NCBI RefSeq assembly: GCF_007923255.1
Contig: NZ_VOHJ01000001.1
Span: forward strand, 124,001 to 188,000
Source: Vulcaniibacterium thermophilum
Lineage (GTDB): Bacteria; Pseudomonadota; Gammaproteobacteria; Xanthomonadales; Xanthomonadaceae
Reading direction: 5' to 3'
Length of the DNA stretch: 64,000 nt
Positions 1-64,000 of the stretch are shown one piece after another. The position numbers and the translations under genes are program-made. The notes under the pieces were generated by a model. The model was given only the letters and a program-made list of their open reading frames with translations, was not told the origin of the DNA and did not search any database. Every line of letters starts with the position of its first letter. The first letter of the stretch is position 1.

Positions 1-2036
1 GCGCCGGCGAACTGGTCGGCCGCGACGAACTGCTCGATGCCGTGTGGGGCCATCGCCACGTCACGCCCGGCGTGCTGACGCGGGTGATCGCCCAGCTCCG
101 CCATGCGCTCGGCGACGACGCCCACCACCCGCGCTACATCCAGACCCAGCACGCGCTCGGCTACCGCTTCGTCGGCACGCTGCAGACGGAGCAGCCGGCG
201 CGGGCCGCGGCGCCGATCGCGACACGGGCGGCGGAGCCGGTGGCTGTCGCCGATGGCCCGTCCGCATCCGTTCCGGCGGCACTGCCATCGCCGCGCCGCC
301 GCGGCGGCGAACCGCCTGCGCGCATGCGCCCGCGCGCGCGTCGGTCGGTGCGTCTGGCCGCGCTCGTGCTGGCGCTTCCCGCCTTGCTGCTGGTGTGGAA
401 CGCGCGGCAGCCTCCGGCGACGCCGACCGTCGCGCCGTCGGTCGCGGTGCTGCCGTTCACCCCGATCGGCCGCGACGAGGCCGACCGCTACTTCGCCGAA
501 GGCCTGGCGGCGGAGATGCACGACGCGCTGGCCGGCGTGCCCGGGCTGAAGGTGGCCGCGTGGCTGCCGGCCACCGCCGGGCGTGCCGATCCGCGCGCGC
601 TCGGCCAGCGGCTCGGCGTGGCCGCGGTTCTCGATGCGTCGGTGCAGCGCGAGGGCCAGCGGGTGCGCATCCGCGCCCGTCTCACCGACACCGCCACCGG
701 CTTCACCCTCTGGAGCCGGCGCTACGACCGCGAGCTCGGCGACGTGTTCGCCACCCAGAGCGAGATCGCGCGCGAAGTCGCCTCGGCGCTGGTCGGCGTG
801 CTGCCCGATGCGGGCGAAGGCCTGCGCCGGCGGCTGGCGCCCACCCGCGACGTGGCCGCCTTCGACGCCTACCTGCGCGGCCTGCACGCGCTGGCGAGCG
901 GCGGCGACCGCCCGGCCGCGGGCGTCTACTTCCGGCGCGCGTTGGCGCAGGACGCCGGCTTCGCGCGCGCGCAGGCCGGGCTGTGCCGGGTCGAGGCATG
1001 GCGGTTCGAGACGCAGCGCAACGCCGCCGCATTCGACGGCGCGCGGCTGGCCTGCCGCACCGCCGAGAACATGGATCCGGGCATCCCCGACGTGCAGCTC
1101 GCGCTCGGCGACCTCTACCGCGTGCGCGGCGATCTCGACCGCGCCGCCGAGCAGTACCGCCGGATCGTCGAGGACCCGGCGCAACGCGCCTCGGCGCTGG
1201 TCGGGCTGGCGAAGGTCGAGGCCGCCCGCGGCCGCCCCGACGCCGCGCTGGCGCTGTTCCGCCAAGCCCTGCGCGCCAGCCCGTCCGACGCCCGCATCCA
1301 TGCCGAGATGGGCTACCGGCTCTACCTCGCCAACCGCCTCGACGAGGCGGTGGCCGCGTTGAAGCGGGCCACCGAACTGCGCCCCGATTCGGCCGAGCAC
1401 TGGGGGCTGCTGGGCGCGTTGCTGCTCACCGCGGGGTCGAACGAAGCGGCGATGCGGGCGCTCGAGCGCGCCGCGGCGATCGAGCCGGACGCGGGCGTGC
1501 TCAGCAATCTCGGCACGCTCAAGTACCAGGGCGGCGACTACGCCGGCGCGGCCGCGCTCTACCGCCGCGCCGCCCGGCTCAGCCCGGGCAATCACCAGTT
1601 GCTCGGCAACCTCGGCGATGCGCTGCTCGCCGATCCGGCCACCGCTGCGCAGGCGCGCGACGCGTTCCGCGAGGCCGCCGAGCTGGCGCAGCGCTACGTC
1701 GAACTCAAGCCGGAAGACGCCAAGGCGCTGGCCGCGCTGGGCTGGTATCGCGCCAACCTCGGCCAACGCGAGGCCGCCGTCGCGCTGGCGCGCCGCGCCG
1801 AAGCGCTGGGCGGCGAGCCGGCCGAAGTCGCCTTCTACAACGCCGAGACGTTCGCGCTGCTCGGCGATCGCGACGCGGCGCGGGCGCGCCTGCAGGCCGC
1901 GCGCGCCGCCGGGCTCGCGGAAACCCGCCTGACCACCCACCCGCTGTTCGCCCGTGCGGGACTGCTGGAGCGGCCGCCGGCGGCCGTCCGCGGCGCCGAT
2001 CTCACCGCCGGCCTGCATCAGGAGAAAACGCCATGA
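1..2036 (+). CDS. CadC-like winged-helix regulator with TPR domain (5' partial)
   Basis: The gene enters from the left edge; the frame opens at base 3 and stops with TGA at 2034-2036. The first ~55 residues are the recognition half of an OmpR/CadC-type winged helix (HVTPGVLTRVIAQLRHALGD, then YIQTQHALGYRF). A proline/arginine-rich linker and one membrane segment (about 345-410 bp, LAALVLALPALLLVW) follow. The periplasmic part begins with a TolB/FlgO-like block (SVAVLPF ... DRYFAEGLAAEMHDAL) and continues as TPR repeats to the end. This architecture is typical of ToxR/CadC-family one-component membrane regulators of Xanthomonadaceae, which bind DNA in the cytoplasm and carry a periplasmic sensor. 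Ligand and target genes cannot be told. Its stop overlaps the next start (ATGA), so the two are translationally coupled. Confidence 0.85.
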   Translation, partial: AGELVGRDELLDAVWGHRHVTPGVLTRVIAQLRHALGDDAHHPRYIQTQHALGYRFVGTLQTEQPARAAAPIATRAAEPVAVADGPSASVPAALPSPRRRGGEPPARMRPRARRSVRLAALVLALPALLLVWNARQPPATPTVAPSVAVLPFTPIGRDEADRYFAEGLAAEMHDALAGVPGLKVAAWLPATAGRADPRALGQRLGVAAVLDASVQREGQRVRIRARLTDTATGFTLWSRRYDRELGDVFATQSEIAREVASALVGVLPDAGEGLRRRLAPTRDVAAFDAYLRGLHALASGGDRPAAGVYFRRALAQDAGFARAQAGLCRVEAWRFETQRNAAAFDGARLACRTAENMDPGIPDVQLALGDLYRVRGDLDRAAEQYRRIVEDPAQRASALVGLAKVEAARGRPDAALALFRQALRASPSDARIHAEMGYRLYLANRLDEAVAALKRATELRPDSAEHWGLLGALLLTAGSNEAAMRALERAAAIEPDAGVLSNLGTLKYQGGDYAGAAALYRRAARLSPGNHQLLGNLGDALLADPATAAQARDAFREAAELAQRYVELKPEDAKALAALGWYRANLGQREAAVALARRAEALGGEPAEVAFYNAETFALLGDRDAARARLQAARAAGLAETRLTTHPLFARAGLLERPPAAVRGADLTAGLHQEKTP

Positions 2037-2281
2037 CCGCCGATGCCCCGACCTCGCGCGATTTCGCCGAGCGCGAATTCGTCATCCCGCTGTCGCAGGA
2101 CGAGCATGCCGTCGTCCGCGTGCGCCTGGCCGCCAACACGCCGGTGGTGGTCGGGCCGCGGCCCAAGCGCTATCACGCCGCGCTCGGCGACGAGGCGCTG
2201 GAGCTCGAGGTGGACATGGAAGTGGTGCCGCCGATGAGCAACACGCCAGTCGTCACCGGCCCGCGGCCGGTACAGCGCTAG
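2033..2281 (+). CDS. small protein of unknown function with a duplicated NTPVVxGPRP motif
   Basis: An 82-residue protein whose ATG overlaps the stop of the preceding regulator (ATGA), which argues that it is a real coupled gene. It has no signal peptide, membrane segment or cysteine. The motif [10 protein letters not shown] (residues 35-44) recurs as [10 protein letters not shown] (70-79) near the C-terminus, with an acidic stretch (residues 52-64) between the copies. Its stop interlocks with that of rnhB on the other strand in a CTAG tetramer (2278-2281). The family is not recognised; partner or target of the regulator is only a guess from coupling. Confidence 0.65.
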
Positions 2282-2922
2282 ACGCCGTCCTCCAGCGCCA
2301 GCGCGAGCTGCTGCACCTGCGCCGCGTACACCGGCGCGAAGCTGCGCCGGTGCACGGGGCACGGGCCGTGCTCGGCCAGCGCCGCCAGATGGCGCGGCGT
2401 CGAATAGCCCTTGTGCTCGTCGAAGCCGTACTGCGGCCAGCGCTCGTGCAGGCGGCACATCAGACGGTCGCGCGCGACCTTGGCGAGGATCGAGGCGGCC
2501 ATGATCGCAGGCTCGCTCGCATCGCCGCCCACCAGCGCCTCCGCCGCGCACGGCAGTTCCGGCGGCAGATGGTTGCCGTCGACGATCGCCAGCTCCGCGC
2601 ACGGCGACAGCGCGCACAGCGCGCGCCGCATTCCGGCCATCGTGGCACGGAAGATGTTCAGACGGTCGATCTCCTCGACCTCGACGAACTCCACGTGCCA
2701 GCACAGCGCGCGCTCGACGATCTTCTCGTACAGCGCCTCGCGCTGCAGCGCGGTGAGCTTCTTCGAATCGTCGAGGCCGCGGATGCGGCGCGTTCGGTCC
2801 AGGATCACCGCGGCCACCGCGACCGGCCCCGCCAGCGGCCCGCGCCCGGCTTCGTCCACGCCGGCGATCAACCGGGTGTCGGCGGCGCGGAATCGGCGTG
2901 CGGGACGGGAGGCGGGCGGCAC
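2278..2922 (-). CDS. rnhB: ribonuclease HII
   Basis: A 214-residue RNase HII, which cuts RNA in RNA-DNA hybrids and starts excision of misincorporated ribonucleotides. The signature [14 protein letters not shown] lies near residues 21-34 with the catalytic Asp-Glu pair, followed by LDDSKKLT and later by [13 protein letters not shown]. The length is normal for the family. It is the last gene of the lpx operon and lies ~100 bp after lpxB. It converges with the small upstream gene, sharing overlapping stop codons. Confidence 0.95.
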
Positions 2923-3020
2923 CGCGCCACCTTAGCGCGCGGCGCGCAGCGAATGAAGCGGGCGCGGCCCCGACGCCGCGTGCGGCGTGAAACGCGTGAA
3001 CGGCAGGCGCAGTCGCGCGT

Positions 3021-4259
3021 TCATCGCGGTGAACCGCATCGCGCCCGGGCGCCGTCGATCAGCGCCGCGATCGCTTCGGCCGCGCGTGCCGAGGCATCGC
3101 GGCGCAGCCCGGCGTGGATCGCCTCGAAGCGGGGAACGAGCGCATCCGCCGCGTGCGGATCGCGCAGCCAGGCCAGCACCGCATCGGCGAGCTTCGCCGG
3201 CGTGCACTCGTGCTGCATCAGTTCGGGCACCAGCGTTTCGCCCGCGAGAATGTTCGGCAGCGCGTAGCGGCTCACCTTCAGCATGCCGAGGCCCTTCACC
3301 AGCCGGTAGGTCAACGCCGAAACGCGATAACCGACCACCATCGGCCGCTTCGCCAGCATCGCCTCCAGCGTCGCGGTGCCGGACGCCAGCAGAACGACGT
3401 CGCTGGCGACCATCAGCTCGCGGGCGCGACCGTGGTAGAGGCGCAATGCGCCGCCGGCGTCCGGCGCCCGCGCGAGGAGCGTCTCCAGCGCGGCATGGCA
3501 GCCGTCGTTGGCGGCCGGTACCACCACCTGCACGTCGGGCATGGCCTGCCGCACGCGCGCGGCGGCGTCGAGGAACACCGTGCCGAGGCGTTCGATCTCG
3601 CCCAGCCGCGAGCCGGGCAGCACCGCCAGCACGGTCGCGTCCTGCGCGATGCCGAGTGCGGCGCGGGCGGTGGCGCGGTCGGGATGCAGCGGCATCGCAT
3701 CGGCGAGCGGGTGGCCCACGAACCGCGCATCGACCCCGTGCCGCGCGTAGATCGGCGGCTCCATCGGAAACAGGCACAGCACGCGGTCGGCGCTGAGACC
3801 GATCTTCGCCGCGCGCTTCTCGCGCCAGGCCCACACCGACGGGCTGACGTAATGCGCGGTGCGCACGCCGCGCTGCTTGAGCCAGCGCTCGACGCCGAGG
3901 TTGAAGTCGGGCGCGTCGATGCCGACGAACACATCGGGCCGCCACGCCAGCAGCCGCTCACGCAGCGCGCGGCGCAGCCGCAGCAACCGCGGCAGGTGCC
4001 GCAGCACCTCCGCCAGCCCCATCACCGCAAGCTCGGAGGCATCGTGCCACGCCTCCAGACCCGCTTCGCGCATGCGATCGCCGCCGACGCCGGCGAACAC
4101 GGCGTCCGGATACCGCTCGCGCAGCGCCGCGACCAGCCCGGCGCCCAGCAGATCGCCCGACGCCTCGCCGGCGACGAGCGCGATGCGGGGAGAATGGGGA
4201 TTCGGGATCGGGGATTCGGGATTCGACAAAGCAGGAGGCATCGCGACGGGTCGTCGCAT
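3021..4259 (-). CDS. lpxB: lipid-A-disaccharide synthase
   Basis: LpxB joins UDP-2,3-diacylglucosamine to lipid X to form the lipid A disaccharide at the inner membrane. The family start IALVAGEASGDLLGAGL lies about 26 residues in, followed by FAGVGGDRM and YVSPSVWAWREKRA; the length of about 412 residues is slightly long. The N-terminus is uncertain: residues before IALVAGE (about PALSNPESPIPNPHSP) are encoded by heptamer-like repeats (ATTCGGG units) continuous with the repeat block upstream, so repeats may have rewritten the 5' end. ATG at 4259 is kept; ATG at 4241 is an alternative. Unlike the compact rest of the operon, 358 bp separate it from lpxA. Confidence 0.92.
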   Translation of the reverse strand: MRRPVAMPPALSNPESPIPNPHSPRIALVAGEASGDLLGAGLVAALRERYPDAVFAGVGGDRMREAGLEAWHDASELAVMGLAEVLRHLPRLLRLRRALRERLLAWRPDVFVGIDAPDFNLGVERWLKQRGVRTAHYVSPSVWAWREKRAAKIGLSADRVLCLFPMEPPIYARHGVDARFVGHPLADAMPLHPDRATARAALGIAQDATVLAVLPGSRLGEIERLGTVFLDAAARVRQAMPDVQVVVPAANDGCHAALETLLARAPDAGGALRLYHGRARELMVASDVVLLASGTATLEAMLAKRPMVVGYRVSALTYRLVKGLGMLKVSRYALPNILAGETLVPELMQHECTPAKLADAVLAWLRDPHAADALVPRFEAIHAGLRRDASARAAEAIAALIDGARARCGSPR

Positions 4260-4617
4260 GATCCGTCATTCCCGCGCGGGCGGGAATCCACGCAACCGGC
4301 GCGGCGGAGGGCGCCGCAGGCGCGCATCGCTTCGCCGCACAGACGGCGGGACAAGTCCCGCCCTACGCTGCGGGGCCGGACGAGGGGTTGGGGTGAGGGC
4401 GTGCGCCGCAGGCGCGCAGGGCTTCGCCGCACATGCGGCGGGACAAGTCCCGCCCTACGCTGTGGCGCCGGACGAGGGGTTGGGGTGAGGGCGCGCGCCG
4501 CAGGCGCGCATCGCTTCGTCGCACAGGCGGCGGGACAAGTCCCGCCCTACGCCGCCGACGTTCCCTGTTCCCTGTTCCCGATTCCCGATTCCCGATTCCC
4601 GATTCCCGATTCCCACC
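4260..4617. repeat. REP-type palindromic repeat cluster between lpxA and lpxB
   Basis: This 358-bp gap contains no convincing gene. Reading along plus, it holds a palindrome ATTCCCGC-gcgg-GCGGGAAT (4268-4287). Three direct copies of a 92-bp unit follow, whose core GGCGGGACAAGTCCCGCC begins at 4345, 4437 and 4529, each followed by CCTACG and, after the first two, by a conserved spacer (GGACGAGGGGTTGGGGTGAG). A run of heptamer repeats (TTCCCTG/ATTCCCG, about 4560-4616) closes the block. The core is the inverse complement of that in the array at 25.1-25.7 kb, so the two belong to one family. The block splits two genes that normally abut; transcripts probably read through it. Confidence 0.85.
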
Positions 4618-5400
4618 CTACCGAAGCAACGGCCGCTCGCCGCTGTCGACGAACTCCAGGAACGCGCGCACGTCGTCGCTCTGCGCCGCCAGTTCGGCGA
4701 GCCGGGCGCGCGCCTCGTCGAGCGAACCTGAGCCCAGGTAGAGCGCACGATAGGCGCGCTTGATCGCGGCGATCCGTTCCGGCCCGAAGCCGCGGCGCTT
4801 GAGCCCCTCGGCGTTGATCCCGCGCGGCCGGCCGTAGCCCTCCTGCGCCACCATCACGAACGGCGGCACGTCGCCGTTGACGAACGCGCCCATGCCGATG
4901 AACGCGTGCGCGCCGATGCGGCAGAACTGGTGCACGCCGACGAAGCCGCTGAGGATCACGTGGTCGCCCACGGTGACGTGGCCGGCGAGCGTGGCGTTGT
5001 TGGAGAACACGCAGTGATTGCCCACCTGGCAGTCGTGGGCGACGTGCGTGTAGGCCAGCATCCAGTTGTCGCTGCCGATCCGCGTCACGCCGCCGCCGCC
5101 GCCGGTGCCGCGGTTGAGGGTCACGAACTCGCGGAACAGGTTGCGGTCGCCGATCACCAGCTCGGTACGCTCGCCGCCGTACTTCTTGTCCTGCGGCTCG
5201 CCGCCGACCGCGCAATGGCCGACGAAGCGATTGTCGCGGCCGATGCGCGTCGGGCCGTGCACGCTGCAGTGCGGGCCGAACAGGGTGTTCTCGCCGACCT
5301 CGACCTCTTCGCCGATGTAGCAGAACGGACCGACCTGCACGCCGTCCGCGAGCCGCGCGCCCGGTTCGACCACCGCGGTCGGATGGATCTTCGCTCCCAT
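4618..5400 (-). CDS. lpxA: acyl-[ACP]--UDP-N-acetylglucosamine O-acyltransferase
   Basis: LpxA transfers R-3-hydroxyacyl from ACP to UDP-GlcNAc, the first step of lipid A synthesis. The 260-residue protein starts [15 protein letters not shown] and shows hexapeptide repeats of a left-handed beta helix, the catalytic-loop region ([10 protein letters not shown], His in the second position of the motif) and [17 protein letters not shown] of the C-terminal helical domain. ATG at 5398-5400 was chosen because this is the standard LpxA N-terminus; the same frame stays open upstream only as a fabZ shadow. It follows fabZ by 5 bp. Confidence 0.96.
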
Positions 5401-5405
5401 CGCCG

Positions 5406-5861
5406 TCAGCGCTTCGCCTCGGCGCACAGCACGTCGGCGCAGGCGACCTGCTCGCCGTCCACGCGCGCCACGCCCGACAGCAGCGCCATGTTGCGGATCA
5501 TGCGCTTGAGATGGACCTCGAGCTCCAGCCGGTCGCCCGGCACCACCATTTTCGAGAATTTCGCGTTGTCCACCTTCACCAGGTAGAACTGGCGGCCCTC
5601 CGCGCGGTTCGGATCGGAGAGCTGGGTGAGCACGCCGCCGGCCTGCGCCAGCGCCTCGATCACCAGCACGCCCGGCATCACCGGATGGCCCGGGAAATGG
5701 CCGTTGAAGAACGCCTCGTTGGCGCTCACGTTCTTGTAGGCCAGCACGCGCCTGGACGGCTCGAACTCGACCACGCGGTCGACCAGCAGGAACGGGTAGC
5801 GGTGCGGAAGCAGCCGCTGAATCGCGGCGATGTCGAGCGGCAGTTGGATGGTGTCGGTCAT
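5406..5861 (-). CDS. fabZ: 3-hydroxyacyl-[ACP] dehydratase FabZ
   Basis: A 151-residue hot-dog-fold dehydratase acting on beta-hydroxyacyl-ACP in fatty acid elongation. It competes with LpxA for the same hydroxyacyl-ACP pool, which fits its place beside lpxA. Visible motifs are [14 protein letters not shown], then [21 protein letters not shown] with the catalytic His and the Glu of the following helix. The ATG (5859-5861) overlaps the lpxD stop (ATGA). Confidence 0.97.
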
Positions 5862-6889
5862 GTCGGATCGGAATCGGCGCCGCGGCGGAGCCGGCGGGCG
5901 AGGGCGTCGAGTTGCTTGAAGCGCGCGGCATTCCGTCGCCAGGAACGATTGTCCATCAACGGCGTGCCCGAGGAGTATTCGCCGGGCTCGCGGATCGAGT
6001 GGGTCACCAGGCTCATCGCCGTCACCGTGACCCGGTCGCACAGCTCCAGATGGCCCAGTACGCCGGCGCCGCCGCCGATCAGGCAGTAGCGGCCGATCCG
6101 CGCGCTGCCGGCCACGGCGGCGCAGCCGGCCATCGCGGTGTGCGCGCCGATGTGCGCGTTGTGGCCGATCTGGATCTGGTTGTCGAGGCGCACGTCCTCC
6201 TCGAGCACGGTGTCCTCGATCGCGCCGCGGTCGATCGTGGTGTTGGCGCCGATCTCGCAGTCGTCGCCGACCACCACGCCGCCGAGCTGCGGCACCTTGA
6301 GCCAGCGCCCGCCGTCCATCGCCAGCCCGAAGCCGTCGGCGCCGAGCACGGCGCCCGGGTGGACCAGCACGCGGCGGCCGAGCCGCACCCGCTTCACCAG
6401 CGTCACCCGCGCGACCAGTTCGGAGCCTTCGCCGACCACGCAGTCCTCCCCGATCACGCAACCGGGGCCGACGATGGCGCCGGCCTCGATGCGGCTGCGC
6501 GCGCCGATGCTGACGAACGCACCGACGTGCGCTCGCGGGTCCACCCGCGCGCCCGGATCGACGACCGCGCTCGGGTGCACGCCCGGCTCCGGCGCCGCGC
6601 GCGTTTCGAACAGGGCGGCGAGCCGGGCGAAGGCCGCGTACGGGTCGCGCGCGATCAGCGCGGTGCCGGCGAACCCTTCGGCGTCCTCGGCGCGCATCAC
6701 CACCGCGGCGGCCGCGGTGTCGGCCAACTGCGCGCGGTAGCGGGGATTGGCGAGAAACGCCAGCTCGTCCGCCCGCGCCCGCGCCAGCGTGCCGACGCCG
6801 CGCACGCGCACGGCGCCGTCGCCCCTGAGCCCAAGTCCGGCGCGCTGCGCCAGCTCGGCGGCGGTGTAGACGGGAGCGGACACGGTCAC
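5858..6889 (-). CDS. lpxD: UDP-3-O-(3-hydroxyacyl)glucosamine N-acyltransferase
   Basis: LpxD adds the second hydroxyacyl chain in lipid A synthesis. The protein is about 343 residues: an N-terminal uridine-binding domain ([18 protein letters not shown]), a long hexapeptide-repeat helix ([14 protein letters not shown], then [16 protein letters not shown] with the catalytic His) and a C-terminal helix. No ATG fits; GTG at 6889 or GTG at 6883 are the candidates. The gene begins about 13 bp after bamA with no skp/ompH gene between them. Its stop overlaps the fabZ start. Confidence 0.94.
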
Positions 6890-6902
6890 ACCGTGCGCGC
6901 GA

Positions 6903-9362
6903 TCAGAACGCGCCGCCGAAGGTGAACTGCAGGCGTTCCAGCTCGTCGTCGTCTTCCTTGCGGATCGGGAACGCGTAGCTGATCGAGATCGGGCCGACCG
7001 GCGCGCGCCAGACCAGCGCCACGCCCGCCGAGGCGCGCAGCTCGCCGGCATCGAACGCATCGACGTCGGTGAACACGTTGCCCACGTCCACGAACGCCGA
7101 CACGCGCGCCGTCGGCGTGCGCAGCAGCGAGGGGAAGTACATCTCCAGCGAGCCGACCGTCTTCAGCGCGCCGCCCATCGGCTGCGCGGTGCCGCCGGGG
7201 CGCGGCGCCGCGCGCGGCCCGAGCGTGTTGTCGCGGAAACCGCGCACCGAACGCACGCCGCCGGCGTAGAAGTTCTCGAAGAACGGCAGGCCGCTGGCGG
7301 TGACCGTGCGCTCGAAGTCCGGCGAGGTGGTAAGGCACGGCTCGCTCGGCGCAGGCCCCGGCGTGTAGACCGGCGGCGTGCTGGCGTTGTTGTCGTGGTC
7401 GACCCAGGTCGGCGGGGTGAAGCAGATGTTGCGCGTCACGTCGTCGCCGTAGCTGTCGCCGTAGCCCAGATCGACGCGCGTGTTGAGCACCAGGTGGCGC
7501 GAGAGCGGCCAGAACTTCGAGAAGTTGTAGCTGAGCTTGAAGTACTCGGCCGTCGAACCCGGCAGCGTCATCTCCAGGCCGACGCGCTGGATGGTGCCGC
7601 GGTTCGGCGTCAGGAAGTTGTCGATCGTGCTGCGCTGCCAGCCGAGCTCGGCGCGCCAGGCATGGAAGGTGCGCTGGTCGAGCGCGTCGACGTAATCGAC
7701 GATCGGCGCGGGCGAATACGTCTCGCCGACGAAGATCTGGTTGCTGTCGGCGCCGACCATCAGCGAGACGGTGTCGGTCTCGGTGATCGGCAGGCCCAGC
7801 ACGACCTGGCCGATGCGGCTGGTGGTGGAGTACTGCGCCGTGTTGAAGTCGGCGTTGTCGAACTCGCGGTACGACAGGTGATAGCCCAGCGACAACCCGT
7901 TGTCGGTGAAGTACGGGTTGGTATACGAGAAGTCGTAGCGCTGCACGAATCGGTTGCGCTGCGCCTGCACGGCGACGCGGTTGCCGCTGCCAAGGAAGTT
8001 GGACTGCGACAACTGGATCTGCGTGGTCAGCCCCGAGAGCTGCGAATAGCCCACGCCGAACACGAAGCTGCCCGACGTGGTTTCCTTGACGTTGAACACC
8101 ACGTCGACCTGGTCCGGCGTGCCCGGCACCGGCTGGGTTTCGACGTCGACCTGCTCGAAGAACCCGAGCTGCTGCAGGCGGATCTTGGAGCGGTCCACCG
8201 CCGCCTGCGAGAACCAGGCGCCCTCGAACTGGCGCATCTCGCGGCGGATCACCTCGTCGGAGGTGCGGGTGTTGCCCTTGACCTGGATGCGGCGCACGCT
8301 CACGCGCGGACCGGGCACCACCTCGAGCGTCAGATCGACCGTCTTGTTCCCGCGATCGACGTCGGGGATCGGATTCACCTGCGCGAACGCGTAGCCGATG
8401 TTGCCGAGCGTGGCGGTGATCGAATCCGAGCTCAGCTCGATCAGCCGCCGCGAGAAGATCTGGTCGGGCTTGACCAGCACCAGCCGTTCGACCTGCTCGC
8501 GCGGCAGCACCGTGTCGCCGGCCAGTTCGACCTTGGCCACCTTGTACTGGTCGCCCTCGGTGATGCCGGCGGTGATGTACACGTCCTGGCGCTCGGGACT
8601 GATCGCCACCTGCGTGCTGTCGACGCTGAAGTCGACGTAGCCGCGGTCGAGATAGAACGCGTTGAGACGCTCGAGGTCGCCGGACAGCTTCTCGCGCGAG
8701 TACTGGTCGTCGCGCCGGTACCAGCTCAGCCAGTTGCTCGGGCGCGATTCCCAGGCGTCGAGGATCTGTTCCTCGTCGAGCTTCTCGGTGCCCACCAGGT
8801 TGATGTGGCGGATCTTGGCCGCCTTGCCTTCCTTGATGGTGATCGTCAGGTCGACGCGGTTGCGGTCCAGGCGCGCGACCGTCGGGGTGATCTCGACGTT
8901 GTACTTGCCGCGGTTGTTGTACTGCCGCGTGAGCTCCTGCCTGATGCGGTCGAGCGCGAGGCGGTCGTAGGTGTCGCCCTCGCGCAGGCCGGCCTCGCCG
9001 AGGCCCTTCATCAGGTCTTCGGTCTTGATGTCCTTGTTGCCGGTGACCGTGAGCTTGTTGATCGCCGGGCGCTCGGTCACCGTCACCACGAGGATGTCGC
9101 CCTGGCGGTCCAGGCGCACGTCGTCGAAGAAGCCGGTGCGGTACAGCGCGCGGATCGCCTCGGCGGCGCGCGCGGAGTCGATGCGGTCGCCGCGTTCCAC
9201 CGGCAGATAGGTGAACACGGTACCGGCGGAGATGCGCTGCAGGCCGTCGATGCGGATGTCGGTGACGGTGAACGGATCGACCGACTGCGCCCACGCGGGA
9301 GCGGCGAGCGCCGCGGCGAGAGCGAGGGCGAGCAGGCGGCGAGGAAGGGGTCGCGTCATCAT
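6903..9362 (-). CDS. bamA: outer membrane protein assembly factor BamA
   Basis: An 819-residue Omp85 protein, the core of the BAM complex that folds beta-barrel proteins into the outer membrane. It has a signal peptide (MTRPLPRRLLALALAAALAA, cleavage near AWA|QS), a POTRA array over about residues 25-430 and a 16-strand barrel. The diagnostic loop-6 motif VRGF is present (SVRGFRDNTLGPR), and the protein ends in an aromatic residue (FGGAF). Two ATGs lie in tandem; the first (9360-9362) is used. It follows rseP by 71 bp in the sigmaE/envelope operon. Confidence 0.96.
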   Translation of the reverse strand: MMTRPLPRRLLALALAAALAAPAWAQSVDPFTVTDIRIDGLQRISAGTVFTYLPVERGDRIDSARAAEAIRALYRTGFFDDVRLDRQGDILVVTVTERPAINKLTVTGNKDIKTEDLMKGLGEAGLREGDTYDRLALDRIRQELTRQYNNRGKYNVEITPTVARLDRNRVDLTITIKEGKAAKIRHINLVGTEKLDEEQILDAWESRPSNWLSWYRRDDQYSREKLSGDLERLNAFYLDRGYVDFSVDSTQVAISPERQDVYITAGITEGDQYKVAKVELAGDTVLPREQVERLVLVKPDQIFSRRLIELSSDSITATLGNIGYAFAQVNPIPDVDRGNKTVDLTLEVVPGPRVSVRRIQVKGNTRTSDEVIRREMRQFEGAWFSQAAVDRSKIRLQQLGFFEQVDVETQPVPGTPDQVDVVFNVKETTSGSFVFGVGYSQLSGLTTQIQLSQSNFLGSGNRVAVQAQRNRFVQRYDFSYTNPYFTDNGLSLGYHLSYREFDNADFNTAQYSTTSRIGQVVLGLPITETDTVSLMVGADSNQIFVGETYSPAPIVDYVDALDQRTFHAWRAELGWQRSTIDNFLTPNRGTIQRVGLEMTLPGSTAEYFKLSYNFSKFWPLSRHLVLNTRVDLGYGDSYGDDVTRNICFTPPTWVDHDNNASTPPVYTPGPAPSEPCLTTSPDFERTVTASGLPFFENFYAGGVRSVRGFRDNTLGPRAAPRPGGTAQPMGGALKTVGSLEMYFPSLLRTPTARVSAFVDVGNVFTDVDAFDAGELRASAGVALVWRAPVGPISISYAFPIRKEDDDELERLQFTFGGAF

Positions 9363-9433
9363 CACGTCCGGTTGGGAGTCGTCGACGCCCGCGGACGGGC
9401 GACGGGTCTGCAGGTTCGGGCCGGCCGCCGCCA

Positions 9434-10780
9434 TCAGCGCACCAGGTTGTTCACGATGTCGTTGTAGAACGCCAGGCCCATCAGCCCGACGATCAGCGCC
9501 AGGCCGACGTACTGCCCGGCAGCCATGACGCGCTCGCTGACCGGGCTGCCCTTGATCAGCTCGATAAGGTAATACAGCAGGTGACCGCCGTCCAAGATCG
9601 GGATCGGCAGCAGGTTCAATATCCCGAGGCTGAGCGACAGCAGCGCCAGCATCGACAGGTACCAGGCCGCGCCCTGCTGGGCGAACGCGTTCGCGGCGCG
9701 CGCGATGGTGAGCGGACCTGCGACCGTGTGCTGTGCGGACACCTTGCCGCTGAACGCGCGGCCGATCATCGCGAACAGCTCGCGGGTCTGCTGCGCGCCC
9801 TCGCGCAATGCGGCCGGCACCGCGGCCACCGGACCATGGCGCAGCAGCGCGTCCTTCCCGGGTACCGCCACCTGGATGCCGAGCGCCCAGTACGTGCGGC
9901 CTTCGACGGTGCGCTGCCGCGGCCGCAGCGACACCGCGAGCTCGCGGCCGTCGCGGGCGAGCCGCAACCGCACCGGCGTGCCGCGCTCGCCGGCGCGCTG
10001 CACGAGCGGAAGGATCTGATCCCAGCGTTCGATGGGCTCCCCGTCGACCGCGAGGATGCGGTCGCCCGGCCGCAGCGCGCCGAGCGCCGGCGCTGCGGCG
10101 ACCGCGCCGACCACGGGCGCCGGCGCGAGATGGCGCGGCACCAGACCGACCGCGCGCACCGCATCGAGGCCGCGCAGGCTGTCGGGCAGACGCGACAGGC
10201 GCAGCGTGCGCGTGGTCTCGCCGCCCGCGGCGGTGCGCACGCGCAGCGCGACGTCGTCGCGATCGAGCGCCGCCGGCAGCAGGCGCGTTTCGACTTCGGT
10301 CCAGGTGCTCACCGGCGTGTCGCCGACCGCGAGCACGGTGTCGCCCGCGCGCAGGCCGGACTCGGCCGCGACGTCGCGTACCGCGCCGATCACCGGCGCG
10401 TAGTCCGGCCGGCCGATGACGAACATCGCCCACAGCAGGGCGATGCACAGCAGCAGGTTCGCCAGCGGCCCGGCGACCACGATCGCCATCCGCTTCCACA
10501 CCGACTGGCGGTTGAAGGCGCGATGCCGCTCCTCCGGCGCCACCTCGCCCTCGCGCTCGTCCAGCATCTTCACGTAGCCGCCGAGCGGGATCGCGGCCAC
10601 CACGAACTCGGTGCCGTCGGCGCCGCGACGCCGCCACAGCGGCGTGCCGAAACCGATCGAGAAGCGCAGCACCTTCACGCCGCAGCGGCGCGCCACCCAG
10701 AAGTGGCCGAATTCGTGGATAGTGATGAGGATGCCGAGGCTGACCAGCAGCCACCACACCGAACCGAGGAACTCATTCAT
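9434..10780 (-). CDS. rseP: RIP metalloprotease RseP (site-2 protease)
   Basis: A 448-residue intramembrane zinc protease that cleaves anti-sigma factors and signal-peptide remnants. The metal motif HEFGH is at residues 22-26 inside the first membrane helix. Two PDZ-like segments occupy the periplasmic loop (around GDTVLAVGDTPVST and GDRILAVDGEPIER), and the second site LLPIPILDGGHLLYY lies near the C-terminus with the last membrane helices. The length is typical. It sits between dxr and bamA as in most gammaproteobacteria. Confidence 0.96.
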   Translation of the reverse strand: MNEFLGSVWWLLVSLGILITIHEFGHFWVARRCGVKVLRFSIGFGTPLWRRRGADGTEFVVAAIPLGGYVKMLDEREGEVAPEERHRAFNRQSVWKRMAIVVAGPLANLLLCIALLWAMFVIGRPDYAPVIGAVRDVAAESGLRAGDTVLAVGDTPVSTWTEVETRLLPAALDRDDVALRVRTAAGGETTRTLRLSRLPDSLRGLDAVRAVGLVPRHLAPAPVVGAVAAAPALGALRPGDRILAVDGEPIERWDQILPLVQRAGERGTPVRLRLARDGRELAVSLRPRQRTVEGRTYWALGIQVAVPGKDALLRHGPVAAVPAALREGAQQTRELFAMIGRAFSGKVSAQHTVAGPLTIARAANAFAQQGAAWYLSMLALLSLSLGILNLLPIPILDGGHLLYYLIELIKGSPVSERVMAAGQYVGLALIVGLMGLAFYNDIVNNLVR

Positions 10781-10813
10781 GGGTGGGCGGCTCTCGGGAA
10801 ACCAAACGGGAAC

Positions 10814-12013
10814 TCAGGACGCGGGGAACGCACGGAGGAGGGACTCGGCATGGCGGCGCGCGCGCGCGTCGGCGTCCAACAGGACCGCAAGCGAGGCCGC
10901 AGGTTCCGCGGGGATCGCCTCCAGCGTCGCACGGACCACCTCGGGAATGGCCAAGAATGCGATCCGGCGCTGAAGAAAGGCTGAAACCGCCACCTCGTTG
11001 GCGGCGTTGAGCACCGCCGGTGCGGTGCCGCCCGCGCGCAGCGCGTCGAAGGCCAGCGCCAGGCACGGGAAGGCGTCGAGGTCGGGCGCCTCGAAGTCGA
11101 GCCGGCCGTGACGGACCAGGTCCAGCCCGGCCACGCCCGAGGCGATGCGTTCCGGCCAGCCGAAGCCGACCGCCAGCGCGGTGCGCATGTCCGGCAGGCC
11201 CAGTTGCGCCAGCAGCGAGCCATCGGCGAACTCGACCAGCGAATGGACGAGGCTCTGCGGATGCACGACGACCTCGATGCGCTCGGCCGGCACGCCGAAC
11301 AGGTGGTGCGCCTCGATCACCTCCAGGCCCTTGTTCATCAGCGTGGCCGAGTCCACCGAGATCTTCGGCCCCATCGACCACCTCGGGTGCGCGATCGCCT
11401 GTTCGGGCGTCACGTCGTGCAGCGATTCGCGCGGGCGTCCGCGGAAGGGTCCGCCGGAGGCGGTCAGCACGATGCGCGTCACGCCAGCGCGTCGCCAGTC
11501 GTCGCCGTGGCCCCAGGCGCCATGCCCGACCGGCAGGCACTGGAACAGGGCGTTGTGCTCGCTGTCGATCGGCACCACCACCGCGCCGGCCTCGTGCGCG
11601 GCGCCCATCACCAGCTCGCCGGCCAGCACCAGCGATTCCTTGTTGGCCAGCAGCAGGCGCTTGCCGCTGCGTGCGGCGGCGAGCGTGCCCGGCAGGCCGG
11701 CGGCGCCGACGATCGCGGCCACCACGGTGTCGCACGCGTCGCTTGCGACCAGCGCCTCCAGCGCCTGCGTGCCGCAGTGCGCCCGGGTCGCCAGGCCGCG
11801 TTCGCGCAGGCCCTCGCGCAACGCGTCGAAGCAGGAGGCATCGTCGATCACCGCATGCTCGGGGCGGTGGGCCGCACACAGCCGCAGCAGCGCCTCGACG
11901 TTGCAGCCGGCGGCCAGCACGCTCGCGCGCAGGCGCTCGGGATGGCGCGCGATCACGTCGAGGGCCGAGGTCCCGATCGACCCGGTGGCGCCCAGTACGG
12001 CGATCCGGCGCAT
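10814..12013 (-). CDS. dxr: 1-deoxy-D-xylulose 5-phosphate reductoisomerase
   Basis: DXR converts DXP to MEP with NADPH in the isoprenoid pathway that feeds undecaprenyl phosphate synthesis by the nearby uppS. The 399-residue protein has the nucleotide-binding start [17 protein letters not shown], the central [13 protein letters not shown] metal/substrate motif, TASGGPFRG and [22 protein letters not shown]. The length is normal. It lies 1 bp downstream of cdsA and 33 bp before rseP. Confidence 0.97.
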
Positions 12014-12014
12014 C

Positions 12015-12851
12015 TCAGAACCCCAGCAGACCCTTGCCGAGCGCGAACACCGGCAATGCCGCCAGGACGCCGTCGATGCGGTCGAGCACGCCGCCGTGGC
12101 CCGGAATCAGGTGCCCCGAATCCTTCACGCCGGCGTGGCGCTTGAGCAGGCTCTCGAACAGGTCGCCGACCACCGAGAACAGCACGGTCGCGAACGCGAG
12201 CAGCGCCACCAGCGGCAGCTCCGCCACGCCGGCCTTGGCGAACAGGGCGAACGGGAGGCTCACCGCGACGCCGGCGGCGACGCCGCCGAGCAGCCCTTCG
12301 ACCGTCTTGTTCGGGCTTACCACCGGCGCCAGCTTGCGGCGGCCGAAATGGCGGCCGACGAAGTAGGCGCCGGTGTCGGCCGCCCACACGATCGCCAGCG
12401 CCGCCAGCAGCCAGCGGTGGCCGTTGGGCTCCTCGACGTGGATCCAGCCGAGCGCGGCCCAGGCCGGGATCACCGCCAGCGCGCCGGCCGCGAGCTTGAA
12501 CACCCGCGCGTGGGTCTGGTGGTTGCTGCCGAAGCGGGGGAAGCGCAGCCACAGCAGCGCCAGCACCCACCACACCACGCCGACCACGGTCGCCGTCTGC
12601 AGCAGGGCGAGGCTGAAACCCTGGGTGGAGCGCGAGGCCCATACCAGCGCCACCATCATCGCCACGTGCGCGACCAGCAGCACCCAGCGGCCCAGCGTGT
12701 CCTCGATTTCCGCCAGCTCGAACCATTCCCACAGGCCGGCCAGGAAGACCACGGCGGCCAGCGCCATCATCCAGGGCGTGGGCAGCAGCAGCATCGCGGC
12801 GATCGCGACGGGCGTCATCACCAGCGCGGCGATCAGGCGGGTTCGGGTCAT
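12015..12851 (-). CDS. cdsA: phosphatidate cytidylyltransferase
   Basis: CdsA makes CDP-diacylglycerol from phosphatidate and CTP at the inner membrane. The 278-residue protein is highly hydrophobic with about eight membrane helices and carries the family signature near the C-terminus ([21 protein letters not shown], then DRIDG). The start ATG (12849-12851) overlaps the uppS stop (ATGA). Confidence 0.95.
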
Positions 12852-13627
12852 TGCGGGTTTCCTTGCGGGGTTGCGTCGCTGCCTTCGCGCGCGGCGATCT
12901 GCGCGCCGGTCAGGCCGAAGCGGCGTTCGCGGCGGGCGTAGTCGTCGAGCGCCTGCTGGAGTGTCGCCGCGTCGACCTCGGGCCACAACCGCTCGGTGAA
13001 CCACAGTTCGGTGTAGGCGAGCTGCCACAGCAGGAAATTGCTGACGCGCATCTCACCTCCGGTGCGGATGAACAGGTCCGGCGGCGGCAGATCGGCCAGC
13101 GCGACGCGCGCGCCGACCGCGGCCTCGTCGATCGCCTCCGGCGCGAGGCGGCCGGCCGCGACCTCGAGCGCCAGCGCGCGCGCGGCCTGGGCGATGTCCC
13201 AGCGCCCGCCGTAGCTGGCGGCGATGGTCAGGTGCAGGCGCTGGTTGGCGCGGGTGAGCGCTTCGGCCGCGTCCATGCGCTCGACGATGGCCGGCTGGAA
13301 GCGCTCGCGCTCGCCGATGAAGCGGATGCGCACGCCGCGGCGGGCGAGGTCGTCGACCTCGCGCTCCAGCGCGGTCATGAACAGCTTCATCAGCGCGCCG
13401 ACCTCGTCCTGCGGGCGGCCCCAGTTCTCGCTCGAGAAGGCGAACAGGGTCAGCGCCCGGATGCCTTTCTCCAGGCAGAAGTCGATGCAGACGTTGACCG
13501 CGCGCGCGCCGGCGCGATGGCCGATGGCGCGCGGACGCCGGCGGCGCTCGGCCCAGCGGCCGTTGCCGTCCATGATGATGGCCAAGTGCCGCGGAATGCG
13601 CGGCGCGGCGGAAGTCGCTTCCGACAT
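12848..13627 (-). CDS. uppS: (2E,6E)-farnesyl-diphosphate-specific undecaprenyl diphosphate synthase
   Basis: A cis-prenyltransferase that makes the C55 lipid carrier for peptidoglycan and O-antigen. The 259-residue protein shows the substrate motif AIIMDGNGRWAERR (catalytic Asp), FAFSSENWGRP and the C-terminal RTGGEMRVSNFLLWQLAYTE. ATG at 13625-13627 (MSEATSA) gives the usual short N-terminus. It is coupled to cdsA and lies 20 bp after frr. Confidence 0.96.
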   Translation of the reverse strand: MSEATSAAPRIPRHLAIIMDGNGRWAERRRRPRAIGHRAGARAVNVCIDFCLEKGIRALTLFAFSSENWGRPQDEVGALMKLFMTALEREVDDLARRGVRIRFIGERERFQPAIVERMDAAEALTRANQRLHLTIAASYGGRWDIAQAARALALEVAAGRLAPEAIDEAAVGARVALADLPPPDLFIRTGGEMRVSNFLLWQLAYTELWFTERLWPEVDAATLQQALDDYARRERRFGLTGAQIAAREGSDATPQGNPQ

Positions 13628-13647
13628 GACGACGGCGGCCGGCGCCG

Positions 13648-14205
13648 TCAGACCGCCATCAGTTCCTGTTCCTTCGCCTTGACGATCTCGTCCACCTCCT
13701 TGATGGCGTGATCGGTCAGCTTCTGGATCTCGTCCTCGGCGCGGCGCACGTCGTCCTCCGTGATCTGCTTGTCCTTCAGCAGCTCCTTGACGTGGTGATT
13801 GGCGTCGCGGCGGATGTTGCGGATCGCGACCTTGGCGTCCTCGCCCTCCGAATGCACCACCTTGGCCAGTTCGCGGCGGCGCTCCTCGGTGAGCGGCGGC
13901 AGGTTCAGGCGGATCACCGTGCCCGCGGTGTTCGGCGTCAGTCCGAGGTCGGAGGCGAGGATGGCCTTCTCGATCGGGCCGACCATCTGCTTCTCCCACG
14001 GCGTGATGGTGATCGTGCGCGCGTCGGTGACCGCCACGCTCGCGACCTGCGAGACCGGCACGTCCGAGCCGTAGTAGTTCACCTTCAGGTGGTCCACCAG
14101 GGCGGTGGAGGCGCGGCCGGTGCGCAGCTTGACCAGCTCCTGACGGAAGGCCTCCACGCTCTTGGCCATGCGGGTCTGCGCGTCTTTCTTGATCTGGTTG
14201 AGCAT
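13648..14205 (-). CDS. frr: ribosome recycling factor
   Basis: A 185-residue RRF that splits post-termination ribosomes with EF-G. The whole length matches the family: [20 protein letters not shown] at the start, [19 protein letters not shown] and the C-terminal helix. A perfect TATAAT -10 box lies upstream (14238-14243 on the minus strand), so frr and the genes after it can be transcribed independently of pyrH and the intervening efflux gene. Confidence 0.97.
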
Positions 14206-14237
14206 CGCCGGCTCCGGGATATCGCGGTAAGCGCGCG

Positions 14238-14243
14238 ATTATA
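14238..14243 (-). promoter_or_regulatory. consensus -10 box (TATAAT) for frr and downstream genes
   Basis: Read on the minus strand, positions 14243-14238 are TATAAT, 32 bp before the frr ATG and just after the stop of the cation-efflux gene. No strong -35 hexamer is visible; CTGACC at 14270-14265 is poorly spaced (21 bp). Confidence 0.55.
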
Positions 14244-14268
14244 CGGGGCGCGGCAGCGCGCGCGCCGG

Positions 14269-15201
14269 TCAGTGGCCGCCGTGCGGGGCGCGGACGTGGC
14301 GATCGTGCTCGCAGCCCTGCCCGTGCTCGATCTGCAGCGTCGGGTGGTTGATCCCGAAGCGGGCGTCGAGCGCGTGGTTCAGGCGGTCGATGAAGGCGTC
14401 GTGGTCGCCGGGGTCGGGGCGGACCAGGTGCGCCGTCATCGCCACTTCGCCCGCGCCCAGCGACCAGATGTGCAGGTGATGGACCGCCCGCACGCCCGGC
14501 TGCCCGCGCAGGAACGCCTCCACCTCGGCGCGGTCGATGCCGCGCGGCACGGCGTCCATCGCCGCATCGAAACTCTCGCGCAGCAGGCCGAACGAGCCCA
14601 CCGCCACCACCGCGGCGACCAGCGCGCCCATCGCCGGGTCGAGCCAGGCCCAGCCCAGCCACAGCATCCCGGCGCCGGCCAGCACCGCCGCCAGCGACAC
14701 CGCGGCGTCGGCCATCAGATGCAGGAAGGCGCCGCGGCGGTTGAGGTCGCGCTGATGGCCGCCGCCGTGCACCAGCCAGGCGGCGCCCAGGTTGACCGCG
14801 ATGCCGATCGCGGCCACCGCCATCACCGGAACGGCCGGCACCTCGGGGGGCTGTGCGAAGCGGCGCACGGCCTCCCACGCCAGCGCGCCGGCGAAAGCGA
14901 CCAGCACGATCGCGTTCGCCAGCGGCGAGAGCAGGGTGGCGCGGCGCCAGCCGTAGGTGTGGCGCGCGGTCGGCGGCCGGCGGGCGATACGCGCCGCGCC
15001 CCACGCCAAGCCCAGGCCGAGCACGTCGCCGAGGTTGTGCAGGGCGTCCGACAGCAGCGCCAGCGAGTTGGTCGCGAACCCGTAGCCGGCCTCGAGCGCG
15101 GTGTAGGCCAGGTTGACCAGGGTCGCGATCGCGAACGTGCGCGTCGCGCTGCCGTGGCCGTGAGCGTGATCGTGATCGTGGTGGCGGTGGTGCGCGTGCA
15201 T
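14269..15201 (-). CDS. cation diffusion facilitator (CDF) family transporter
   Basis: A 310-residue CDF antiporter of the ZitB/CzcD type, exporting Zn2+ or a similar divalent metal from the cytoplasm for protons. It has a His/Asp-rich N-terminus (MHAHHRHHDHDHAHGHG), six hydrophobic segments, transport-site motifs LLSDALHNLGD in TM2 and HLMADAAVS in TM5, and a C-terminal ferredoxin-like domain (GVRAVHHLHIWSLG) ending in more histidines. ATG at 15199-15201 is chosen; an in-frame GTG at 15234 would add 11 residues. The gene lies between pyrH and frr, which are normally adjacent, so it looks like an insertion into the operon. Confidence 0.88.
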   Translation of the reverse strand: MHAHHRHHDHDHAHGHGSATRTFAIATLVNLAYTALEAGYGFATNSLALLSDALHNLGDVLGLGLAWGAARIARRPPTARHTYGWRRATLLSPLANAIVLVAFAGALAWEAVRRFAQPPEVPAVPVMAVAAIGIAVNLGAAWLVHGGGHQRDLNRRGAFLHLMADAAVSLAAVLAGAGMLWLGWAWLDPAMGALVAAVVAVGSFGLLRESFDAAMDAVPRGIDRAEVEAFLRGQPGVRAVHHLHIWSLGAGEVAMTAHLVRPDPGDHDAFIDRLNHALDARFGINHPTLQIEHGQGCEHDRHVRAPHGGH

Positions 15202-15283
15202 GCGGCGATGGTGGCATGCGCGGGCGGCGGACACTATTCCGCGGCCGCCCGGGGCGTGCCGCCGCGACGCCGGCGGCCGGCGA

Positions 15284-16015
15284 TCACGCGCCGCCGTTGC
15301 GGCCCTGCACCAGCGTGCCGATGTTCTCGCCGCGCAGGATCCTCAGCAGCACGCCGGGCTGGCCCATGTCGAAGATGCGCAGCGGCAGGTCGGAGTCGCG
15401 GCACAGGGCGAACGCGGCGGTGTCCATCACCTCCAGCTCGCGCGCGATCACCTCGTCGTAGGTGAGCTTCTCGAACCGCACCGCGTCGGCGTGCTTCTTG
15501 GGGTCCTTGTCGTACACGCCGTCGACCTTGGTCGCCTTCAGCAGCAGATCGGCGCCGATCTCGATCGCGCGCAGCGCCGCGCCCGAGTCGGTGGTGAAGA
15601 ACGGGTTGCCGGTGCCGGCGGCGAAGATGGTGATGCGGCCCTTCTCGAGGTGACGCACGGCGCGGCGGCGGATGTAGTCCTCGCAGACGTCGTTGATCTT
15701 GATCGCGCTCATCACCCGGCACTTGGCGCCGAGCTTCTCCAGCGCGTCCTGCATCGCCAGCGCGTTGATGACGGTGGCCAGCATGCCCATCTGGTCGCCG
15801 GTGACGCGGTCCATGCCGGCCGCGGCCAGACCCGCGCCGCGGAAGATGTTGCCGCCGCCGATGACGAGGGCGATCTCGGCGCCGGCCTGCTGCGCTTCGA
15901 TCACCTCGCGCGCCAGGCGCCCGATCACCTTCGGATCGATCCCGTAGTCCTCGTCTCCCATCAGCGCCTCGCCGGACAGTTTGAGCAGGACACGGCGGTA
16001 GGCGAGCTGGGACAT
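15284..16015 (-). CDS. pyrH: UMP kinase
   Basis: A 243-residue UMP kinase of the amino-acid-kinase fold making UDP for nucleotide and cell-wall precursors. Visible are [12 protein letters not shown] at the start, [16 protein letters not shown] and the C-terminal [13 protein letters not shown] at 16013-16015 (MSQLAYRR) is chosen; an ATG eight codons upstream is less likely. A TACAAT box (16053-16048) lies at promoter distance. In relatives pyrH follows tsf; here about 10 kb of accessory genes and repeats separates them. Confidence 0.96.
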
Positions 16016-16317
16016 GACGACCTCATGGAGTGGGGGCAAACGGCGGAATTGTAAGGGAGCGCCGCGACGCGCCGGTTCACGGCCGCCGACGCCCCCGCCG
16101 GCGACGCCGCGGATCGTCGCCCGCGCGGGTGGGGGGGAGGCGTGCCGGCTCCGTTATCGAATGCAGTCCGGCCGGGCAGCGGGTCAGGCTCGAACGTATC
16201 AGCCGGCGTCGTGTGGTCTACCATGCGGCGCCGGGCGTCCGGAAAAGTGCGGTGCCCCTCCGCCATGCTCAGACCCGCTGCCCGTGCCGGATCACCCGTG
16301 TTCGTACTCCGTAGCCG
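16016..16317. promoter_or_regulatory. divergent intergenic region between pyrH and the ECF sigma gene
   Basis: No gene is seen in these 302 bp. On the minus strand TACAAT (16053-16048) is a likely -10 box for pyrH, giving a leader of about 26 nt. On the plus strand CGTTATCGAAT (16152-16162), preceded by GAGGCGTG, recurs at 20972-20982 upstream of the autotransporter protease, preceded there by GAAGCGTG. It may be a promoter element read by the ECF sigma factor encoded next door. Confidence 0.45.
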
Positions 16318-16878
16318 TTGGAAACCGAGACCGTGACCGAAGCGCCACTGGGCCCGGCCCACGACGGGGACGGATTCGATGCCTTCGTGCGTCGGCATCA
16401 TGCCGCGCTGGTCGGTTTCCTGGCCCGGCGTTGTCATGAGGAGGACGCGCGCGACATCGCGCAGGAAGCCATGGTGCGGCTGATGCGCTACCGCGACCAG
16501 CCGCCGGAGAAGCTGAAGCTGCTGATGTACCGGATCGCCCTCAACGCGCTGCTCGACAGCGGCCGCCAGCAGACCAGCCGGCAGGCCGGGGCGCACGTCA
16601 GTCTGGACGCGGATTTCGAGCGGCTGCCGTCGGCCGAGCTGCCGCACGAACAGCGCATCGAGCACCAGCAGCAGCTCGAACGGGTGCGCGCGGCGATCCT
16701 GCGGCTGCCGGCGCGCTGCCGCGAGATCTACCTGCTGAACCGGATCGAAGGCATGAGCTACACCCAGATCGCGCGGCACTGCCGGATCTCGGTCGGCGCG
16801 GTGGAGAAGAACATCAGTCGTGCGCTGCACCTGCTGCGGCTGCACCTGCAGGGACACGTGGCCGGGGAAGGCTCATGA
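16318..16878 (+). CDS. FecI-like ECF RNA polymerase sigma factor
   Basis: A sigma70-family ECF factor of about 186 residues. Region 2 reads FVRRHHAALVGFLARRC ... DIAQEAMVRLMRYRD, and region 4 reads ILRLPARCREIYLLNRIEGM then SYTQIARHCRISVGAVEKNI, as in iron-starvation (FecI-type) sigma factors. The start is TTG at 16318 or GTG at 16333; there is no ATG. Its stop overlaps the ATG of the FecR-like gene (ATGA). In such systems an occupied TonB receptor signals through FecR to release the sigma factor. Confidence 0.9.
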   Translation: METETVTEAPLGPAHDGDGFDAFVRRHHAALVGFLARRCHEEDARDIAQEAMVRLMRYRDQPPEKLKLLMYRIALNALLDSGRQQTSRQAGAHVSLDADFERLPSAELPHEQRIEHQQQLERVRAAILRLPARCREIYLLNRIEGMSYTQIARHCRISVGAVEKNISRALHLLRLHLQGHVAGEGS

Positions 16879-17870
16879 ACGAATCGACGATCGCGCGACC
16901 GACCAGTACGGGCGGTCCGGAACAGGCCGACGCCTGGCTGGCGCGCCTGCTCTCGCCGGAGTGCACGCGCGAGGAGCGCGCCGAGTTCGAACTGTGGCTG
17001 GCGCGCTCGCCGCGGCATGTCGACGCCTATCTGGAAGCGGAGACGATGCACCGGCTGGTGGCCGAACTGGGCGACGATCCGCTGCTGCGTGCCGCCGCCC
17101 GTCGCGCGCGGCGCGAGGCCGGCGCGCGCACGGCAGGCCGGCGCTGGGGCTGGATCGCGAGCGGGCTGGCGGCGGCGCTGGCCCTGGTGGCGGGCGGCGC
17201 GCTCTGGCTCGGGCGGGCACCGCAGCCGCCTGCGGCGGAGGCCTTCGCCACCGTCGTCGGCCAGCAGCGCAGCCTGGTGCTCGCCGACGGCACGCGCGTG
17301 CATCTGGATACCGACTCGGCGATCGTCGCCCGCTTCGGCGAGGACGCGCGCGAGATCGAGGTCGAGCGCGGTCGCGTGCAGTTCACGGTGGCCGCCGATC
17401 CGCATCGCCCGTTCCGGGTGCGCGCCGGCGCCGGCACCGTCGAGGACATCGGCACCACGTTCCAGGTGCGCCGCGAGGGCGCCGACGTGAGCGTCGGGCT
17501 GATCGAGGGCGCGGTGATCGTCAGCGGACGCGAGGGGGCCTCGGCGCGGCTGGCGCCCGGCGAGCAGATCGCGGTCGACGCGCGCGGCCGGGTGGGGACG
17601 CGCGAGGCGTTCGATCTCGAGGTCGCCTCCGGCTGGACGCGCGGCGAGCTGGTGTTCAAGCGCCGCCGCCTGGACCAGCTGGTGGCGGAGATGAACCGCT
17701 ATTCCAGCACGCGGCTGCGGCTGGCGGACGCCGAGCTCGGCGCGCTCACCGTCAGCGGCGTGTTCCATGCGGGGGATCAGGCGTCGCTGGTGGCGGCGCT
17801 GCGACAGGGGTGGGGCTTGCAGGCCGAGCGCACGGGCGATGGGGAGATCGTCCTGCGCAAGGCGCGCTAG
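16875..17870 (+). CDS. FecR-family anti-sigma regulator
   Basis: A 331-residue inner-membrane protein. Residues 17-60 form the cytoplasmic sigma-binding domain (ADAWLARLLSPECTREERAE and WLARSPRHVDAYLE), residues 91-112 a single membrane helix, and residues 120-230 the periplasmic FecR domain (VGQQRSLVLADGTRVHLDTD; IGTTFQVRREGADVSVGL). The C-terminal part (FKRRRLDQLVAEMNRYSSTR ... LTVSGVFHAGD) resembles the secretin/TonB short-N-terminal (STN) fold that contacts the receptor. It is coupled to the sigma gene by ATGA. Confidence 0.92.
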   Translation: MNESTIARPTSTGGPEQADAWLARLLSPECTREERAEFELWLARSPRHVDAYLEAETMHRLVAELGDDPLLRAAARRARREAGARTAGRRWGWIASGLAAALALVAGGALWLGRAPQPPAAEAFATVVGQQRSLVLADGTRVHLDTDSAIVARFGEDAREIEVERGRVQFTVAADPHRPFRVRAGAGTVEDIGTTFQVRREGADVSVGLIEGAVIVSGREGASARLAPGEQIAVDARGRVGTREAFDLEVASGWTRGELVFKRRRLDQLVAEMNRYSSTRLRLADAELGALTVSGVFHAGDQASLVAALRQGWGLQAERTGDGEIVLRKAR

Positions 17871-18116
17871 CTAGGACGCTTTCGGCAGGAGGTCGAGAGC
17901 AGCAGCCCAGGGAGGGCTTGCGGCGGGCGGGGGCGCTGGATTCCGTCCGCGGCACGGTCAGGCAGGACCGCCGGGCGGCGCCAGGAAGGCTGCCGCCCGG
18001 CACTCTGCGATGCGGGGCGCCGGTTGCGCGCCGATGCCTGCCGCGTTCATGACGGCCGCGTTGCGCGGCCGGATGGCCTCTCGTAAGGTGGCAGGTCCCT
18101 GCCGCCCTGCCGACGA

Positions 18117-20939
18117 ATGGCCAAGCCCCGCTTCACGCTTGCCCTCTGCTGCGCATTGAGCTTCACCGGCGCTGCGGTGGCGGCGGAAACCGGGCAGGCG
18201 GCGAGAACCGCGTTCGAGATCCGCGCCGGCTCGCTGGACAAGGCGCTGGAGACGCTCGCGCGCCAGAGCCGCATCCAGATCCTCTACGCCCCCGAGCTGG
18301 TCGCCGGCCGGCGCAGCCGCGGGCTTTCCGCGGCGTTGACGCCCGCCGAGGCGCTGGAACGGCTGCTCGCCGGCACCGGGCTGCGCGCGGTGGCGGTCAA
18401 CGCCAACACCTTCCTGCTGCAGCGCGCGCGTGCGCCGGCGCCCGCGCCGCGCCCCGCGCCGTCGCCGCGCGCGGACGATGCGATCGCGTCGCTGGAGAGC
18501 GTGGAAGTCACCGGCACGCGCATCCAGCGGCACGACATCGACGTGCTGACGCCCTCGCCGGTCACCCTCATCACCCGCGAGGACATCGAGGCGAGCGGCC
18601 ATCAGACCCTGTTCGACCTGCTGCGCGCGCGGCCGGGCATGGTCGGCCATCATCCGGTGGACGTCGCGGTGGAGGGCGGCGGCGGCGTGCAGCAGCCGTT
18701 CGCGGCCGCCGCCACCACCAGCCTCAACGCGCTCGGCCCGCGGGCGACGCTGTTCCTGGTCGATGGCCGCCGGGTCGCGCAGTACGGCCTCATCTCCACC
18801 GAGCTGGGCGGGCTGGTCGACCTCGACGGCATTCCGCTCAGCATGGTGGAGCGGATCGAGATCCTGCGCGGCGGCGCCTCGGCGATCTACGGCGCGGACG
18901 CGATGGCGGGCGTGGTCAACATCATCCTGCGCCGCGAGCTCGAGGGCGGCGAGGTGAGCGCACGCTACGGCGAGTCGGCCCACGGCGACGCGCAGGAGCG
19001 CCGGGTCTCGTTCGGCAACGGCTTCGACCTGCGGCGCGGCGGCCACCTGTTCGTGTCCGGCGACCGCTTCGAGCGCGAGGCGCTCGGCGCCGGACGACGC
19101 GACTGGCGCACGCAGGACATGCGGCGCTTCGGCCTGGGCGACTGGCGCTATCCGCTCGGTTACCGCGACGAGGACGGCGCGCTGCTGCGCACCGACTGCC
19201 CGGCGTGGAGCGGGCTGGGGCCGGGGTGCCTGTTCGATCCGCCGCGATACGACACCCTGCAGCCGGCGCAGGAGCGCACGTCGCTGTACGCCCGCCTGCA
19301 ACAGCCGCTGGGCGGGGACCGCCTGTTCGATCTCAGCGCGCGCGCGAGCGACGCCCGGCAGACCCTTTCGGCGGCGCCGTTCTACGCGCGCGTGCGGCTG
19401 CCCGAGGCGCTGCGGCAGACGCCGCAGGACTACTACCTCGATTACGCCTTCTTCGACACCGGCCCGGTGCGCGGGATCACCGACACCCGCAGCGCCGACG
19501 TGGCGGCCCGCCTGCAGGGCGGCTGGCGACGCTGGGACTGGACGCTGCAGGCCTCGTACAGCCGCAACCAGGTGACCAGCCGCGCCGAGGGGCTGGTGCG
19601 GACGGACGCGTTCATGGACGCGCTGGAGGCGGGGGAATACCGCTTCGGCGCGCCGGACAACCCGCGCGAGGTGCTGGAGCGGATCTCGCCCGACGTGAGT
19701 TCGCGCGGTGTCTCCACCTTCGAGCAGGTGGGGCTGGAGGCCCACGGGCCGCTGTTTTCGATGCCGGCCGGCGAGGCGATGATGGCGGCCGGCATCGAGT
19801 ACGGCCGCGACCGCCTGCGGCATCGCCCGGACGCGCTGATCGTGACCCGCGCGCTGGCGCTCGCGCCGCAGAAGCTCGACGTGGACACGGGGCGGCGCCA
19901 CGCGTCGCTGTTCGCCGAAGTCAGCCTGCCGCTCGCGCGTCGCCTGCAGGCGGACCTGGCCGCGCGCGTGGACCAGCGCGAAGGCTACGGCAGCCGGCTG
20001 TCGCCGAAGATCGGCATGAAATGGCGCGCGCGCGACCGCTTCACGCTGCGCGCGACCGCGGCCGACGGCTACCGCGCGCCCTCGCTGTTCGAACTGCGGC
20101 AGCCGGTCAATTTCGACAGCTACGCGATCGTGGCGCGCACGCCGGCGCTGGCGCCGTGCGCGTTCGAGTTCGAGTTCGAGGACGCCGCCTACTGCATCGT
20201 CGAGCGCGGCGCGGTGGAGAATCCCGATCTGCGGCCGGAAACCTCGCGCAGCTACACGCTCGGCGCGGTGTGGACGCCGGCGCGCGACCTCAGCGTGGAA
20301 CTGGACCGCTTCCGCATCATCCGCCGCAACGAGATCCAGCCGGGCAACGCGCTGGTCGATCCGGCGGCGTTCCCGCGCTCGCTGCGGCGCGATGCCGACG
20401 GCCTGCTGATCGGCATCGACGACTACTTCGAGAACGTCGGCCGCACCGACGTGCGCGGCTGGGAAGTGCAGGCGCGCTACGTGCTGGAGAGCGCGCGTTT
20501 CGGACGCTGGTCGCTGCAGGCGGCCGGGCAGGTGCTCGACCGCATCGAACGCCAGCCGCATCCCGGCGCGCCGGCGCTGCAGCACGCCGGCCACGGCGCG
20601 CCCGACCGCAGCGCGCTGGCCTCGCTGCAGTGGAGCCGCGGCGACTGGACCACCACGCTCAGCGCGCGGGCGGTGGGGCCGGTGCGGCTGGCCGAGCCCG
20701 GCGATTTCTGCCCGCGCTTCTACCTGCGCGCCGGCCGTTGCAATACCCCGGGCTGGACCACGTGGGATCTCAACCTGGTCTACGCGGGCGTTCCCAACTG
20801 GCGCTTCAGCCTCAACGTGCGCAACCTCGCCGACCGCGAGCCGGTCAACTACGACATCGACAAGGCCGGTTACGACATCGCCTGGGACGACCCGCGCGGC
20901 CGTTACGTGCTGCTCGGCGTGAGCTACCGCTTCGAGTGA
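18117..20939 (+). CDS. TonB-dependent receptor with N-terminal signalling (STN) domain
   Basis: A 940-residue outer-membrane receptor. The signal peptide ends near AAVAAE (residue ~24). The STN domain follows (about 30-100: FEIRAGSLDKALETLARQSR ... LERLLAGTGLRAV), then a Pro/Ala linker, the plug (SVEVTGTRI ... LFLVDGRRVAQYG, MVERIEILRGGASAIYGADA) and a 22-strand barrel ending GVSYRFE. An STN domain marks receptors that signal through FecR to an ECF sigma factor, which matches its neighbours. The plug subtype (DVLTPSPVTLITREDIEASG) resembles carbohydrate- or peptide-type Xanthomonadaceae receptors rather than classical siderophore receptors, so the substrate is open. A 246-bp gap without a gene precedes it. 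Confidence 0.92.
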   Translation: MAKPRFTLALCCALSFTGAAVAAETGQAARTAFEIRAGSLDKALETLARQSRIQILYAPELVAGRRSRGLSAALTPAEALERLLAGTGLRAVAVNANTFLLQRARAPAPAPRPAPSPRADDAIASLESVEVTGTRIQRHDIDVLTPSPVTLITREDIEASGHQTLFDLLRARPGMVGHHPVDVAVEGGGGVQQPFAAAATTSLNALGPRATLFLVDGRRVAQYGLISTELGGLVDLDGIPLSMVERIEILRGGASAIYGADAMAGVVNIILRRELEGGEVSARYGESAHGDAQERRVSFGNGFDLRRGGHLFVSGDRFEREALGAGRRDWRTQDMRRFGLGDWRYPLGYRDEDGALLRTDCPAWSGLGPGCLFDPPRYDTLQPAQERTSLYARLQQPLGGDRLFDLSARASDARQTLSAAPFYARVRLPEALRQTPQDYYLDYAFFDTGPVRGITDTRSADVAARLQGGWRRWDWTLQASYSRNQVTSRAEGLVRTDAFMDALEAGEYRFGAPDNPREVLERISPDVSSRGVSTFEQVGLEAHGPLFSMPAGEAMMAAGIEYGRDRLRHRPDALIVTRALALAPQKLDVDTGRRHASLFAEVSLPLARRLQADLAARVDQREGYGSRLSPKIGMKWRARDRFTLRATAADGYRAPSLFELRQPVNFDSYAIVARTPALAPCAFEFEFEDAAYCIVERGAVENPDLRPETSRSYTLGAVWTPARDLSVELDRFRIIRRNEIQPGNALVDPAAFPRSLRRDADGLLIGIDDYFENVGRTDVRGWEVQARYVLESARFGRWSLQAAGQVLDRIERQPHPGAPALQHAGHGAPDRSALASLQWSRGDWTTTLSARAVGPVRLAEPGDFCPRFYLRAGRCNTPGWTTWDLNLVYAGVPNWRFSLNVRNLADREPVNYDIDKAGYDIAWDDPRGRYVLLGVSYRFE

Positions 20940-20971
20940 CGCCCCGAAGGGGGGTGAAGCGTGACGCGCGT

Positions 20972-20982
20972 CGTTATCGAAT
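20972..20982 (+). promoter_or_regulatory. CGTTATCGAAT element upstream of the autotransporter protease
   Basis: The identical 11-mer occurs at 16152-16162 before the ECF sigma gene. Here it is preceded by GAAGCGTG about 8 bp upstream and lies 43 bp before the protease ATG. Recurrence, the AT content in GC-rich surroundings and the distance suit an ECF-type promoter, but two copies are thin evidence. Confidence 0.4.
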
Positions 20983-21025
20983 CGGCGCGAGGTTGCGCGC
21001 TCAATCCCTGACGAGGTTCAGAACG

Positions 21026-24000
21026 ATGCAGAACAGGACGCATGCCGCGCGCCGGACGCGCGGCGACAGGACGTCGCGCGGCCGCTCGGCGCTCGCCGCC
21101 GCCATCGCCGGCGCATTGCTGTTTTCCGGCGCCGCGCTGGCGCAGGATCCGGGCCGCGGCGGCGATCCCGACTCGTGGGTGACCGACGAATTCGCGGCCG
21201 ACTGGGGGCTGCAGGCGATCAACGCCCACTACGCCTACGCCCGCGGACTGACCGGACGCGGCATCCGCCTCGGCGTGTTCGACAGCGGCGCCGATCTGCG
21301 CCATCCCGAGTTCGCAGGCCGCACCCACCGCGGCATCCGCATCGCCGACCTGCTGAAGGACGGCAGCCGTTGCACCAACACGGTGGCGCTGGAAGGGCCG
21401 GACGCCTGCTTCATGTCCGACGGCGACCGCGCGCAGGTCGAGTACTTCGAATACACCGACGAGGACCGCGCGCTGGTGCAGTACCTCGTCGAGATCGGCT
21501 ACCTCTACGACTGGGTGCCGGACTACCTCGAGTCCATCGCCGGTTTCAGCTACAACGCGCACGGCACGCACGTGGCCGGCACGATGGTCGCCAACCGCGA
21601 CGGCGAAGGCACGCACGGCGTCGCCTTCGGCGCGGATCTGACCACCGCGCGCCTGTTCTCCAACAGCTACTACGACCTGTTCTCGCTGCTGGGCGTGGGC
21701 GGCGAGTCGTACCAGATCGGCCCCGATTCCACCGCGGTCGCCAGCATGTACGCGCAGATGGCGGCGCAGGGCGTGCGCGCCATCAACCATAGCTGGGGCC
21801 TGGCGCAGGAGCCCACTTCGGTGGAGGAGATGGACGAGCTGTACGCGCTGCCGGGCGTGGCCGAGTACTTTGCCACCTATGCCGATCCCTCGCTGCAGCA
21901 CGGCATGCTGCAGGTGTGGGCGGCCGGCAACAACTACGGCGAGATCGCCGGCATCTACGCCACGCTGCCGCGCTGGGTCGAAGGCCTCGAGCAGTACTGG
22001 CTGAGCGTGGTCAATCTGGCGCCGAACGGCCAGCTCGACGACAGCTCCAGCATCTGCGGCCAGACCAGGGACTGGTGCGTCACCGCGCCGGGCACCGGCA
22101 TCGCCTCCACCATCGTCGACGGCGAGATCGACGGACGCGTGGTGCGCGATGCCGACGGCAACTTCGTCGGCCTCGAGATCGACGAGGAGAACCCGGAGTA
22201 CGGCTACGCCGACTTCACCGGCACCTCGATGGCCGCGCCGCACGTCACCGGCGCACTGGCGCTGCTGATGGAGCGCTTTCCGTATCTGAACAACCCGCAG
22301 ATCCGCGACGTGCTGCTGACCACCGCCACCGACATCGGCGAGGAAGGCGTCGACGACATCTACGGCTGGGGCCTGATCGACCTGCGCCGCGCGATCGAAG
22401 GCCCGGGCCAGATCCGCGTCGACACCGAGGTGGTGATGAACCAGCGCGCCGGCGGCGCCAAGGTCTGGGAAGGCCTGGCCTGGGACGACTGGACCAACGA
22501 CATCGGCGGCGACGGCCGGCTGACCAAGTCCGGCATCGGCTGGCTGCGTCTGAGCGGCGACAACACGTTCGGCGGCCTGACGGTGAAGCAGGGCGTGCTC
22601 GAACTGGACGGCGACAACGCGCTCGGCGGCGATGTGCGCGTGCAGGGCGGCTTCCTGCTGCTCGATGGCGGCCTGCACACCACGCTGCAGGTCGACGGCG
22701 GCCAGGCGATCGTCAACGGCCTCCAGACCGGCCTGACCACGATCGGCGCCGGCGGCAAACTCAGCGGCGCCGGCACGCTCGCCGACACCACGGTGGCAGG
22801 CACCGTCGCGCCGGGCAACTCGATCGGCACGCTGACCGTCGACGGCAATTACGTGCAGACCGCCAGCGGCGTGTACGAGGCCGAGCTCGCCGCCAACGGC
22901 AGCGCCGACCTGCTGCGCGTCACCGGCAGCGCGACGCTGGACGGCACGCTGCGGCTGTTCGCATCGGCCGGCCAGTACCGGCTCGGCCAGAGCTACACCC
23001 TGCTGACCGCCGGCGGCGGTATCGACGGCCGCTTCGCCACGCTCGATACCCGTGCGTTCTCGCCGTTCCTGCGCTTCCTGCCGGACTACCGCACCAGCGC
23101 GTTCGGGCTGAGCGTGGTGCGCGGCATGGCGCTGGCCGACGCCGCGCGCACGCCGAACCAGCGCGCGGTGGGCGCCGCCGCCGATCGCGCGGCCGACAGC
23201 GACCCGATGCTGCAGACCCTCGCGCAGATGTTCCCGGCGCAGGCGCTGCCGGCGTTCGACGCGCTCAGCGGCGAACTGCACGCCAGCGCGCAGGCGGCGC
23301 TGATCGCCGACAGCCGCCACCTGCGCGATGCCGCGCTGGCGCGCGCGCAGGCGGGCGAGGGCGCGTTCGATGCCGCGGTCGAGGGCGAGGCGCAGGGCAC
23401 GGCGTGGGTGGAACTGCTGCGCACCGGCGGCAAGCTCGATGCCGACGGCAACGCGGCGCGGCTGGACCACGACGGCGACGCCACGCTGGTCGGCTACGAC
23501 TACCGTTTCGCCAACGGCTGGCGGATCGGGGCGTTCGGCGGCGTCGGCGACGCCCGCCTGGACGTGCGCGATCGCGCTTCCGAGGCCGAGGTCGACTCGC
23601 GCCATCTCGGCGTCTACGCCGCGCAGAACTGGGGCGGCCTCGGCGTGCGCGCCGGCATCGTGCAGTCGCGCCACGAGCTCGACATCGAACGCACCTTGGC
23701 GTTCCCGGGCATCACCGCGCAGACCCGCGCGCGCTACGACGGCGACGCCCTGCAGGGCTTCGCCGAGGCCGGCTACCGCTTCGGCGCGCAGGCCTGGGAG
23801 GTGCAGCCGTTCGTGCAGTACGCGCACGTCCGCCTCGACACCGACGGCTTCCGCGAGAGCGGCGGCGCGGCGGCGCTGACCGGCCGCGGCGAGGAGGAGC
23901 GCCGCGACGTCGCCACCGCCGGCCTGCGCTTCGCGCTCGACCTCAAGGGCGCGCGGCAGGAGGAAAGCTGGCTGAGCCTGCGCGGCATGATCGGCCGTCG

Positions 24001-24223
24001 CCACATCGGCGGCGACGGCGCCCCCGCGAGCACGGTGATGTGGACCGGCGGCAGCGCGTTCGACGTGCGCGGCACGCCGCTGGCCGACGAGGCGACGGTG
24101 CTCGAAGCCGGCCTGGCCGCGCGGCTGGGTCGCGACGGTCTGCTCGAGCTCGGCTACAGCGGCCAGCACGGCGACCAGGCGCGCGACCACGGACTCAACG
24201 CCCGACTCTCCTGGAAGTTCTGA
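21026..24223 (+). CDS. subtilisin-like (S8) serine protease autotransporter
   Basis: A 1065-residue type Va secreted protease. Residues 1-39 are a long signal peptide (cleavage near ALA|QD). The S8 domain spans about 50-470, with the catalytic triad visible as Asp86 (GVFDSGADL), His179 (NAHGTHVAGT) and Ser401 (TGTSMAAPHVTG). A passenger beta-helix with an autotransporter-associated repeat follows (KSGIGWLRLSGDNTFGGLTV, about 490-530). The C-terminal ~270 residues are the barrel, ending LSWKF with a terminal Phe. The triad is intact, so it should be active at the cell surface. A shared upstream motif links it to the preceding sigma/FecR/receptor genes; a strong terminator follows. Confidence 0.93.
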   Translation: MQNRTHAARRTRGDRTSRGRSALAAAIAGALLFSGAALAQDPGRGGDPDSWVTDEFAADWGLQAINAHYAYARGLTGRGIRLGVFDSGADLRHPEFAGRTHRGIRIADLLKDGSRCTNTVALEGPDACFMSDGDRAQVEYFEYTDEDRALVQYLVEIGYLYDWVPDYLESIAGFSYNAHGTHVAGTMVANRDGEGTHGVAFGADLTTARLFSNSYYDLFSLLGVGGESYQIGPDSTAVASMYAQMAAQGVRAINHSWGLAQEPTSVEEMDELYALPGVAEYFATYADPSLQHGMLQVWAAGNNYGEIAGIYATLPRWVEGLEQYWLSVVNLAPNGQLDDSSSICGQTRDWCVTAPGTGIASTIVDGEIDGRVVRDADGNFVGLEIDEENPEYGYADFTGTSMAAPHVTGALALLMERFPYLNNPQIRDVLLTTATDIGEEGVDDIYGWGLIDLRRAIEGPGQIRVDTEVVMNQRAGGAKVWEGLAWDDWTNDIGGDGRLTKSGIGWLRLSGDNTFGGLTVKQGVLELDGDNALGGDVRVQGGFLLLDGGLHTTLQVDGGQAIVNGLQTGLTTIGAGGKLSGAGTLADTTVAGTVAPGNSIGTLTVDGNYVQTASGVYEAELAANGSADLLRVTGSATLDGTLRLFASAGQYRLGQSYTLLTAGGGIDGRFATLDTRAFSPFLRFLPDYRTSAFGLSVVRGMALADAARTPNQRAVGAAADRAADSDPMLQTLAQMFPAQALPAFDALSGELHASAQAALIADSRHLRDAALARAQAGEGAFDAAVEGEAQGTAWVELLRTGGKLDADGNAARLDHDGDATLVGYDYRFANGWRIGAFGGVGDARLDVRDRASEAEVDSRHLGVYAAQNWGGLGVRAGIVQSRHELDIERTLAFPGITAQTRARYDGDALQGFAEAGYRFGAQAWEVQPFVQYAHVRLDTDGFRESGGAAALTGRGEEERRDVATAGLRFALDLKGARQEESWLSLRGMIGRRHIGGDGAPASTVMWTGGSAFDVRGTPLADEATVLEAGLAARLGRDGLLELGYSGQHGDQARDHGLNARLSWKF

Positions 24224-24284
24224 GCCTCCCGCGCCCGCGGCGGGCTTCCCGTCGCGGGCGCGGAACGGATTCGCTGGGCTCGTT

Positions 24285-24310
24285 CAGCCGCCTTCGGGCG
24301 GCTGTTTTTT
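24285..24310 (+). terminator. Rho-independent terminator after the autotransporter
   Basis: CAGCCGCC-ttcg-GGCGGCTG forms an 8-bp stem with a UUCG tetraloop and is followed directly by six T. It separates the protease from the AIM24 gene. Confidence 0.9.
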
Positions 24311-24358
24311 CGTCTGCGGCCGCCTATGCTCGGCCTTCGCATCCGACCGAGGTGAACG

Positions 24359-25063
24359 ATGAGCGTCAGGAGCCTGAAGGAGTTCGTCGAGAGCAGCCGG
24401 CAGAAGGACGCCAGCCCCGAGCCGTTCGAGCTGGAGAGCTCGCACCTGCTCGAAGTGAAGCTGAGCGGCCGCGTGTGGGCGAAGGCCGGCGCGATGGTGG
24501 CCTATCGCGGCGCGGTGAAGTTCACCCGCCAGGGCGTGCTGGAGCAGGGCCTCGGCAACCTGCTCAAGAAGGCGCTCACCGGCGAGGGCACCCAGCTCAT
24601 GAAGATGGAAGGACAGGGGCGCGTGTATCTGGCCGACTCCGGCAAGAAGATCACGCTGCTGCGCCTGGCCGGCGAGTCGATCTACGTCAACGGCAACGAC
24701 GTGCTGGCCTTCGAGGACGGCATCGCCTCCGACATCACGATGATGCGCCGCGTCGCCGGGATGATGTCCGGCGGTCTGTTCAACGTGCGGCTCTCCGGCA
24801 ACGGCGTGGTCGCCATCACCTCGCACTACGAGCCGCTGACGCTCGCCGTCACGCCGGACCAGCCGGTGTTCTGCGATCCCAATTCGACCGTCGCCTGGTC
24901 GGGATCGCTCAACCCCGACATCGTCACCGACATCTCGCTCGGCACGCTGTTCGGGCGCGGCTCGGGCGAGACCGTGCAGCTCAAGTTCGCCGGCGAGGGC
25001 TGGGTCGTGGTGCAGCCTTACGAAGAGGTGTATTTCCAGCAGCCCGGCGCCGGCCGCGGCTGA
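24359..25063 (+). CDS. AIM24 family protein
   Basis: A 234-residue protein matching the AIM24/TIGR00266 family: LESSHLLEVKLSGRVWAKAG, MVAYRGAVKFTRQG, then IYVNGNDVLAFEDGIASDI and YEPLTLAVTPDQPVFCDPNS. Bacterial members form beta-rich folds of unknown biochemical role; yeast AIM24 affects mitochondrial inner-membrane organisation. No signal peptide is seen, so it is probably cytoplasmic. It has its own transcription unit between the protease terminator and the repeat array. Confidence 0.88.
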   Translation: MSVRSLKEFVESSRQKDASPEPFELESSHLLEVKLSGRVWAKAGAMVAYRGAVKFTRQGVLEQGLGNLLKKALTGEGTQLMKMEGQGRVYLADSGKKITLLRLAGESIYVNGNDVLAFEDGIASDITMMRRVAGMMSGGLFNVRLSGNGVVAITSHYEPLTLAVTPDQPVFCDPNSTVAWSGSLNPDIVTDISLGTLFGRGSGETVQLKFAGEGWVVVQPYEEVYFQQPGAGRG

Positions 25064-25704
25064 CGGCGGCATCGCGCCGTGGGGCGCGCGAATCCCCCCT
25101 CGCTCGGCGCGCCAAGCGGCGTAGGGCGGGACTCGTCCCGCCCGCGGATGTGGCGAAGCCGTGCGCGCCTCCGGCGTGTCCGAGCCACGTGTCGTGATCG
25201 GGGCGTTGGGCTTCGCCTGCGGCTCAGCCCAACCTACAGGCGTAGGGCGGGACTTGTCCCGCCGTGGATGCCGATGAAGCCGCGCGCGCCTGCGGCGTGT
25301 CCGTGCCATGTCTCGTGATCGGGGCGTTGTTGGGCTTCGCCTGCGGCTCAGCCCAACCTACAGGCGTAGGGCGGGACTTGTCCCGCCGTGGATGCCGATG
25401 AAGCCGTGCGCCCGCAGCGTGTCCGTGCCCGTGTCGTGATCGGGGCGTTGTTGGGCTTCGCCTGCGGCTCAGCCCAACCTGCAGACGTAGGGCGGGACTT
25501 GTCCCGCCGTGGATGCGGCAAAGCCGTGCGCCCGCAGCGTGTCCGTGCCCGTGTCGTGATCGGGGCGTTGTTGGGCTTCGCCTGCGGCTCAGCCCCACCT
25601 ACAGACGTAGGGCGGGACTTGTCCCGCCGCGGATGGGGCGAAGCCGTAGGCGCTTGCGGCTCGTCACCGCGCCTCCTCCACCCCGCACCCCGAATTCCCA
25701 AACG
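25064..25704. repeat. array of five ~121-bp palindromic repeats
   Basis: No gene is seen between the AIM24 gene and the tsf terminator. The palindromic head GGCGGGACTTGTCCCGCC (one copy has ACTCGTC), preceded by GTA, marks five units whose GTAGGGCGGG starts at 25121, 25242, 25366, 25487 and 25607. Each of the first four continues with GATG..., a variable arm with CGTGTC, GTGATCGGGGCGTTG and a second palindrome GGGCTTCGCCTGCGGCTCAGCCC; the fifth decays after about 60 bp. Spacings are 121, 124, 121 and 120 bp. The head matches, inverted, the repeats at 4.3-4.6 kb, and variants lie at 37.6-37.8 kb. Confidence 0.9.
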
Positions 25705-25735
25705 AAAAGGCCGCGGTCCCCCGCGGCCTTTCGCT
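25705..25735 (-). terminator. Rho-independent terminator of rpsB-tsf
   Basis: AAAGGCCGCGG (25706-25716) and CCGCGGCCTTT (25721-25731) form a perfect 11-bp stem around a 4-base loop. Read on the minus strand the stem ends in CTTTTCGTTT. It lies 25 bp beyond the tsf stop. Confidence 0.88.
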
Positions 25736-25755
25736 TGCTGCATCGGCAGGAAGGC

Positions 25756-26637
<882 letters not shown>

Positions 26638-26710
26638 GGGACACCTCGAATCGGAAAACGGGCAGGCGGAGGCGCGTGGACGCGCCGGGCGCCGGGGGAA
26701 AGGGGATTGC

Positions 26711-26736
26711 GCGGCCGCGCAGCGTCGCGCGGCCGC
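26711..26736 (-). promoter_or_regulatory. rpsB-tsf intergenic hairpin (possible attenuator)
   Basis: GCGGCCGCGC and GCGCGGCCGC form a perfect 10-bp stem around a 6-base loop between rpsB and tsf. There is no T run after it, so it may be an attenuator or processing/stability element rather than a full terminator. Confidence 0.5.
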
Positions 26737-26748
26737 ATGACGCGGGAG

Positions 26749-27582
26749 TTACTCGGCGGCAGGCGCTTCGGCGTCGGCCTTCTTGGCCGGGCCCTTCTTG
26801 GCGTTGCCGCGGCCGCGCGGGGCCTTGCGGTCGTCCTTGGCGGCGGCTTCGTCGCCCTCGACCGCCACGAACTCCTCGTCGCGCGCGCCCATGACCGGCG
26901 CCGCGGCCTTGCCTTCCAGCACGGCGTCGGCGGCGGCGCGGGCGTAGAGCTGCACGGCGCGGATGGCGTCGTCGTTGCCCGGAATCGGGTAGTCGACGAT
27001 GTTCGGGTCGTAGTTGGTGTCGACCACGGCGACCACCGGGATGCCGAGCGCCTTGGCCTCCTTGACCGCGATGTCCTCGTGGCCGATGTCGATCACGAAC
27101 AGCGCGTCGGGCAGGCGGTTCATGTCCTTGATGCCGCCCAGCGAAGCCTGCAGCTTGTCGCGCTCGCGGCGCAGGGCCAGCACTTCGTGCTTGACCAGGC
27201 GGTTGAAGGTGCCGTCGGTCTCGGCCGCTTCCAGCTCCTTCAGGCGCTGCACCGACTGCTTGACGGTGCGGAAGTTGGTCAGCGTGCCGCCCAGCCAGCG
27301 CTGGGTCATGTACGGCATGCCGCAGCGCTCGGCCTCTTCCTTGATCGCGTCGCGCGCGGAGCGCTTGGTGCCGACGAACAGGACGATGCCGCGCTTCTGC
27401 GCCACGCCCGAGAGGAAGTTCATCGCGTCGTTGAACAGCGGAACCGTCTTCTCGAGGTTGATGATGTGGATCTTGCCACGGGCGCCGAAGATGTACGGGC
27501 CCATCTTGGGGTTCCAGTAGCGGGTCTGGTGGCCGAAGTGAACGCCGGCCTCCAGCATCTGGCGCATGGTGATCTGGGGCAT
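26749..27582 (-). CDS. rpsB: 30S ribosomal protein S2
   Basis: A 277-residue S2 with family landmarks [54 protein letters not shown] and [18 protein letters not shown]. The last ~35 residues are a Lys/Arg/Ala-rich extension ([20 protein letters not shown]) as in other Xanthomonadaceae. ATG at 27580-27582 is supported by the conserved N-terminus. Confidence 0.97.
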
Positions 27583-27869
27583 TGCAGTGTCTCCAGGACG
27601 TGGAACCGGCCGCCGCGACGATGGAAAAGGGCGGGTGTCCCGCCGATGCGGGACGCGGGTTCCGGGGTTGGGCCTCCCCGCCGCGTTCGTGGCCGAACCC
27701 GCAGGCGGACCTGACGGGCACCCCGGCACGAAGGTGGGCGGCGGGTGTGTATTCGCCTGCGCGGAAGCGGGCTTCGCGCGCTGCGCCCGGCGTGGGCGGC
27801 CGACGACCGGGGCCGTCGGCAAGCCGCGCATTCTAGCGGGGCGGCGGAGCGGGCGGCAACCGCGGCGGT
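27583..27869 (-). promoter_or_regulatory. rpsB promoter and long 5' leader
   Basis: On the minus strand TTGCCG (27859-27854), an 18-bp spacer and TAGAAT (27835-27830) make a plausible sigma70 promoter immediately after the stop of the usher-like gene. The predicted leader is about 240 nt and contains several GC-rich inverted repeats, for example GTGTCCCGCC around GATGC. Gammaproteobacterial rpsB leaders are known to bind S2 for autoregulation; whether this one does cannot be read from sequence alone. Confidence 0.5.
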
Positions 27870-29987
27870 TCAGCGGGGGCGGCGGGCGCCGAGATCGAGG
27901 CGGGCGGTATCGCGAACACGGACCTCGACGCTGCGGGTGGCCGAGGCGTCGTCCAGATACCACGGCAGCGGCAGGTTGTCCGGCAGCACGGTGATCGTGT
28001 GCGTGCCCACCGCCACCCGCGGGAACTCGAAGTTGCCGAGGCTGTCGGTGCGCACCGACCAGCGCCCGTCGAGCACGACGGTGAGGTTCGCCGCCGGCAG
28101 TTCGGCCGCCGAACGCACGCCGTCGTCGTTGTCGTCCAGGAACACGCTGCCGGCGATGCGGCCGTGCGCGGCGTTCGGCGGCCCGCCCAGCACCGCCTGC
28201 GGCCGCCCGGCCTGGCGCTGGAACTGTAGGCTGAGCAGCAGCGCGCGGTCGCGCGGCAGGCGCACGAACGGCTGCTCGTTCGCCAGCGGATCGATGACGA
28301 ACGGCGAACGCTGCGAGCCGCGCGTCTCGTAGTAGGCCGCGGTCAGCGTCAGGTGGCGCGACAGCCGCCAGTTGAGGCCGAGATTGACGTCGTTGCCGCG
28401 CAGCGCCGAGGGGCCGTCGGCATGCGTCCAGCGCGCGCTGCCGTCGAGCGAAAGGGTGTCGGTGAGATCGGCGCTGCCGTAGAACGCGACGCTCGCGGTG
28501 GTCGTCGCGGCCTCGCCCTCGGCGGCCACCGCGCCGTAGGAGGCGCTCAGCGCGAGACGGCGGCCCTGCTGCAGCGGCAGATCCTGGTCGAGGGTCAGCA
28601 GCCAACTGTCGCCGCTGCCTTCGCCGCCGGCCTGATCGAACTGCAGGCGCGTCTGGCCCCAGACGGTGCGCTTGTCGAGGAAGAGCTGCACGCTGTGCGC
28701 CACGTCCGGCGTGCGCCGCAGGTTGACGCTGGCGCCGTAACCGAGCGTGGTGCTGGCCTGGTAGCGCGCGTAGCCGGTGGCGTACCAGCCGTCGAGTCCC
28801 GGGCCCTCGAGCGTGCGCAGGCGGTCGATCCCGGCGGTCCAGTTCCAGCGCGCGTACTGGTAGCTCAGACGGTAGTAGCCGCCGGCGACGTTGTTGTTGA
28901 TCGGCAACGCGCCCCAGGCGAGATCCGGCTCCAACCGGAACAGCCCGGCGTTGTGGCCGAAGCGTCCGCGGCGGTGGGCGTAATCGGCCCAGACGCCGAG
29001 CGCGGAATCGAGTCCGTCGCCGGCGCTGCCGAGCAGGTTCATCTGCAGGGAGGCATCGCCCGACGTGCGCGCCACCGCGGTGTGCAGCGCCCGCGTGCGG
29101 CCGGGCTGCAGCGCCGCCTCGCCGGGCGGCGGCAGCGAACCGTCGGGGTCGGGCACGACGCGGCCGTCGGTGACCAGCGCGGTGGCCGCGCCGCTCCACA
29201 GCGGCGAGAAGCGCCATTGCGCGCCGAGGGTGCCGACCTGCCCGGAGGCGACGTCGAAGCCGACCACGCGGGTGCCGTCGTACCGCCCGGCGCGTCCGAA
29301 CGCGGCCTGCAGCTCGGTTCCGGTGTCCGGGTTGCGCCAGCCGCTGGCGATGCCGGCGAAGCTGACGGTCGGCAGGAAGAAGCGGTACTGGTCGCGCAGC
29401 ATCGGCACGGTCGGCGTGTTGAGCACGCCGAGGCCGTTGTCGACCCGCCAGCCGCCGTCGAGCGGCAGATTGCGCTGCCACAGGGTCGCGCTGCCGCCGA
29501 CGCCGGTGCTGCCGGGGCGCTCGCTGCGGAAGGCGGTGAAGTCGAAGGAGAAGCTGCCGAGCGCGGCGGTCTCCCAGAACGCGCCGCCACGCAGGCCGTA
29601 TTCGTCGTACGAGGCGTCGCCGCGCTGGTTGCGGCTGACGAGGACTTCGGCCCGCTGGCTGCGCGGCAGGCCGCCGCTGTCCTCCGGGGCGTCCTCCTCG
29701 GGCGCCAGCGGCGGCAGTTGCGCGGGCGAAAGGATGCGGTCGCGGTAAGGTTCCGCGTCGCGCGCGGCGGGACGCCCGCCCGCCGGCGCCACGGCCGGAG
29801 GCAGTTCGCGCTGGGCCGCCGGCCCGCCCAGCGTCAGCACCGCCGCGCGGGTGAGGACGTTGCCTTCCCCGTCCTCGCGCTCGTCGGTTGCCGCCGGGGT
29901 CGGCGTCCGGGCCCAGGTCGCGCCGGCGAGGATGGCCAGGATCGCCGCGCTCAGCCGGCGGGCGCGCGGCGCGCCGGAGCCGCTCAT
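27870..29987 (-). CDS. usher-like outer-membrane beta-barrel protein with C-terminal SdrD/prealbumin-like domain
   Basis: A 705-residue exported protein (signal near [15 protein letters not shown]). After a low-complexity segment it shows long alternating beta strands typical of a large barrel (for example [56 protein letters not shown]). Residues ~610-705 form an Ig/SdrD-like domain with a calcium-like loop ([18 protein letters not shown]) and [19 protein letters not shown]. It overlaps a PapD-like chaperone gene by ATGA, hence the usher proposal. It is shorter than classical ushers (about 800+ residues) and no PapC N-terminal domain is recognisable by eye; a porin-like protein remains possible. 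Confidence 0.6.
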
Positions 29988-30766
29988 CCCGGAAACGTGC
30001 CTTCGACGTCCACCGCGCCGGCCGACGTCTCCAGGCGGCCCTTCAGCCGGACCGGGAAGCGCAGCGTCGGCGCCGGGGCGTCGGGACGGTCGGCTTGCGG
30101 GACCAGCGGGATCACGCGGGTCTCCCCCGGCAGGATCGGAAGGCCGTTGGGCGCGAACGCGTAGCGCGTGCCGCCGGCGTCCTCGCCTTCGACCAGGCCG
30201 TCCAGGCGGCCGTGGGCGTTGCCGTCGTTGCGCACCTCGATCGCGGGCACCTCGCGGCCCTCCACCGTCGCCGTGCGCGTTCCCATCACCGTCAGCCTGG
30301 GCGCGGCGCCGCCGACGGCGAGGTAGACGATCACTCCGATCCGCCCGGCGATCGGCACGGTGGAGCCGCGCACCGCCTGCGGGTCGCCCTCCAGCATCAG
30401 CGCGAAGCGGCATTCGCCGACCGGCGCGTCGGCCGGCACGGCGACCTCGAACCGGTAGCGTCGCTTGCCGTTGGCCGGCAGGTGCACCTCGGCCGCCTCC
30501 AGGCCGACCCACGGCCGGCAACTGCCGGGCGCCAGCGCGTAGTCGAATTCCGCGCTGGCGTCGGCGCGCAGGGTCCAGTCGGCGGTGCGGATGCCCAGCC
30601 GCGCCGGCTGGCTGGAGACGTTGGTGATCTCCAGCACGCTGCGGAAGGTCTCGCCCGGCTTTGTCGACGCCTCGAAGCGGGGCGGCGAGACCAGCACGGA
30701 GAACTCCTGCGCCGCGGCGGGCAGCGCGCAGAGAGCGAGAGCGAGCAGGGCGGACAGGCGGATCAC
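29984..30766 (-). CDS. periplasmic PapD-like pilus chaperone
   Basis: A 260-residue secreted protein; the signal peptide [18 protein letters not shown] is followed by the PapD-like first strand [20 protein letters not shown] and then [19 protein letters not shown], matching the Ig fold of fimbrial chaperones. The central segment [20 protein letters not shown] corresponds to the F1-G1 region, and a second Ig domain follows. The start is GTG (30764-30766), overlapping the upstream stop (GTGA). It is expected to fold the subunits encoded upstream and pass them to the usher-like protein, with which it is coupled by ATGA. Confidence 0.75.
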
Positions 30767-31218
30767 GGGGTATCGACGTCGATTTCGAAGCGGAACTCGA
30801 CCGCCTCCGTGCGGAACAGGCGGCTGCCGTCGGCTTTCAGCGTGAGCAGCAGCACGTCCTCGATCTCGTCGGTCGCGATCGGGCCGGCGTAGACCAGCGT
30901 GCGCTGGCCGCTGCGCACGGTGCCGGGCAGCAGCCGGCCATGCGTGGTCCAGGACGCCGTCAGCGCATCGAACGCCTGCGGCGGCAACGTCAGGTAGATG
31001 CGGCCCTCCCGCCCGCGCCACGGCGACACGTCCAGCCGCGCCACCACGGTGAGCTGGCCGATCACCGCATTGCTGCCGCGCCCGGGCACCGGATCCTCCC
31101 AGCGCGTGCGCACGAGCGGGCTCTGCACATGGCTGCGGCTGTCGTCGACCGGGAACGTGGACGCGGCGGTCGCGGGGCCGGCAGCCAGCAGGAGCGCAAG
31201 CGGAAGGAAGCGGCTCAT
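30763..31218 (-). CDS. small secreted protein of the pilus-like locus, function unknown
   Basis: A 151-residue protein with a signal peptide (MSRFLPLALLLAAGPATAAS). The mature part is beta-rich ([42 protein letters not shown]) and lacks cysteine. It overlaps its neighbours on both sides by 4 bp (ATGA and GTGA), so it belongs to the same operon. A minor subunit or adaptor is plausible; the family is not recognised. Confidence 0.7.
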   Translation of the reverse strand: MSRFLPLALLLAAGPATAASTFPVDDSRSHVQSPLVRTRWEDPVPGRGSNAVIGQLTVVARLDVSPWRGREGRIYLTLPPQAFDALTASWTTHGRLLPGTVRSGQRTLVYAGPIATDEIEDVLLLTLKADGSRLFRTEAVEFRFEIDVDTP

Positions 31219-31853
31219 GGCGCGGTCAGCGTGTAGGTCGCACGCCCGGTGTAGGTGCCCGCCGGCACGACCGCGTCGTTGGCGTAGAAGAAGCTCATGC
31301 AGCTCTCGCGCCACGAGTTGTCTCCGAACGTCGCGAGCGTCTGCACGCCGCCGTTGAAGCTCCCGGCCGGCACAGGCTGCGCCGTTCCGGCGCCGTCACT
31401 GTTGCCGCTGGTGGTCCAGCGGATCTGGCCGATCGGGATGGCGTCGCCGAGGCCGTTGCCGAGCGAGGGCGGCGTCGTCACCGTAAGCGTCGCTGTCCCC
31501 GACTCCCGCCTCGGCAGCCGGTAGAAAAACCCGACGTAGACCTGGTTGGGATTGCAGAACAGGTAGTTGTCCCAGTGGCTGATCTGCTGCGGGGTTCCGC
31601 CATTGACGGCCATCGCCAGGTCGGTCCCATTGCCGACCTGGGCGGCCGGGATCGCCAGCGATACCATGTTGACCGTGGTGTTCGCTTGCAGCGTGTCCTC
31701 GTCGCTGCTGTACGGCGTGCCGTTGTAGCCACCGGTGCCCACGCGCAGATAGATCGCGCGCGGCCCGGGCGAGATGGTGACGGTGAACGCGTTCGCCAGG
31801 CACGGCAGCGCCAGCGCGGTCACCAGCAACGCAGGCCGCACGCGGCGGAGCAT
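31215..31853 (-). CDS. pilin-like secreted subunit B
   Basis: A 212-residue protein with a signal peptide (LLVTALALPCLANA|FTV). It shares with the upstream subunit the blocks YLRVG near the N-terminus, IPAAQVGNGT in the middle and the C-terminal strand PAGTYTGRATYT, so the two are paralogues. Two cysteines in the mature protein (LFCNPN and RESCMS) could form a disulfide, unlike subunit A. ATG at 31851-31853 follows a GAGGA Shine-Dalgarno. It is separated from subunit A by a terminator-like hairpin. Confidence 0.72.
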   Translation of the reverse strand: MLRRVRPALLVTALALPCLANAFTVTISPGPRAIYLRVGTGGYNGTPYSSDEDTLQANTTVNMVSLAIPAAQVGNGTDLAMAVNGGTPQQISHWDNYLFCNPNQVYVGFFYRLPRRESGTATLTVTTPPSLGNGLGDAIPIGQIRWTTSGNSDGAGTAQPVPAGSFNGGVQTLATFGDNSWRESCMSFFYANDAVVPAGTYTGRATYTLTAP

Positions 31854-31871
31854 CGGGACGTCCTCGCGAGA

Positions 31872-31903
31872 AAAGGCCGCCGGCATGGGACCGGCGGCCT
31901 TCA
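31872..31903 (-). terminator. intra-operon terminator/attenuator after pilin-like subunit A
   Basis: AAGGCCGCCGG (31873-31883) and CCGGCGGCCTT (31891-31901) form a perfect 11-bp stem with a 7-base loop. On the minus strand it is followed by TTTTC. Its place just after the first subunit stop suggests partial termination, giving more of subunit A than of subunit B, chaperone and usher-like protein. Confidence 0.75.
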
Positions 31904-31907
31904 CGAC

Positions 31908-32528
31908 TTACGGCATCGACGCGGTGTAGGTCACGCGGCCGTTCTGGGTGTTCACGCCGCCGTAAGTACCGGGGGCGACGACCGCCGCGTTGCTGTAAGT
32001 GTACGTCCACTGCGCGCCGCGGTTGATGACGCGGCCGGACGTCGGGGTCAGGTTGAGGCTGGTGGTCGTGCCGTCGGCCAGGGCCGGATGCATGAGCTGC
32101 TCGCTGACACCCGCCAGGCTGGCCACCGAGGTGGCGATCGCGGCGTAGGAGATCGTGTCGCCCGCACCGTTGCTGAGCGCGCCGGTGGTGGTGGACGAGA
32201 AGGTGATCGCGCCGCCGTTGCCGATCAGGCGGGCGGTGACGGTGCCGTTGCCGAGGTCGCCGGAAGCGGCGGTGGCCGCGACCGCGGTGCCGTTGCCCAC
32301 CTGCGCGGCCGGCACGTTGAAGTCGATCAGGTTGACCGCGGTGTTGTTGGCCATGGCGTTACCGGCGCCCACGCGCAGGTAGAGCACGCGCGGCACGGTG
32401 ATCTGGAAGTCGAGCCGCGCATTGGCGGTCAGGGCGCCGTTGCCGGTGACGAAGTTGGACTCGGCATGGGCGAGGAACGGAGCGGCCAGCAGAGCGGCCG
32501 CCAGCAGAGACTTCTGGAAAACGCGCAT
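31908..32528 (-). CDS. pilin-like secreted subunit A
   Basis: A 206-residue exported protein; the signal peptide MRVFQKSLLAAALLAAPFLA ends at AHA|ES. The mature part has no cysteine and is Thr/Ala/Asn/Gly-rich with alternating strands (LDFQITVPRVLYLRVGAG, VNLIDFNVPAAQVGNGTAV), ending in PGTYGGVNTQNGRVTYTASM. The final strand resembles the donor-strand-accepting end of chaperone-usher pilins. It is first in the operon behind a sigma70 promoter with a CRP/Clp site and followed by an attenuator, as expected of a major structural subunit. No similarity to FimA/CsuA-B can be claimed by eye. Confidence 0.72.
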   Translation of the reverse strand: MRVFQKSLLAAALLAAPFLAHAESNFVTGNGALTANARLDFQITVPRVLYLRVGAGNAMANNTAVNLIDFNVPAAQVGNGTAVAATAASGDLGNGTVTARLIGNGGAITFSSTTTGALSNGAGDTISYAAIATSVASLAGVSEQLMHPALADGTTTSLNLTPTSGRVINRGAQWTYTYSNAAVVAPGTYGGVNTQNGRVTYTASMP

Positions 32529-32642
32529 TACGGTAACCCCCTGTGGATGGAAGCCGGGCTCGGCCTGGGCCGGCGGTAGGTCCGGCGCCACCCCGGCGGC
32601 CGATTGCGAACGGCGTCACATCGGCTTGCGGACCAAGCGCGA

Positions 32643-32671
32643 AATCTAAAAGGACGTGATTGGCGTGTCAA
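32643..32671 (-). promoter_or_regulatory. sigma70 promoter of the pilus-like operon
   Basis: On the minus strand a perfect -35 TTGACA (32671-32666), a 17-bp spacer and -10 TAGATT (32648-32643). The start point would be near 32636, giving a leader of about 108 nt before subunit A. Confidence 0.75.
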
Positions 32672-32681
32672 ACCTTTGTCT

Positions 32682-32697
32682 TGTGATTGTGATCACG
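32682..32697. promoter_or_regulatory. CRP/Clp-type operator (TGTGA-N6-TCACG)
   Basis: TGTGA TTGTGA TCACG matches the CRP consensus TGTGA-N6-TCACA at 9 of 10 half-site positions. The xanthomonad Clp regulator, which responds to c-di-GMP, uses the same consensus. Its centre lies about 53 bp upstream of the predicted start point of the pilus-like operon, next to the -35 box, an activating position. Confidence 0.7.
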
Positions 32698-32805
32698 TAA
32701 TGACGCGCTTCCGTCGCGCCGTGGAGGCGACGGGGTGCCGTCGCCCGCCCGCAGCCCCAGGTGGCCACCGGACGGCGGCCGGGCGAAATCGGCGATACTT
32801 GCCGG

Positions 32806-33582
32806 ATGCCCGTGACCCTGAAGACTCCCGAAGAGATCGAGAAGATGCGCGCCGCCGGCCGCCTGGCGGCCGAGGTGCTGCAGGTGGTGGCCCCGCACGT
32901 CCGCCCCGGCGTGACCACCGCCGATCTGGACCGCATCTGCCACGATCACATCGTCAACGTGCAGAAGGCGATCCCGGCCAACGTCGGCTACAAGGGGTTT
33001 CCGGCGTCGATCTGCACCTCGGTCAACAACGTGATCTGCCACGGCATCCCGAGCCCGGCGAAGGTGCTGAAGGACGGCGACATCCTCAACATCGACGTCA
33101 CCGTCATCAAGGACGGCTGGCACGGCGACACCAGCCGCATGTACTTCGTCGGCACGCCCTCGGTGATGGCCCGGCGCCTGGTGGAGGTCACGCGCGAGGC
33201 GATGTTCCGCGGCATCCGCGCGGTCCGGCCGGGCGCGACGCTCGGCGACATCGGCCATGCGATCCAGAGCTTCGTCGAGAGCGAGCGCTTCTCGGTGGTG
33301 CGCGAGTACTGCGGCCACGGCATCGGCCGGGTCTACCACGAGGAACCGCAGGTCCTGCACTACGGGCGGCCCGGCGAGGGGCTGGTGCTCAAGCCGGGGA
33401 TGACCTTCACCATCGAGCCGATGGTGAACGAGGGCAGCCGGCATACCCGCCTGCTTCCGGATGGCTGGACCGTGGTGACCAAGGACCGGAAGCTGTCCGC
33501 GCAGTGGGAGCACACGGTGGCCGTCACCGAGGACGGCGTGGAGATCCTCACCCGTCTGCCGGGCGACGACAACGACCTATGA
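32806..33582 (+). CDS. map: methionine aminopeptidase, type I
   Basis: A 258-residue enzyme removing initiator Met. It starts [20 protein letters not shown]. Metal ligands are seen in [20 protein letters not shown] (two Asp), [12 protein letters not shown] (His), FTIEPM (Glu) and the final [14 protein letters not shown] (Glu). A GATACT hexamer at 32794-32799 lies so close to the ATG that transcription may be leaderless or nearly so. The stop overlaps the glnD start (ATGA). Confidence 0.96.
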
Positions 33583-36191
33583 CCGACGCGACGGCCGGGC
33601 AGGCGGTCGGCTCCCAGGACGCGGGGAACTGGGCGGCACGGACCCGTGCCTGGCTCGCCGAGCACGACGCCGCCCTCGCGGCGCGCTTCGGCGCCGAGGT
33701 CCAGCTCGATGCGCTCACCGCCGCGCGCGCGGCGGCCGCCGACCGCGTGGTGCTCGAGGCCTGGCGCCGCTGCATCGCCGACGACGCGCCGCTGGCGCTG
33801 TTCGCGGTGGGCGGGTACGGCCGCGGCGAGCTGTTCCCGCACTCCGACATCGACCTGCTCGTGCTCGCCGACGAGGACGCGCAGGCGCGCCACCGCGAGG
33901 CGCTCGGCTGCTTCTTCGCGATGCTGTGGGACGTGCGCCTGCCGGTCGGCCATGCGGTGCGGTCGCCTGCGGCGTGCACGGAAGCGGCCGCCGACGACAT
34001 CACGGTGCTGACCGCGATACTGGAGGCGCGCCAACTGGCGGGCCTTGCGTCCGCGCGCGAGGCGCTGCGGCAGGCGATCGCGCCGGAACGGGTGTGGCCG
34101 GCGCGCGCGTTCTTCTTCGCCAAGCGCGACGAGCTGCGCGCCCGCCACGCGCGCTACGGCGACACCGCCGACAACCTCGAACCGAACGTGAAGGAGGGCC
34201 CCGGCGGCCTGCGCGACCTGCAGACGCTGCGCTGGATGGCGCTGCGCATCGCCGGCACGCCCGACCTGCAGTCGCTGGTGGCGCTGGGGCAGCTCGGCCA
34301 GGACGAATACGCCACGCTCGATCGCCAGCGGCTCGTGCTCTCGCGGCTGCGCTTCGGCCTGCATCTGGTCGCCGGCAAGCGCGAGGAGCGCCTGCGCTTC
34401 GACCACCAGAAGGCGCTGGCCGCGCGGCTGGGCCACGTGGACGATGCCGACACGCTCGCGGTCGAGCGGATGATGCAGGAGTTCTACCGCGCCGCCGCGC
34501 TGGTGATCCGCATCGGCGACCGCCTGCTGCAGCGGTTCGAGGAGCAACTGGAAGGCGAGGGCGCGCCGACGCCGATCGACGATGCGTTCGAGCTGCGCCG
34601 CGGCTACGTCGCCGCGCGCGATCCGCGATGGCCGCGCACGCCGGCCGACGTGTTCGCGCTGTTCTCGGTCTGGGCCGGACGCGACGACGCCCGCGGCCTG
34701 CATTCGCGTACCGCGCGCGCGCTGGCCGAAGCGTTGCCATCGATCCCGGCCTACGACGCCGCGCCGCCGGAACTGCGCGCGCGCTTCCTGCAACTGCTGC
34801 GCGGCCCGCAGCCGGTGGAGTCGTTGACGCGGATGGCGCGGCTGGGTGTGCTCGGCCGCTGGATTCCGGCCTTCGCGCAGGTCTCCGGCCGCATGCAGTT
34901 CGACCTGTTCCATGTCTACACGGTCGATCAGCACACGCTGGCGGTGCTGAAGAACCTGGCGGCGTTCGCCTCGGGCGAGCGCGACGAGCGCTTCGCGGTC
35001 GCGCACGAAGTCTGGCCGCAATTGCGCAAACCGGAGCTGCTGCTGCTCGCCGGTCTGTTCCACGACATCGGCAAGGGCCGGGGCGGCGATCATTCCGAGC
35101 TCGGCGCGGTGGACGCGCGCGCGTTCTGCGAGGCGCATGGGCTGTCGGAAGCCGACACCGCGCTGGTCGAATGGCTGGTGCGGCATCACCTGCTGATGTC
35201 GGTGACCGCGCAGAAGCAGGACATCGCCGACCCCGAGGTGATCCACCGCTTCGCGTCGAAGGTGGCCGACCGCGAGCGGCTCGACCATCTCTACCTGCTC
35301 ACCTGCGCCGACATCGCCGGCACCTCGCCGAAGCTGTGGAACGCCTGGAAGGACCGGCTGCTGGCCGATCTGCACACCGCCACCCGACTGGCGTTGCGGC
35401 GAGGGCTGGAGAACCCGGTGGCGGAGGCCGAGCGCAGCGCCGAGACGCGCGCGCAGGCCGCCGCGCTGCTGCGCGCGCAGGGCGTCGCCGACGCGGAAAT
35501 CGAAACGCTGTTCGCGCGCATGCCGGAGGTGTCGTTCCAGCGCGCGCGGCCGGATCAGATCGCCTGGCATGCCGAGGTCATCCGCGACGCCGCGGCCGGC
35601 GACACCCGCGTCGCCGTGCGGGCGCTCGGGGCGCAGCAGACCGCGTTCGAGGTGTTCGTGCATTCGCCCGATCGCGACGGCCTGTTCGCGGCGATCGTCG
35701 CCACCCTCGACCGCGGCGGCTACGCGATCCAGCAGGCGCGCATCCTCGACGGGCCGCACCACGCGGTGTTCGACACGTTGCTGGTGGTGCCGGTGGAGCC
35801 GCAGCGGGCGGTGCCGCCGGAAACCCTGCGCGCCGAGCTGGAACGCGTGCTGGCCGGCGCGCTCGAACACGTGCGCCCGCCGCGCCGCGCGCAGCCGCGC
35901 CATCTGCGCCATTTCCGCATCGCGCCGCAGATCGCCTTCGACGACGCGCCGAACGGGCGCACGCTGATGAGCCTGGTCTGCACGGACCGGCCCGGCCTGC
36001 TCGCCGATGTCGCGCAGACGCTGCGCGCCCAGGGCCTGCGCGTGCACGACGCGCGCATCGCCACCTTCGGCGAGCGCGCCGAGGACGTGTTCCAGATCAC
36101 CGACCGCGCCGATCGGGCGCTGGATCCCGCTCAACAGCAGGCGCTGCGCGAGGCGCTGATCGCCTGCCTCGACCCTGGAGTGAACCGATGA
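33579..36191 (+). CDS. glnD: bifunctional uridylyltransferase/uridylyl-removing enzyme GlnD
   Basis: An 870-residue sensor of glutamine that uridylylates and deuridylylates PII. The nucleotidyltransferase site is [20 protein letters not shown], followed by [15 protein letters not shown]. The HD hydrolase domain carries [19 protein letters not shown], and two ACT domains lie at the C-terminus ([40 protein letters not shown]). All catalytic motifs are intact and the length is normal. It is coupled to map and to dapD by 4-bp overlaps. Confidence 0.97.
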
Positions 36192-37081
36192 GCATCGACA
36201 AGACGCCCGCCAAGCGCGTGCGGAAGAAGGCCGTGCCGAAAGGGCCGGGCCGCGAGGAACTGAAGTTCATGGTGGAGAGCGCGTTCGAGCGCCGCACCAT
36301 GCTCACGCTCGACGAGATCGAGGGGTCCACCCGGCCGACCGTGGAGCGCGTGATCGCGGGCCTGGAGAGCGGCGAGTTCCGCGTCGCCGAGCCCGACGGC
36401 CAAGGCGGCTGGACGGTCAACGAGTGGCTGAAGAAGGCGGTGCTGCTGTACTTCCGCGTCAACGACATGCAGGTGATCGATGCGCAGCCGGCGCCGTTCT
36501 GGGACAAGGTGCCGGCGCGCTTCGGCGGCTTCGGCGAGAACGACTTCCGCAAGCTCGGCGCGCGCGTGGTGCCCGGCGCGATCGCGCGCCGCGGCGCCTA
36601 CATCGGCAAGGACGTGGTGCTGATGCCGAGCTTCGTCAACATCGGCGCCTACGTCGGCGAGGGAACGATGGTGGACACCTGGGCCACGGTCGGTTCCTGC
36701 GCGCAGATCGGCAAGCACTGCCACCTGTCCGGCGGCGCCGGCATCGGCGGCGTGCTGGAGCCGCTGCAGGCCTCGCCGACGATCATCGAGGACCATTGCT
36801 TCATCGGCGCGCGCTCGGAGATCGTCGAAGGCGTGGTGGTCGGCCACCACAGCGTGATCGGCATGGGCGTGTTCATCGGCCAGAGCACGCGCATCTACAA
36901 CCGCATGACCGGCGAGATCGGCTACGGCTACGTGCCGCCGTACAGCGTGGTGGTCTCCGGCCAGCTTCCGGCGAAGGACGGCTCGCACTCGCTGTACTGC
37001 GCGGTGATCGTCAAGCAGGTCGACGCCAAAACGCGCGCGAAGACGTCGATCAACGATCTGTTGCGCGGCTTGGCGGAGTGA
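36188..37081 (+). CDS. dapD: 2,3,4,5-tetrahydropyridine-2,6-dicarboxylate N-succinyltransferase
   Basis: DapD succinylates tetrahydrodipicolinate in the succinylase branch of lysine/DAP synthesis. The 297-residue protein has an N-terminal helical domain with a basic leader ([13 protein letters not shown]), then hexapeptide repeats including [40 protein letters not shown] and [17 protein letters not shown]. It starts in the glnD stop (ATGA). dapE, two steps later in the pathway, lies 740 bp downstream. Confidence 0.96.
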
Positions 37082-37086
37082 GTTTT

Positions 37087-37219
37087 GCCACGGATCGGCA
37101 CGGATGAACGCGGATCGATGCCTCGCGCGTACAGGCAGCGCCGGGACGGCCCCGCGACGGCAGACGCTGATAACGCAGTAGGAAGAAGGGATCCGCGTTC
37201 ATCCGCGAAAATCCGTGGC
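37087..37219. repeat. MITE-like element with nested inverted repeats
   Basis: The ends GCCACGGAT (37087-37095) and ATCCGTGGC (37211-37219) are perfect inverses. Inside them GGATGAACGCGGATC (37102-37116) pairs with GATCCGCGTTCATCC (37191-37205), a perfect 15-bp inverse. The 133-bp unit has no ORF of interest. Elements built on 'GCCACGGATGAACACGGAT' are dispersed in many bacterial genomes; no target-site duplication is evident here. Confidence 0.75.
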
Positions 37220-37253
37220 TGAACTCCCCTGTCTGCACCGAGGAAATCGAGAG

Positions 37254-37610
37254 ATGGTGACCCTGTACGGCCTCGCCAACTGCGACACCTGCCGGAAGGC
37301 GCGCAACTGGCTGACGCGCTTCGGCATCGAGCACGCGTTCGTGGATTACCGCGAGCAGCGCGTGGCGCCGGAGACACTGGTCGCGTGGAAGGACGAGCTG
37401 GGCGGCTGGGATGCGATGGTCAACAAGGCCTCGCCGACCTGGCGCAACCTGCCGCCGGCGCGCAAGACGCCCGGTTCCGACGCCGAGTGGAAGCTGCTGC
37501 TGAAGGAGTACCCGCAGTTGATCCGCCGCCCGGTGGTGGTGACCGACGACGGCGCAGTGACCCAAGGCTTCAGCGACAACGGCTTCAAAAAGCGGTTCGG
37601 CGTGGCGTAG
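37254..37610 (+). CDS. ArsC/Spx-family (YffB-like) thioredoxin-fold protein
   Basis: A 118-residue protein with the ArsC-fold start VTLYGLANCDTCRKARNWL (active-site Cys in a CDTC motif), WRNLPPA in the centre and the conserved Arg-Pro segment LIRRPVVVTDDGAVTQGF. It corresponds to the YffB group rather than true arsenate reductases and is probably a glutathione-dependent thiol reductase of unknown substrate. It lies between dapD and dapE, as in Xanthomonas. ATG at 37254 follows GAGAG. Confidence 0.85.
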   Translation: MVTLYGLANCDTCRKARNWLTRFGIEHAFVDYREQRVAPETLVAWKDELGGWDAMVNKASPTWRNLPPARKTPGSDAEWKLLLKEYPQLIRRPVVVTDDGAVTQGFSDNGFKKRFGVA

Positions 37611-37823
37611 GGCGGGTCTCGACCCGCCGACAACGGGCTGGGGAGATGGGATGCGGTCCGTAGGTCGGGCTGAGCGCAGCGAAGCCCGACGCCGGGCCGG
37701 TGCGTGAGAGGGATGGGAGTGTTGGGCTTCGCCTTCGGCTCAGCCCAACCTACGGATTCACTCCTGACGGGCGGGTCTCGACCCGCCGACAACGGGCGGG
37801 TCCCACCGCCCTGCGGAGATGCG
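37611..37823. repeat. REP-like palindromes before dapE
   Basis: Two copies of GGCGGGTCTCGACCCGCC followed by GACAACGGGC (starting about 37611 and 37771) flank two further palindromes, GTCGGGCTGAGCGCAGCGAAGCCCGAC (37674 area) and GTTGGGCTTCGCCTTCGGCTCAGCCCAAC (about 37720-37750). The last is the second half of the 25-kb repeat unit. No gene is seen. Confidence 0.8.
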
Positions 37824-38957
37824 ATGAGCGACGTGTTCGACCTCACCTGTGAGCTGATCGCGCGGCCTTCGATCACGCCCGACGACGCCGGCTGCCAGGG
37901 GCTGATCGCGCGGCGGCTGGAAGCCCGCGGATTCCGCTGTGAAGCGCTGCGCTTCGGCGCGGTCGACAACCTGTGGGCGGTGCACGGCGAGAGCGGTCCC
38001 ACGCTGGTGCTGCTCGGCCATACCGATGTGGTGCCGCCGGGGCCGCGCGAGGCGTGGTCGAGCGATCCGTTCGTGCCCCAGGTGCGCGACGGCCTGCTGT
38101 ACGGCCGCGGCGCGGCCGACATGAAGGGCAGCGTGGCGGCGTTCGTGGTGGCGCTGGAGCGCTTCGTCGTCGCGCATCCCGGGCACACGGGCCGGGTCGC
38201 GCTGCTGCTGACCTCGGACGAGGAGGGCGACGCCATCGACGGCGTGCGCCGGGTCGCCGAGATGTTCCGCCAGCGCGGCGAGCGCATCGACTGGTGCGTG
38301 ACCGGCGAGCCCTCCTCGAAGGCGACGCTCGGCGACCTGCTGCGCGTCGGGCGGCGCGGTACGTTGTCGGCGACGCTCACCGTGCACGGCATCCAGGGCC
38401 ACGTGGCGTATCCCGAGAAGGCGCGCAATCCGATCCACAAGGCGTTGCCGGCGCTGGCGGAACTCGCCGCGCGGCGCTGGGACGAGGGCTACGAGAGCTT
38501 CCCGCCGACCAGCCTGCAGATCAGCAACGTGCACGCCGGCACCGGCGCCAACAACGTCATTCCCGGCGAGCTGCAGGTGCTGTTCAACCTGCGCTTCAAC
38601 CCGCACTGGAGCGCGCCGCGCCTGGAACAGGAATGCGAGGCGGTGCTGCGCGCGCACGGGCTCGACTACGCGATCCACTGGCACCGCGGCGGCGAGCCGT
38701 TCTACACGCCCGAAGGCCCGCTGCGCGCCGCCGCGCGCGAGGTGCTGGCGGCTTTCGCCGGCAGCGCACCCGACGAGAGCACCGGCGGCGGCACGTCGGA
38801 CGCGCGTTTCATCGCGCCGCTTGGCGCGCACTGCGTCGAGATCGGCCCGGTCAACGCCAGCATCCACAAGGTCGACGAGCACGTGCGGGTGGCCGATCTG
38901 GAGCGGCTGCCCGCGCTGTACCTCGCCTTGATCGAGCGCCTGCTGCTGCCGTCCTGA
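37824..38957 (+). CDS. dapE: succinyl-diaminopimelate desuccinylase
   Basis: A 377-residue di-zinc M20 hydrolase that releases LL-diaminopimelate for lysine and peptidoglycan. Metal ligands lie in [43 protein letters not shown] and near the C-terminus [14 protein letters not shown] and [17 protein letters not shown] at 37824 follows GCGGAGATGCG. It is preceded by REP-like repeats. Confidence 0.96.
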
Positions 38958-38966
38958 GCGGCGCGG

Positions 38967-40010
38967 TCAGGCTTCGCGCGCGAGCAGGCGGCGGATCGGC
39001 GCCGGCATCCCGTACTCCGGCAGCGCGAGCGGTTCGACCCAGCGCAGGTCGTCGGCATCGCGCACCCCGGGCGGCGCCGCGACGCCGCGCAACCGCCGCG
39101 GATGCAGCCGCAGGCGGTAGTGGCTGAAGCCGTGTTCGATCGGCGGCAAGGGCTCGGCGTCGCGGCAAACGCGCCCGTGCGCGGCCAGCCACGCGGCCGC
39201 CGCCGCCTCGTCGTCGAACTGCGGCAGCGACCACAGCGCGGCCCACACGCCGGTGGGCGGCCGGCGCGCCAGCAGCACGCGGCCGGACGCGTCCTCCAGC
39301 CACAGCAGGATGGCCTCGCGCTGCGGCAATGCCCTGTTCGGCCGCGGCGTCGGCAGTTCGGCGGTGCGGCCCTCGATGCGCGCCACGCAGTCGGCCTGCA
39401 GCGGGCACAGCGCGCAGGCCGGATCGCGGGTGCAGATCGTCGCGCCGAGATCCATCTGCGCCTGCGTGTAGTCGGCCAGCCGCGCGTGCGGCAGGTGCGA
39501 TTCGGCCAGCGCCCACAGCCGCTTCTCCACCGCCGGCAGTCCGGGCCAGCCGTCGATGCCGTGATAGCGCGCCAGCACGCGTTTGACGTTGCCGTCGAGG
39601 ATCGCGTGCCGCTCGCCCCAGGCCTGGGTGAGGATCGCCGCGGCGGTGCTGCGGCCGATGCCGGGCAGTGCGGTCAGCGCCTCGGGATCGCGCGGCAGTT
39701 CGCCGCCGTGCCTGTCCATGCACACGCGCGCCGCCGCGTGCAGATTGCGCGCGCGGCTGTAGTAGCCCAGCCCCGACCACAGCGCCAGCACCTGGTCCAG
39801 CGGTGCGGCGGCGAGCGCGGGCAGGGTCGGCAGCGCGTCGACGAAGCGCAGGAAGTAGGGGATCACCGTCCTCACCTGCGTCTGCTGCAGCATGATCTCC
39901 GACAGCCAGACGCGGTACGGCGTGCGCGGGTGCTGCCACGGCAGATCGTGGCGGCCGGAGACGTCGAACCAGCGCAGGAGGCGAGCGGCGAAGTCGTCGC
40001 GCGCGGTCAT
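38967..40010 (-). CDS. mutY: adenine DNA glycosylase MutY
   Basis: MutY removes adenine opposite 8-oxoguanine. The 347-residue protein has the catalytic Glu in VWLSEIMLQQTQV, the helix-hairpin-helix LPGIGRSTAAAILTQAW with the catalytic Asp in AILDGNVKRVLARYHG, and a C-terminal Nudix-like 8-oxoG recognition domain. The iron-sulfur motif reads C-TRDPA-C-AL-C-PLQAD-C, i.e. C-X5-C-X2-C-X5-C, one residue shorter in the first spacer than the usual C-X6-C. The start ATG overlaps the stop of the AsmA-like gene. Confidence 0.95.
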   Translation of the reverse strand: MTARDDFAARLLRWFDVSGRHDLPWQHPRTPYRVWLSEIMLQQTQVRTVIPYFLRFVDALPTLPALAAAPLDQVLALWSGLGYYSRARNLHAAARVCMDRHGGELPRDPEALTALPGIGRSTAAAILTQAWGERHAILDGNVKRVLARYHGIDGWPGLPAVEKRLWALAESHLPHARLADYTQAQMDLGATICTRDPACALCPLQADCVARIEGRTAELPTPRPNRALPQREAILLWLEDASGRVLLARRPPTGVWAALWSLPQFDDEAAAAAWLAAHGRVCRDAEPLPPIEHGFSHYRLRLHPRRLRGVAAPPGVRDADDLRWVEPLALPEYGMPAPIRRLLAREA

Positions 40011-41293
40011 GGCGCGGCGTCGCCCAGTTCGATCTCCACGCCTTCCAGCGTCGCGCCTGCGACCTCCAGCCGCGGCGCGCGCAGGCGGCCGTCGAGCGGC
40101 GGCAGCGGCGATTGCGTCAGGCCCGCATCCAGCCAATCCAGCACCGCCGGCAGGCGGAAGCGGGCGTCGAAGGTGGCGGCGTCGCGCGCCAGGTGCAGCT
40201 CGACCGGCGCGGCGAGGTCGGTCGGGCCGGCATAGCGCAGCGCGAACGGCAGCGGCGCATCCGATGGCCCGACCGGCGCGGGCAGCGCCGGCCAGGTGTC
40301 GGGCCAGTCGGCGAGCGCGCCTCGCAGGTCCAGCCGCAGCGTCTCGCCGACACCGAGCGCGCCGCGCGCGCGCAGCACCGGCATCAGCGCGGGAGCGACG
40401 CCCTCCTGCGGGCGCAGCGCGATCGTCGCCGGTTCCATCGCAAGCCTCCCGTCGGCGAACGCGAGCGGCCCGTACGCCCCCACGCGGAACGGAACCGTCG
40501 CCTCGTGCGCGAGGTAGCGCGCGGCCACGCCGAGGCGCAGCGGGCGCACGGCGAAACCGCCGTCGGCCGCGTGCAGCGCGCCGCTCGCCGTCAGCCAGGC
40601 CGGCATCGCCCAGGTCGCGGTTTCCACGCGCACCGTGCCGTCGAGCCGCACGGGCGTCGGCAGAGTCGCGCGATCCACCCGGCCCTCGAGCGCGAAGTCG
40701 GCCGCCAGCGCGCCGCCCACGTAGCGCCCGCGCACCTCGCCCTCGAGCGCGAGGTCGCCGCCGTAGCGCGGCACGTCGAGGGTGATGCCCTCCACGCGCC
40801 AGCCTTCGCCGCGCAGTACGCCGTGCTCGACCGCAAGGCCGTCGGTGAGGACGAACACGCGTCCGGGCTCGGTCGGAGGGCGCGCGGCCAGCCAGCGTTG
40901 CAGCGCGGGAAGGTCGATCTCCGGCGCGTCCAGTTCGATCCGTGTCACCACCAGCGGCGCGCCGCGCGTGCGCAGCGTGCGCCACGGCAGTTCGACGTGG
41001 ACGCGACGGGCGCGCAGCAGCGGCACCGACTCGCCGGGCCGGCGCGCGACCACCTCGCGCAGCGTGATGCTCGGCGCGCCGCGCCAGGTGTACTCGCTGA
41101 CGCCTTCGGCGGTGATCGCAAGATCCAGCGCCTTGCCGAGCTGCGCCACCACCAGCCCGGCGACCTGCGGCGGCCGCGTCAACCAGACCAGCGCGAGCGC
41201 CAGCGCGGCGAGCAGCAGCGCGAGCGCGATCCAGCGCCGGCGCGGGCGCGGGCGGTCGGGTCCGGCGTCGCGGGCGGGCGCGTCGGGATGCAC
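40007..41293 (-). CDS. AsmA-like single-pass envelope protein
   Basis: A 428-residue protein with a short Arg/Pro-rich cytoplasmic tail, one membrane helix (WIALALLLAALALALVWL) and a large beta-rich periplasmic domain with AsmA/TamB/YdbH character (VSEYTWRGAPSITLREVVAR, VTRIELDAPEIDLPALQRWL, RLEVAGATLEGVEIELGDA). Proteins of this class act in lipid transport between the membranes or in outer-membrane assembly. No ATG fits before the membrane helix; GTG at 41293 is taken. It follows ftsY by 10 bp and overlaps mutY by ATGA. Confidence 0.65.
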   Translation of the reverse strand: MHPDAPARDAGPDRPRPRRRWIALALLLAALALALVWLTRPPQVAGLVVAQLGKALDLAITAEGVSEYTWRGAPSITLREVVARRPGESVPLLRARRVHVELPWRTLRTRGAPLVVTRIELDAPEIDLPALQRWLAARPPTEPGRVFVLTDGLAVEHGVLRGEGWRVEGITLDVPRYGGDLALEGEVRGRYVGGALAADFALEGRVDRATLPTPVRLDGTVRVETATWAMPAWLTASGALHAADGGFAVRPLRLGVAARYLAHEATVPFRVGAYGPLAFADGRLAMEPATIALRPQEGVAPALMPVLRARGALGVGETLRLDLRGALADWPDTWPALPAPVGPSDAPLPFALRYAGPTDLAAPVELHLARDAATFDARFRLPAVLDWLDAGLTQSPLPPLDGRLRAPRLEVAGATLEGVEIELGDAAP

Positions 41294-41303
41294 GGATCGG
41301 GGA

Positions 41304-42539
41304 TCAGCCGCCGTTGCCGAGCGCTTCCGGCAGCAGCGCGTCGACGAACGCTTCGGCGTCGAACACGCGCAGGTCTTCCGGCCGCTCGCCGATCCCCGCG
41401 AACCGGATCGGGATGCCGAACTCGCGCGCCAGCGCGAACAGCACGCCGCCCTTGGCGGTGCCGTCGAGCTTGGTGACGACCAGGCCGGTGACGTTGACCG
41501 CGGCATGGAACTGGCGAAGCTGCGAGATCGCGTTCTGCCCGGTGGTGCCGTCGAGCACCATCAGCACCTCGTGCGGTGCGGCCGGATCGAGCTTGCCGAG
41601 CACGCGGCGGATCTTGCCCAGCTCGGCCATCAGACCCTGCTGGGTGTGGAGGCGGCCGGCGGTGTCGGCGATCAGCACCTCGGTGCCGCGCGCCCTGGCC
41701 GCCTGCAGCGCATCGAACGCGACCGAGGCGGCGTCGGCGTTCTGGCCCTGGGCGACGACCGGCACCCCGTTGCGTTCGCCCCACGCCTGCAGTTGCGCGA
41801 CCGCAGCGGCGCGGAAGGTGTCGCCCGCGGCCAGCATCAGCGAGCGGCCTTCGCTGCGGAACCGGTGCGCCAGCTTGCCGATGGTGGTGGTCTTGCCGAC
41901 GCCGTTGACGCCGACGGTGAGGATCACGAACGGCCGCGCCTGCGCATCGATCGCCAGCGGCCGGGCCACCGGCGCGAGCATCGACACCAGCTCGGCGCGC
42001 AACGCCGCAAGCAGCGCGTTGGCGTCGGCGAACTCGCGCGCCTTCATCCGCTTGCGCAGCGTCTCGACCAGTTGCGTGGTCGCGGCGACGCCGACGTCGG
42101 CGGTGATCAGCGCGGTTTCGATCTCGTCGAGCAGATCGTCGTCGAGCTTCGGATTGCGCGAGAACAGGCCGGCGAACGTGCGCGCGAATGCGGTGCCGCG
42201 CAGCCGCTCGCGCCAGCCCGGCTTGCCGGGCGCGGCCGGGGCGGCTGCAGCTTCGGGAGCGGGCGCGGGCGTGGGCTCGGACACGGTCGGCGCGATCGCG
42301 GCGACGTCCGGCGTCGCCGGCTGCGCGGGGGGCGGAGCGGCGGCGGGCGCGGAGCGCTCGGCCGCGGGCGCTGCGACCGCCGCGACGTCCTCGACCGGCG
42401 CCGCGGGCGCCGGCGCGGCAGGTTCGGATGCTTCGGCTGCCGGCGTATCGCGCTGCGCGTCCGGAAACGCGGCGGCGAGTTCCTCGATGCTGTAGCGACG
42501 CTCGCCTTCCGGCTTCTTGCGGCGGAAAAAACTGACCAT
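41304..42539 (-). CDS. ftsY: signal recognition particle receptor FtsY
   Basis: A 411-residue SRP GTPase. Residues 1-105 are the variable Ala/Pro/Glu-rich A domain with a basic membrane-binding start (MVSFFRRKKP). The NG domain follows with P-loop VGVNGVGKTTTIGKLAHRF (about 209-227), DTAGRLH and TKLDGTAKGG. It targets ribosomes to the SecYEG translocon. The gene is divergent from rsmD, as in most gammaproteobacteria. Confidence 0.97.
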   Translation of the reverse strand: MVSFFRRKKPEGERRYSIEELAAAFPDAQRDTPAAEASEPAAPAPAAPVEDVAAVAAPAAERSAPAAAPPPAQPATPDVAAIAPTVSEPTPAPAPEAAAAPAAPGKPGWRERLRGTAFARTFAGLFSRNPKLDDDLLDEIETALITADVGVAATTQLVETLRKRMKAREFADANALLAALRAELVSMLAPVARPLAIDAQARPFVILTVGVNGVGKTTTIGKLAHRFRSEGRSLMLAAGDTFRAAAVAQLQAWGERNGVPVVAQGQNADAASVAFDALQAARARGTEVLIADTAGRLHTQQGLMAELGKIRRVLGKLDPAAPHEVLMVLDGTTGQNAISQLRQFHAAVNVTGLVVTKLDGTAKGGVLFALAREFGIPIRFAGIGERPEDLRVFDAEAFVDALLPEALGNGG

Positions 42540-42582
42540 CGAAGCGGAGGGGGACGATGGGGGAGAATGGCGGCAATGCTAA

Positions 42583-43743
<1,161 letters not shown>

Positions 43744-43767
43744 CCGACAAACCCGGGGACCGCATCC

Positions 43768-44266
43768 ATGAAGACTTCCATCCGCCTGCTGCTGATCGCC
43801 TGCCTCTCGCTGCCCGCGCTGGCCGCGTGCAAGAAGGAGGAGGCCCCCCAGAAAGTCGAGAAGGCGCCGCTGACCGCGCCGGCCAGCGCCGACGACGAGA
43901 AGGCGTGGGAGGCGTACGTGATCGACGTGGTGCAGCGCCGCGTCGAGGCCGACGGCCTCAACACCAACCCGTACGTCTACTTCCTGCCGCCGGAAAGCAA
44001 GCCGGGCTTCGAGGACGAGTACAACCGCCTGCTCGAGAAGGCCACCGCCGATGCCTCGCGCGGCATCACCGCCGGCAACATGCTCGTGTTCGCCTCGCCC
44101 TCGTCGGCGAAGATGGCCGACCTGGTGGTGGCGGCGTTCGCCAAGGCGCAGGAAGGCTCGATGAAGGGCGTGAAGCTGTACTTCATCGGCAAGCCCGAGG
44201 ATAGCGAGCGCGTCAAGGCGGCGGTGTCGCCGGCCGGCGTCGACTACGCCTTCATCGAAGCGAAGT

Positions 44267-44268
<2 letters not shown>
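43768..44268 (+). CDS. lipoprotein of unknown function
   Basis: A 166-residue predicted lipoprotein: signal peptide MKTSIRLLLIACLSLPALAA followed by the lipobox LAAC (Cys20). The residues after Cys are KKEEA, without the Asp+2 inner-membrane retention signal, so sorting to the outer membrane is likely. The mature part is mixed helix/strand (EAYVIDVVQRRVEADGL, KGVKLYFIGKPED). No family is recognised. It follows coaD by 24 bp. Confidence 0.8.
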
Positions 44269-46661
<2,393 letters not shown>

Positions 46662-46725
46662 GCGGGTTTATCGGCGCGCGCCGATCGCCGATCATGTCGA
46701 AGGCGCTTTCGTAGGACGCATCGCG

Positions 46726-47612
<887 letters not shown>

Positions 47613-47616
<4 letters not shown>

Positions 47617-48347
47617 TCCCGCGGCACGGCGCGCTGCTGGCCGTGCTGCTCGCGCTGGCGCCGGCGGCGGCGGCGCAGACGCCCGGCGCTTCCGGCGGCG
47701 CGCAGCCGGTCGGCGAGCCGCAAGCGGGCGAGGTGCTGCGCGACCGCGAGTTCGGCGTGAGCGCGCGCGCCTTCGGCCTGCAGCGCGACGTCGAGATGTT
47801 CCAGTGGCGGCGCACGCCCTACGGGTACGTGCAGGAGTGGAGCGCGGGGGTGATCGCGTCCGACGCGTTCGACCCCGCCTATCGCAACCCCGACGAGATG
47901 CCGCTGCCCGGCCGCATCTGGTGGTCCCGGCAGGTGACGCTGGACGGGCGCCCGGTATCGCCCGACGTGCTGCGCGCGTTCGGCGAATGGCGCAGCTTCC
48001 GGCCCTCGTTCAGCCGCCTGCCGGCCAATCTCGCCGCGACCTTCCAGCCGGACGGCGACGGCCTCAGCAGCGCGGAGAACCCGTTGCGGCCGCAGATCGG
48101 CGATCTGCGCATCACCTGGCGCAGGCTCCACCTGCCGCCGCTGCGGGGCAAGGTGACGCTGCGCGACGGCGTCTGGGTACCGGTACCGACGCCGGAGGCC
48201 GCGCCGGCCGCCGCCTCGAGCCTGCCCGCGGCCGCGCCGGAGCCCGCCGGATGGCGCTGGCGCGGCTGGTACTGGTTGCCGCTCGCGCTCCTCGCCTTCG
48301 GCGGGGCGATGGCGCTGCGGCGCGGGCGGGGACGCCGCCCTCAGTGA
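47613..48347 (+). CDS. TMEM43-like membrane protein (short form)
   Basis: A 244-residue protein with a signal peptide ([15 protein letters not shown]) and one C-terminal membrane helix ([16 protein letters not shown]) followed by RRGRGRR. The centre resembles the TMEM43/DUF1625 family: [39 protein letters not shown], and a segment [13 protein letters not shown]. Full bacterial TMEM43 proteins are longer with several membrane helices; here only part of the soluble domain and one anchor remain. The gene overlaps the MBL gene and converges with the effector gene, overlapping it by 7 bp. Confidence 0.6.
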
Positions 48348-49744
48348 CCCATGACCATTCGCGCCGCCGAGGGAGCGTCCGGGGGGATCAGACGGTCTCG
48401 CGCCGGCTCCCGTGTCTGGACGAGGGACTCGGCGAGGACTTCGAGTTGCCGATAGCGTTCCTCCGCCGGCATCGCCAACGCCTCCCGCGTCGACATGTGC
48501 GTGCGGTTGGCCGCCGGATCGGGCGAAGCGGTCGGCCTGTCGCGCCATAGATGCACGATCTCGCCCGCCGCGTAGCGGTCGGTCGGCAGGTTGAAGGCCA
48601 GACGCAGCTCGTCGTCGGCGCCGAACCCGTTCGCCTTCGCCATGACCAGCGCGCTGGCGAGCAGCCGCTCGCTGTGTTCGTCCCAGCCCTTGCCGGCGGC
48701 CCGGTCGAGTTCGCGCACGCGGTCCTGCATCTTCACCCACAGCGCGTGATCGGGATGGTCTGCATCGGCCGGCGTGCCGGCCACCATGCGTGACCGCGCC
48801 TCGTGCAGTTCCGGTGTGCGGCGAGGGGCGCTGCCGCGGAACTCGATAAGACGTGATCGTCCGTCGCTGATATCGACGATCTCGAACGGCGCCTCCGCTG
48901 CAAGCCTCATCGGCATCGCACGCAGCCGTTTGGCATCCAGGCCCAAGCGGGCGAGATCGATCCGGTTGTCGGTGACCGGCCGCAGTGGATCGTCGGCGCG
49001 CAGGGCCAATTCACGGTCGGCGATCAGCCGCATCGCGCTGGCGGCGTAGTGATGGCGGTAATGGGGGTTGGCGTCGAAGTGGCAGCGCGCGATCGCGGCC
49101 AGGTTCTCGGGGGTGGGGCGGACCGACTGGGTAGCGGGGTCGAAGGTGACGCCGGGTTTGAAGCGATATCGATTGTCAGCGCCAATCTCAACACACGCCG
49201 AAGTCTGTCGTAGGCGTTCCGCAAGATCCACCTCAGTGACAGGACCATTGCCTTCGCGCCGGATGCGATCGGCCAGAGTGTTGATGCCGTCCAGCTCGGC
49301 CAATGCTTCCATCCGCCGTCCGAAAGCGATGTAGTCGCCGACGAAGGCGGTCCACTCGCGCGGCCCCTTGCTCTGCCCGAAAGCCTGCGCGCGATCCAGC
49401 ATCCTGGCATCGAACCCGTTGATTTCGTCGAGCTGCAAGGCGTGGCGCGTTTCATGGGCCAGCACATCGACGACTTTGTCGAGGCTTTCCTGGTTGATCG
49501 GGGCGCCGAACAGGGCTGGGTGCAGCCTGATCTCGCGGTAGTGCGGGTCGTATTCGCCGTAAACCGTCGCACTGGGCGGCAACAGCCGAAACGAGGCCAG
49601 ACGGCCGGTACGCATCGCCTCGGTCATCGCACGGTTCAGTTCGGGGGAGGCGCTTACCGCCTCGGCGATCATCCGCAACTGGTGTGCGTTGGCCCCTGCC
49701 CGCTGGAAGCGGTGGAACGGAGTGTCTACTCCCGGCCCGGTCAT
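48341..49744 (-). CDS. putative T4SS antibacterial effector: HEXXH domain plus C-terminal XVIPCD
   Basis: A 467-residue protein without signal peptide. Residues ~55-155 look like a zinc metallopeptidase: YGEYDPHYREIRLHP, then VVDVLAHETRHALQLDEING with HETRH at 97-101, and downstream acidic residues Glu146/Glu150 (RRMEALAELDGIN). Residues ~327-443 match the Xanthomonadales VirD4-interacting protein conserved domain: DADHPDHALWVKMQDRVREL, GKGWDEHSERLLASALVMAK, ANGFGADDELRLAF and THMSTREALAMPAEERYRQL. XVIPCD is the secretion signal of antibacterial T4SS effectors. The preceding gene, overlapping by ATGA, encodes a lipoprotein, as immunity genes do. Base composition looks less GC-rich than its neighbours. 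No T4SS genes lie in the window. Confidence 0.82.
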   Translation of the reverse strand: MTGPGVDTPFHRFQRAGANAHQLRMIAEAVSASPELNRAMTEAMRTGRLASFRLLPPSATVYGEYDPHYREIRLHPALFGAPINQESLDKVVDVLAHETRHALQLDEINGFDARMLDRAQAFGQSKGPREWTAFVGDYIAFGRRMEALAELDGINTLADRIRREGNGPVTEVDLAERLRQTSACVEIGADNRYRFKPGVTFDPATQSVRPTPENLAAIARCHFDANPHYRHHYAASAMRLIADRELALRADDPLRPVTDNRIDLARLGLDAKRLRAMPMRLAAEAPFEIVDISDGRSRLIEFRGSAPRRTPELHEARSRMVAGTPADADHPDHALWVKMQDRVRELDRAAGKGWDEHSERLLASALVMAKANGFGADDELRLAFNLPTDRYAAGEIVHLWRDRPTASPDPAANRTHMSTREALAMPAEERYRQLEVLAESLVQTREPARDRLIPPDAPSAARMVMGH

Positions 49745-50460
49745 CGCGCACTCCCCTCAGCAGGGATAACGAAACTCATCACCACCCGATCGACGCAGGC
49801 CTCGTCGTAGTTGGCTTCATCCATCTCCTGCGGTCGCAGGAAGTAGTAGTACGTATTGAGAACGAGCGGAGGACGGCTGAAGGTCCAGGAGTACGCGCGA
49901 TCCCCAGTGGCGGTGAGATTGCGCGCTTCGAAGCCCCGCGCCAGCAGTGCATCATGCAACTGGCGGAACGGGAAGGTGCAGGTCGGCGCAACCCCGTTTG
50001 AGCTGCTCAGCTCTGGAACGTAAACATCGAACGCGACCCTGCGATCCGCCTTCGAATAGGTCATAAGCTTGAAGGCGTAGTGCCAGCCGCCTGTGGTTCG
50101 GCCGGCGATCATGGTCATCCTGACCGAGCCATCGTGCTGCTGGAGCGGCAGTCCGATCGCCCGTTCGATATGGCCGCGATTGAGGTCGGTCTCGTCGCGC
50201 AGGCTGTCGATCAGGCCCATCAGCTTGCGCCACACCTGCTCCGGCGTTAGTTGGGGGCCATCGGGTGGTTCGGGAGTTGGCGGTCTGGTGTCGGGTGCGA
50301 TCATGGGGCGTCCTTCCGTGGGCGTTGGGGTCGCAACCGGGACTGGCTCGAAGCGAGCCGCTTCAACATCAGGCGCACCGGCCGCTGTGCAAGCCGTGAT
50401 CGCCAGGAGCATGCACAGCATCAGCCCGGCCTCGACCTTCAATGGGGTGCTATCGGGCAT
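49741..50460 (-). CDS. putative immunity lipoprotein for the XVIPCD effector
   Basis: A 239-residue protein with a lipoprotein signal: hydrophobic VEAGLMLCMLLAITAC with lipobox ITAC (Cys24). A Pro/Thr-rich linker (about 40-72) leads to a folded domain beginning LTPEQVWRKLMGLIDSLRDE and ending in VDRVVMSFVIPAEG. The family is not recognised. Position upstream of and overlapping the effector gene, plus export to the periplasm, fits the X-Tfi pattern in which the immunity protein neutralises toxin entering the periplasm. A TTGACA (50518-50513) and TACCAT (50493-50488) may form its promoter. Confidence 0.72.
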   Translation of the reverse strand: MPDSTPLKVEAGLMLCMLLAITACTAAGAPDVEAARFEPVPVATPTPTEGRPMIAPDTRPPTPEPPDGPQLTPEQVWRKLMGLIDSLRDETDLNRGHIERAIGLPLQQHDGSVRMTMIAGRTTGGWHYAFKLMTYSKADRRVAFDVYVPELSSSNGVAPTCTFPFRQLHDALLARGFEARNLTATGDRAYSWTFSRPPLVLNTYYYFLRPQEMDEANYDEACVDRVVMSFVIPAEGSAR

Positions 50461-50487
50461 GTCCTTGTGCCTTGCTCGGGTCAGGTC

Positions 50488-50518
50488 ATGGTAGGTGACG
50501 GAGGAACCCCATTGTCAA
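50488..50518 (-). promoter_or_regulatory. possible promoter of the immunity-effector operon
   Basis: On the minus strand TTGACA (50518-50513, perfect) and TACCAT (50493-50488) with a 19-bp spacer, about 28 bp before the immunity ATG. The spacer is long. No gene is seen between here and 50700. Confidence 0.4.
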
Positions 50519-50700
50519 ACGCAGCGCCTTCGGCCTTGGCGTGGATCAGGCACGGCATCGGGTCACGATATGTCCGTCAGGCTGCGGAGGCGGCGGCGCT
50601 CACGACGCCGTCGTCGTACGGCCGGGCAGGGGCCTGCGCCCCGCCGCGATCGCCTCGCCGGGGCGGAAACCGGGTGCGCCGCGCGTGCGGCCCTGCGCGC

Positions 50701-50943
50701 CTACCAGTCCGACCCGCACAGCACCTCGACGCCCTCGCGGCCGCCGATGGCGGTGCGCAACAGGGCGACCAGCGCGCCGGCTTCCGGGTGCTCGCGCTCG
50801 ATGGCCTCCAGCGAGATCGCATCGACCCAGTAATCGTGGTCGTGCGGGCCTTCCTTCTCCAGCGCCGCGACCAGGATCGCGTGCTCCTCGGGCGTGATCA
50901 CGCCGATCGGCGTACCGGTGTCCTTGTCGATGAGCTGGATCAT
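50701..50943 (-). CDS. conserved small protein downstream of the aminotransferase
   Basis: An 80-residue soluble acidic protein (MIQLIDKDTGTPIGVITPEE ... HDHDYWVDAISLEAIEREHP) with a good Shine-Dalgarno (GAGGAGG 6 bp before ATG). It lies 16 bp after the aminotransferase, so the two form an operon. The family is not recognised; the function is unknown. Confidence 0.75.
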   Translation of the reverse strand: MIQLIDKDTGTPIGVITPEEHAILVAALEKEGPHDHDYWVDAISLEAIEREHPEAGALVALLRTAIGGREGVEVLCGSDW

Positions 50944-50959
50944 CGGGCCTCCTCGCCGG

Positions 50960-52459
50960 TCAGGCGGCGGCGGCCTGCTCCAGTCGCGGACCTTCGCGCA
51001 GGGCGCGGCCGACCATGCCCACCACCAGTTCCAATTCTTCGCTGGTGATGGCGAAGTGCGGCGTGAAGCGCAGCGAATTCACGCCGCCGTGGATCACGCC
51101 GATGCCGCGCTCGCGCAGCCATTCCTCGATCGAGCCCGCGCCGTAGCACTTGAACACGGGCGCCAGCTCGCAGGAGAACAGCAGCCCGGTGCCCTGGACC
51201 TTGGTGATCAGGCCGCCCGACTCGTTCTTCAGCGCCTCCAGGCGCTCGATCGCCTCGCGGCCGCGTTCGCGGATGTTGGCGCGCAGTTCCGGGGTGAGTT
51301 GCGACAGCACCGCGGCCGCCACGTCCATCGCGCGCGGATTCGCGGTCATGGTGTTGCCGTACACGCCCTTGCGGTACAGCGAGGCGGCGCGCTCGTTCAC
51401 CGCCAGCACCGACAGCGGATACTGGCCGGCGTTGAGCGCCTTCGAGTAGGTCTCCATGTCGGGCGCGTCCAGGCCCTCGAAGCCCGGGTAGTCGACGATC
51501 GACAGCACGCCCTGCGCGCGCAGGCCGGCCTGGATCGAATCCACCAGCAGCAGCGTGCCGTGCTCGCGCGTCAGCTCGCGCGCGGCGGCGTAGAACTCGG
51601 GCGGCACGCTGCGGCCCGGATCGCCTTCGCCCATCACCGGCTCGAGGAACATCGCCTCGATCGTGTACCCCTGCGTGTCCGCCTCGGCGAACGCCCGGCG
51701 CAACTGGTCGATGTCATACGGCTCGATGGTGATCAGCTCGCCCTCGCGGCGCATGAAGCTGGCGAGGTACTTCGCGTAGGTCGGCCGGGTGGAGTCCGAA
51801 TACTGCGCCGGCAGCTCGGTGCGGCCGTGGAACGCGCCCTTGATGGCGATGCGCTTCACCGCGCGGCCGGCGTGACGGCCGCCCGCCTCGATGTTCAGTC
51901 GGGTGTTGACGTCGGCGATGCGGCCGGCGAGCGAGACCGATTCCGAACCCGAGTTCAGGCACAGGAACGCCGCGTACGGGCAGCCGCCGCGGCTGTGGCC
52001 GATCTCGCGGCGCAGCGCGCGGGTGAGGCGGAGCTGGGCGAGGTTCGGCGTCATCACGTTCGCCATCGCTTGCGGACGCGCCATCGCCTCCAGCACCGGC
52101 GCCGGGGTGTGGCCGAAGCCGAGCATGCCGTAGCCGCCGGAGTCGTGGATCACCGCGCCCTTGAGGGTCACGATCCACGGTCCGCGCGCGACCAGCGCGA
52201 CGTACGGGTTGACGTTGTCGTCGGCGTAGAAATTGACGAAGTCGGCCTGCACCGCACGCATCTGGGCGTCCTCGTCGAGGTCGAGCAGGTCGGCGAACTC
52301 GGCGCGGATGCGCGCGTATTCGGCGGGAGCCGCCTCGATCGCCGCCGCAAGGTCGGGATCGCGCGCGGCGAACCGCAGCACGGTCGCATCGTCCAGACCG
52401 GACGTGCGCCGGCGGCCGGCATGGGCGCGCAGCGGGGCGAGCTTGTCGAGCAGGGTCAT
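50960..52459 (-). CDS. class III PLP-dependent aminotransferase
   Basis: A 499-residue fold-type I enzyme. It shows VIHDSGGYGMLGFGHTPAPV, FLCLNSGSESVSLAGRIADV (the phosphate-binding GSES), GAFHGRTELPAQYSDSTR, the Asp of LLLVDSIQAGLRAQG and the likely Schiff-base Lys in DMETYSKALNAGQYPLSV. The N-terminus carries ~60 residues before the canonical domain. The substrate is uncertain; lysine/ornithine-type omega-aminotransferases are the nearest class by eye. A divergent Lrp/AsnC gene lies 123 bp away and probably controls it in response to an amino acid. Confidence 0.85.
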   Translation of the reverse strand: MTLLDKLAPLRAHAGRRRTSGLDDATVLRFAARDPDLAAAIEAAPAEYARIRAEFADLLDLDEDAQMRAVQADFVNFYADDNVNPYVALVARGPWIVTLKGAVIHDSGGYGMLGFGHTPAPVLEAMARPQAMANVMTPNLAQLRLTRALRREIGHSRGGCPYAAFLCLNSGSESVSLAGRIADVNTRLNIEAGGRHAGRAVKRIAIKGAFHGRTELPAQYSDSTRPTYAKYLASFMRREGELITIEPYDIDQLRRAFAEADTQGYTIEAMFLEPVMGEGDPGRSVPPEFYAAARELTREHGTLLLVDSIQAGLRAQGVLSIVDYPGFEGLDAPDMETYSKALNAGQYPLSVLAVNERAASLYRKGVYGNTMTANPRAMDVAAAVLSQLTPELRANIRERGREAIERLEALKNESGGLITKVQGTGLLFSCELAPVFKCYGAGSIEEWLRERGIGVIHGGVNSLRFTPHFAITSEELELVVGMVGRALREGPRLEQAAAA

Positions 52460-52505
52460 GGCGTCCTCCCGGCGGAAAAAGGGGTATCGGCGTATTATCC
52501 GGAAC

Positions 52506-52540
52506 GATTCGTCGTTCGATAGCTGGCAATTGGACGAATC
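52506..52540. promoter_or_regulatory. inverted repeat between aminotransferase and Lrp genes (candidate operator)
   Basis: GATTCGTC (52506-52513) and GACGAATC (52533-52540) are perfect inverses with a 19-bp spacer. The region is AT-rich for this genome and lies in the 123-bp divergent promoter region. GATAAT on the minus strand (52499-52494) could be the aminotransferase -10 box. Lrp/AsnC regulators commonly bind such sites beside their own genes. Confidence 0.5.
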
Positions 52541-52582
52541 AACGGACAATTCCGTGCAGATCGACGAAACGAGGCGGCCAGA

Positions 52583-53014
52583 ATGCGACTTTCCGCGACC
52601 GACCGGCAACTGCTCGCGCTGCTGCGCGAGGACGCCCGCGCGCCGGTGGCCGAGCTCGCGCGCCGGCTGAAGCTGTCGCGCACGACGGTGCAGAGCCGGA
52701 TCGAGCGCCTGCAGCGCGAGGGCGTGATCGCCGGCTACACCGTGCGCGTGCACGACGAGGCCGAACGCAGTTGGATCCGCGCCTGGATCATGATCACCGT
52801 GCTGCCCAAGCAGATGCCGGCGGTGGTGGAGGCGCTGCGGGCGATGCCGGAGGTGCGGTCGCTGCATTCGGTCAGCGGCCCGTTCGATCTGATCGCGCTG
52901 GGCACGGTGCCGACGGTGGGCGAGATGGACGAGCTGACCGATCGCATCGGCGCACTGGACGGCGTGGAGCGCACCACCTCGTCGATCGTCCTCTCCGCGA
53001 AGTTCGAGCGCTGA
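52583..53014 (+). CDS. Lrp/AsnC family transcriptional regulator
   Basis: A 143-residue regulator: an N-terminal HTH (SATDRQLLALLREDARAPVA, then LARRLKLSRTTVQSRIERLQ) and a C-terminal RAM ligand domain (WIMITVLPKQMPAVVEALRA, VSGPFDLIALGTVPTVGEMD). It is divergent from the class III aminotransferase, so it probably senses the substrate or product amino acid of that enzyme. Confidence 0.93.
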   Translation: MRLSATDRQLLALLREDARAPVAELARRLKLSRTTVQSRIERLQREGVIAGYTVRVHDEAERSWIRAWIMITVLPKQMPAVVEALRAMPEVRSLHSVSGPFDLIALGTVPTVGEMDELTDRIGALDGVERTTSSIVLSAKFER

Positions 53015-53484
53015 GGCCGAAGCCTTCGCCCGGCGAAAGACCACTGCTGTCCGGAGAACATGGGTGGCAGCGGCATGAGGGCGGCGCCGTGCGCGAGTAC
53101 GCGGCAGTCTGCGCGCATGGCGACCTGTCACGCGTGGCGTCGTGCGGCTGGACGCTCGTGAGGTTTCTCCTCCCCCTGCTCGCAGGGGGAGGTCGGGAGG
53201 GGAGCCAACGGTTACGCCCGGATGCCTGTTTTCGTCGTTCCCGCGAAAGCGGGAACCGATGGACGTTGGCTGCAGCATGGGTGACGTCCATGGATCCCCG
53301 CTTGCGCGGGGATGAGAGCGCGACGGCCGGCTGGATTCCGCGCAGCAGTGGGCGAAAGCCGGAACCCGTTCTCGTCCGTGCGACGCCCTCCCATCGCGGC
53401 CCGAGCTGGCGGACGCTTTCAGCGACGAGCCACCGCCCCCAGCCCGTACAATGGCCGGTTCCGTAGCCCCTCGTTCCCCGGCCG
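53015..53484. repeat. palindrome-rich intergenic region before queA
   Basis: No gene is seen in 470 bp. Three hairpins stand out: CTCCCCCTG/CAGGGGGAG (53169-53190), GTTCCCGC-gaaa-GCGGGAAC (53237-53256) and ATCCCCGC-ttgc-GCGGGGAT (53294-53313). The stretch GTGACGTCCATGGATCCCCGC before the last recurs at about 55702-55722, on the other side of queA-tgt. TACAAT (53447-53452) is a likely -10 box for queA. Confidence 0.7.
53447..53452 (+). promoter_or_regulatory. -10 box (TACAAT) upstream of queA
   Basis: TACAAT lies 32 bp before the queA GTG and would give a leader of about 26 nt. No good -35 hexamer is visible at the right distance. Confidence 0.45.
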
Positions 53485-55655
<2,171 letters not shown>

Positions 55656-56055
55656 GCGGTCAGGCCCGTAAGCGGGACCCATCGGCCTTCGCTGCAGCTT
55701 GCGTGACGTCCATGGATCCCCGCCGCTCATCCCGATCCTGTCGAAGGAATGCGGGGATGACGGGCGAAGGGCAGGGAGGCGGGTCTTCCCGACGGCATGG
55801 GCGCACGTGGGTTGCCGACGCGCGATGCCCCACCGGCGTCGTCCCGGCGAAAGCCGGGACCCATTGTCGTGCTCCCGCCACATGCAGGCCCTTCGCCCGG
55901 TCGCGCAACGAAGCGCTGCGCGGCAACCCGCAAGCGCTCGCCCCGCCTCACGACGCGCGCGCACGCCTCCGCCCGGCGCCGTCGGAACCCACGCCCGGTG
56001 AAGCCGCCGTGTGCGTGGCATAATCCCCGGCTATTTTCCGTGCCGGACCCTCGCG
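55656..56055. repeat. palindromic repeats and yajC promoter region
   Basis: No gene is seen in 400 bp. CTGCAGCTTGCGTGACGTCCA and TGGATCCCCGC (about 55692-55722) duplicate the block at 53.3 kb. CCTGTCGAAGGAATGCGGGGATGACGGGCG follows. GTCCCGGC-gaaa-GCCGGGAC (55841-55860) is a further perfect palindrome. The extended -10 box TGGCATAAT (56016-56024) lies 31 bp before yajC. Confidence 0.7.
56016..56024 (+). promoter_or_regulatory. extended -10 promoter of yajC-secD-secF
   Basis: TGG-CATAAT fits a TGn extended -10 with five of six consensus bases; the predicted start is near 56031, about 25 nt before the yajC ATG. Confidence 0.6.
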
Positions 56056-56391
56056 ATGAACCTGCTCGACCTCCTGATCGCTCCCGCCTACGCCCAGACC
56101 GCGCAGCCGCAGGGCGGCGGCCTCGGCATGCTGCTGCCGATGCTGATCATCCTGCCGATCATGTACTTCCTGATGATCCGGCCGCAGATGAAGCGCCAGA
56201 AGGAGCACCGCGCGATGCTCGAGAAGCTCGCCAAGGGGGACGAGGTGCTCACCAACGGCGGCATCGCCGGAACCGTCGCCGAGATCGGCGAGAACTTCGT
56301 CAGCGTCGAGATCGCCGAGGGCGTGCGCGTGCGCGTGCAGAAGGCCGCGATCGCCCACGTCCTGCCCAAGGGCACCTTGAAGTCGGCCTAA
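56056..56391 (+). CDS. yajC: preprotein translocase subunit YajC
   Basis: A 111-residue inner-membrane accessory subunit of SecDF. The start MNLLDLLIAPAYAQ is typical, followed by one membrane helix (GMLLPMLIILPIMYFLMIRP) and the soluble domain MKRQKEHRAMLEKLAKGDEV with TNGGIAGTV. It lies 62 bp before secD. Confidence 0.96.
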   Translation: MNLLDLLIAPAYAQTAQPQGGGLGMLLPMLIILPIMYFLMIRPQMKRQKEHRAMLEKLAKGDEVLTNGGIAGTVAEIGENFVSVEIAEGVRVRVQKAAIAHVLPKGTLKSA

Positions 56392-56453
56392 GTCGCCGCC
56401 ACGCCCTGACTCGACCGTAAGGCGCCGCCGGTGCGGCGCCGCAGGAAGCGCCC

Positions 56454-58331
56454 ATGCTGACCTACGCACGCTGGAAGTACGTCGTGATGGTGCTCGTGCT
56501 GATCGCGAGCGCCCTCTACGCACTGCCGAACCTGTTCCCGCCCGATTCGTCGGTGCAGATCACCGCCAGCCGCAACGCGCCGGTCGACGCCGCGTTGCGC
56601 CAGCGCGTCGAAGGCGCGCTGCGCCAGGCGGGCGTCGCGCCGAAGGCGATCGAGCTGGAGGGCGACAACCTCCTGGTCCGGCTCGGCAACGCCGACCAGC
56701 AGGCGAAGGCGGCCGACGCGATCCGCCCGCTGCTGGGGTCGGACTACGTCGCCGCGCTCAGCTTGGCGCCGACCGCGCCGGACTGGCTCGATCGGATCGG
56801 CGCGCGGCCGATGCTGCTGGGCCTGGATCTGCAGGGCGGCGTGCACTTCGTGATGCAGGTGGACCGCGCGGCCGCGCTGGAGAAGCGGCTGGAGGCGGTG
56901 GCCGAGGACGTGCGCGGCGCGCTGCGCGACAAGCGCGTGGTGTACGAATCGGTCGAACGGCGCGGCAACGGCGTCGCGGTCACGCTCGCCAACGCCGGCG
57001 ACGCCCAGCGCGCGCGGCAACTGATCCTCGACACGCTGAACACCGGCGCCCCCATCGGCGGCGAACCGCCGGCGAGCGTGCAGGGCGACGGACGCGAGCT
57101 GCGGGTGCAGCTTTCGGAGGGCGAGCTGACGCGCACCGCGGTCGACGCGGTCGAGCAGAACATCGGCACGCTGCGCAACCGCATCAACGCACTGGGCGTG
57201 GCCGAGCCGGTGATCCAGCGCCAGGGCGAGGAGCGCATCGTCGTGCAGTTGCCGGGCGTGCAGGACACCGCCCAGGCCAAGCGCATCCTCGGCGCCACCG
57301 CCACGCTCGAGTACCGCGCGGTGATCGGTACCGAGAGCGAGTGGATCGAAGCCGAACGGACCGGCGTCGCGCCGCCGGGCGCGAAGCTTTACCGCACCCG
57401 CGCCGGAACGCCCGTGCTGTTGAGCCGCCGCGTGATCGTCTCCGGCGACCAGTTGATCGGCGCCAGCTCCCTGCGCGATCCGCAGAGCGGCACGCCGGCG
57501 GTTTCGGTGCGCCTCAACAGCCTCGGCGGTTCGCGCATGTACGACTTCACCAGCCAGAACGTCGGCAAGCCGATGGCGGTGGTCTACATCGAACGCATCC
57601 CCGAGGTACGCACCGTCGACGGCAAGGAGGTCCGCTCGACCCGTGTGGACGAGGAGGTGATCTCGGTCGCCAACATCCAGGAGCCCTTCAGCAACCAGTT
57701 CCAGACCACCGGCCTCGCCAGCATGAAGGAGGCCGCCGATCTGGCGCTGCTGCTGCGCTCCGGCTCGCTCGCCGCGCCGATGGAGTTCGTCGAGGAGCGC
57801 GTGATCGGCCCCAGCCTGGGCGCCGAGAACGTCGAACGCGGCCTGCGCGCGGTGCTGTATTCGTTCCTGTTCGCGCTGGCGTTCTTCCTCGTCTACTACA
57901 GGATGTTCGGCGTCATCACCTGCCTTGCGCTGCTGCTGAACATGCTGATGCTGGTGGCGGTGATGTCGCTGTTCGGCGCCACCCTCACGCTGCCGGGTCT
58001 TGCCGGTATCGCGCTCACGGTCGGCATGTCGGTGGACGCCAACGTGCTCATCAACGAACGCATCCGCGAGGAGCTGCGCGCCGGCGTGCCGCCGCTGACG
58101 GCGATCGCCTCCGGCTACGACAAGGCCAGCGGCACGATCGCCGACGCCAACATCACGGCCATCCTGGCCGGCATCGCGCTGTACGCGTTCGGCACCGGGC
58201 CGGTGAAGGGCTTCGCGGTCGCGCTGATCGTCGGCATCCTGACCTCGATGTACACCGCCGTGTCGGTGTCGCGCGGCATCGCGACGCTGATCTACGGCCA
58301 CCGCCGCAAGCTGAAGTCGATCGCGATCTGA
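56454..58331 (+). CDS. secD: protein translocase subunit SecD
   Basis: A 625-residue RND-type translocation motor subunit that uses the proton gradient. It has an N-terminal membrane helix (YVVMVLVLIASALYALPNLF), the periplasmic P1 region with MLLGLDLQGGVHFVMQVD and a C-terminal five-helix bundle with LPGLAGIALTVGMSVDANVL (conserved Asp of proton relay) and RIREELR. Length and motifs are normal. secF follows after 10 bp. Confidence 0.97.
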   Translation: MLTYARWKYVVMVLVLIASALYALPNLFPPDSSVQITASRNAPVDAALRQRVEGALRQAGVAPKAIELEGDNLLVRLGNADQQAKAADAIRPLLGSDYVAALSLAPTAPDWLDRIGARPMLLGLDLQGGVHFVMQVDRAAALEKRLEAVAEDVRGALRDKRVVYESVERRGNGVAVTLANAGDAQRARQLILDTLNTGAPIGGEPPASVQGDGRELRVQLSEGELTRTAVDAVEQNIGTLRNRINALGVAEPVIQRQGEERIVVQLPGVQDTAQAKRILGATATLEYRAVIGTESEWIEAERTGVAPPGAKLYRTRAGTPVLLSRRVIVSGDQLIGASSLRDPQSGTPAVSVRLNSLGGSRMYDFTSQNVGKPMAVVYIERIPEVRTVDGKEVRSTRVDEEVISVANIQEPFSNQFQTTGLASMKEAADLALLLRSGSLAAPMEFVEERVIGPSLGAENVERGLRAVLYSFLFALAFFLVYYRMFGVITCLALLLNMLMLVAVMSLFGATLTLPGLAGIALTVGMSVDANVLINERIREELRAGVPPLTAIASGYDKASGTIADANITAILAGIALYAFGTGPVKGFAVALIVGILTSMYTAVSVSRGIATLIYGHRRKLKSIAI

Positions 58332-58341
58332 GGGAGCCAGC

Positions 58342-59289
58342 ATGAAGCCGTTCAACGTGTTCCCGTACGACAGCCGCTTCGATTTCATGCGGCTGCGCTG
58401 GGTTTCCCTGGCGGTCGCGCTGCTGCTGCTGCTCGCCGCGGTCGCCGCCATCGGCCTGAAGGGATTCAACTTCGCGCTCGATTTCACCGGCGGCATGGGC
58501 ATCGAACTGCGGTTCGAGCGCCCGGCCGACGTCGACGCGGTGCGCACCCGCCTCACCCAGGCCGGTTACGACGGGGCGCAGGTGCAGACGCTCGGCACCG
58601 GCGCCGATCTGCTGGTGCGCCTGCAGCCCAAGCCCGGCCACGCGCTGGCGGAAACGCGCGCCGAGGTGCTGCGTCTGGTCTCCACGCCAGAGAATCCGGC
58701 CCAGGCCATCGGCGGCGAGTTCGTCGGCCCGCAGGTCGGCAAGGACCTGGCCGTCAACGGAATCTGGGCGCTGATCTTCGTCGTGGTCGGCTTCCTGATC
58801 TACATCTCGTTCCGGTTCGAGAAGAAGTTGGCCGTCGCCGCGGTGATGACGACCATGCACGACGTGGTGGTGGTCGCCGGCTGGTTCGCGTTCACCGGGC
58901 ACGAGTTCGACCTCACGGTGCTCGCCGGCCTGCTGTCGGTGATGGGCTATTCGATCAACGACACGATCGTGGTGTTCGACCGCGTGCGCGAGAACTTCCG
59001 CTCGATGCGCGCCGATTCGCTGACCGTGCTGAACGTATCGATCAACCAGACGCTGTCGCGCACGGTGATCACCTCGTTCGTGGCGTTCCTGACCGTGCTG
59101 GCGCTGTATCTGTACGGCGGCGGTTCGCTGCGCGGCATGGCCGAGGCGCAGATCATCGGCATCGTGATCGGCACGCTCTCCACCATCTTCATCGCCTGTC
59201 CGCTGCTGACGCTCGGCTGGCTGAAGGTGAGCAAGCAGGATCTGCTGCCGAAGGCGCGCGACGAGGAGGCGCTGGCGCGGCGTCCGTAA
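58342..59289 (+). CDS. secF: protein translocase subunit SecF
   Basis: A 315-residue partner of SecD. Motifs are FNFALDFTGGMGIELRF after the first membrane helix, VGPQVGKDL, then LLSVMGYSINDTIVVFDRVR and REN in the membrane bundle. A GGGAG Shine-Dalgarno precedes the ATG. A strong terminator follows. Confidence 0.97.
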   Translation: MKPFNVFPYDSRFDFMRLRWVSLAVALLLLLAAVAAIGLKGFNFALDFTGGMGIELRFERPADVDAVRTRLTQAGYDGAQVQTLGTGADLLVRLQPKPGHALAETRAEVLRLVSTPENPAQAIGGEFVGPQVGKDLAVNGIWALIFVVVGFLIYISFRFEKKLAVAAVMTTMHDVVVVAGWFAFTGHEFDLTVLAGLLSVMGYSINDTIVVFDRVRENFRSMRADSLTVLNVSINQTLSRTVITSFVAFLTVLALYLYGGGSLRGMAEAQIIGIVIGTLSTIFIACPLLTLGWLKVSKQDLLPKARDEEALARRP

Positions 59290-59313
59290 GCGGCCCGCGA
59301 AGCTGGCCACGAC

Positions 59314-59345
59314 GACGGGCCCTGTGGGGCCCGTCGCCGTTTTTT
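59314..59345 (+). terminator. Rho-independent terminator of secDF
   Basis: GACGGGCCC (59314-59322) and GGGCCCGTC (59327-59335) form a perfect 9-bp stem with a 4-base loop, followed by GCCG and six T. Confidence 0.9.
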
Positions 59346-59380
59346 GCGCCAAGCCGATCGATAGCGACAGGGACGCCCGC

Positions 59381-59436
59381 TTCCCGCTTCCCGCTTCCCG
59401 GTTCCCGGTTCCCCGTTCCCGATTCCCGATCCCCGC
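59381..59436. repeat. degenerate heptamer repeat (CTTCCCG/GTTCCCG/ATTCCCG)
   Basis: About eight tandem seven-base units with a drifting first base, ending in GATTCCCGATCCCCG, between the secF terminator and suhB. The same heptamer forms the end of the repeat block at about 4560-4616 and the 5' end of lpxB. Confidence 0.8.
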
Positions 59437-59438
59437 CC

Positions 59439-60257
59439 TCAGTCGAACGCCGCCGCGTACCCCGTCTCGACGATCCTCTTCTGCAGCACGTCGGCGATCT
59501 TGACGTTGCCGGCGATCAGGCCGCGGCCGGCGGTGCCGCGGCCGTCCATCGGGCCGGTGGCGCGGCCGCGGAAATCGGAGACCTTGCCGCCGGCCTCGCG
59601 CACCAGCAGCACGCCGGCGGCGATGTCCCACGGCTTCACGCCGGCTTCGAAGTAGGCGTCGGCGCGGCCGCAGGCGACGTAGGCGAGGTCGAGCGCGGCC
59701 GAGCCGGTGCGGCGCACGTCCTCGGCTTCGGCCAGCAGCGCCTCCAGGCAGCGCAGGTGCGGCGCCACGCGCGCGCGCTCGCGCGGCGGGAAGCCGGTGA
59801 TCAGCATCGCGCCCTGCAGGTCCTTGCGCTCGCCGATGCGGATGCGCTTGTCGTTGAGCGTCGCGCCGCCGCCGCGGCTGGCGGTCCACAGCTCGTTGCG
59901 CAGCGGGTCGAAGATCACGCCGTGCACCGGCTCGCCGTTCTCGACCAGCGCGATCGACACGCAGAAATGCGGGATGCCGTGCAGGTAGTTGCTGGTGCCG
60001 TCGAGCGGGTCGATCACCCACGTGTAGCGGCCCTTGCCCTGGGCGCCGCCTTCCTCGCCGAGGAAGGCGTAATCCGGCCCGGCCTTGCGCAGTTCGCGCA
60101 CGATCTCCTTCTCGGCGGCCTCGTCCACCTCGCTGGCGTAGTCCATCCGGCCCTTCTCGACGATGTTGAGCGCATCGAGCCGGTTCATGTGCCGGATCAG
60201 CACGTTGCCGGCGGCGCGGGCGGCACGGACCATGAGCGTGACGGCGGGTTTCTGCAC
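59439..60257 (-). CDS. suhB: inositol-1-monophosphatase family protein SuhB
   Basis: A 272-residue Mg-dependent phosphatase, homologous to E. coli SuhB, which also acts in rRNA transcription antitermination. The metal-binding motifs are [26 protein letters not shown] and [18 protein letters not shown]. The conserved start [16 protein letters not shown] is read from GTG (60255-60257); no ATG suits. It is divergent from trmJ, with an AT-richer GTTTACCAT stretch between them that could hold both -10 boxes. Confidence 0.93.
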
Positions 60258-60340
60258 GGCGGGCAGCCTCGTGGGAGCAGGGCGGGGAGAAAGAACGAAC
60301 CCGGCGCGAGGCCGGGGCGCGGAGTTTACCATTCGCGCCC

Positions 60341-61129
60341 ATGAGCATTTCCTCAACCCAACCTCTCGACCGCGTGCGCGTCGTGCTGGTCGGCACCCAG
60401 CATCCGGGCAACATCGGGTCGGCCGCCCGTGCGCTGAAGACGATGGGCCTGCGCCGGCTGGTGCTGGTGTCCCCGGAACGCCCACCCAACGCCGAATCGA
60501 CGGCGCTGGCGGCCGGAGCGGAGGACGTGCTGGCGGCGGCCGTCACCTGCGGCACGCTGGCCGAGGCGGTGGCCGACTGTCACCTCGTGCTCGGTTCGAC
60601 CGCCCGCGCGCGCCGGATCGCGCTCGAGGAGCTGTGGCCGCGCCCGGCCGCCGCGCGCGCGCTCGACGCGGCCGCGGGCGGGGCGGAGGTCGCCCTGGTG
60701 TTCGGCCGCGAGCGCACCGGGCTGACCAACGAGGAGCTCGATCTGTGCCATGCGGCCGTGTTCATTCCGGCCGATCCGGGCTACAGCTCGCTCAATCTGG
60801 CCGCGGCGGTGCAGGTGGTCGCCTACGAATTGCGGCTGGCCTGGCTGGGCGGCGCCGGAGCGGCGCAGGCGCCTGCCCCGGCGACGGCGGCCGCCGACGC
60901 CGATCGCGAGCCGCCGGCGCCGCACGCGCAGATGGAGGCGCTGTTCGCGCACTTCGACGCCGCGCTCGAGGCGATCGACTTCCACAAAGGCCGCGCCCCG
61001 GAAGTGGCGATGCGCAAGCTGCGCCGCCTGCTGCTGCGGGCGGCGCCGGAGGAGCGCGAGGTGCGTCTGCTGCGGGCGATCCTGGCCGACGTGGAGCGGA
61101 CCGCGCGGCTGGCGTCCGGGCGGAATTGA
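60341..61129 (+). CDS. trmJ: tRNA (cytidine/uridine-2'-O-)-methyltransferase TrmJ
   Basis: A 262-residue SPOUT methyltransferase modifying position 32 of tRNA. It has [46 protein letters not shown] and the knot motif [20 protein letters not shown], with a C-terminal helical extension. The suhB-trmJ divergent pair is common in gammaproteobacteria. Confidence 0.92.
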
Positions 61130-61206
61130 GCCGGCATCGCGACACGATTGCCGCGCCGACCCGGTTTTCGTTTAGGCTGCGAGCGTCTCGGAAGCAGGGG
61201 GCGGGG

Positions 61207-62133
61207 ATGGGCGCAGCCGTCAGCCGGATCGCGGCGTGGGTGCTTTGCGCATTCGCGTTGGCGATCCCGCGCGTGGCCGCCCCGGCCACCGACGGGGGCG
61301 TGCTGGTGCTGGGCCGCATCAGCGACGACCCCAAGGCGCACTACGACCAGCTCAAGCCGCTGCTGGAGTACGTGGTCGCGCACATGGAGGATCTGGGCGT
61401 TCGCCACGGCCGGATCCTGATGGCGAAGGACGCCCAGCAGATGGCGAGTTACCTGCGGCGCGGCCGCGTCGACTGGGTCACCGAGACCGCCGGCTCGGCG
61501 ATGCTGCTGGCGCAGCGCGCCGGAGCGCGGCCGCTGCTGATCACCGAGCGCGAAGGCGTCAGCCGCTACCACACCGTGTTCTTCGCGCGTCGCGACGGCG
61601 CGGTGGACGCGCTCGCCGATCTGCCCGGCCATTCGGTGGCGTTCCAGCGCCCGGCCTCGACCAGCGCCTACTTCGTGCCGGCCGCGACCCTGCTCGATCA
61701 GCGTTTCCGGCTCGAACTGCTGCTTTCGCCCACCGATGCCCCCGGCACCGGCGCGGTGGGGTATCTGTTCGCGCGCTCGGAACTCAACATCGCCACCTGG
61801 GTGCACAAGCGCCTGGTCGATGTCGGCGTGATGAGCAATCTCGACTGGAACAACCCGCGCCGCGTGCCGCCCGCGTTCCGCCCGGACCTGCGCATCATCG
61901 CGCGCACGCCGGACTACCCGCGCGCGGTGGAGATGGTGCGCGCCGATCTGGACCCGCGCATCGCCGCCCGCCTGCGCGAGGTGCTGCTGCGCGCGCACGC
62001 CGATCCGCAGGCGCAGGACGCGCTGCGGCGTTTCTTCGCGACCTCGCGGTTCCTGCCGGTCGACGACGCCGCGCGCCGGGAGCTGGAGCGCGTGTCCGCG
62101 GGCGTGCGCCGCGTCCGCGAGGAGGTCGAATGA
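61207..62133 (+). CDS. PhnD-like periplasmic substrate-binding protein
   Basis: A 308-residue exported protein (signal VLCAFALAIPRVAAPA) of the phosphate/phosphonate-binding type: VLGRISDDPKAHYDQLKPLL, DWVTETAGSAMLLAQRAGAR, FFARRDGAVDALADLPGHSV and AFQRPASTSAYFVPAATL. No ABC permease or ATPase gene is adjacent; instead its stop overlaps the ATG of a membrane GGDEF/EAL protein. This suggests a ligand sensor that feeds c-di-GMP signalling rather than uptake. Confidence 0.85.
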   Translation: MGAAVSRIAAWVLCAFALAIPRVAAPATDGGVLVLGRISDDPKAHYDQLKPLLEYVVAHMEDLGVRHGRILMAKDAQQMASYLRRGRVDWVTETAGSAMLLAQRAGARPLLITEREGVSRYHTVFFARRDGAVDALADLPGHSVAFQRPASTSAYFVPAATLLDQRFRLELLLSPTDAPGTGAVGYLFARSELNIATWVHKRLVDVGVMSNLDWNNPRRVPPAFRPDLRIIARTPDYPRAVEMVRADLDPRIAARLREVLLRAHADPQAQDALRRFFATSRFLPVDDAARRELERVSAGVRRVREEVE

Positions 62134-64000
62134 GACTGCGCTACGGCCTGCAGGCGCGCTTCCTCACCGGCATGACCGCGGTGCTGGTGCTGACCCTGCT
62201 GCTGCTGGGCCTGCTGTGGCAGCGCCAGACCGCGATGCAGCGCGAGGTCGAGAGCATCAGCCGCGAAGTGCTGGACGCGATGGTGCGGCAGAGCGTGGAG
62301 CGCCGCGGTACCGCGACCGCGAACCAGCTCGCGCGCACGCTCGCCAACCCGCTGTACTACTTCGACCTCGACGCGATCGGCGACCAGACCCGTTCCGCGA
62401 TGCGCCAACCGGGCATCGCCTACGTGCTGGTCTACGACGCCGACGGCAACATCATCCACGACGGTACCGAGGACATCGGCCGCTTCGGCCAGATCATGGC
62501 CGACCCGCTCGCCTCGCGCGTGATGGCCGCGCGCGAGCCGGCGGTGGTCTGGACCGATCGGGTGATGGACGCCTCCGCGCCGATCATGATCGGCAGCCAG
62601 CGCATCGGCGGCGTGCGTCTGGGCCTGGACCTGGCCAGCGCGCGGCGGACGCAGGAGGACGCGCTGCTCGGCCTGCGCACCCGCCTGGACGCGATGGCGC
62701 GGCGCCAGCTCGGCTGGATCGTGGTGCTGGGGCTGGTGCTGTTCGCCGCCGCCGCCGCCGCCCTGCTGCTGGTCCAGCGCTTCGTCGTGCGGCCGATCCG
62801 CGAGCTGGCGAGCGCGGCCGGCGAGATCGAGGCGGGCCGCTACGACACCGACACCCCGGCCAGCGTGCGCCACGACGAGATCGGCGAACTGGTGCGCGGC
62901 TTCCGCCGCATGCGCGACAGCATCGCGCGGCACGATCGCGAGATCCGCCACATCGCCTACACCGACGCGCTCACCGGCCTGCCCAACCGCACCGCGTTCC
63001 GCGACGTGCTCGAAGCGCGCATGGAGGAGGCGCGCAAGGGCGGCGCGGATCTGCAGATCGCGCTGCTGTTCGCCGACGTCGACGACTTCAAGCGCGTCAA
63101 CGACACCCTCGGTCACGACGCCGGCGACGAGGTGCTGCTGCAGTGCGCCAACCGCATCCGCAACGCGGTCGACCGCCACGGCGGCGACCGCGCGATGCTC
63201 GCGCGCTTCGGCGGCGACGAGTTCGTGGTGATGCTCGAGGGCGTGGAGCTGCGGCAGACCGCTGCCCAGCTCGGCGCCGCCCTGGTGCGCGCGCTGGCCG
63301 AGCCGATCGCGGTCGAGGGTCGTCAACTGTTCCTGGGCACGTCGGTCGGCATCACCCTCTACCCGGACGACGCGCGCGACGCCGCGGTGCTGATGAAGAA
63401 CGGCGACATCGCGATGTACCAGGCGAAGATCGCCGGCAAGAACTGCCATCGCTTCTACAACGCCACCATGAACCAGGCGATGGAGCGGCGCGTGTATCTC
63501 GAGCACGACCTGCGCGGTGCCTGGAACCGCGGCGAGCTGAGCCTGGCCTACCAGCCGATCTACCGGCTCTCCGACGGCGCGCTGGTCGGCGCCGAGACCC
63601 TGCTGCGCTGGCTGCATCCGGAGCTGGGGCTGGTGGCGCCGGCGGCGTTCATCGACGTCGCCGAGCAGAGCGGGGTGATCGAGACCCTGGGGCCGCTGGT
63701 GCTGGATGCCGCCTGCCGCGACGCGGCGCGCTGGCAGGCGGTGGCCGGCGAGGCCGGGCCGCTGTTCCTGTCGGTGAACGTCTCGCCGCGTCAGCTCCGC
63801 ACCGGCGATCTGGCGTCGCTCATCGGCCAGTCGCTGGCCGATACCGGGCTGGCGCCGGCGCTGCTGCACATCGAGCTCACCGAGACCGCGGTGCTCGGCG
63901 ACGAGGCGCACGTGAGCCGCCTGCTGGAGCGCATCCGCGAGCTCGGCGTGAAGGTGTGGCTGGACGACTTCGGCACCGGTTTCTCCGGCCTGAGCCATTT
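62130..64000 (+). CDS. membrane HAMP-GGDEF-EAL c-di-GMP protein (3' partial)
   Basis: The gene starts at ATG 62130 in the stop of the binding-protein gene and runs off the window after 623 residues. Residues ~10-29 and ~190-212 are membrane helices framing a periplasmic sensor; a HAMP domain follows (RFVVRPIRELASAAGEIEAG). The GGDEF domain is complete, with RFGGDEFVV (GGDEF at 361-365), so cyclase activity is possible. The EAL domain begins LAYQPIYRLSDGALVGAETL (motif E489-T-L) and includes NVSPRQL, ELTETAVLGD and WLDDFGTGFSGLSH, so key phosphodiesterase residues are present up to the edge. It may make or degrade c-di-GMP under control of the coupled binding protein. Confidence 0.93.
   Translation, partial: MRLRYGLQARFLTGMTAVLVLTLLLLGLLWQRQTAMQREVESISREVLDAMVRQSVERRGTATANQLARTLANPLYYFDLDAIGDQTRSAMRQPGIAYVLVYDADGNIIHDGTEDIGRFGQIMADPLASRVMAAREPAVVWTDRVMDASAPIMIGSQRIGGVRLGLDLASARRTQEDALLGLRTRLDAMARRQLGWIVVLGLVLFAAAAAALLLVQRFVVRPIRELASAAGEIEAGRYDTDTPASVRHDEIGELVRGFRRMRDSIARHDREIRHIAYTDALTGLPNRTAFRDVLEARMEEARKGGADLQIALLFADVDDFKRVNDTLGHDAGDEVLLQCANRIRNAVDRHGGDRAMLARFGGDEFVVMLEGVELRQTAAQLGAALVRALAEPIAVEGRQLFLGTSVGITLYPDDARDAAVLMKNGDIAMYQAKIAGKNCHRFYNATMNQAMERRVYLEHDLRGAWNRGELSLAYQPIYRLSDGALVGAETLLRWLHPELGLVAPAAFIDVAEQSGVIETLGPLVLDAACRDAARWQAVAGEAGPLFLSVNVSPRQLRTGDLASLIGQSLADTGLAPALLHIELTETAVLGDEAHVSRLLERIRELGVKVWLDDFGTGFSGLSH

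Follow-up and report, generated by a model that had tools for sequence, protein, structure and literature searches.

A five-gene operon widespread in Gammaproteobacteria and probably encoding a chaperone-usher-type pathway with a minimal usher

Chaperone-usher operons are recognised by means of the usher profile PF00577, and a widespread class without this profile would escape annotation, so that pilus counts in many Gammaproteobacteria would be too low. An operon of Vulcaniibacterium thermophilum (27870-32528, minus strand), flanked by rpsB and map, raises the question of whether such a class exists. Coordinates are those of the window, the whole stretch of 64,000 nucleotides that was analysed. 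A preliminary description of this DNA had presented the locus as a compact run of five genes for exported proteins, chaperone-usher-like but of an unrecognised type. The five open reading frames do form one run, in the order SubA-SubB-P151-Chap-Barrel, and all of their products start with a signal-peptide-like stretch and are predicted to be exported. The 4-bp overlaps that had been reported between the genes were found at three of the four junctions (ATGA at SubB/P151, GTGA at P151/Chap, and ATGA at Chap/Barrel), but not between SubA and SubB, which are 54 bp apart. The features of the locus are as follows.

31908..32528, minus strand: SubA, 206 aa, exported; paralogue of SubB, with its C-terminus in a fixed alignment column
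31215..31853, minus strand: SubB, 212 aa, ATG at 31853, exported; C-terminus fixed in relatives
30763..31218, minus strand: P151, 151 aa, exported; putative accessory protein
29984..30766, minus strand: Chap, 260 aa, GTG start; PapD-like periplasmic chaperone with two Ig domains
27870..29987, minus strand: Barrel, 705 aa, predicted outer-membrane beta-barrel; co-occurs with and adjoins Chap
29730..29747, minus strand: [YW]-x-D-x-phi-phi box of Barrel, YRDRIL, residues 81-86, in the N-terminal tail ahead of the barrel
28176..29663, minus strand: predicted body of Barrel, residues 109-604, alternating strands, from conservation and the strand pattern in a low-confidence model
27870..28175, minus strand: SdrD_B/CarboxypepD_reg-like C-terminal domain of Barrel, from sub-threshold Pfam matches and profile comparison to the usher CTD1 region
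32643..32671, minus strand: sigma-70-like promoter, TTGACA-17-TAGATT, upstream of SubA
31871..31899, minus strand: GC-rich hairpin, GGCCGCCGG...CCGGCGGCC then TTTT, in the SubA/SubB gap (z -4.56)

The five-gene set is real, lineage-wide, and widespread in the Gammaproteobacteria, and is not a one-off. Among 398 genomes from the order, a protein search returned 18 full-length Barrels, including the window's own, all in one family, and two extra Barrel loci, one of them labelled Lysobacter sp., were obtained from a genome collection. When gene order was surveyed, the SubA-SubB-P151-Chap-Barrel arrangement was kept on a single strand in all of the other loci (19/19), which are spread over several sites in the chromosome. 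The rpsB, tsf, and map genes adjoin few of them, and because most of the related loci are elsewhere in the chromosome, the rpsB/map location is incidental and uninformative on function. The suggestion that the operon had been inserted beside ribosomal genes is corrected accordingly; the G+C content of the operon stretch (0.70-0.77) is also the same as that of its flanks. Plasmid searches found no relatives.

A profile search of 369 Gammaproteobacteria identified 12 further genomes with a full Barrel, distributed over many families. Chap was present in 13/13 of the full-Barrel genomes in this set, and the corresponding search for Chap gave 14 strong matches, 13 in the Barrel genomes and one in a genome that lacked Barrel and was 55% complete (Fisher p about 5e-23 for co-occurrence across the 369 genomes). 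In the distant loci with both genes, Barrel and Chap were always neighbours, and every Barrel locus that kept the C-terminal domain had Chap and the subunit genes alongside. Barrel is on the opposite strand in several to many of the distant loci, tail to tail with Chap, and some of these loci contain extra SubA-like genes. P151 was found in all 19 near loci and was missing from two others, L084 and L089.

No Pfam model matches Chap. Its AlphaFold2 model, made from three sequences, contains two Ig-like domains (pLDDT 82.6), with low confidence in the loop at residues 129-140. A Foldseek search of the PDB with this model gave CfaA as the best match, with WxLIP, CsuC, and EcpB close behind, while VIA-align placed WxLIP first (Z 13.4, rmsd 7.0, 225 aligned), then EcpB, CfaA, and CsuC; the PDB matches were mostly pilus chaperones. 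A profile of 34 Chap sequences matched the PapD-family profile over 209 columns spanning both domains (97.8%, E 8.8e-13; reversed control 0.1%). The two-Ig model, this profile match, and the arginines described below confirm that Chap is a PapD-like chaperone, as had been proposed for it at the outset.

The first place of the Enterococcus WxLIP in VIA-align could be taken to mean that Chap is a surface-retained binder of SubA and SubB, as WxLIP is for WxL proteins, and not an assembly chaperone, and weak PF06030 matches in remote relatives of an alphaproteobacterial type point the same way. This is highly improbable, since WxLIP belongs to a Gram-positive surface system, the remote relatives that match PF06030 have no barrel or subunits adjoining, and the profiles link Chap end to end with pilus chaperones. 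Chaperone-like matches also came from a different class of the phylum (L099-L102), but with no barrel or subunits adjoining they were not accepted as members.

Arg89 of EcpB has been described as the feature that most characterises non-classical chaperones, and Arg89 and Arg148 anchor the subunit (PMC4654587). In the profile alignment EcpB Arg89 corresponded to Chap R120, in a column with 30 R and 2 K among 34 sequences; EcpB Arg148 corresponded to R187, which is R in 34/34; and Arg8 of FimC, the classical anchoring residue, corresponded to R30. On this alignment, R30, R120, and R187 are likely to be the anchoring arginines for the subunit carboxylate. EcpB Tyr169 and the classical Lys112 were not aligned to matching residues in Chap, and EcpB Pro60, the superfamily-invariant proline of strand D1, aligned to A91, with a proline conserved in 33/34 sequences (P85) six residues off. 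A single-sequence profile comparison with EcpB gave 6%, and one with FimC was likewise uninformative or empty; both were replaced by deeper family profiles.

The retention of the non-classical anchoring arginines, together with CfaA, CsuC, and EcpB as the nearest solved folds of Chap, would suit an operon that was no separate class but had diverged strongly within a known family, either the alternative one (alpha, CFA/I and ECP type) or the archaic one. This explanation is improbable in view of the absence of TcfC, CooC_C, PF00577, and SCPU matches from all scanned members, and of the failure of Barrel to match alpha-ushers (6.8%, no profile match), although the match between alpha-ushers and classical ushers extends over 724 columns (99.7%).

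SubA and SubB had been described as paralogous subunits with a common C-terminal strand, and the profile-profile comparison bears this out (99.6%, E 1.4e-23). The strand has the form GtY-x-g-x-VTYTxxxP in both subunits, with SubA relatives mostly ending in ...GtY-g-VTYTAxxP, and it resembles (GtY-x-x-VTYT) the C-terminal strand of SCPU pilins; the comparison of SubA/SubB with the SCPU profile gave 31%, over the last 17 residues only, and no Pfam pilin family matched either protein. The C-terminus was in an identical alignment column in 36/36 SubA relatives and 33/33 SubB relatives (69/69 together), which would be expected if a chaperone clamps the free C-terminus of the subunit. Both proteins also have alternating hydrophobic residues close to the mature N-terminus, an alternation that may be of the kind found in donor strands, and SubB has an invariant Cys pair among its close relatives. 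SubA is probably the major fibre subunit, or pilin. P151, whose profile is weakly linked to that of the C-terminal part of SubB (57%), may be an accessory protein, acting as a minor subunit, adaptor, or initiator.

Two promoter-like sites were found in the region, compared with 0.2 expected. In most loci the only intergenic gap of any size is that between SubA and SubB, and a strong hairpin was predicted at this junction in most relatives (15/17 at z below -1.5). In the operon described here, gap and hairpin both occur at this junction alone. The hairpin is possibly an attenuator, and its position behind the first subunit gene would be expected to raise SubA relative to the other genes.

Barrel is predicted to be a beta-barrel from its strand pattern and conservation; the pLDDT of its AlphaFold2 model is 40.8. 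It has no Pfam match to PF00577, PF13954 (NTD), or PF13953 (CTD2), and only a low-complexity tail, which carries the box, precedes the first strand, without a globular N-terminal domain. The earlier picture of a short barrel protein without the PapC N-terminal domain is thus retained. PF00577 was not found anywhere in the genome, so there is no alternative known usher at hand. The SdrD-like domain that had been noted at the C-terminus is real, yet below threshold in Pfam (SdrD_B E 0.009, CarboxypepD_reg E 2e-5). Apart from this weak domain, none of the five proteins matches Pfam or NCBIfam, and sequence searches of solved structures found nothing beyond it; the Pfam models for archaic, alternative, and classical systems were likewise without a match.

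A Barrel profile built from 37 sequences matched classical and archaic ushers across the final part of the barrel plus the C-terminal domain (96.1%, E 2.9e-9; reversed 25%). Taken alone, the C-terminal domain still matched them at 87.6% (E 3.5e-6), with 0.1% for the reversed control, whereas the body alone gave 38% versus 15% for the reversed sequence, which is not clearly above the control. Because the signal comes from the C-terminal domain, this domain is taken to correspond to usher CTD1, and the protein terminates there. The preliminary description had cast Barrel as the usher, and the comparison speaks for this in the C-terminal domain but not in the barrel body. It had also named a porin match, or the lack of an Ig-fold chaperone, as outcomes that would count against its reading; comparison with the OprD porin profile gave 0.7%, no porin model matched in Pfam (through which the other porin families were covered), and an Ig-fold chaperone was found. 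FimD came first in Foldseek for the Barrel model, a result that was discarded given TM-scores near 0.2 and a pLDDT of 41. Single-sequence profile comparisons with FimD and EcpC were uninformative or empty, and deeper family profiles were built; a PF04449 search gave no matches, its controls likewise being without a match.

The [YW]-x-D-x-phi-phi box was present in 34/34 of the chaperone-linked Barrels, in 32 by pattern and in two by eye (L081, YLDQYI, and L083, YTDQYM). Three orphan barrels (L086-L088), from genomes without Chap, have neither the box nor the C-terminal domain, and a few distant Barrels have FimV/LysM-like N-terminal repeats. In classical ushers about 60% of the contact that the NTD makes with the chaperone comes from the N-terminal tail (PMC9452303), so a tail motif alone could dock a chaperone, and the box is proposed here as a chaperone-docking site.

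These features can also be read without an usher. Barrel could have a separate origin and be dedicated to anchoring or export, and Chap and the subunits could form a non-fibrous coat or secreted complex that Barrel exports or holds. The lack of detectable usher homology in the body, the lack of a globular NTD and of CTD2, the existence of related orphan barrels without any chaperone, and the FimV/LysM-like repeats would all agree with this. It is nevertheless unlikely, because the match to ushers in the C-terminal domain falls on their CTD1 region, because Barrel and a PapD-like chaperone strictly co-occur and adjoin, and because it is the orphan barrels that are without the box and the C-terminal domain. 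It is possible, if doubtful, that Barrel is of non-usher descent but still exports a fibre, in which case a separate pore of the outer membrane would have come together with a PapD-like chaperone and with subunits of the donor-strand kind, giving a second, convergent platform for chaperone-assisted export of fibres whose docking motif is linear and which has a single C-terminal domain.

The reading preferred here, and considered probable, is that the operon encodes a chaperone-usher-type fibre pathway that uses a minimal usher and belongs to none of the classical, archaic, or alternative (alpha) types. For the usher activity, donor-strand exchange, the fibre, and all of the subunit roles, we infer the following scheme. 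In the periplasm Chap would bind SubA and SubB and lend its G1 strand, with its conserved arginines clamping the fixed C-terminal carboxylate of each. Barrel would be the minimal usher in the outer membrane, in which the short box-bearing tail would substitute for the globular NTD and dock chaperone-subunit complexes. SubA and SubB would polymerise via donor-strand exchange and traverse Barrel, and subunit handover would take place at its single CTD1-like domain. The probable roles under this scheme would be major pilin for SubA, minor or tip subunit for SubB, and accessory part for P151. A minimal usher, if true, would show that parts of FimD and PapC (the globular NTD and CTD2) are dispensable, and would put the handover model of pilus assembly directly to the test.

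The operon falls under no named class, because Chap belongs with the known chaperones but Barrel has no PF00577 or NTD match and no CTD2 match; no description of it was found in searches of the open-access literature. The WxLIP/WxL system of Gram-positive bacteria is similar in the two-domain Ig arrangement of its chaperone-like protein, but has no outer membrane and no barrel, and its partner proteins differ. Likeness to the classical systems (FimC/FimD, PapD/PapC) is found in Chap R30, at the position of Arg8, and in the Barrel C-terminal domain, at the CTD1 region, whereas Lys112 was not matched in Chap, and Barrel falls about 170 residues short of the length of FimD (878 aa) and lacks the globular NTD and CTD2. 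In the archaic systems (Csu type) the fold of CsuC resembles that of Chap, and the SCPU motif is resembled by the C-terminal strand of SubA and SubB, but by Pfam SubA and SubB are not SCPU proteins (PF05229) and Barrel is without PF00577. The alpha systems (CFA/I, E. coli common pilus) differ in the usher, EcpC, since Barrel has no TcfC/CooC_C domain and no alpha-usher profile match, and SubA and SubB had no match to EcpA in a single-sequence profile comparison that was uninformative or empty. They are alike in the chaperone, which has two Ig domains and a fold close to that of Chap, in the arginines at the EcpB Arg89 and Arg148 positions, which are conserved in Chap, and in the linkage of pilin, chaperone, and pore genes.

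SubA and SubB, the paralogous exported subunits, were separated by a GC-rich hairpin followed by TTTT (window 31871-31899). Most relatives had a similar hairpin between these two genes, with no sequence common to the hairpins.

Relatives of the body of Barrel, the predicted outer-membrane beta-barrel, were found as orphans, with no chaperone, no C-terminal domain and no box (the N-terminal [YW]-x-D-x-phi-phi motif); in two of these genomes apparent ispA and dxs genes were nearby. Some distant barrels carried one or two FimV/LysM-like repeats at the N-terminal end (PGENIFRLARLFFP...), which perhaps anchor them to the cell wall.

L086:6616-7932, orphan
L087:6681-8366, orphan
L088:150-1703, orphan
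L077:7220-10024, with repeat(s)
L081:6895-9216, with repeat(s)
L083:3198-5948, with repeat(s)

Two-Ig chaperone-like proteins from a different class of the same phylum (L099-L102, e.g. L099:6717-7754) weakly matched WxLIP (PF06030) and Chap, the PapD-like chaperone, and their genes had no barrel or subunit genes beside them. One subunit-like gene, with a product ending in VTYTIAIP, adjoined a chaperone-like gene that matched Chap at E 4e-13 (L156:7114-8835). Their surroundings contained no recognised barrel.

A further divergent chaperone-usher-like locus, L157:4256-8409, encoded a subunit (180 aa), a chaperone weakly related to Chap (261 aa), and an usher-like protein (881 aa) that had no match to PF00577 and carried SdrD/carboxypeptidase-like domains at its C-terminal end.
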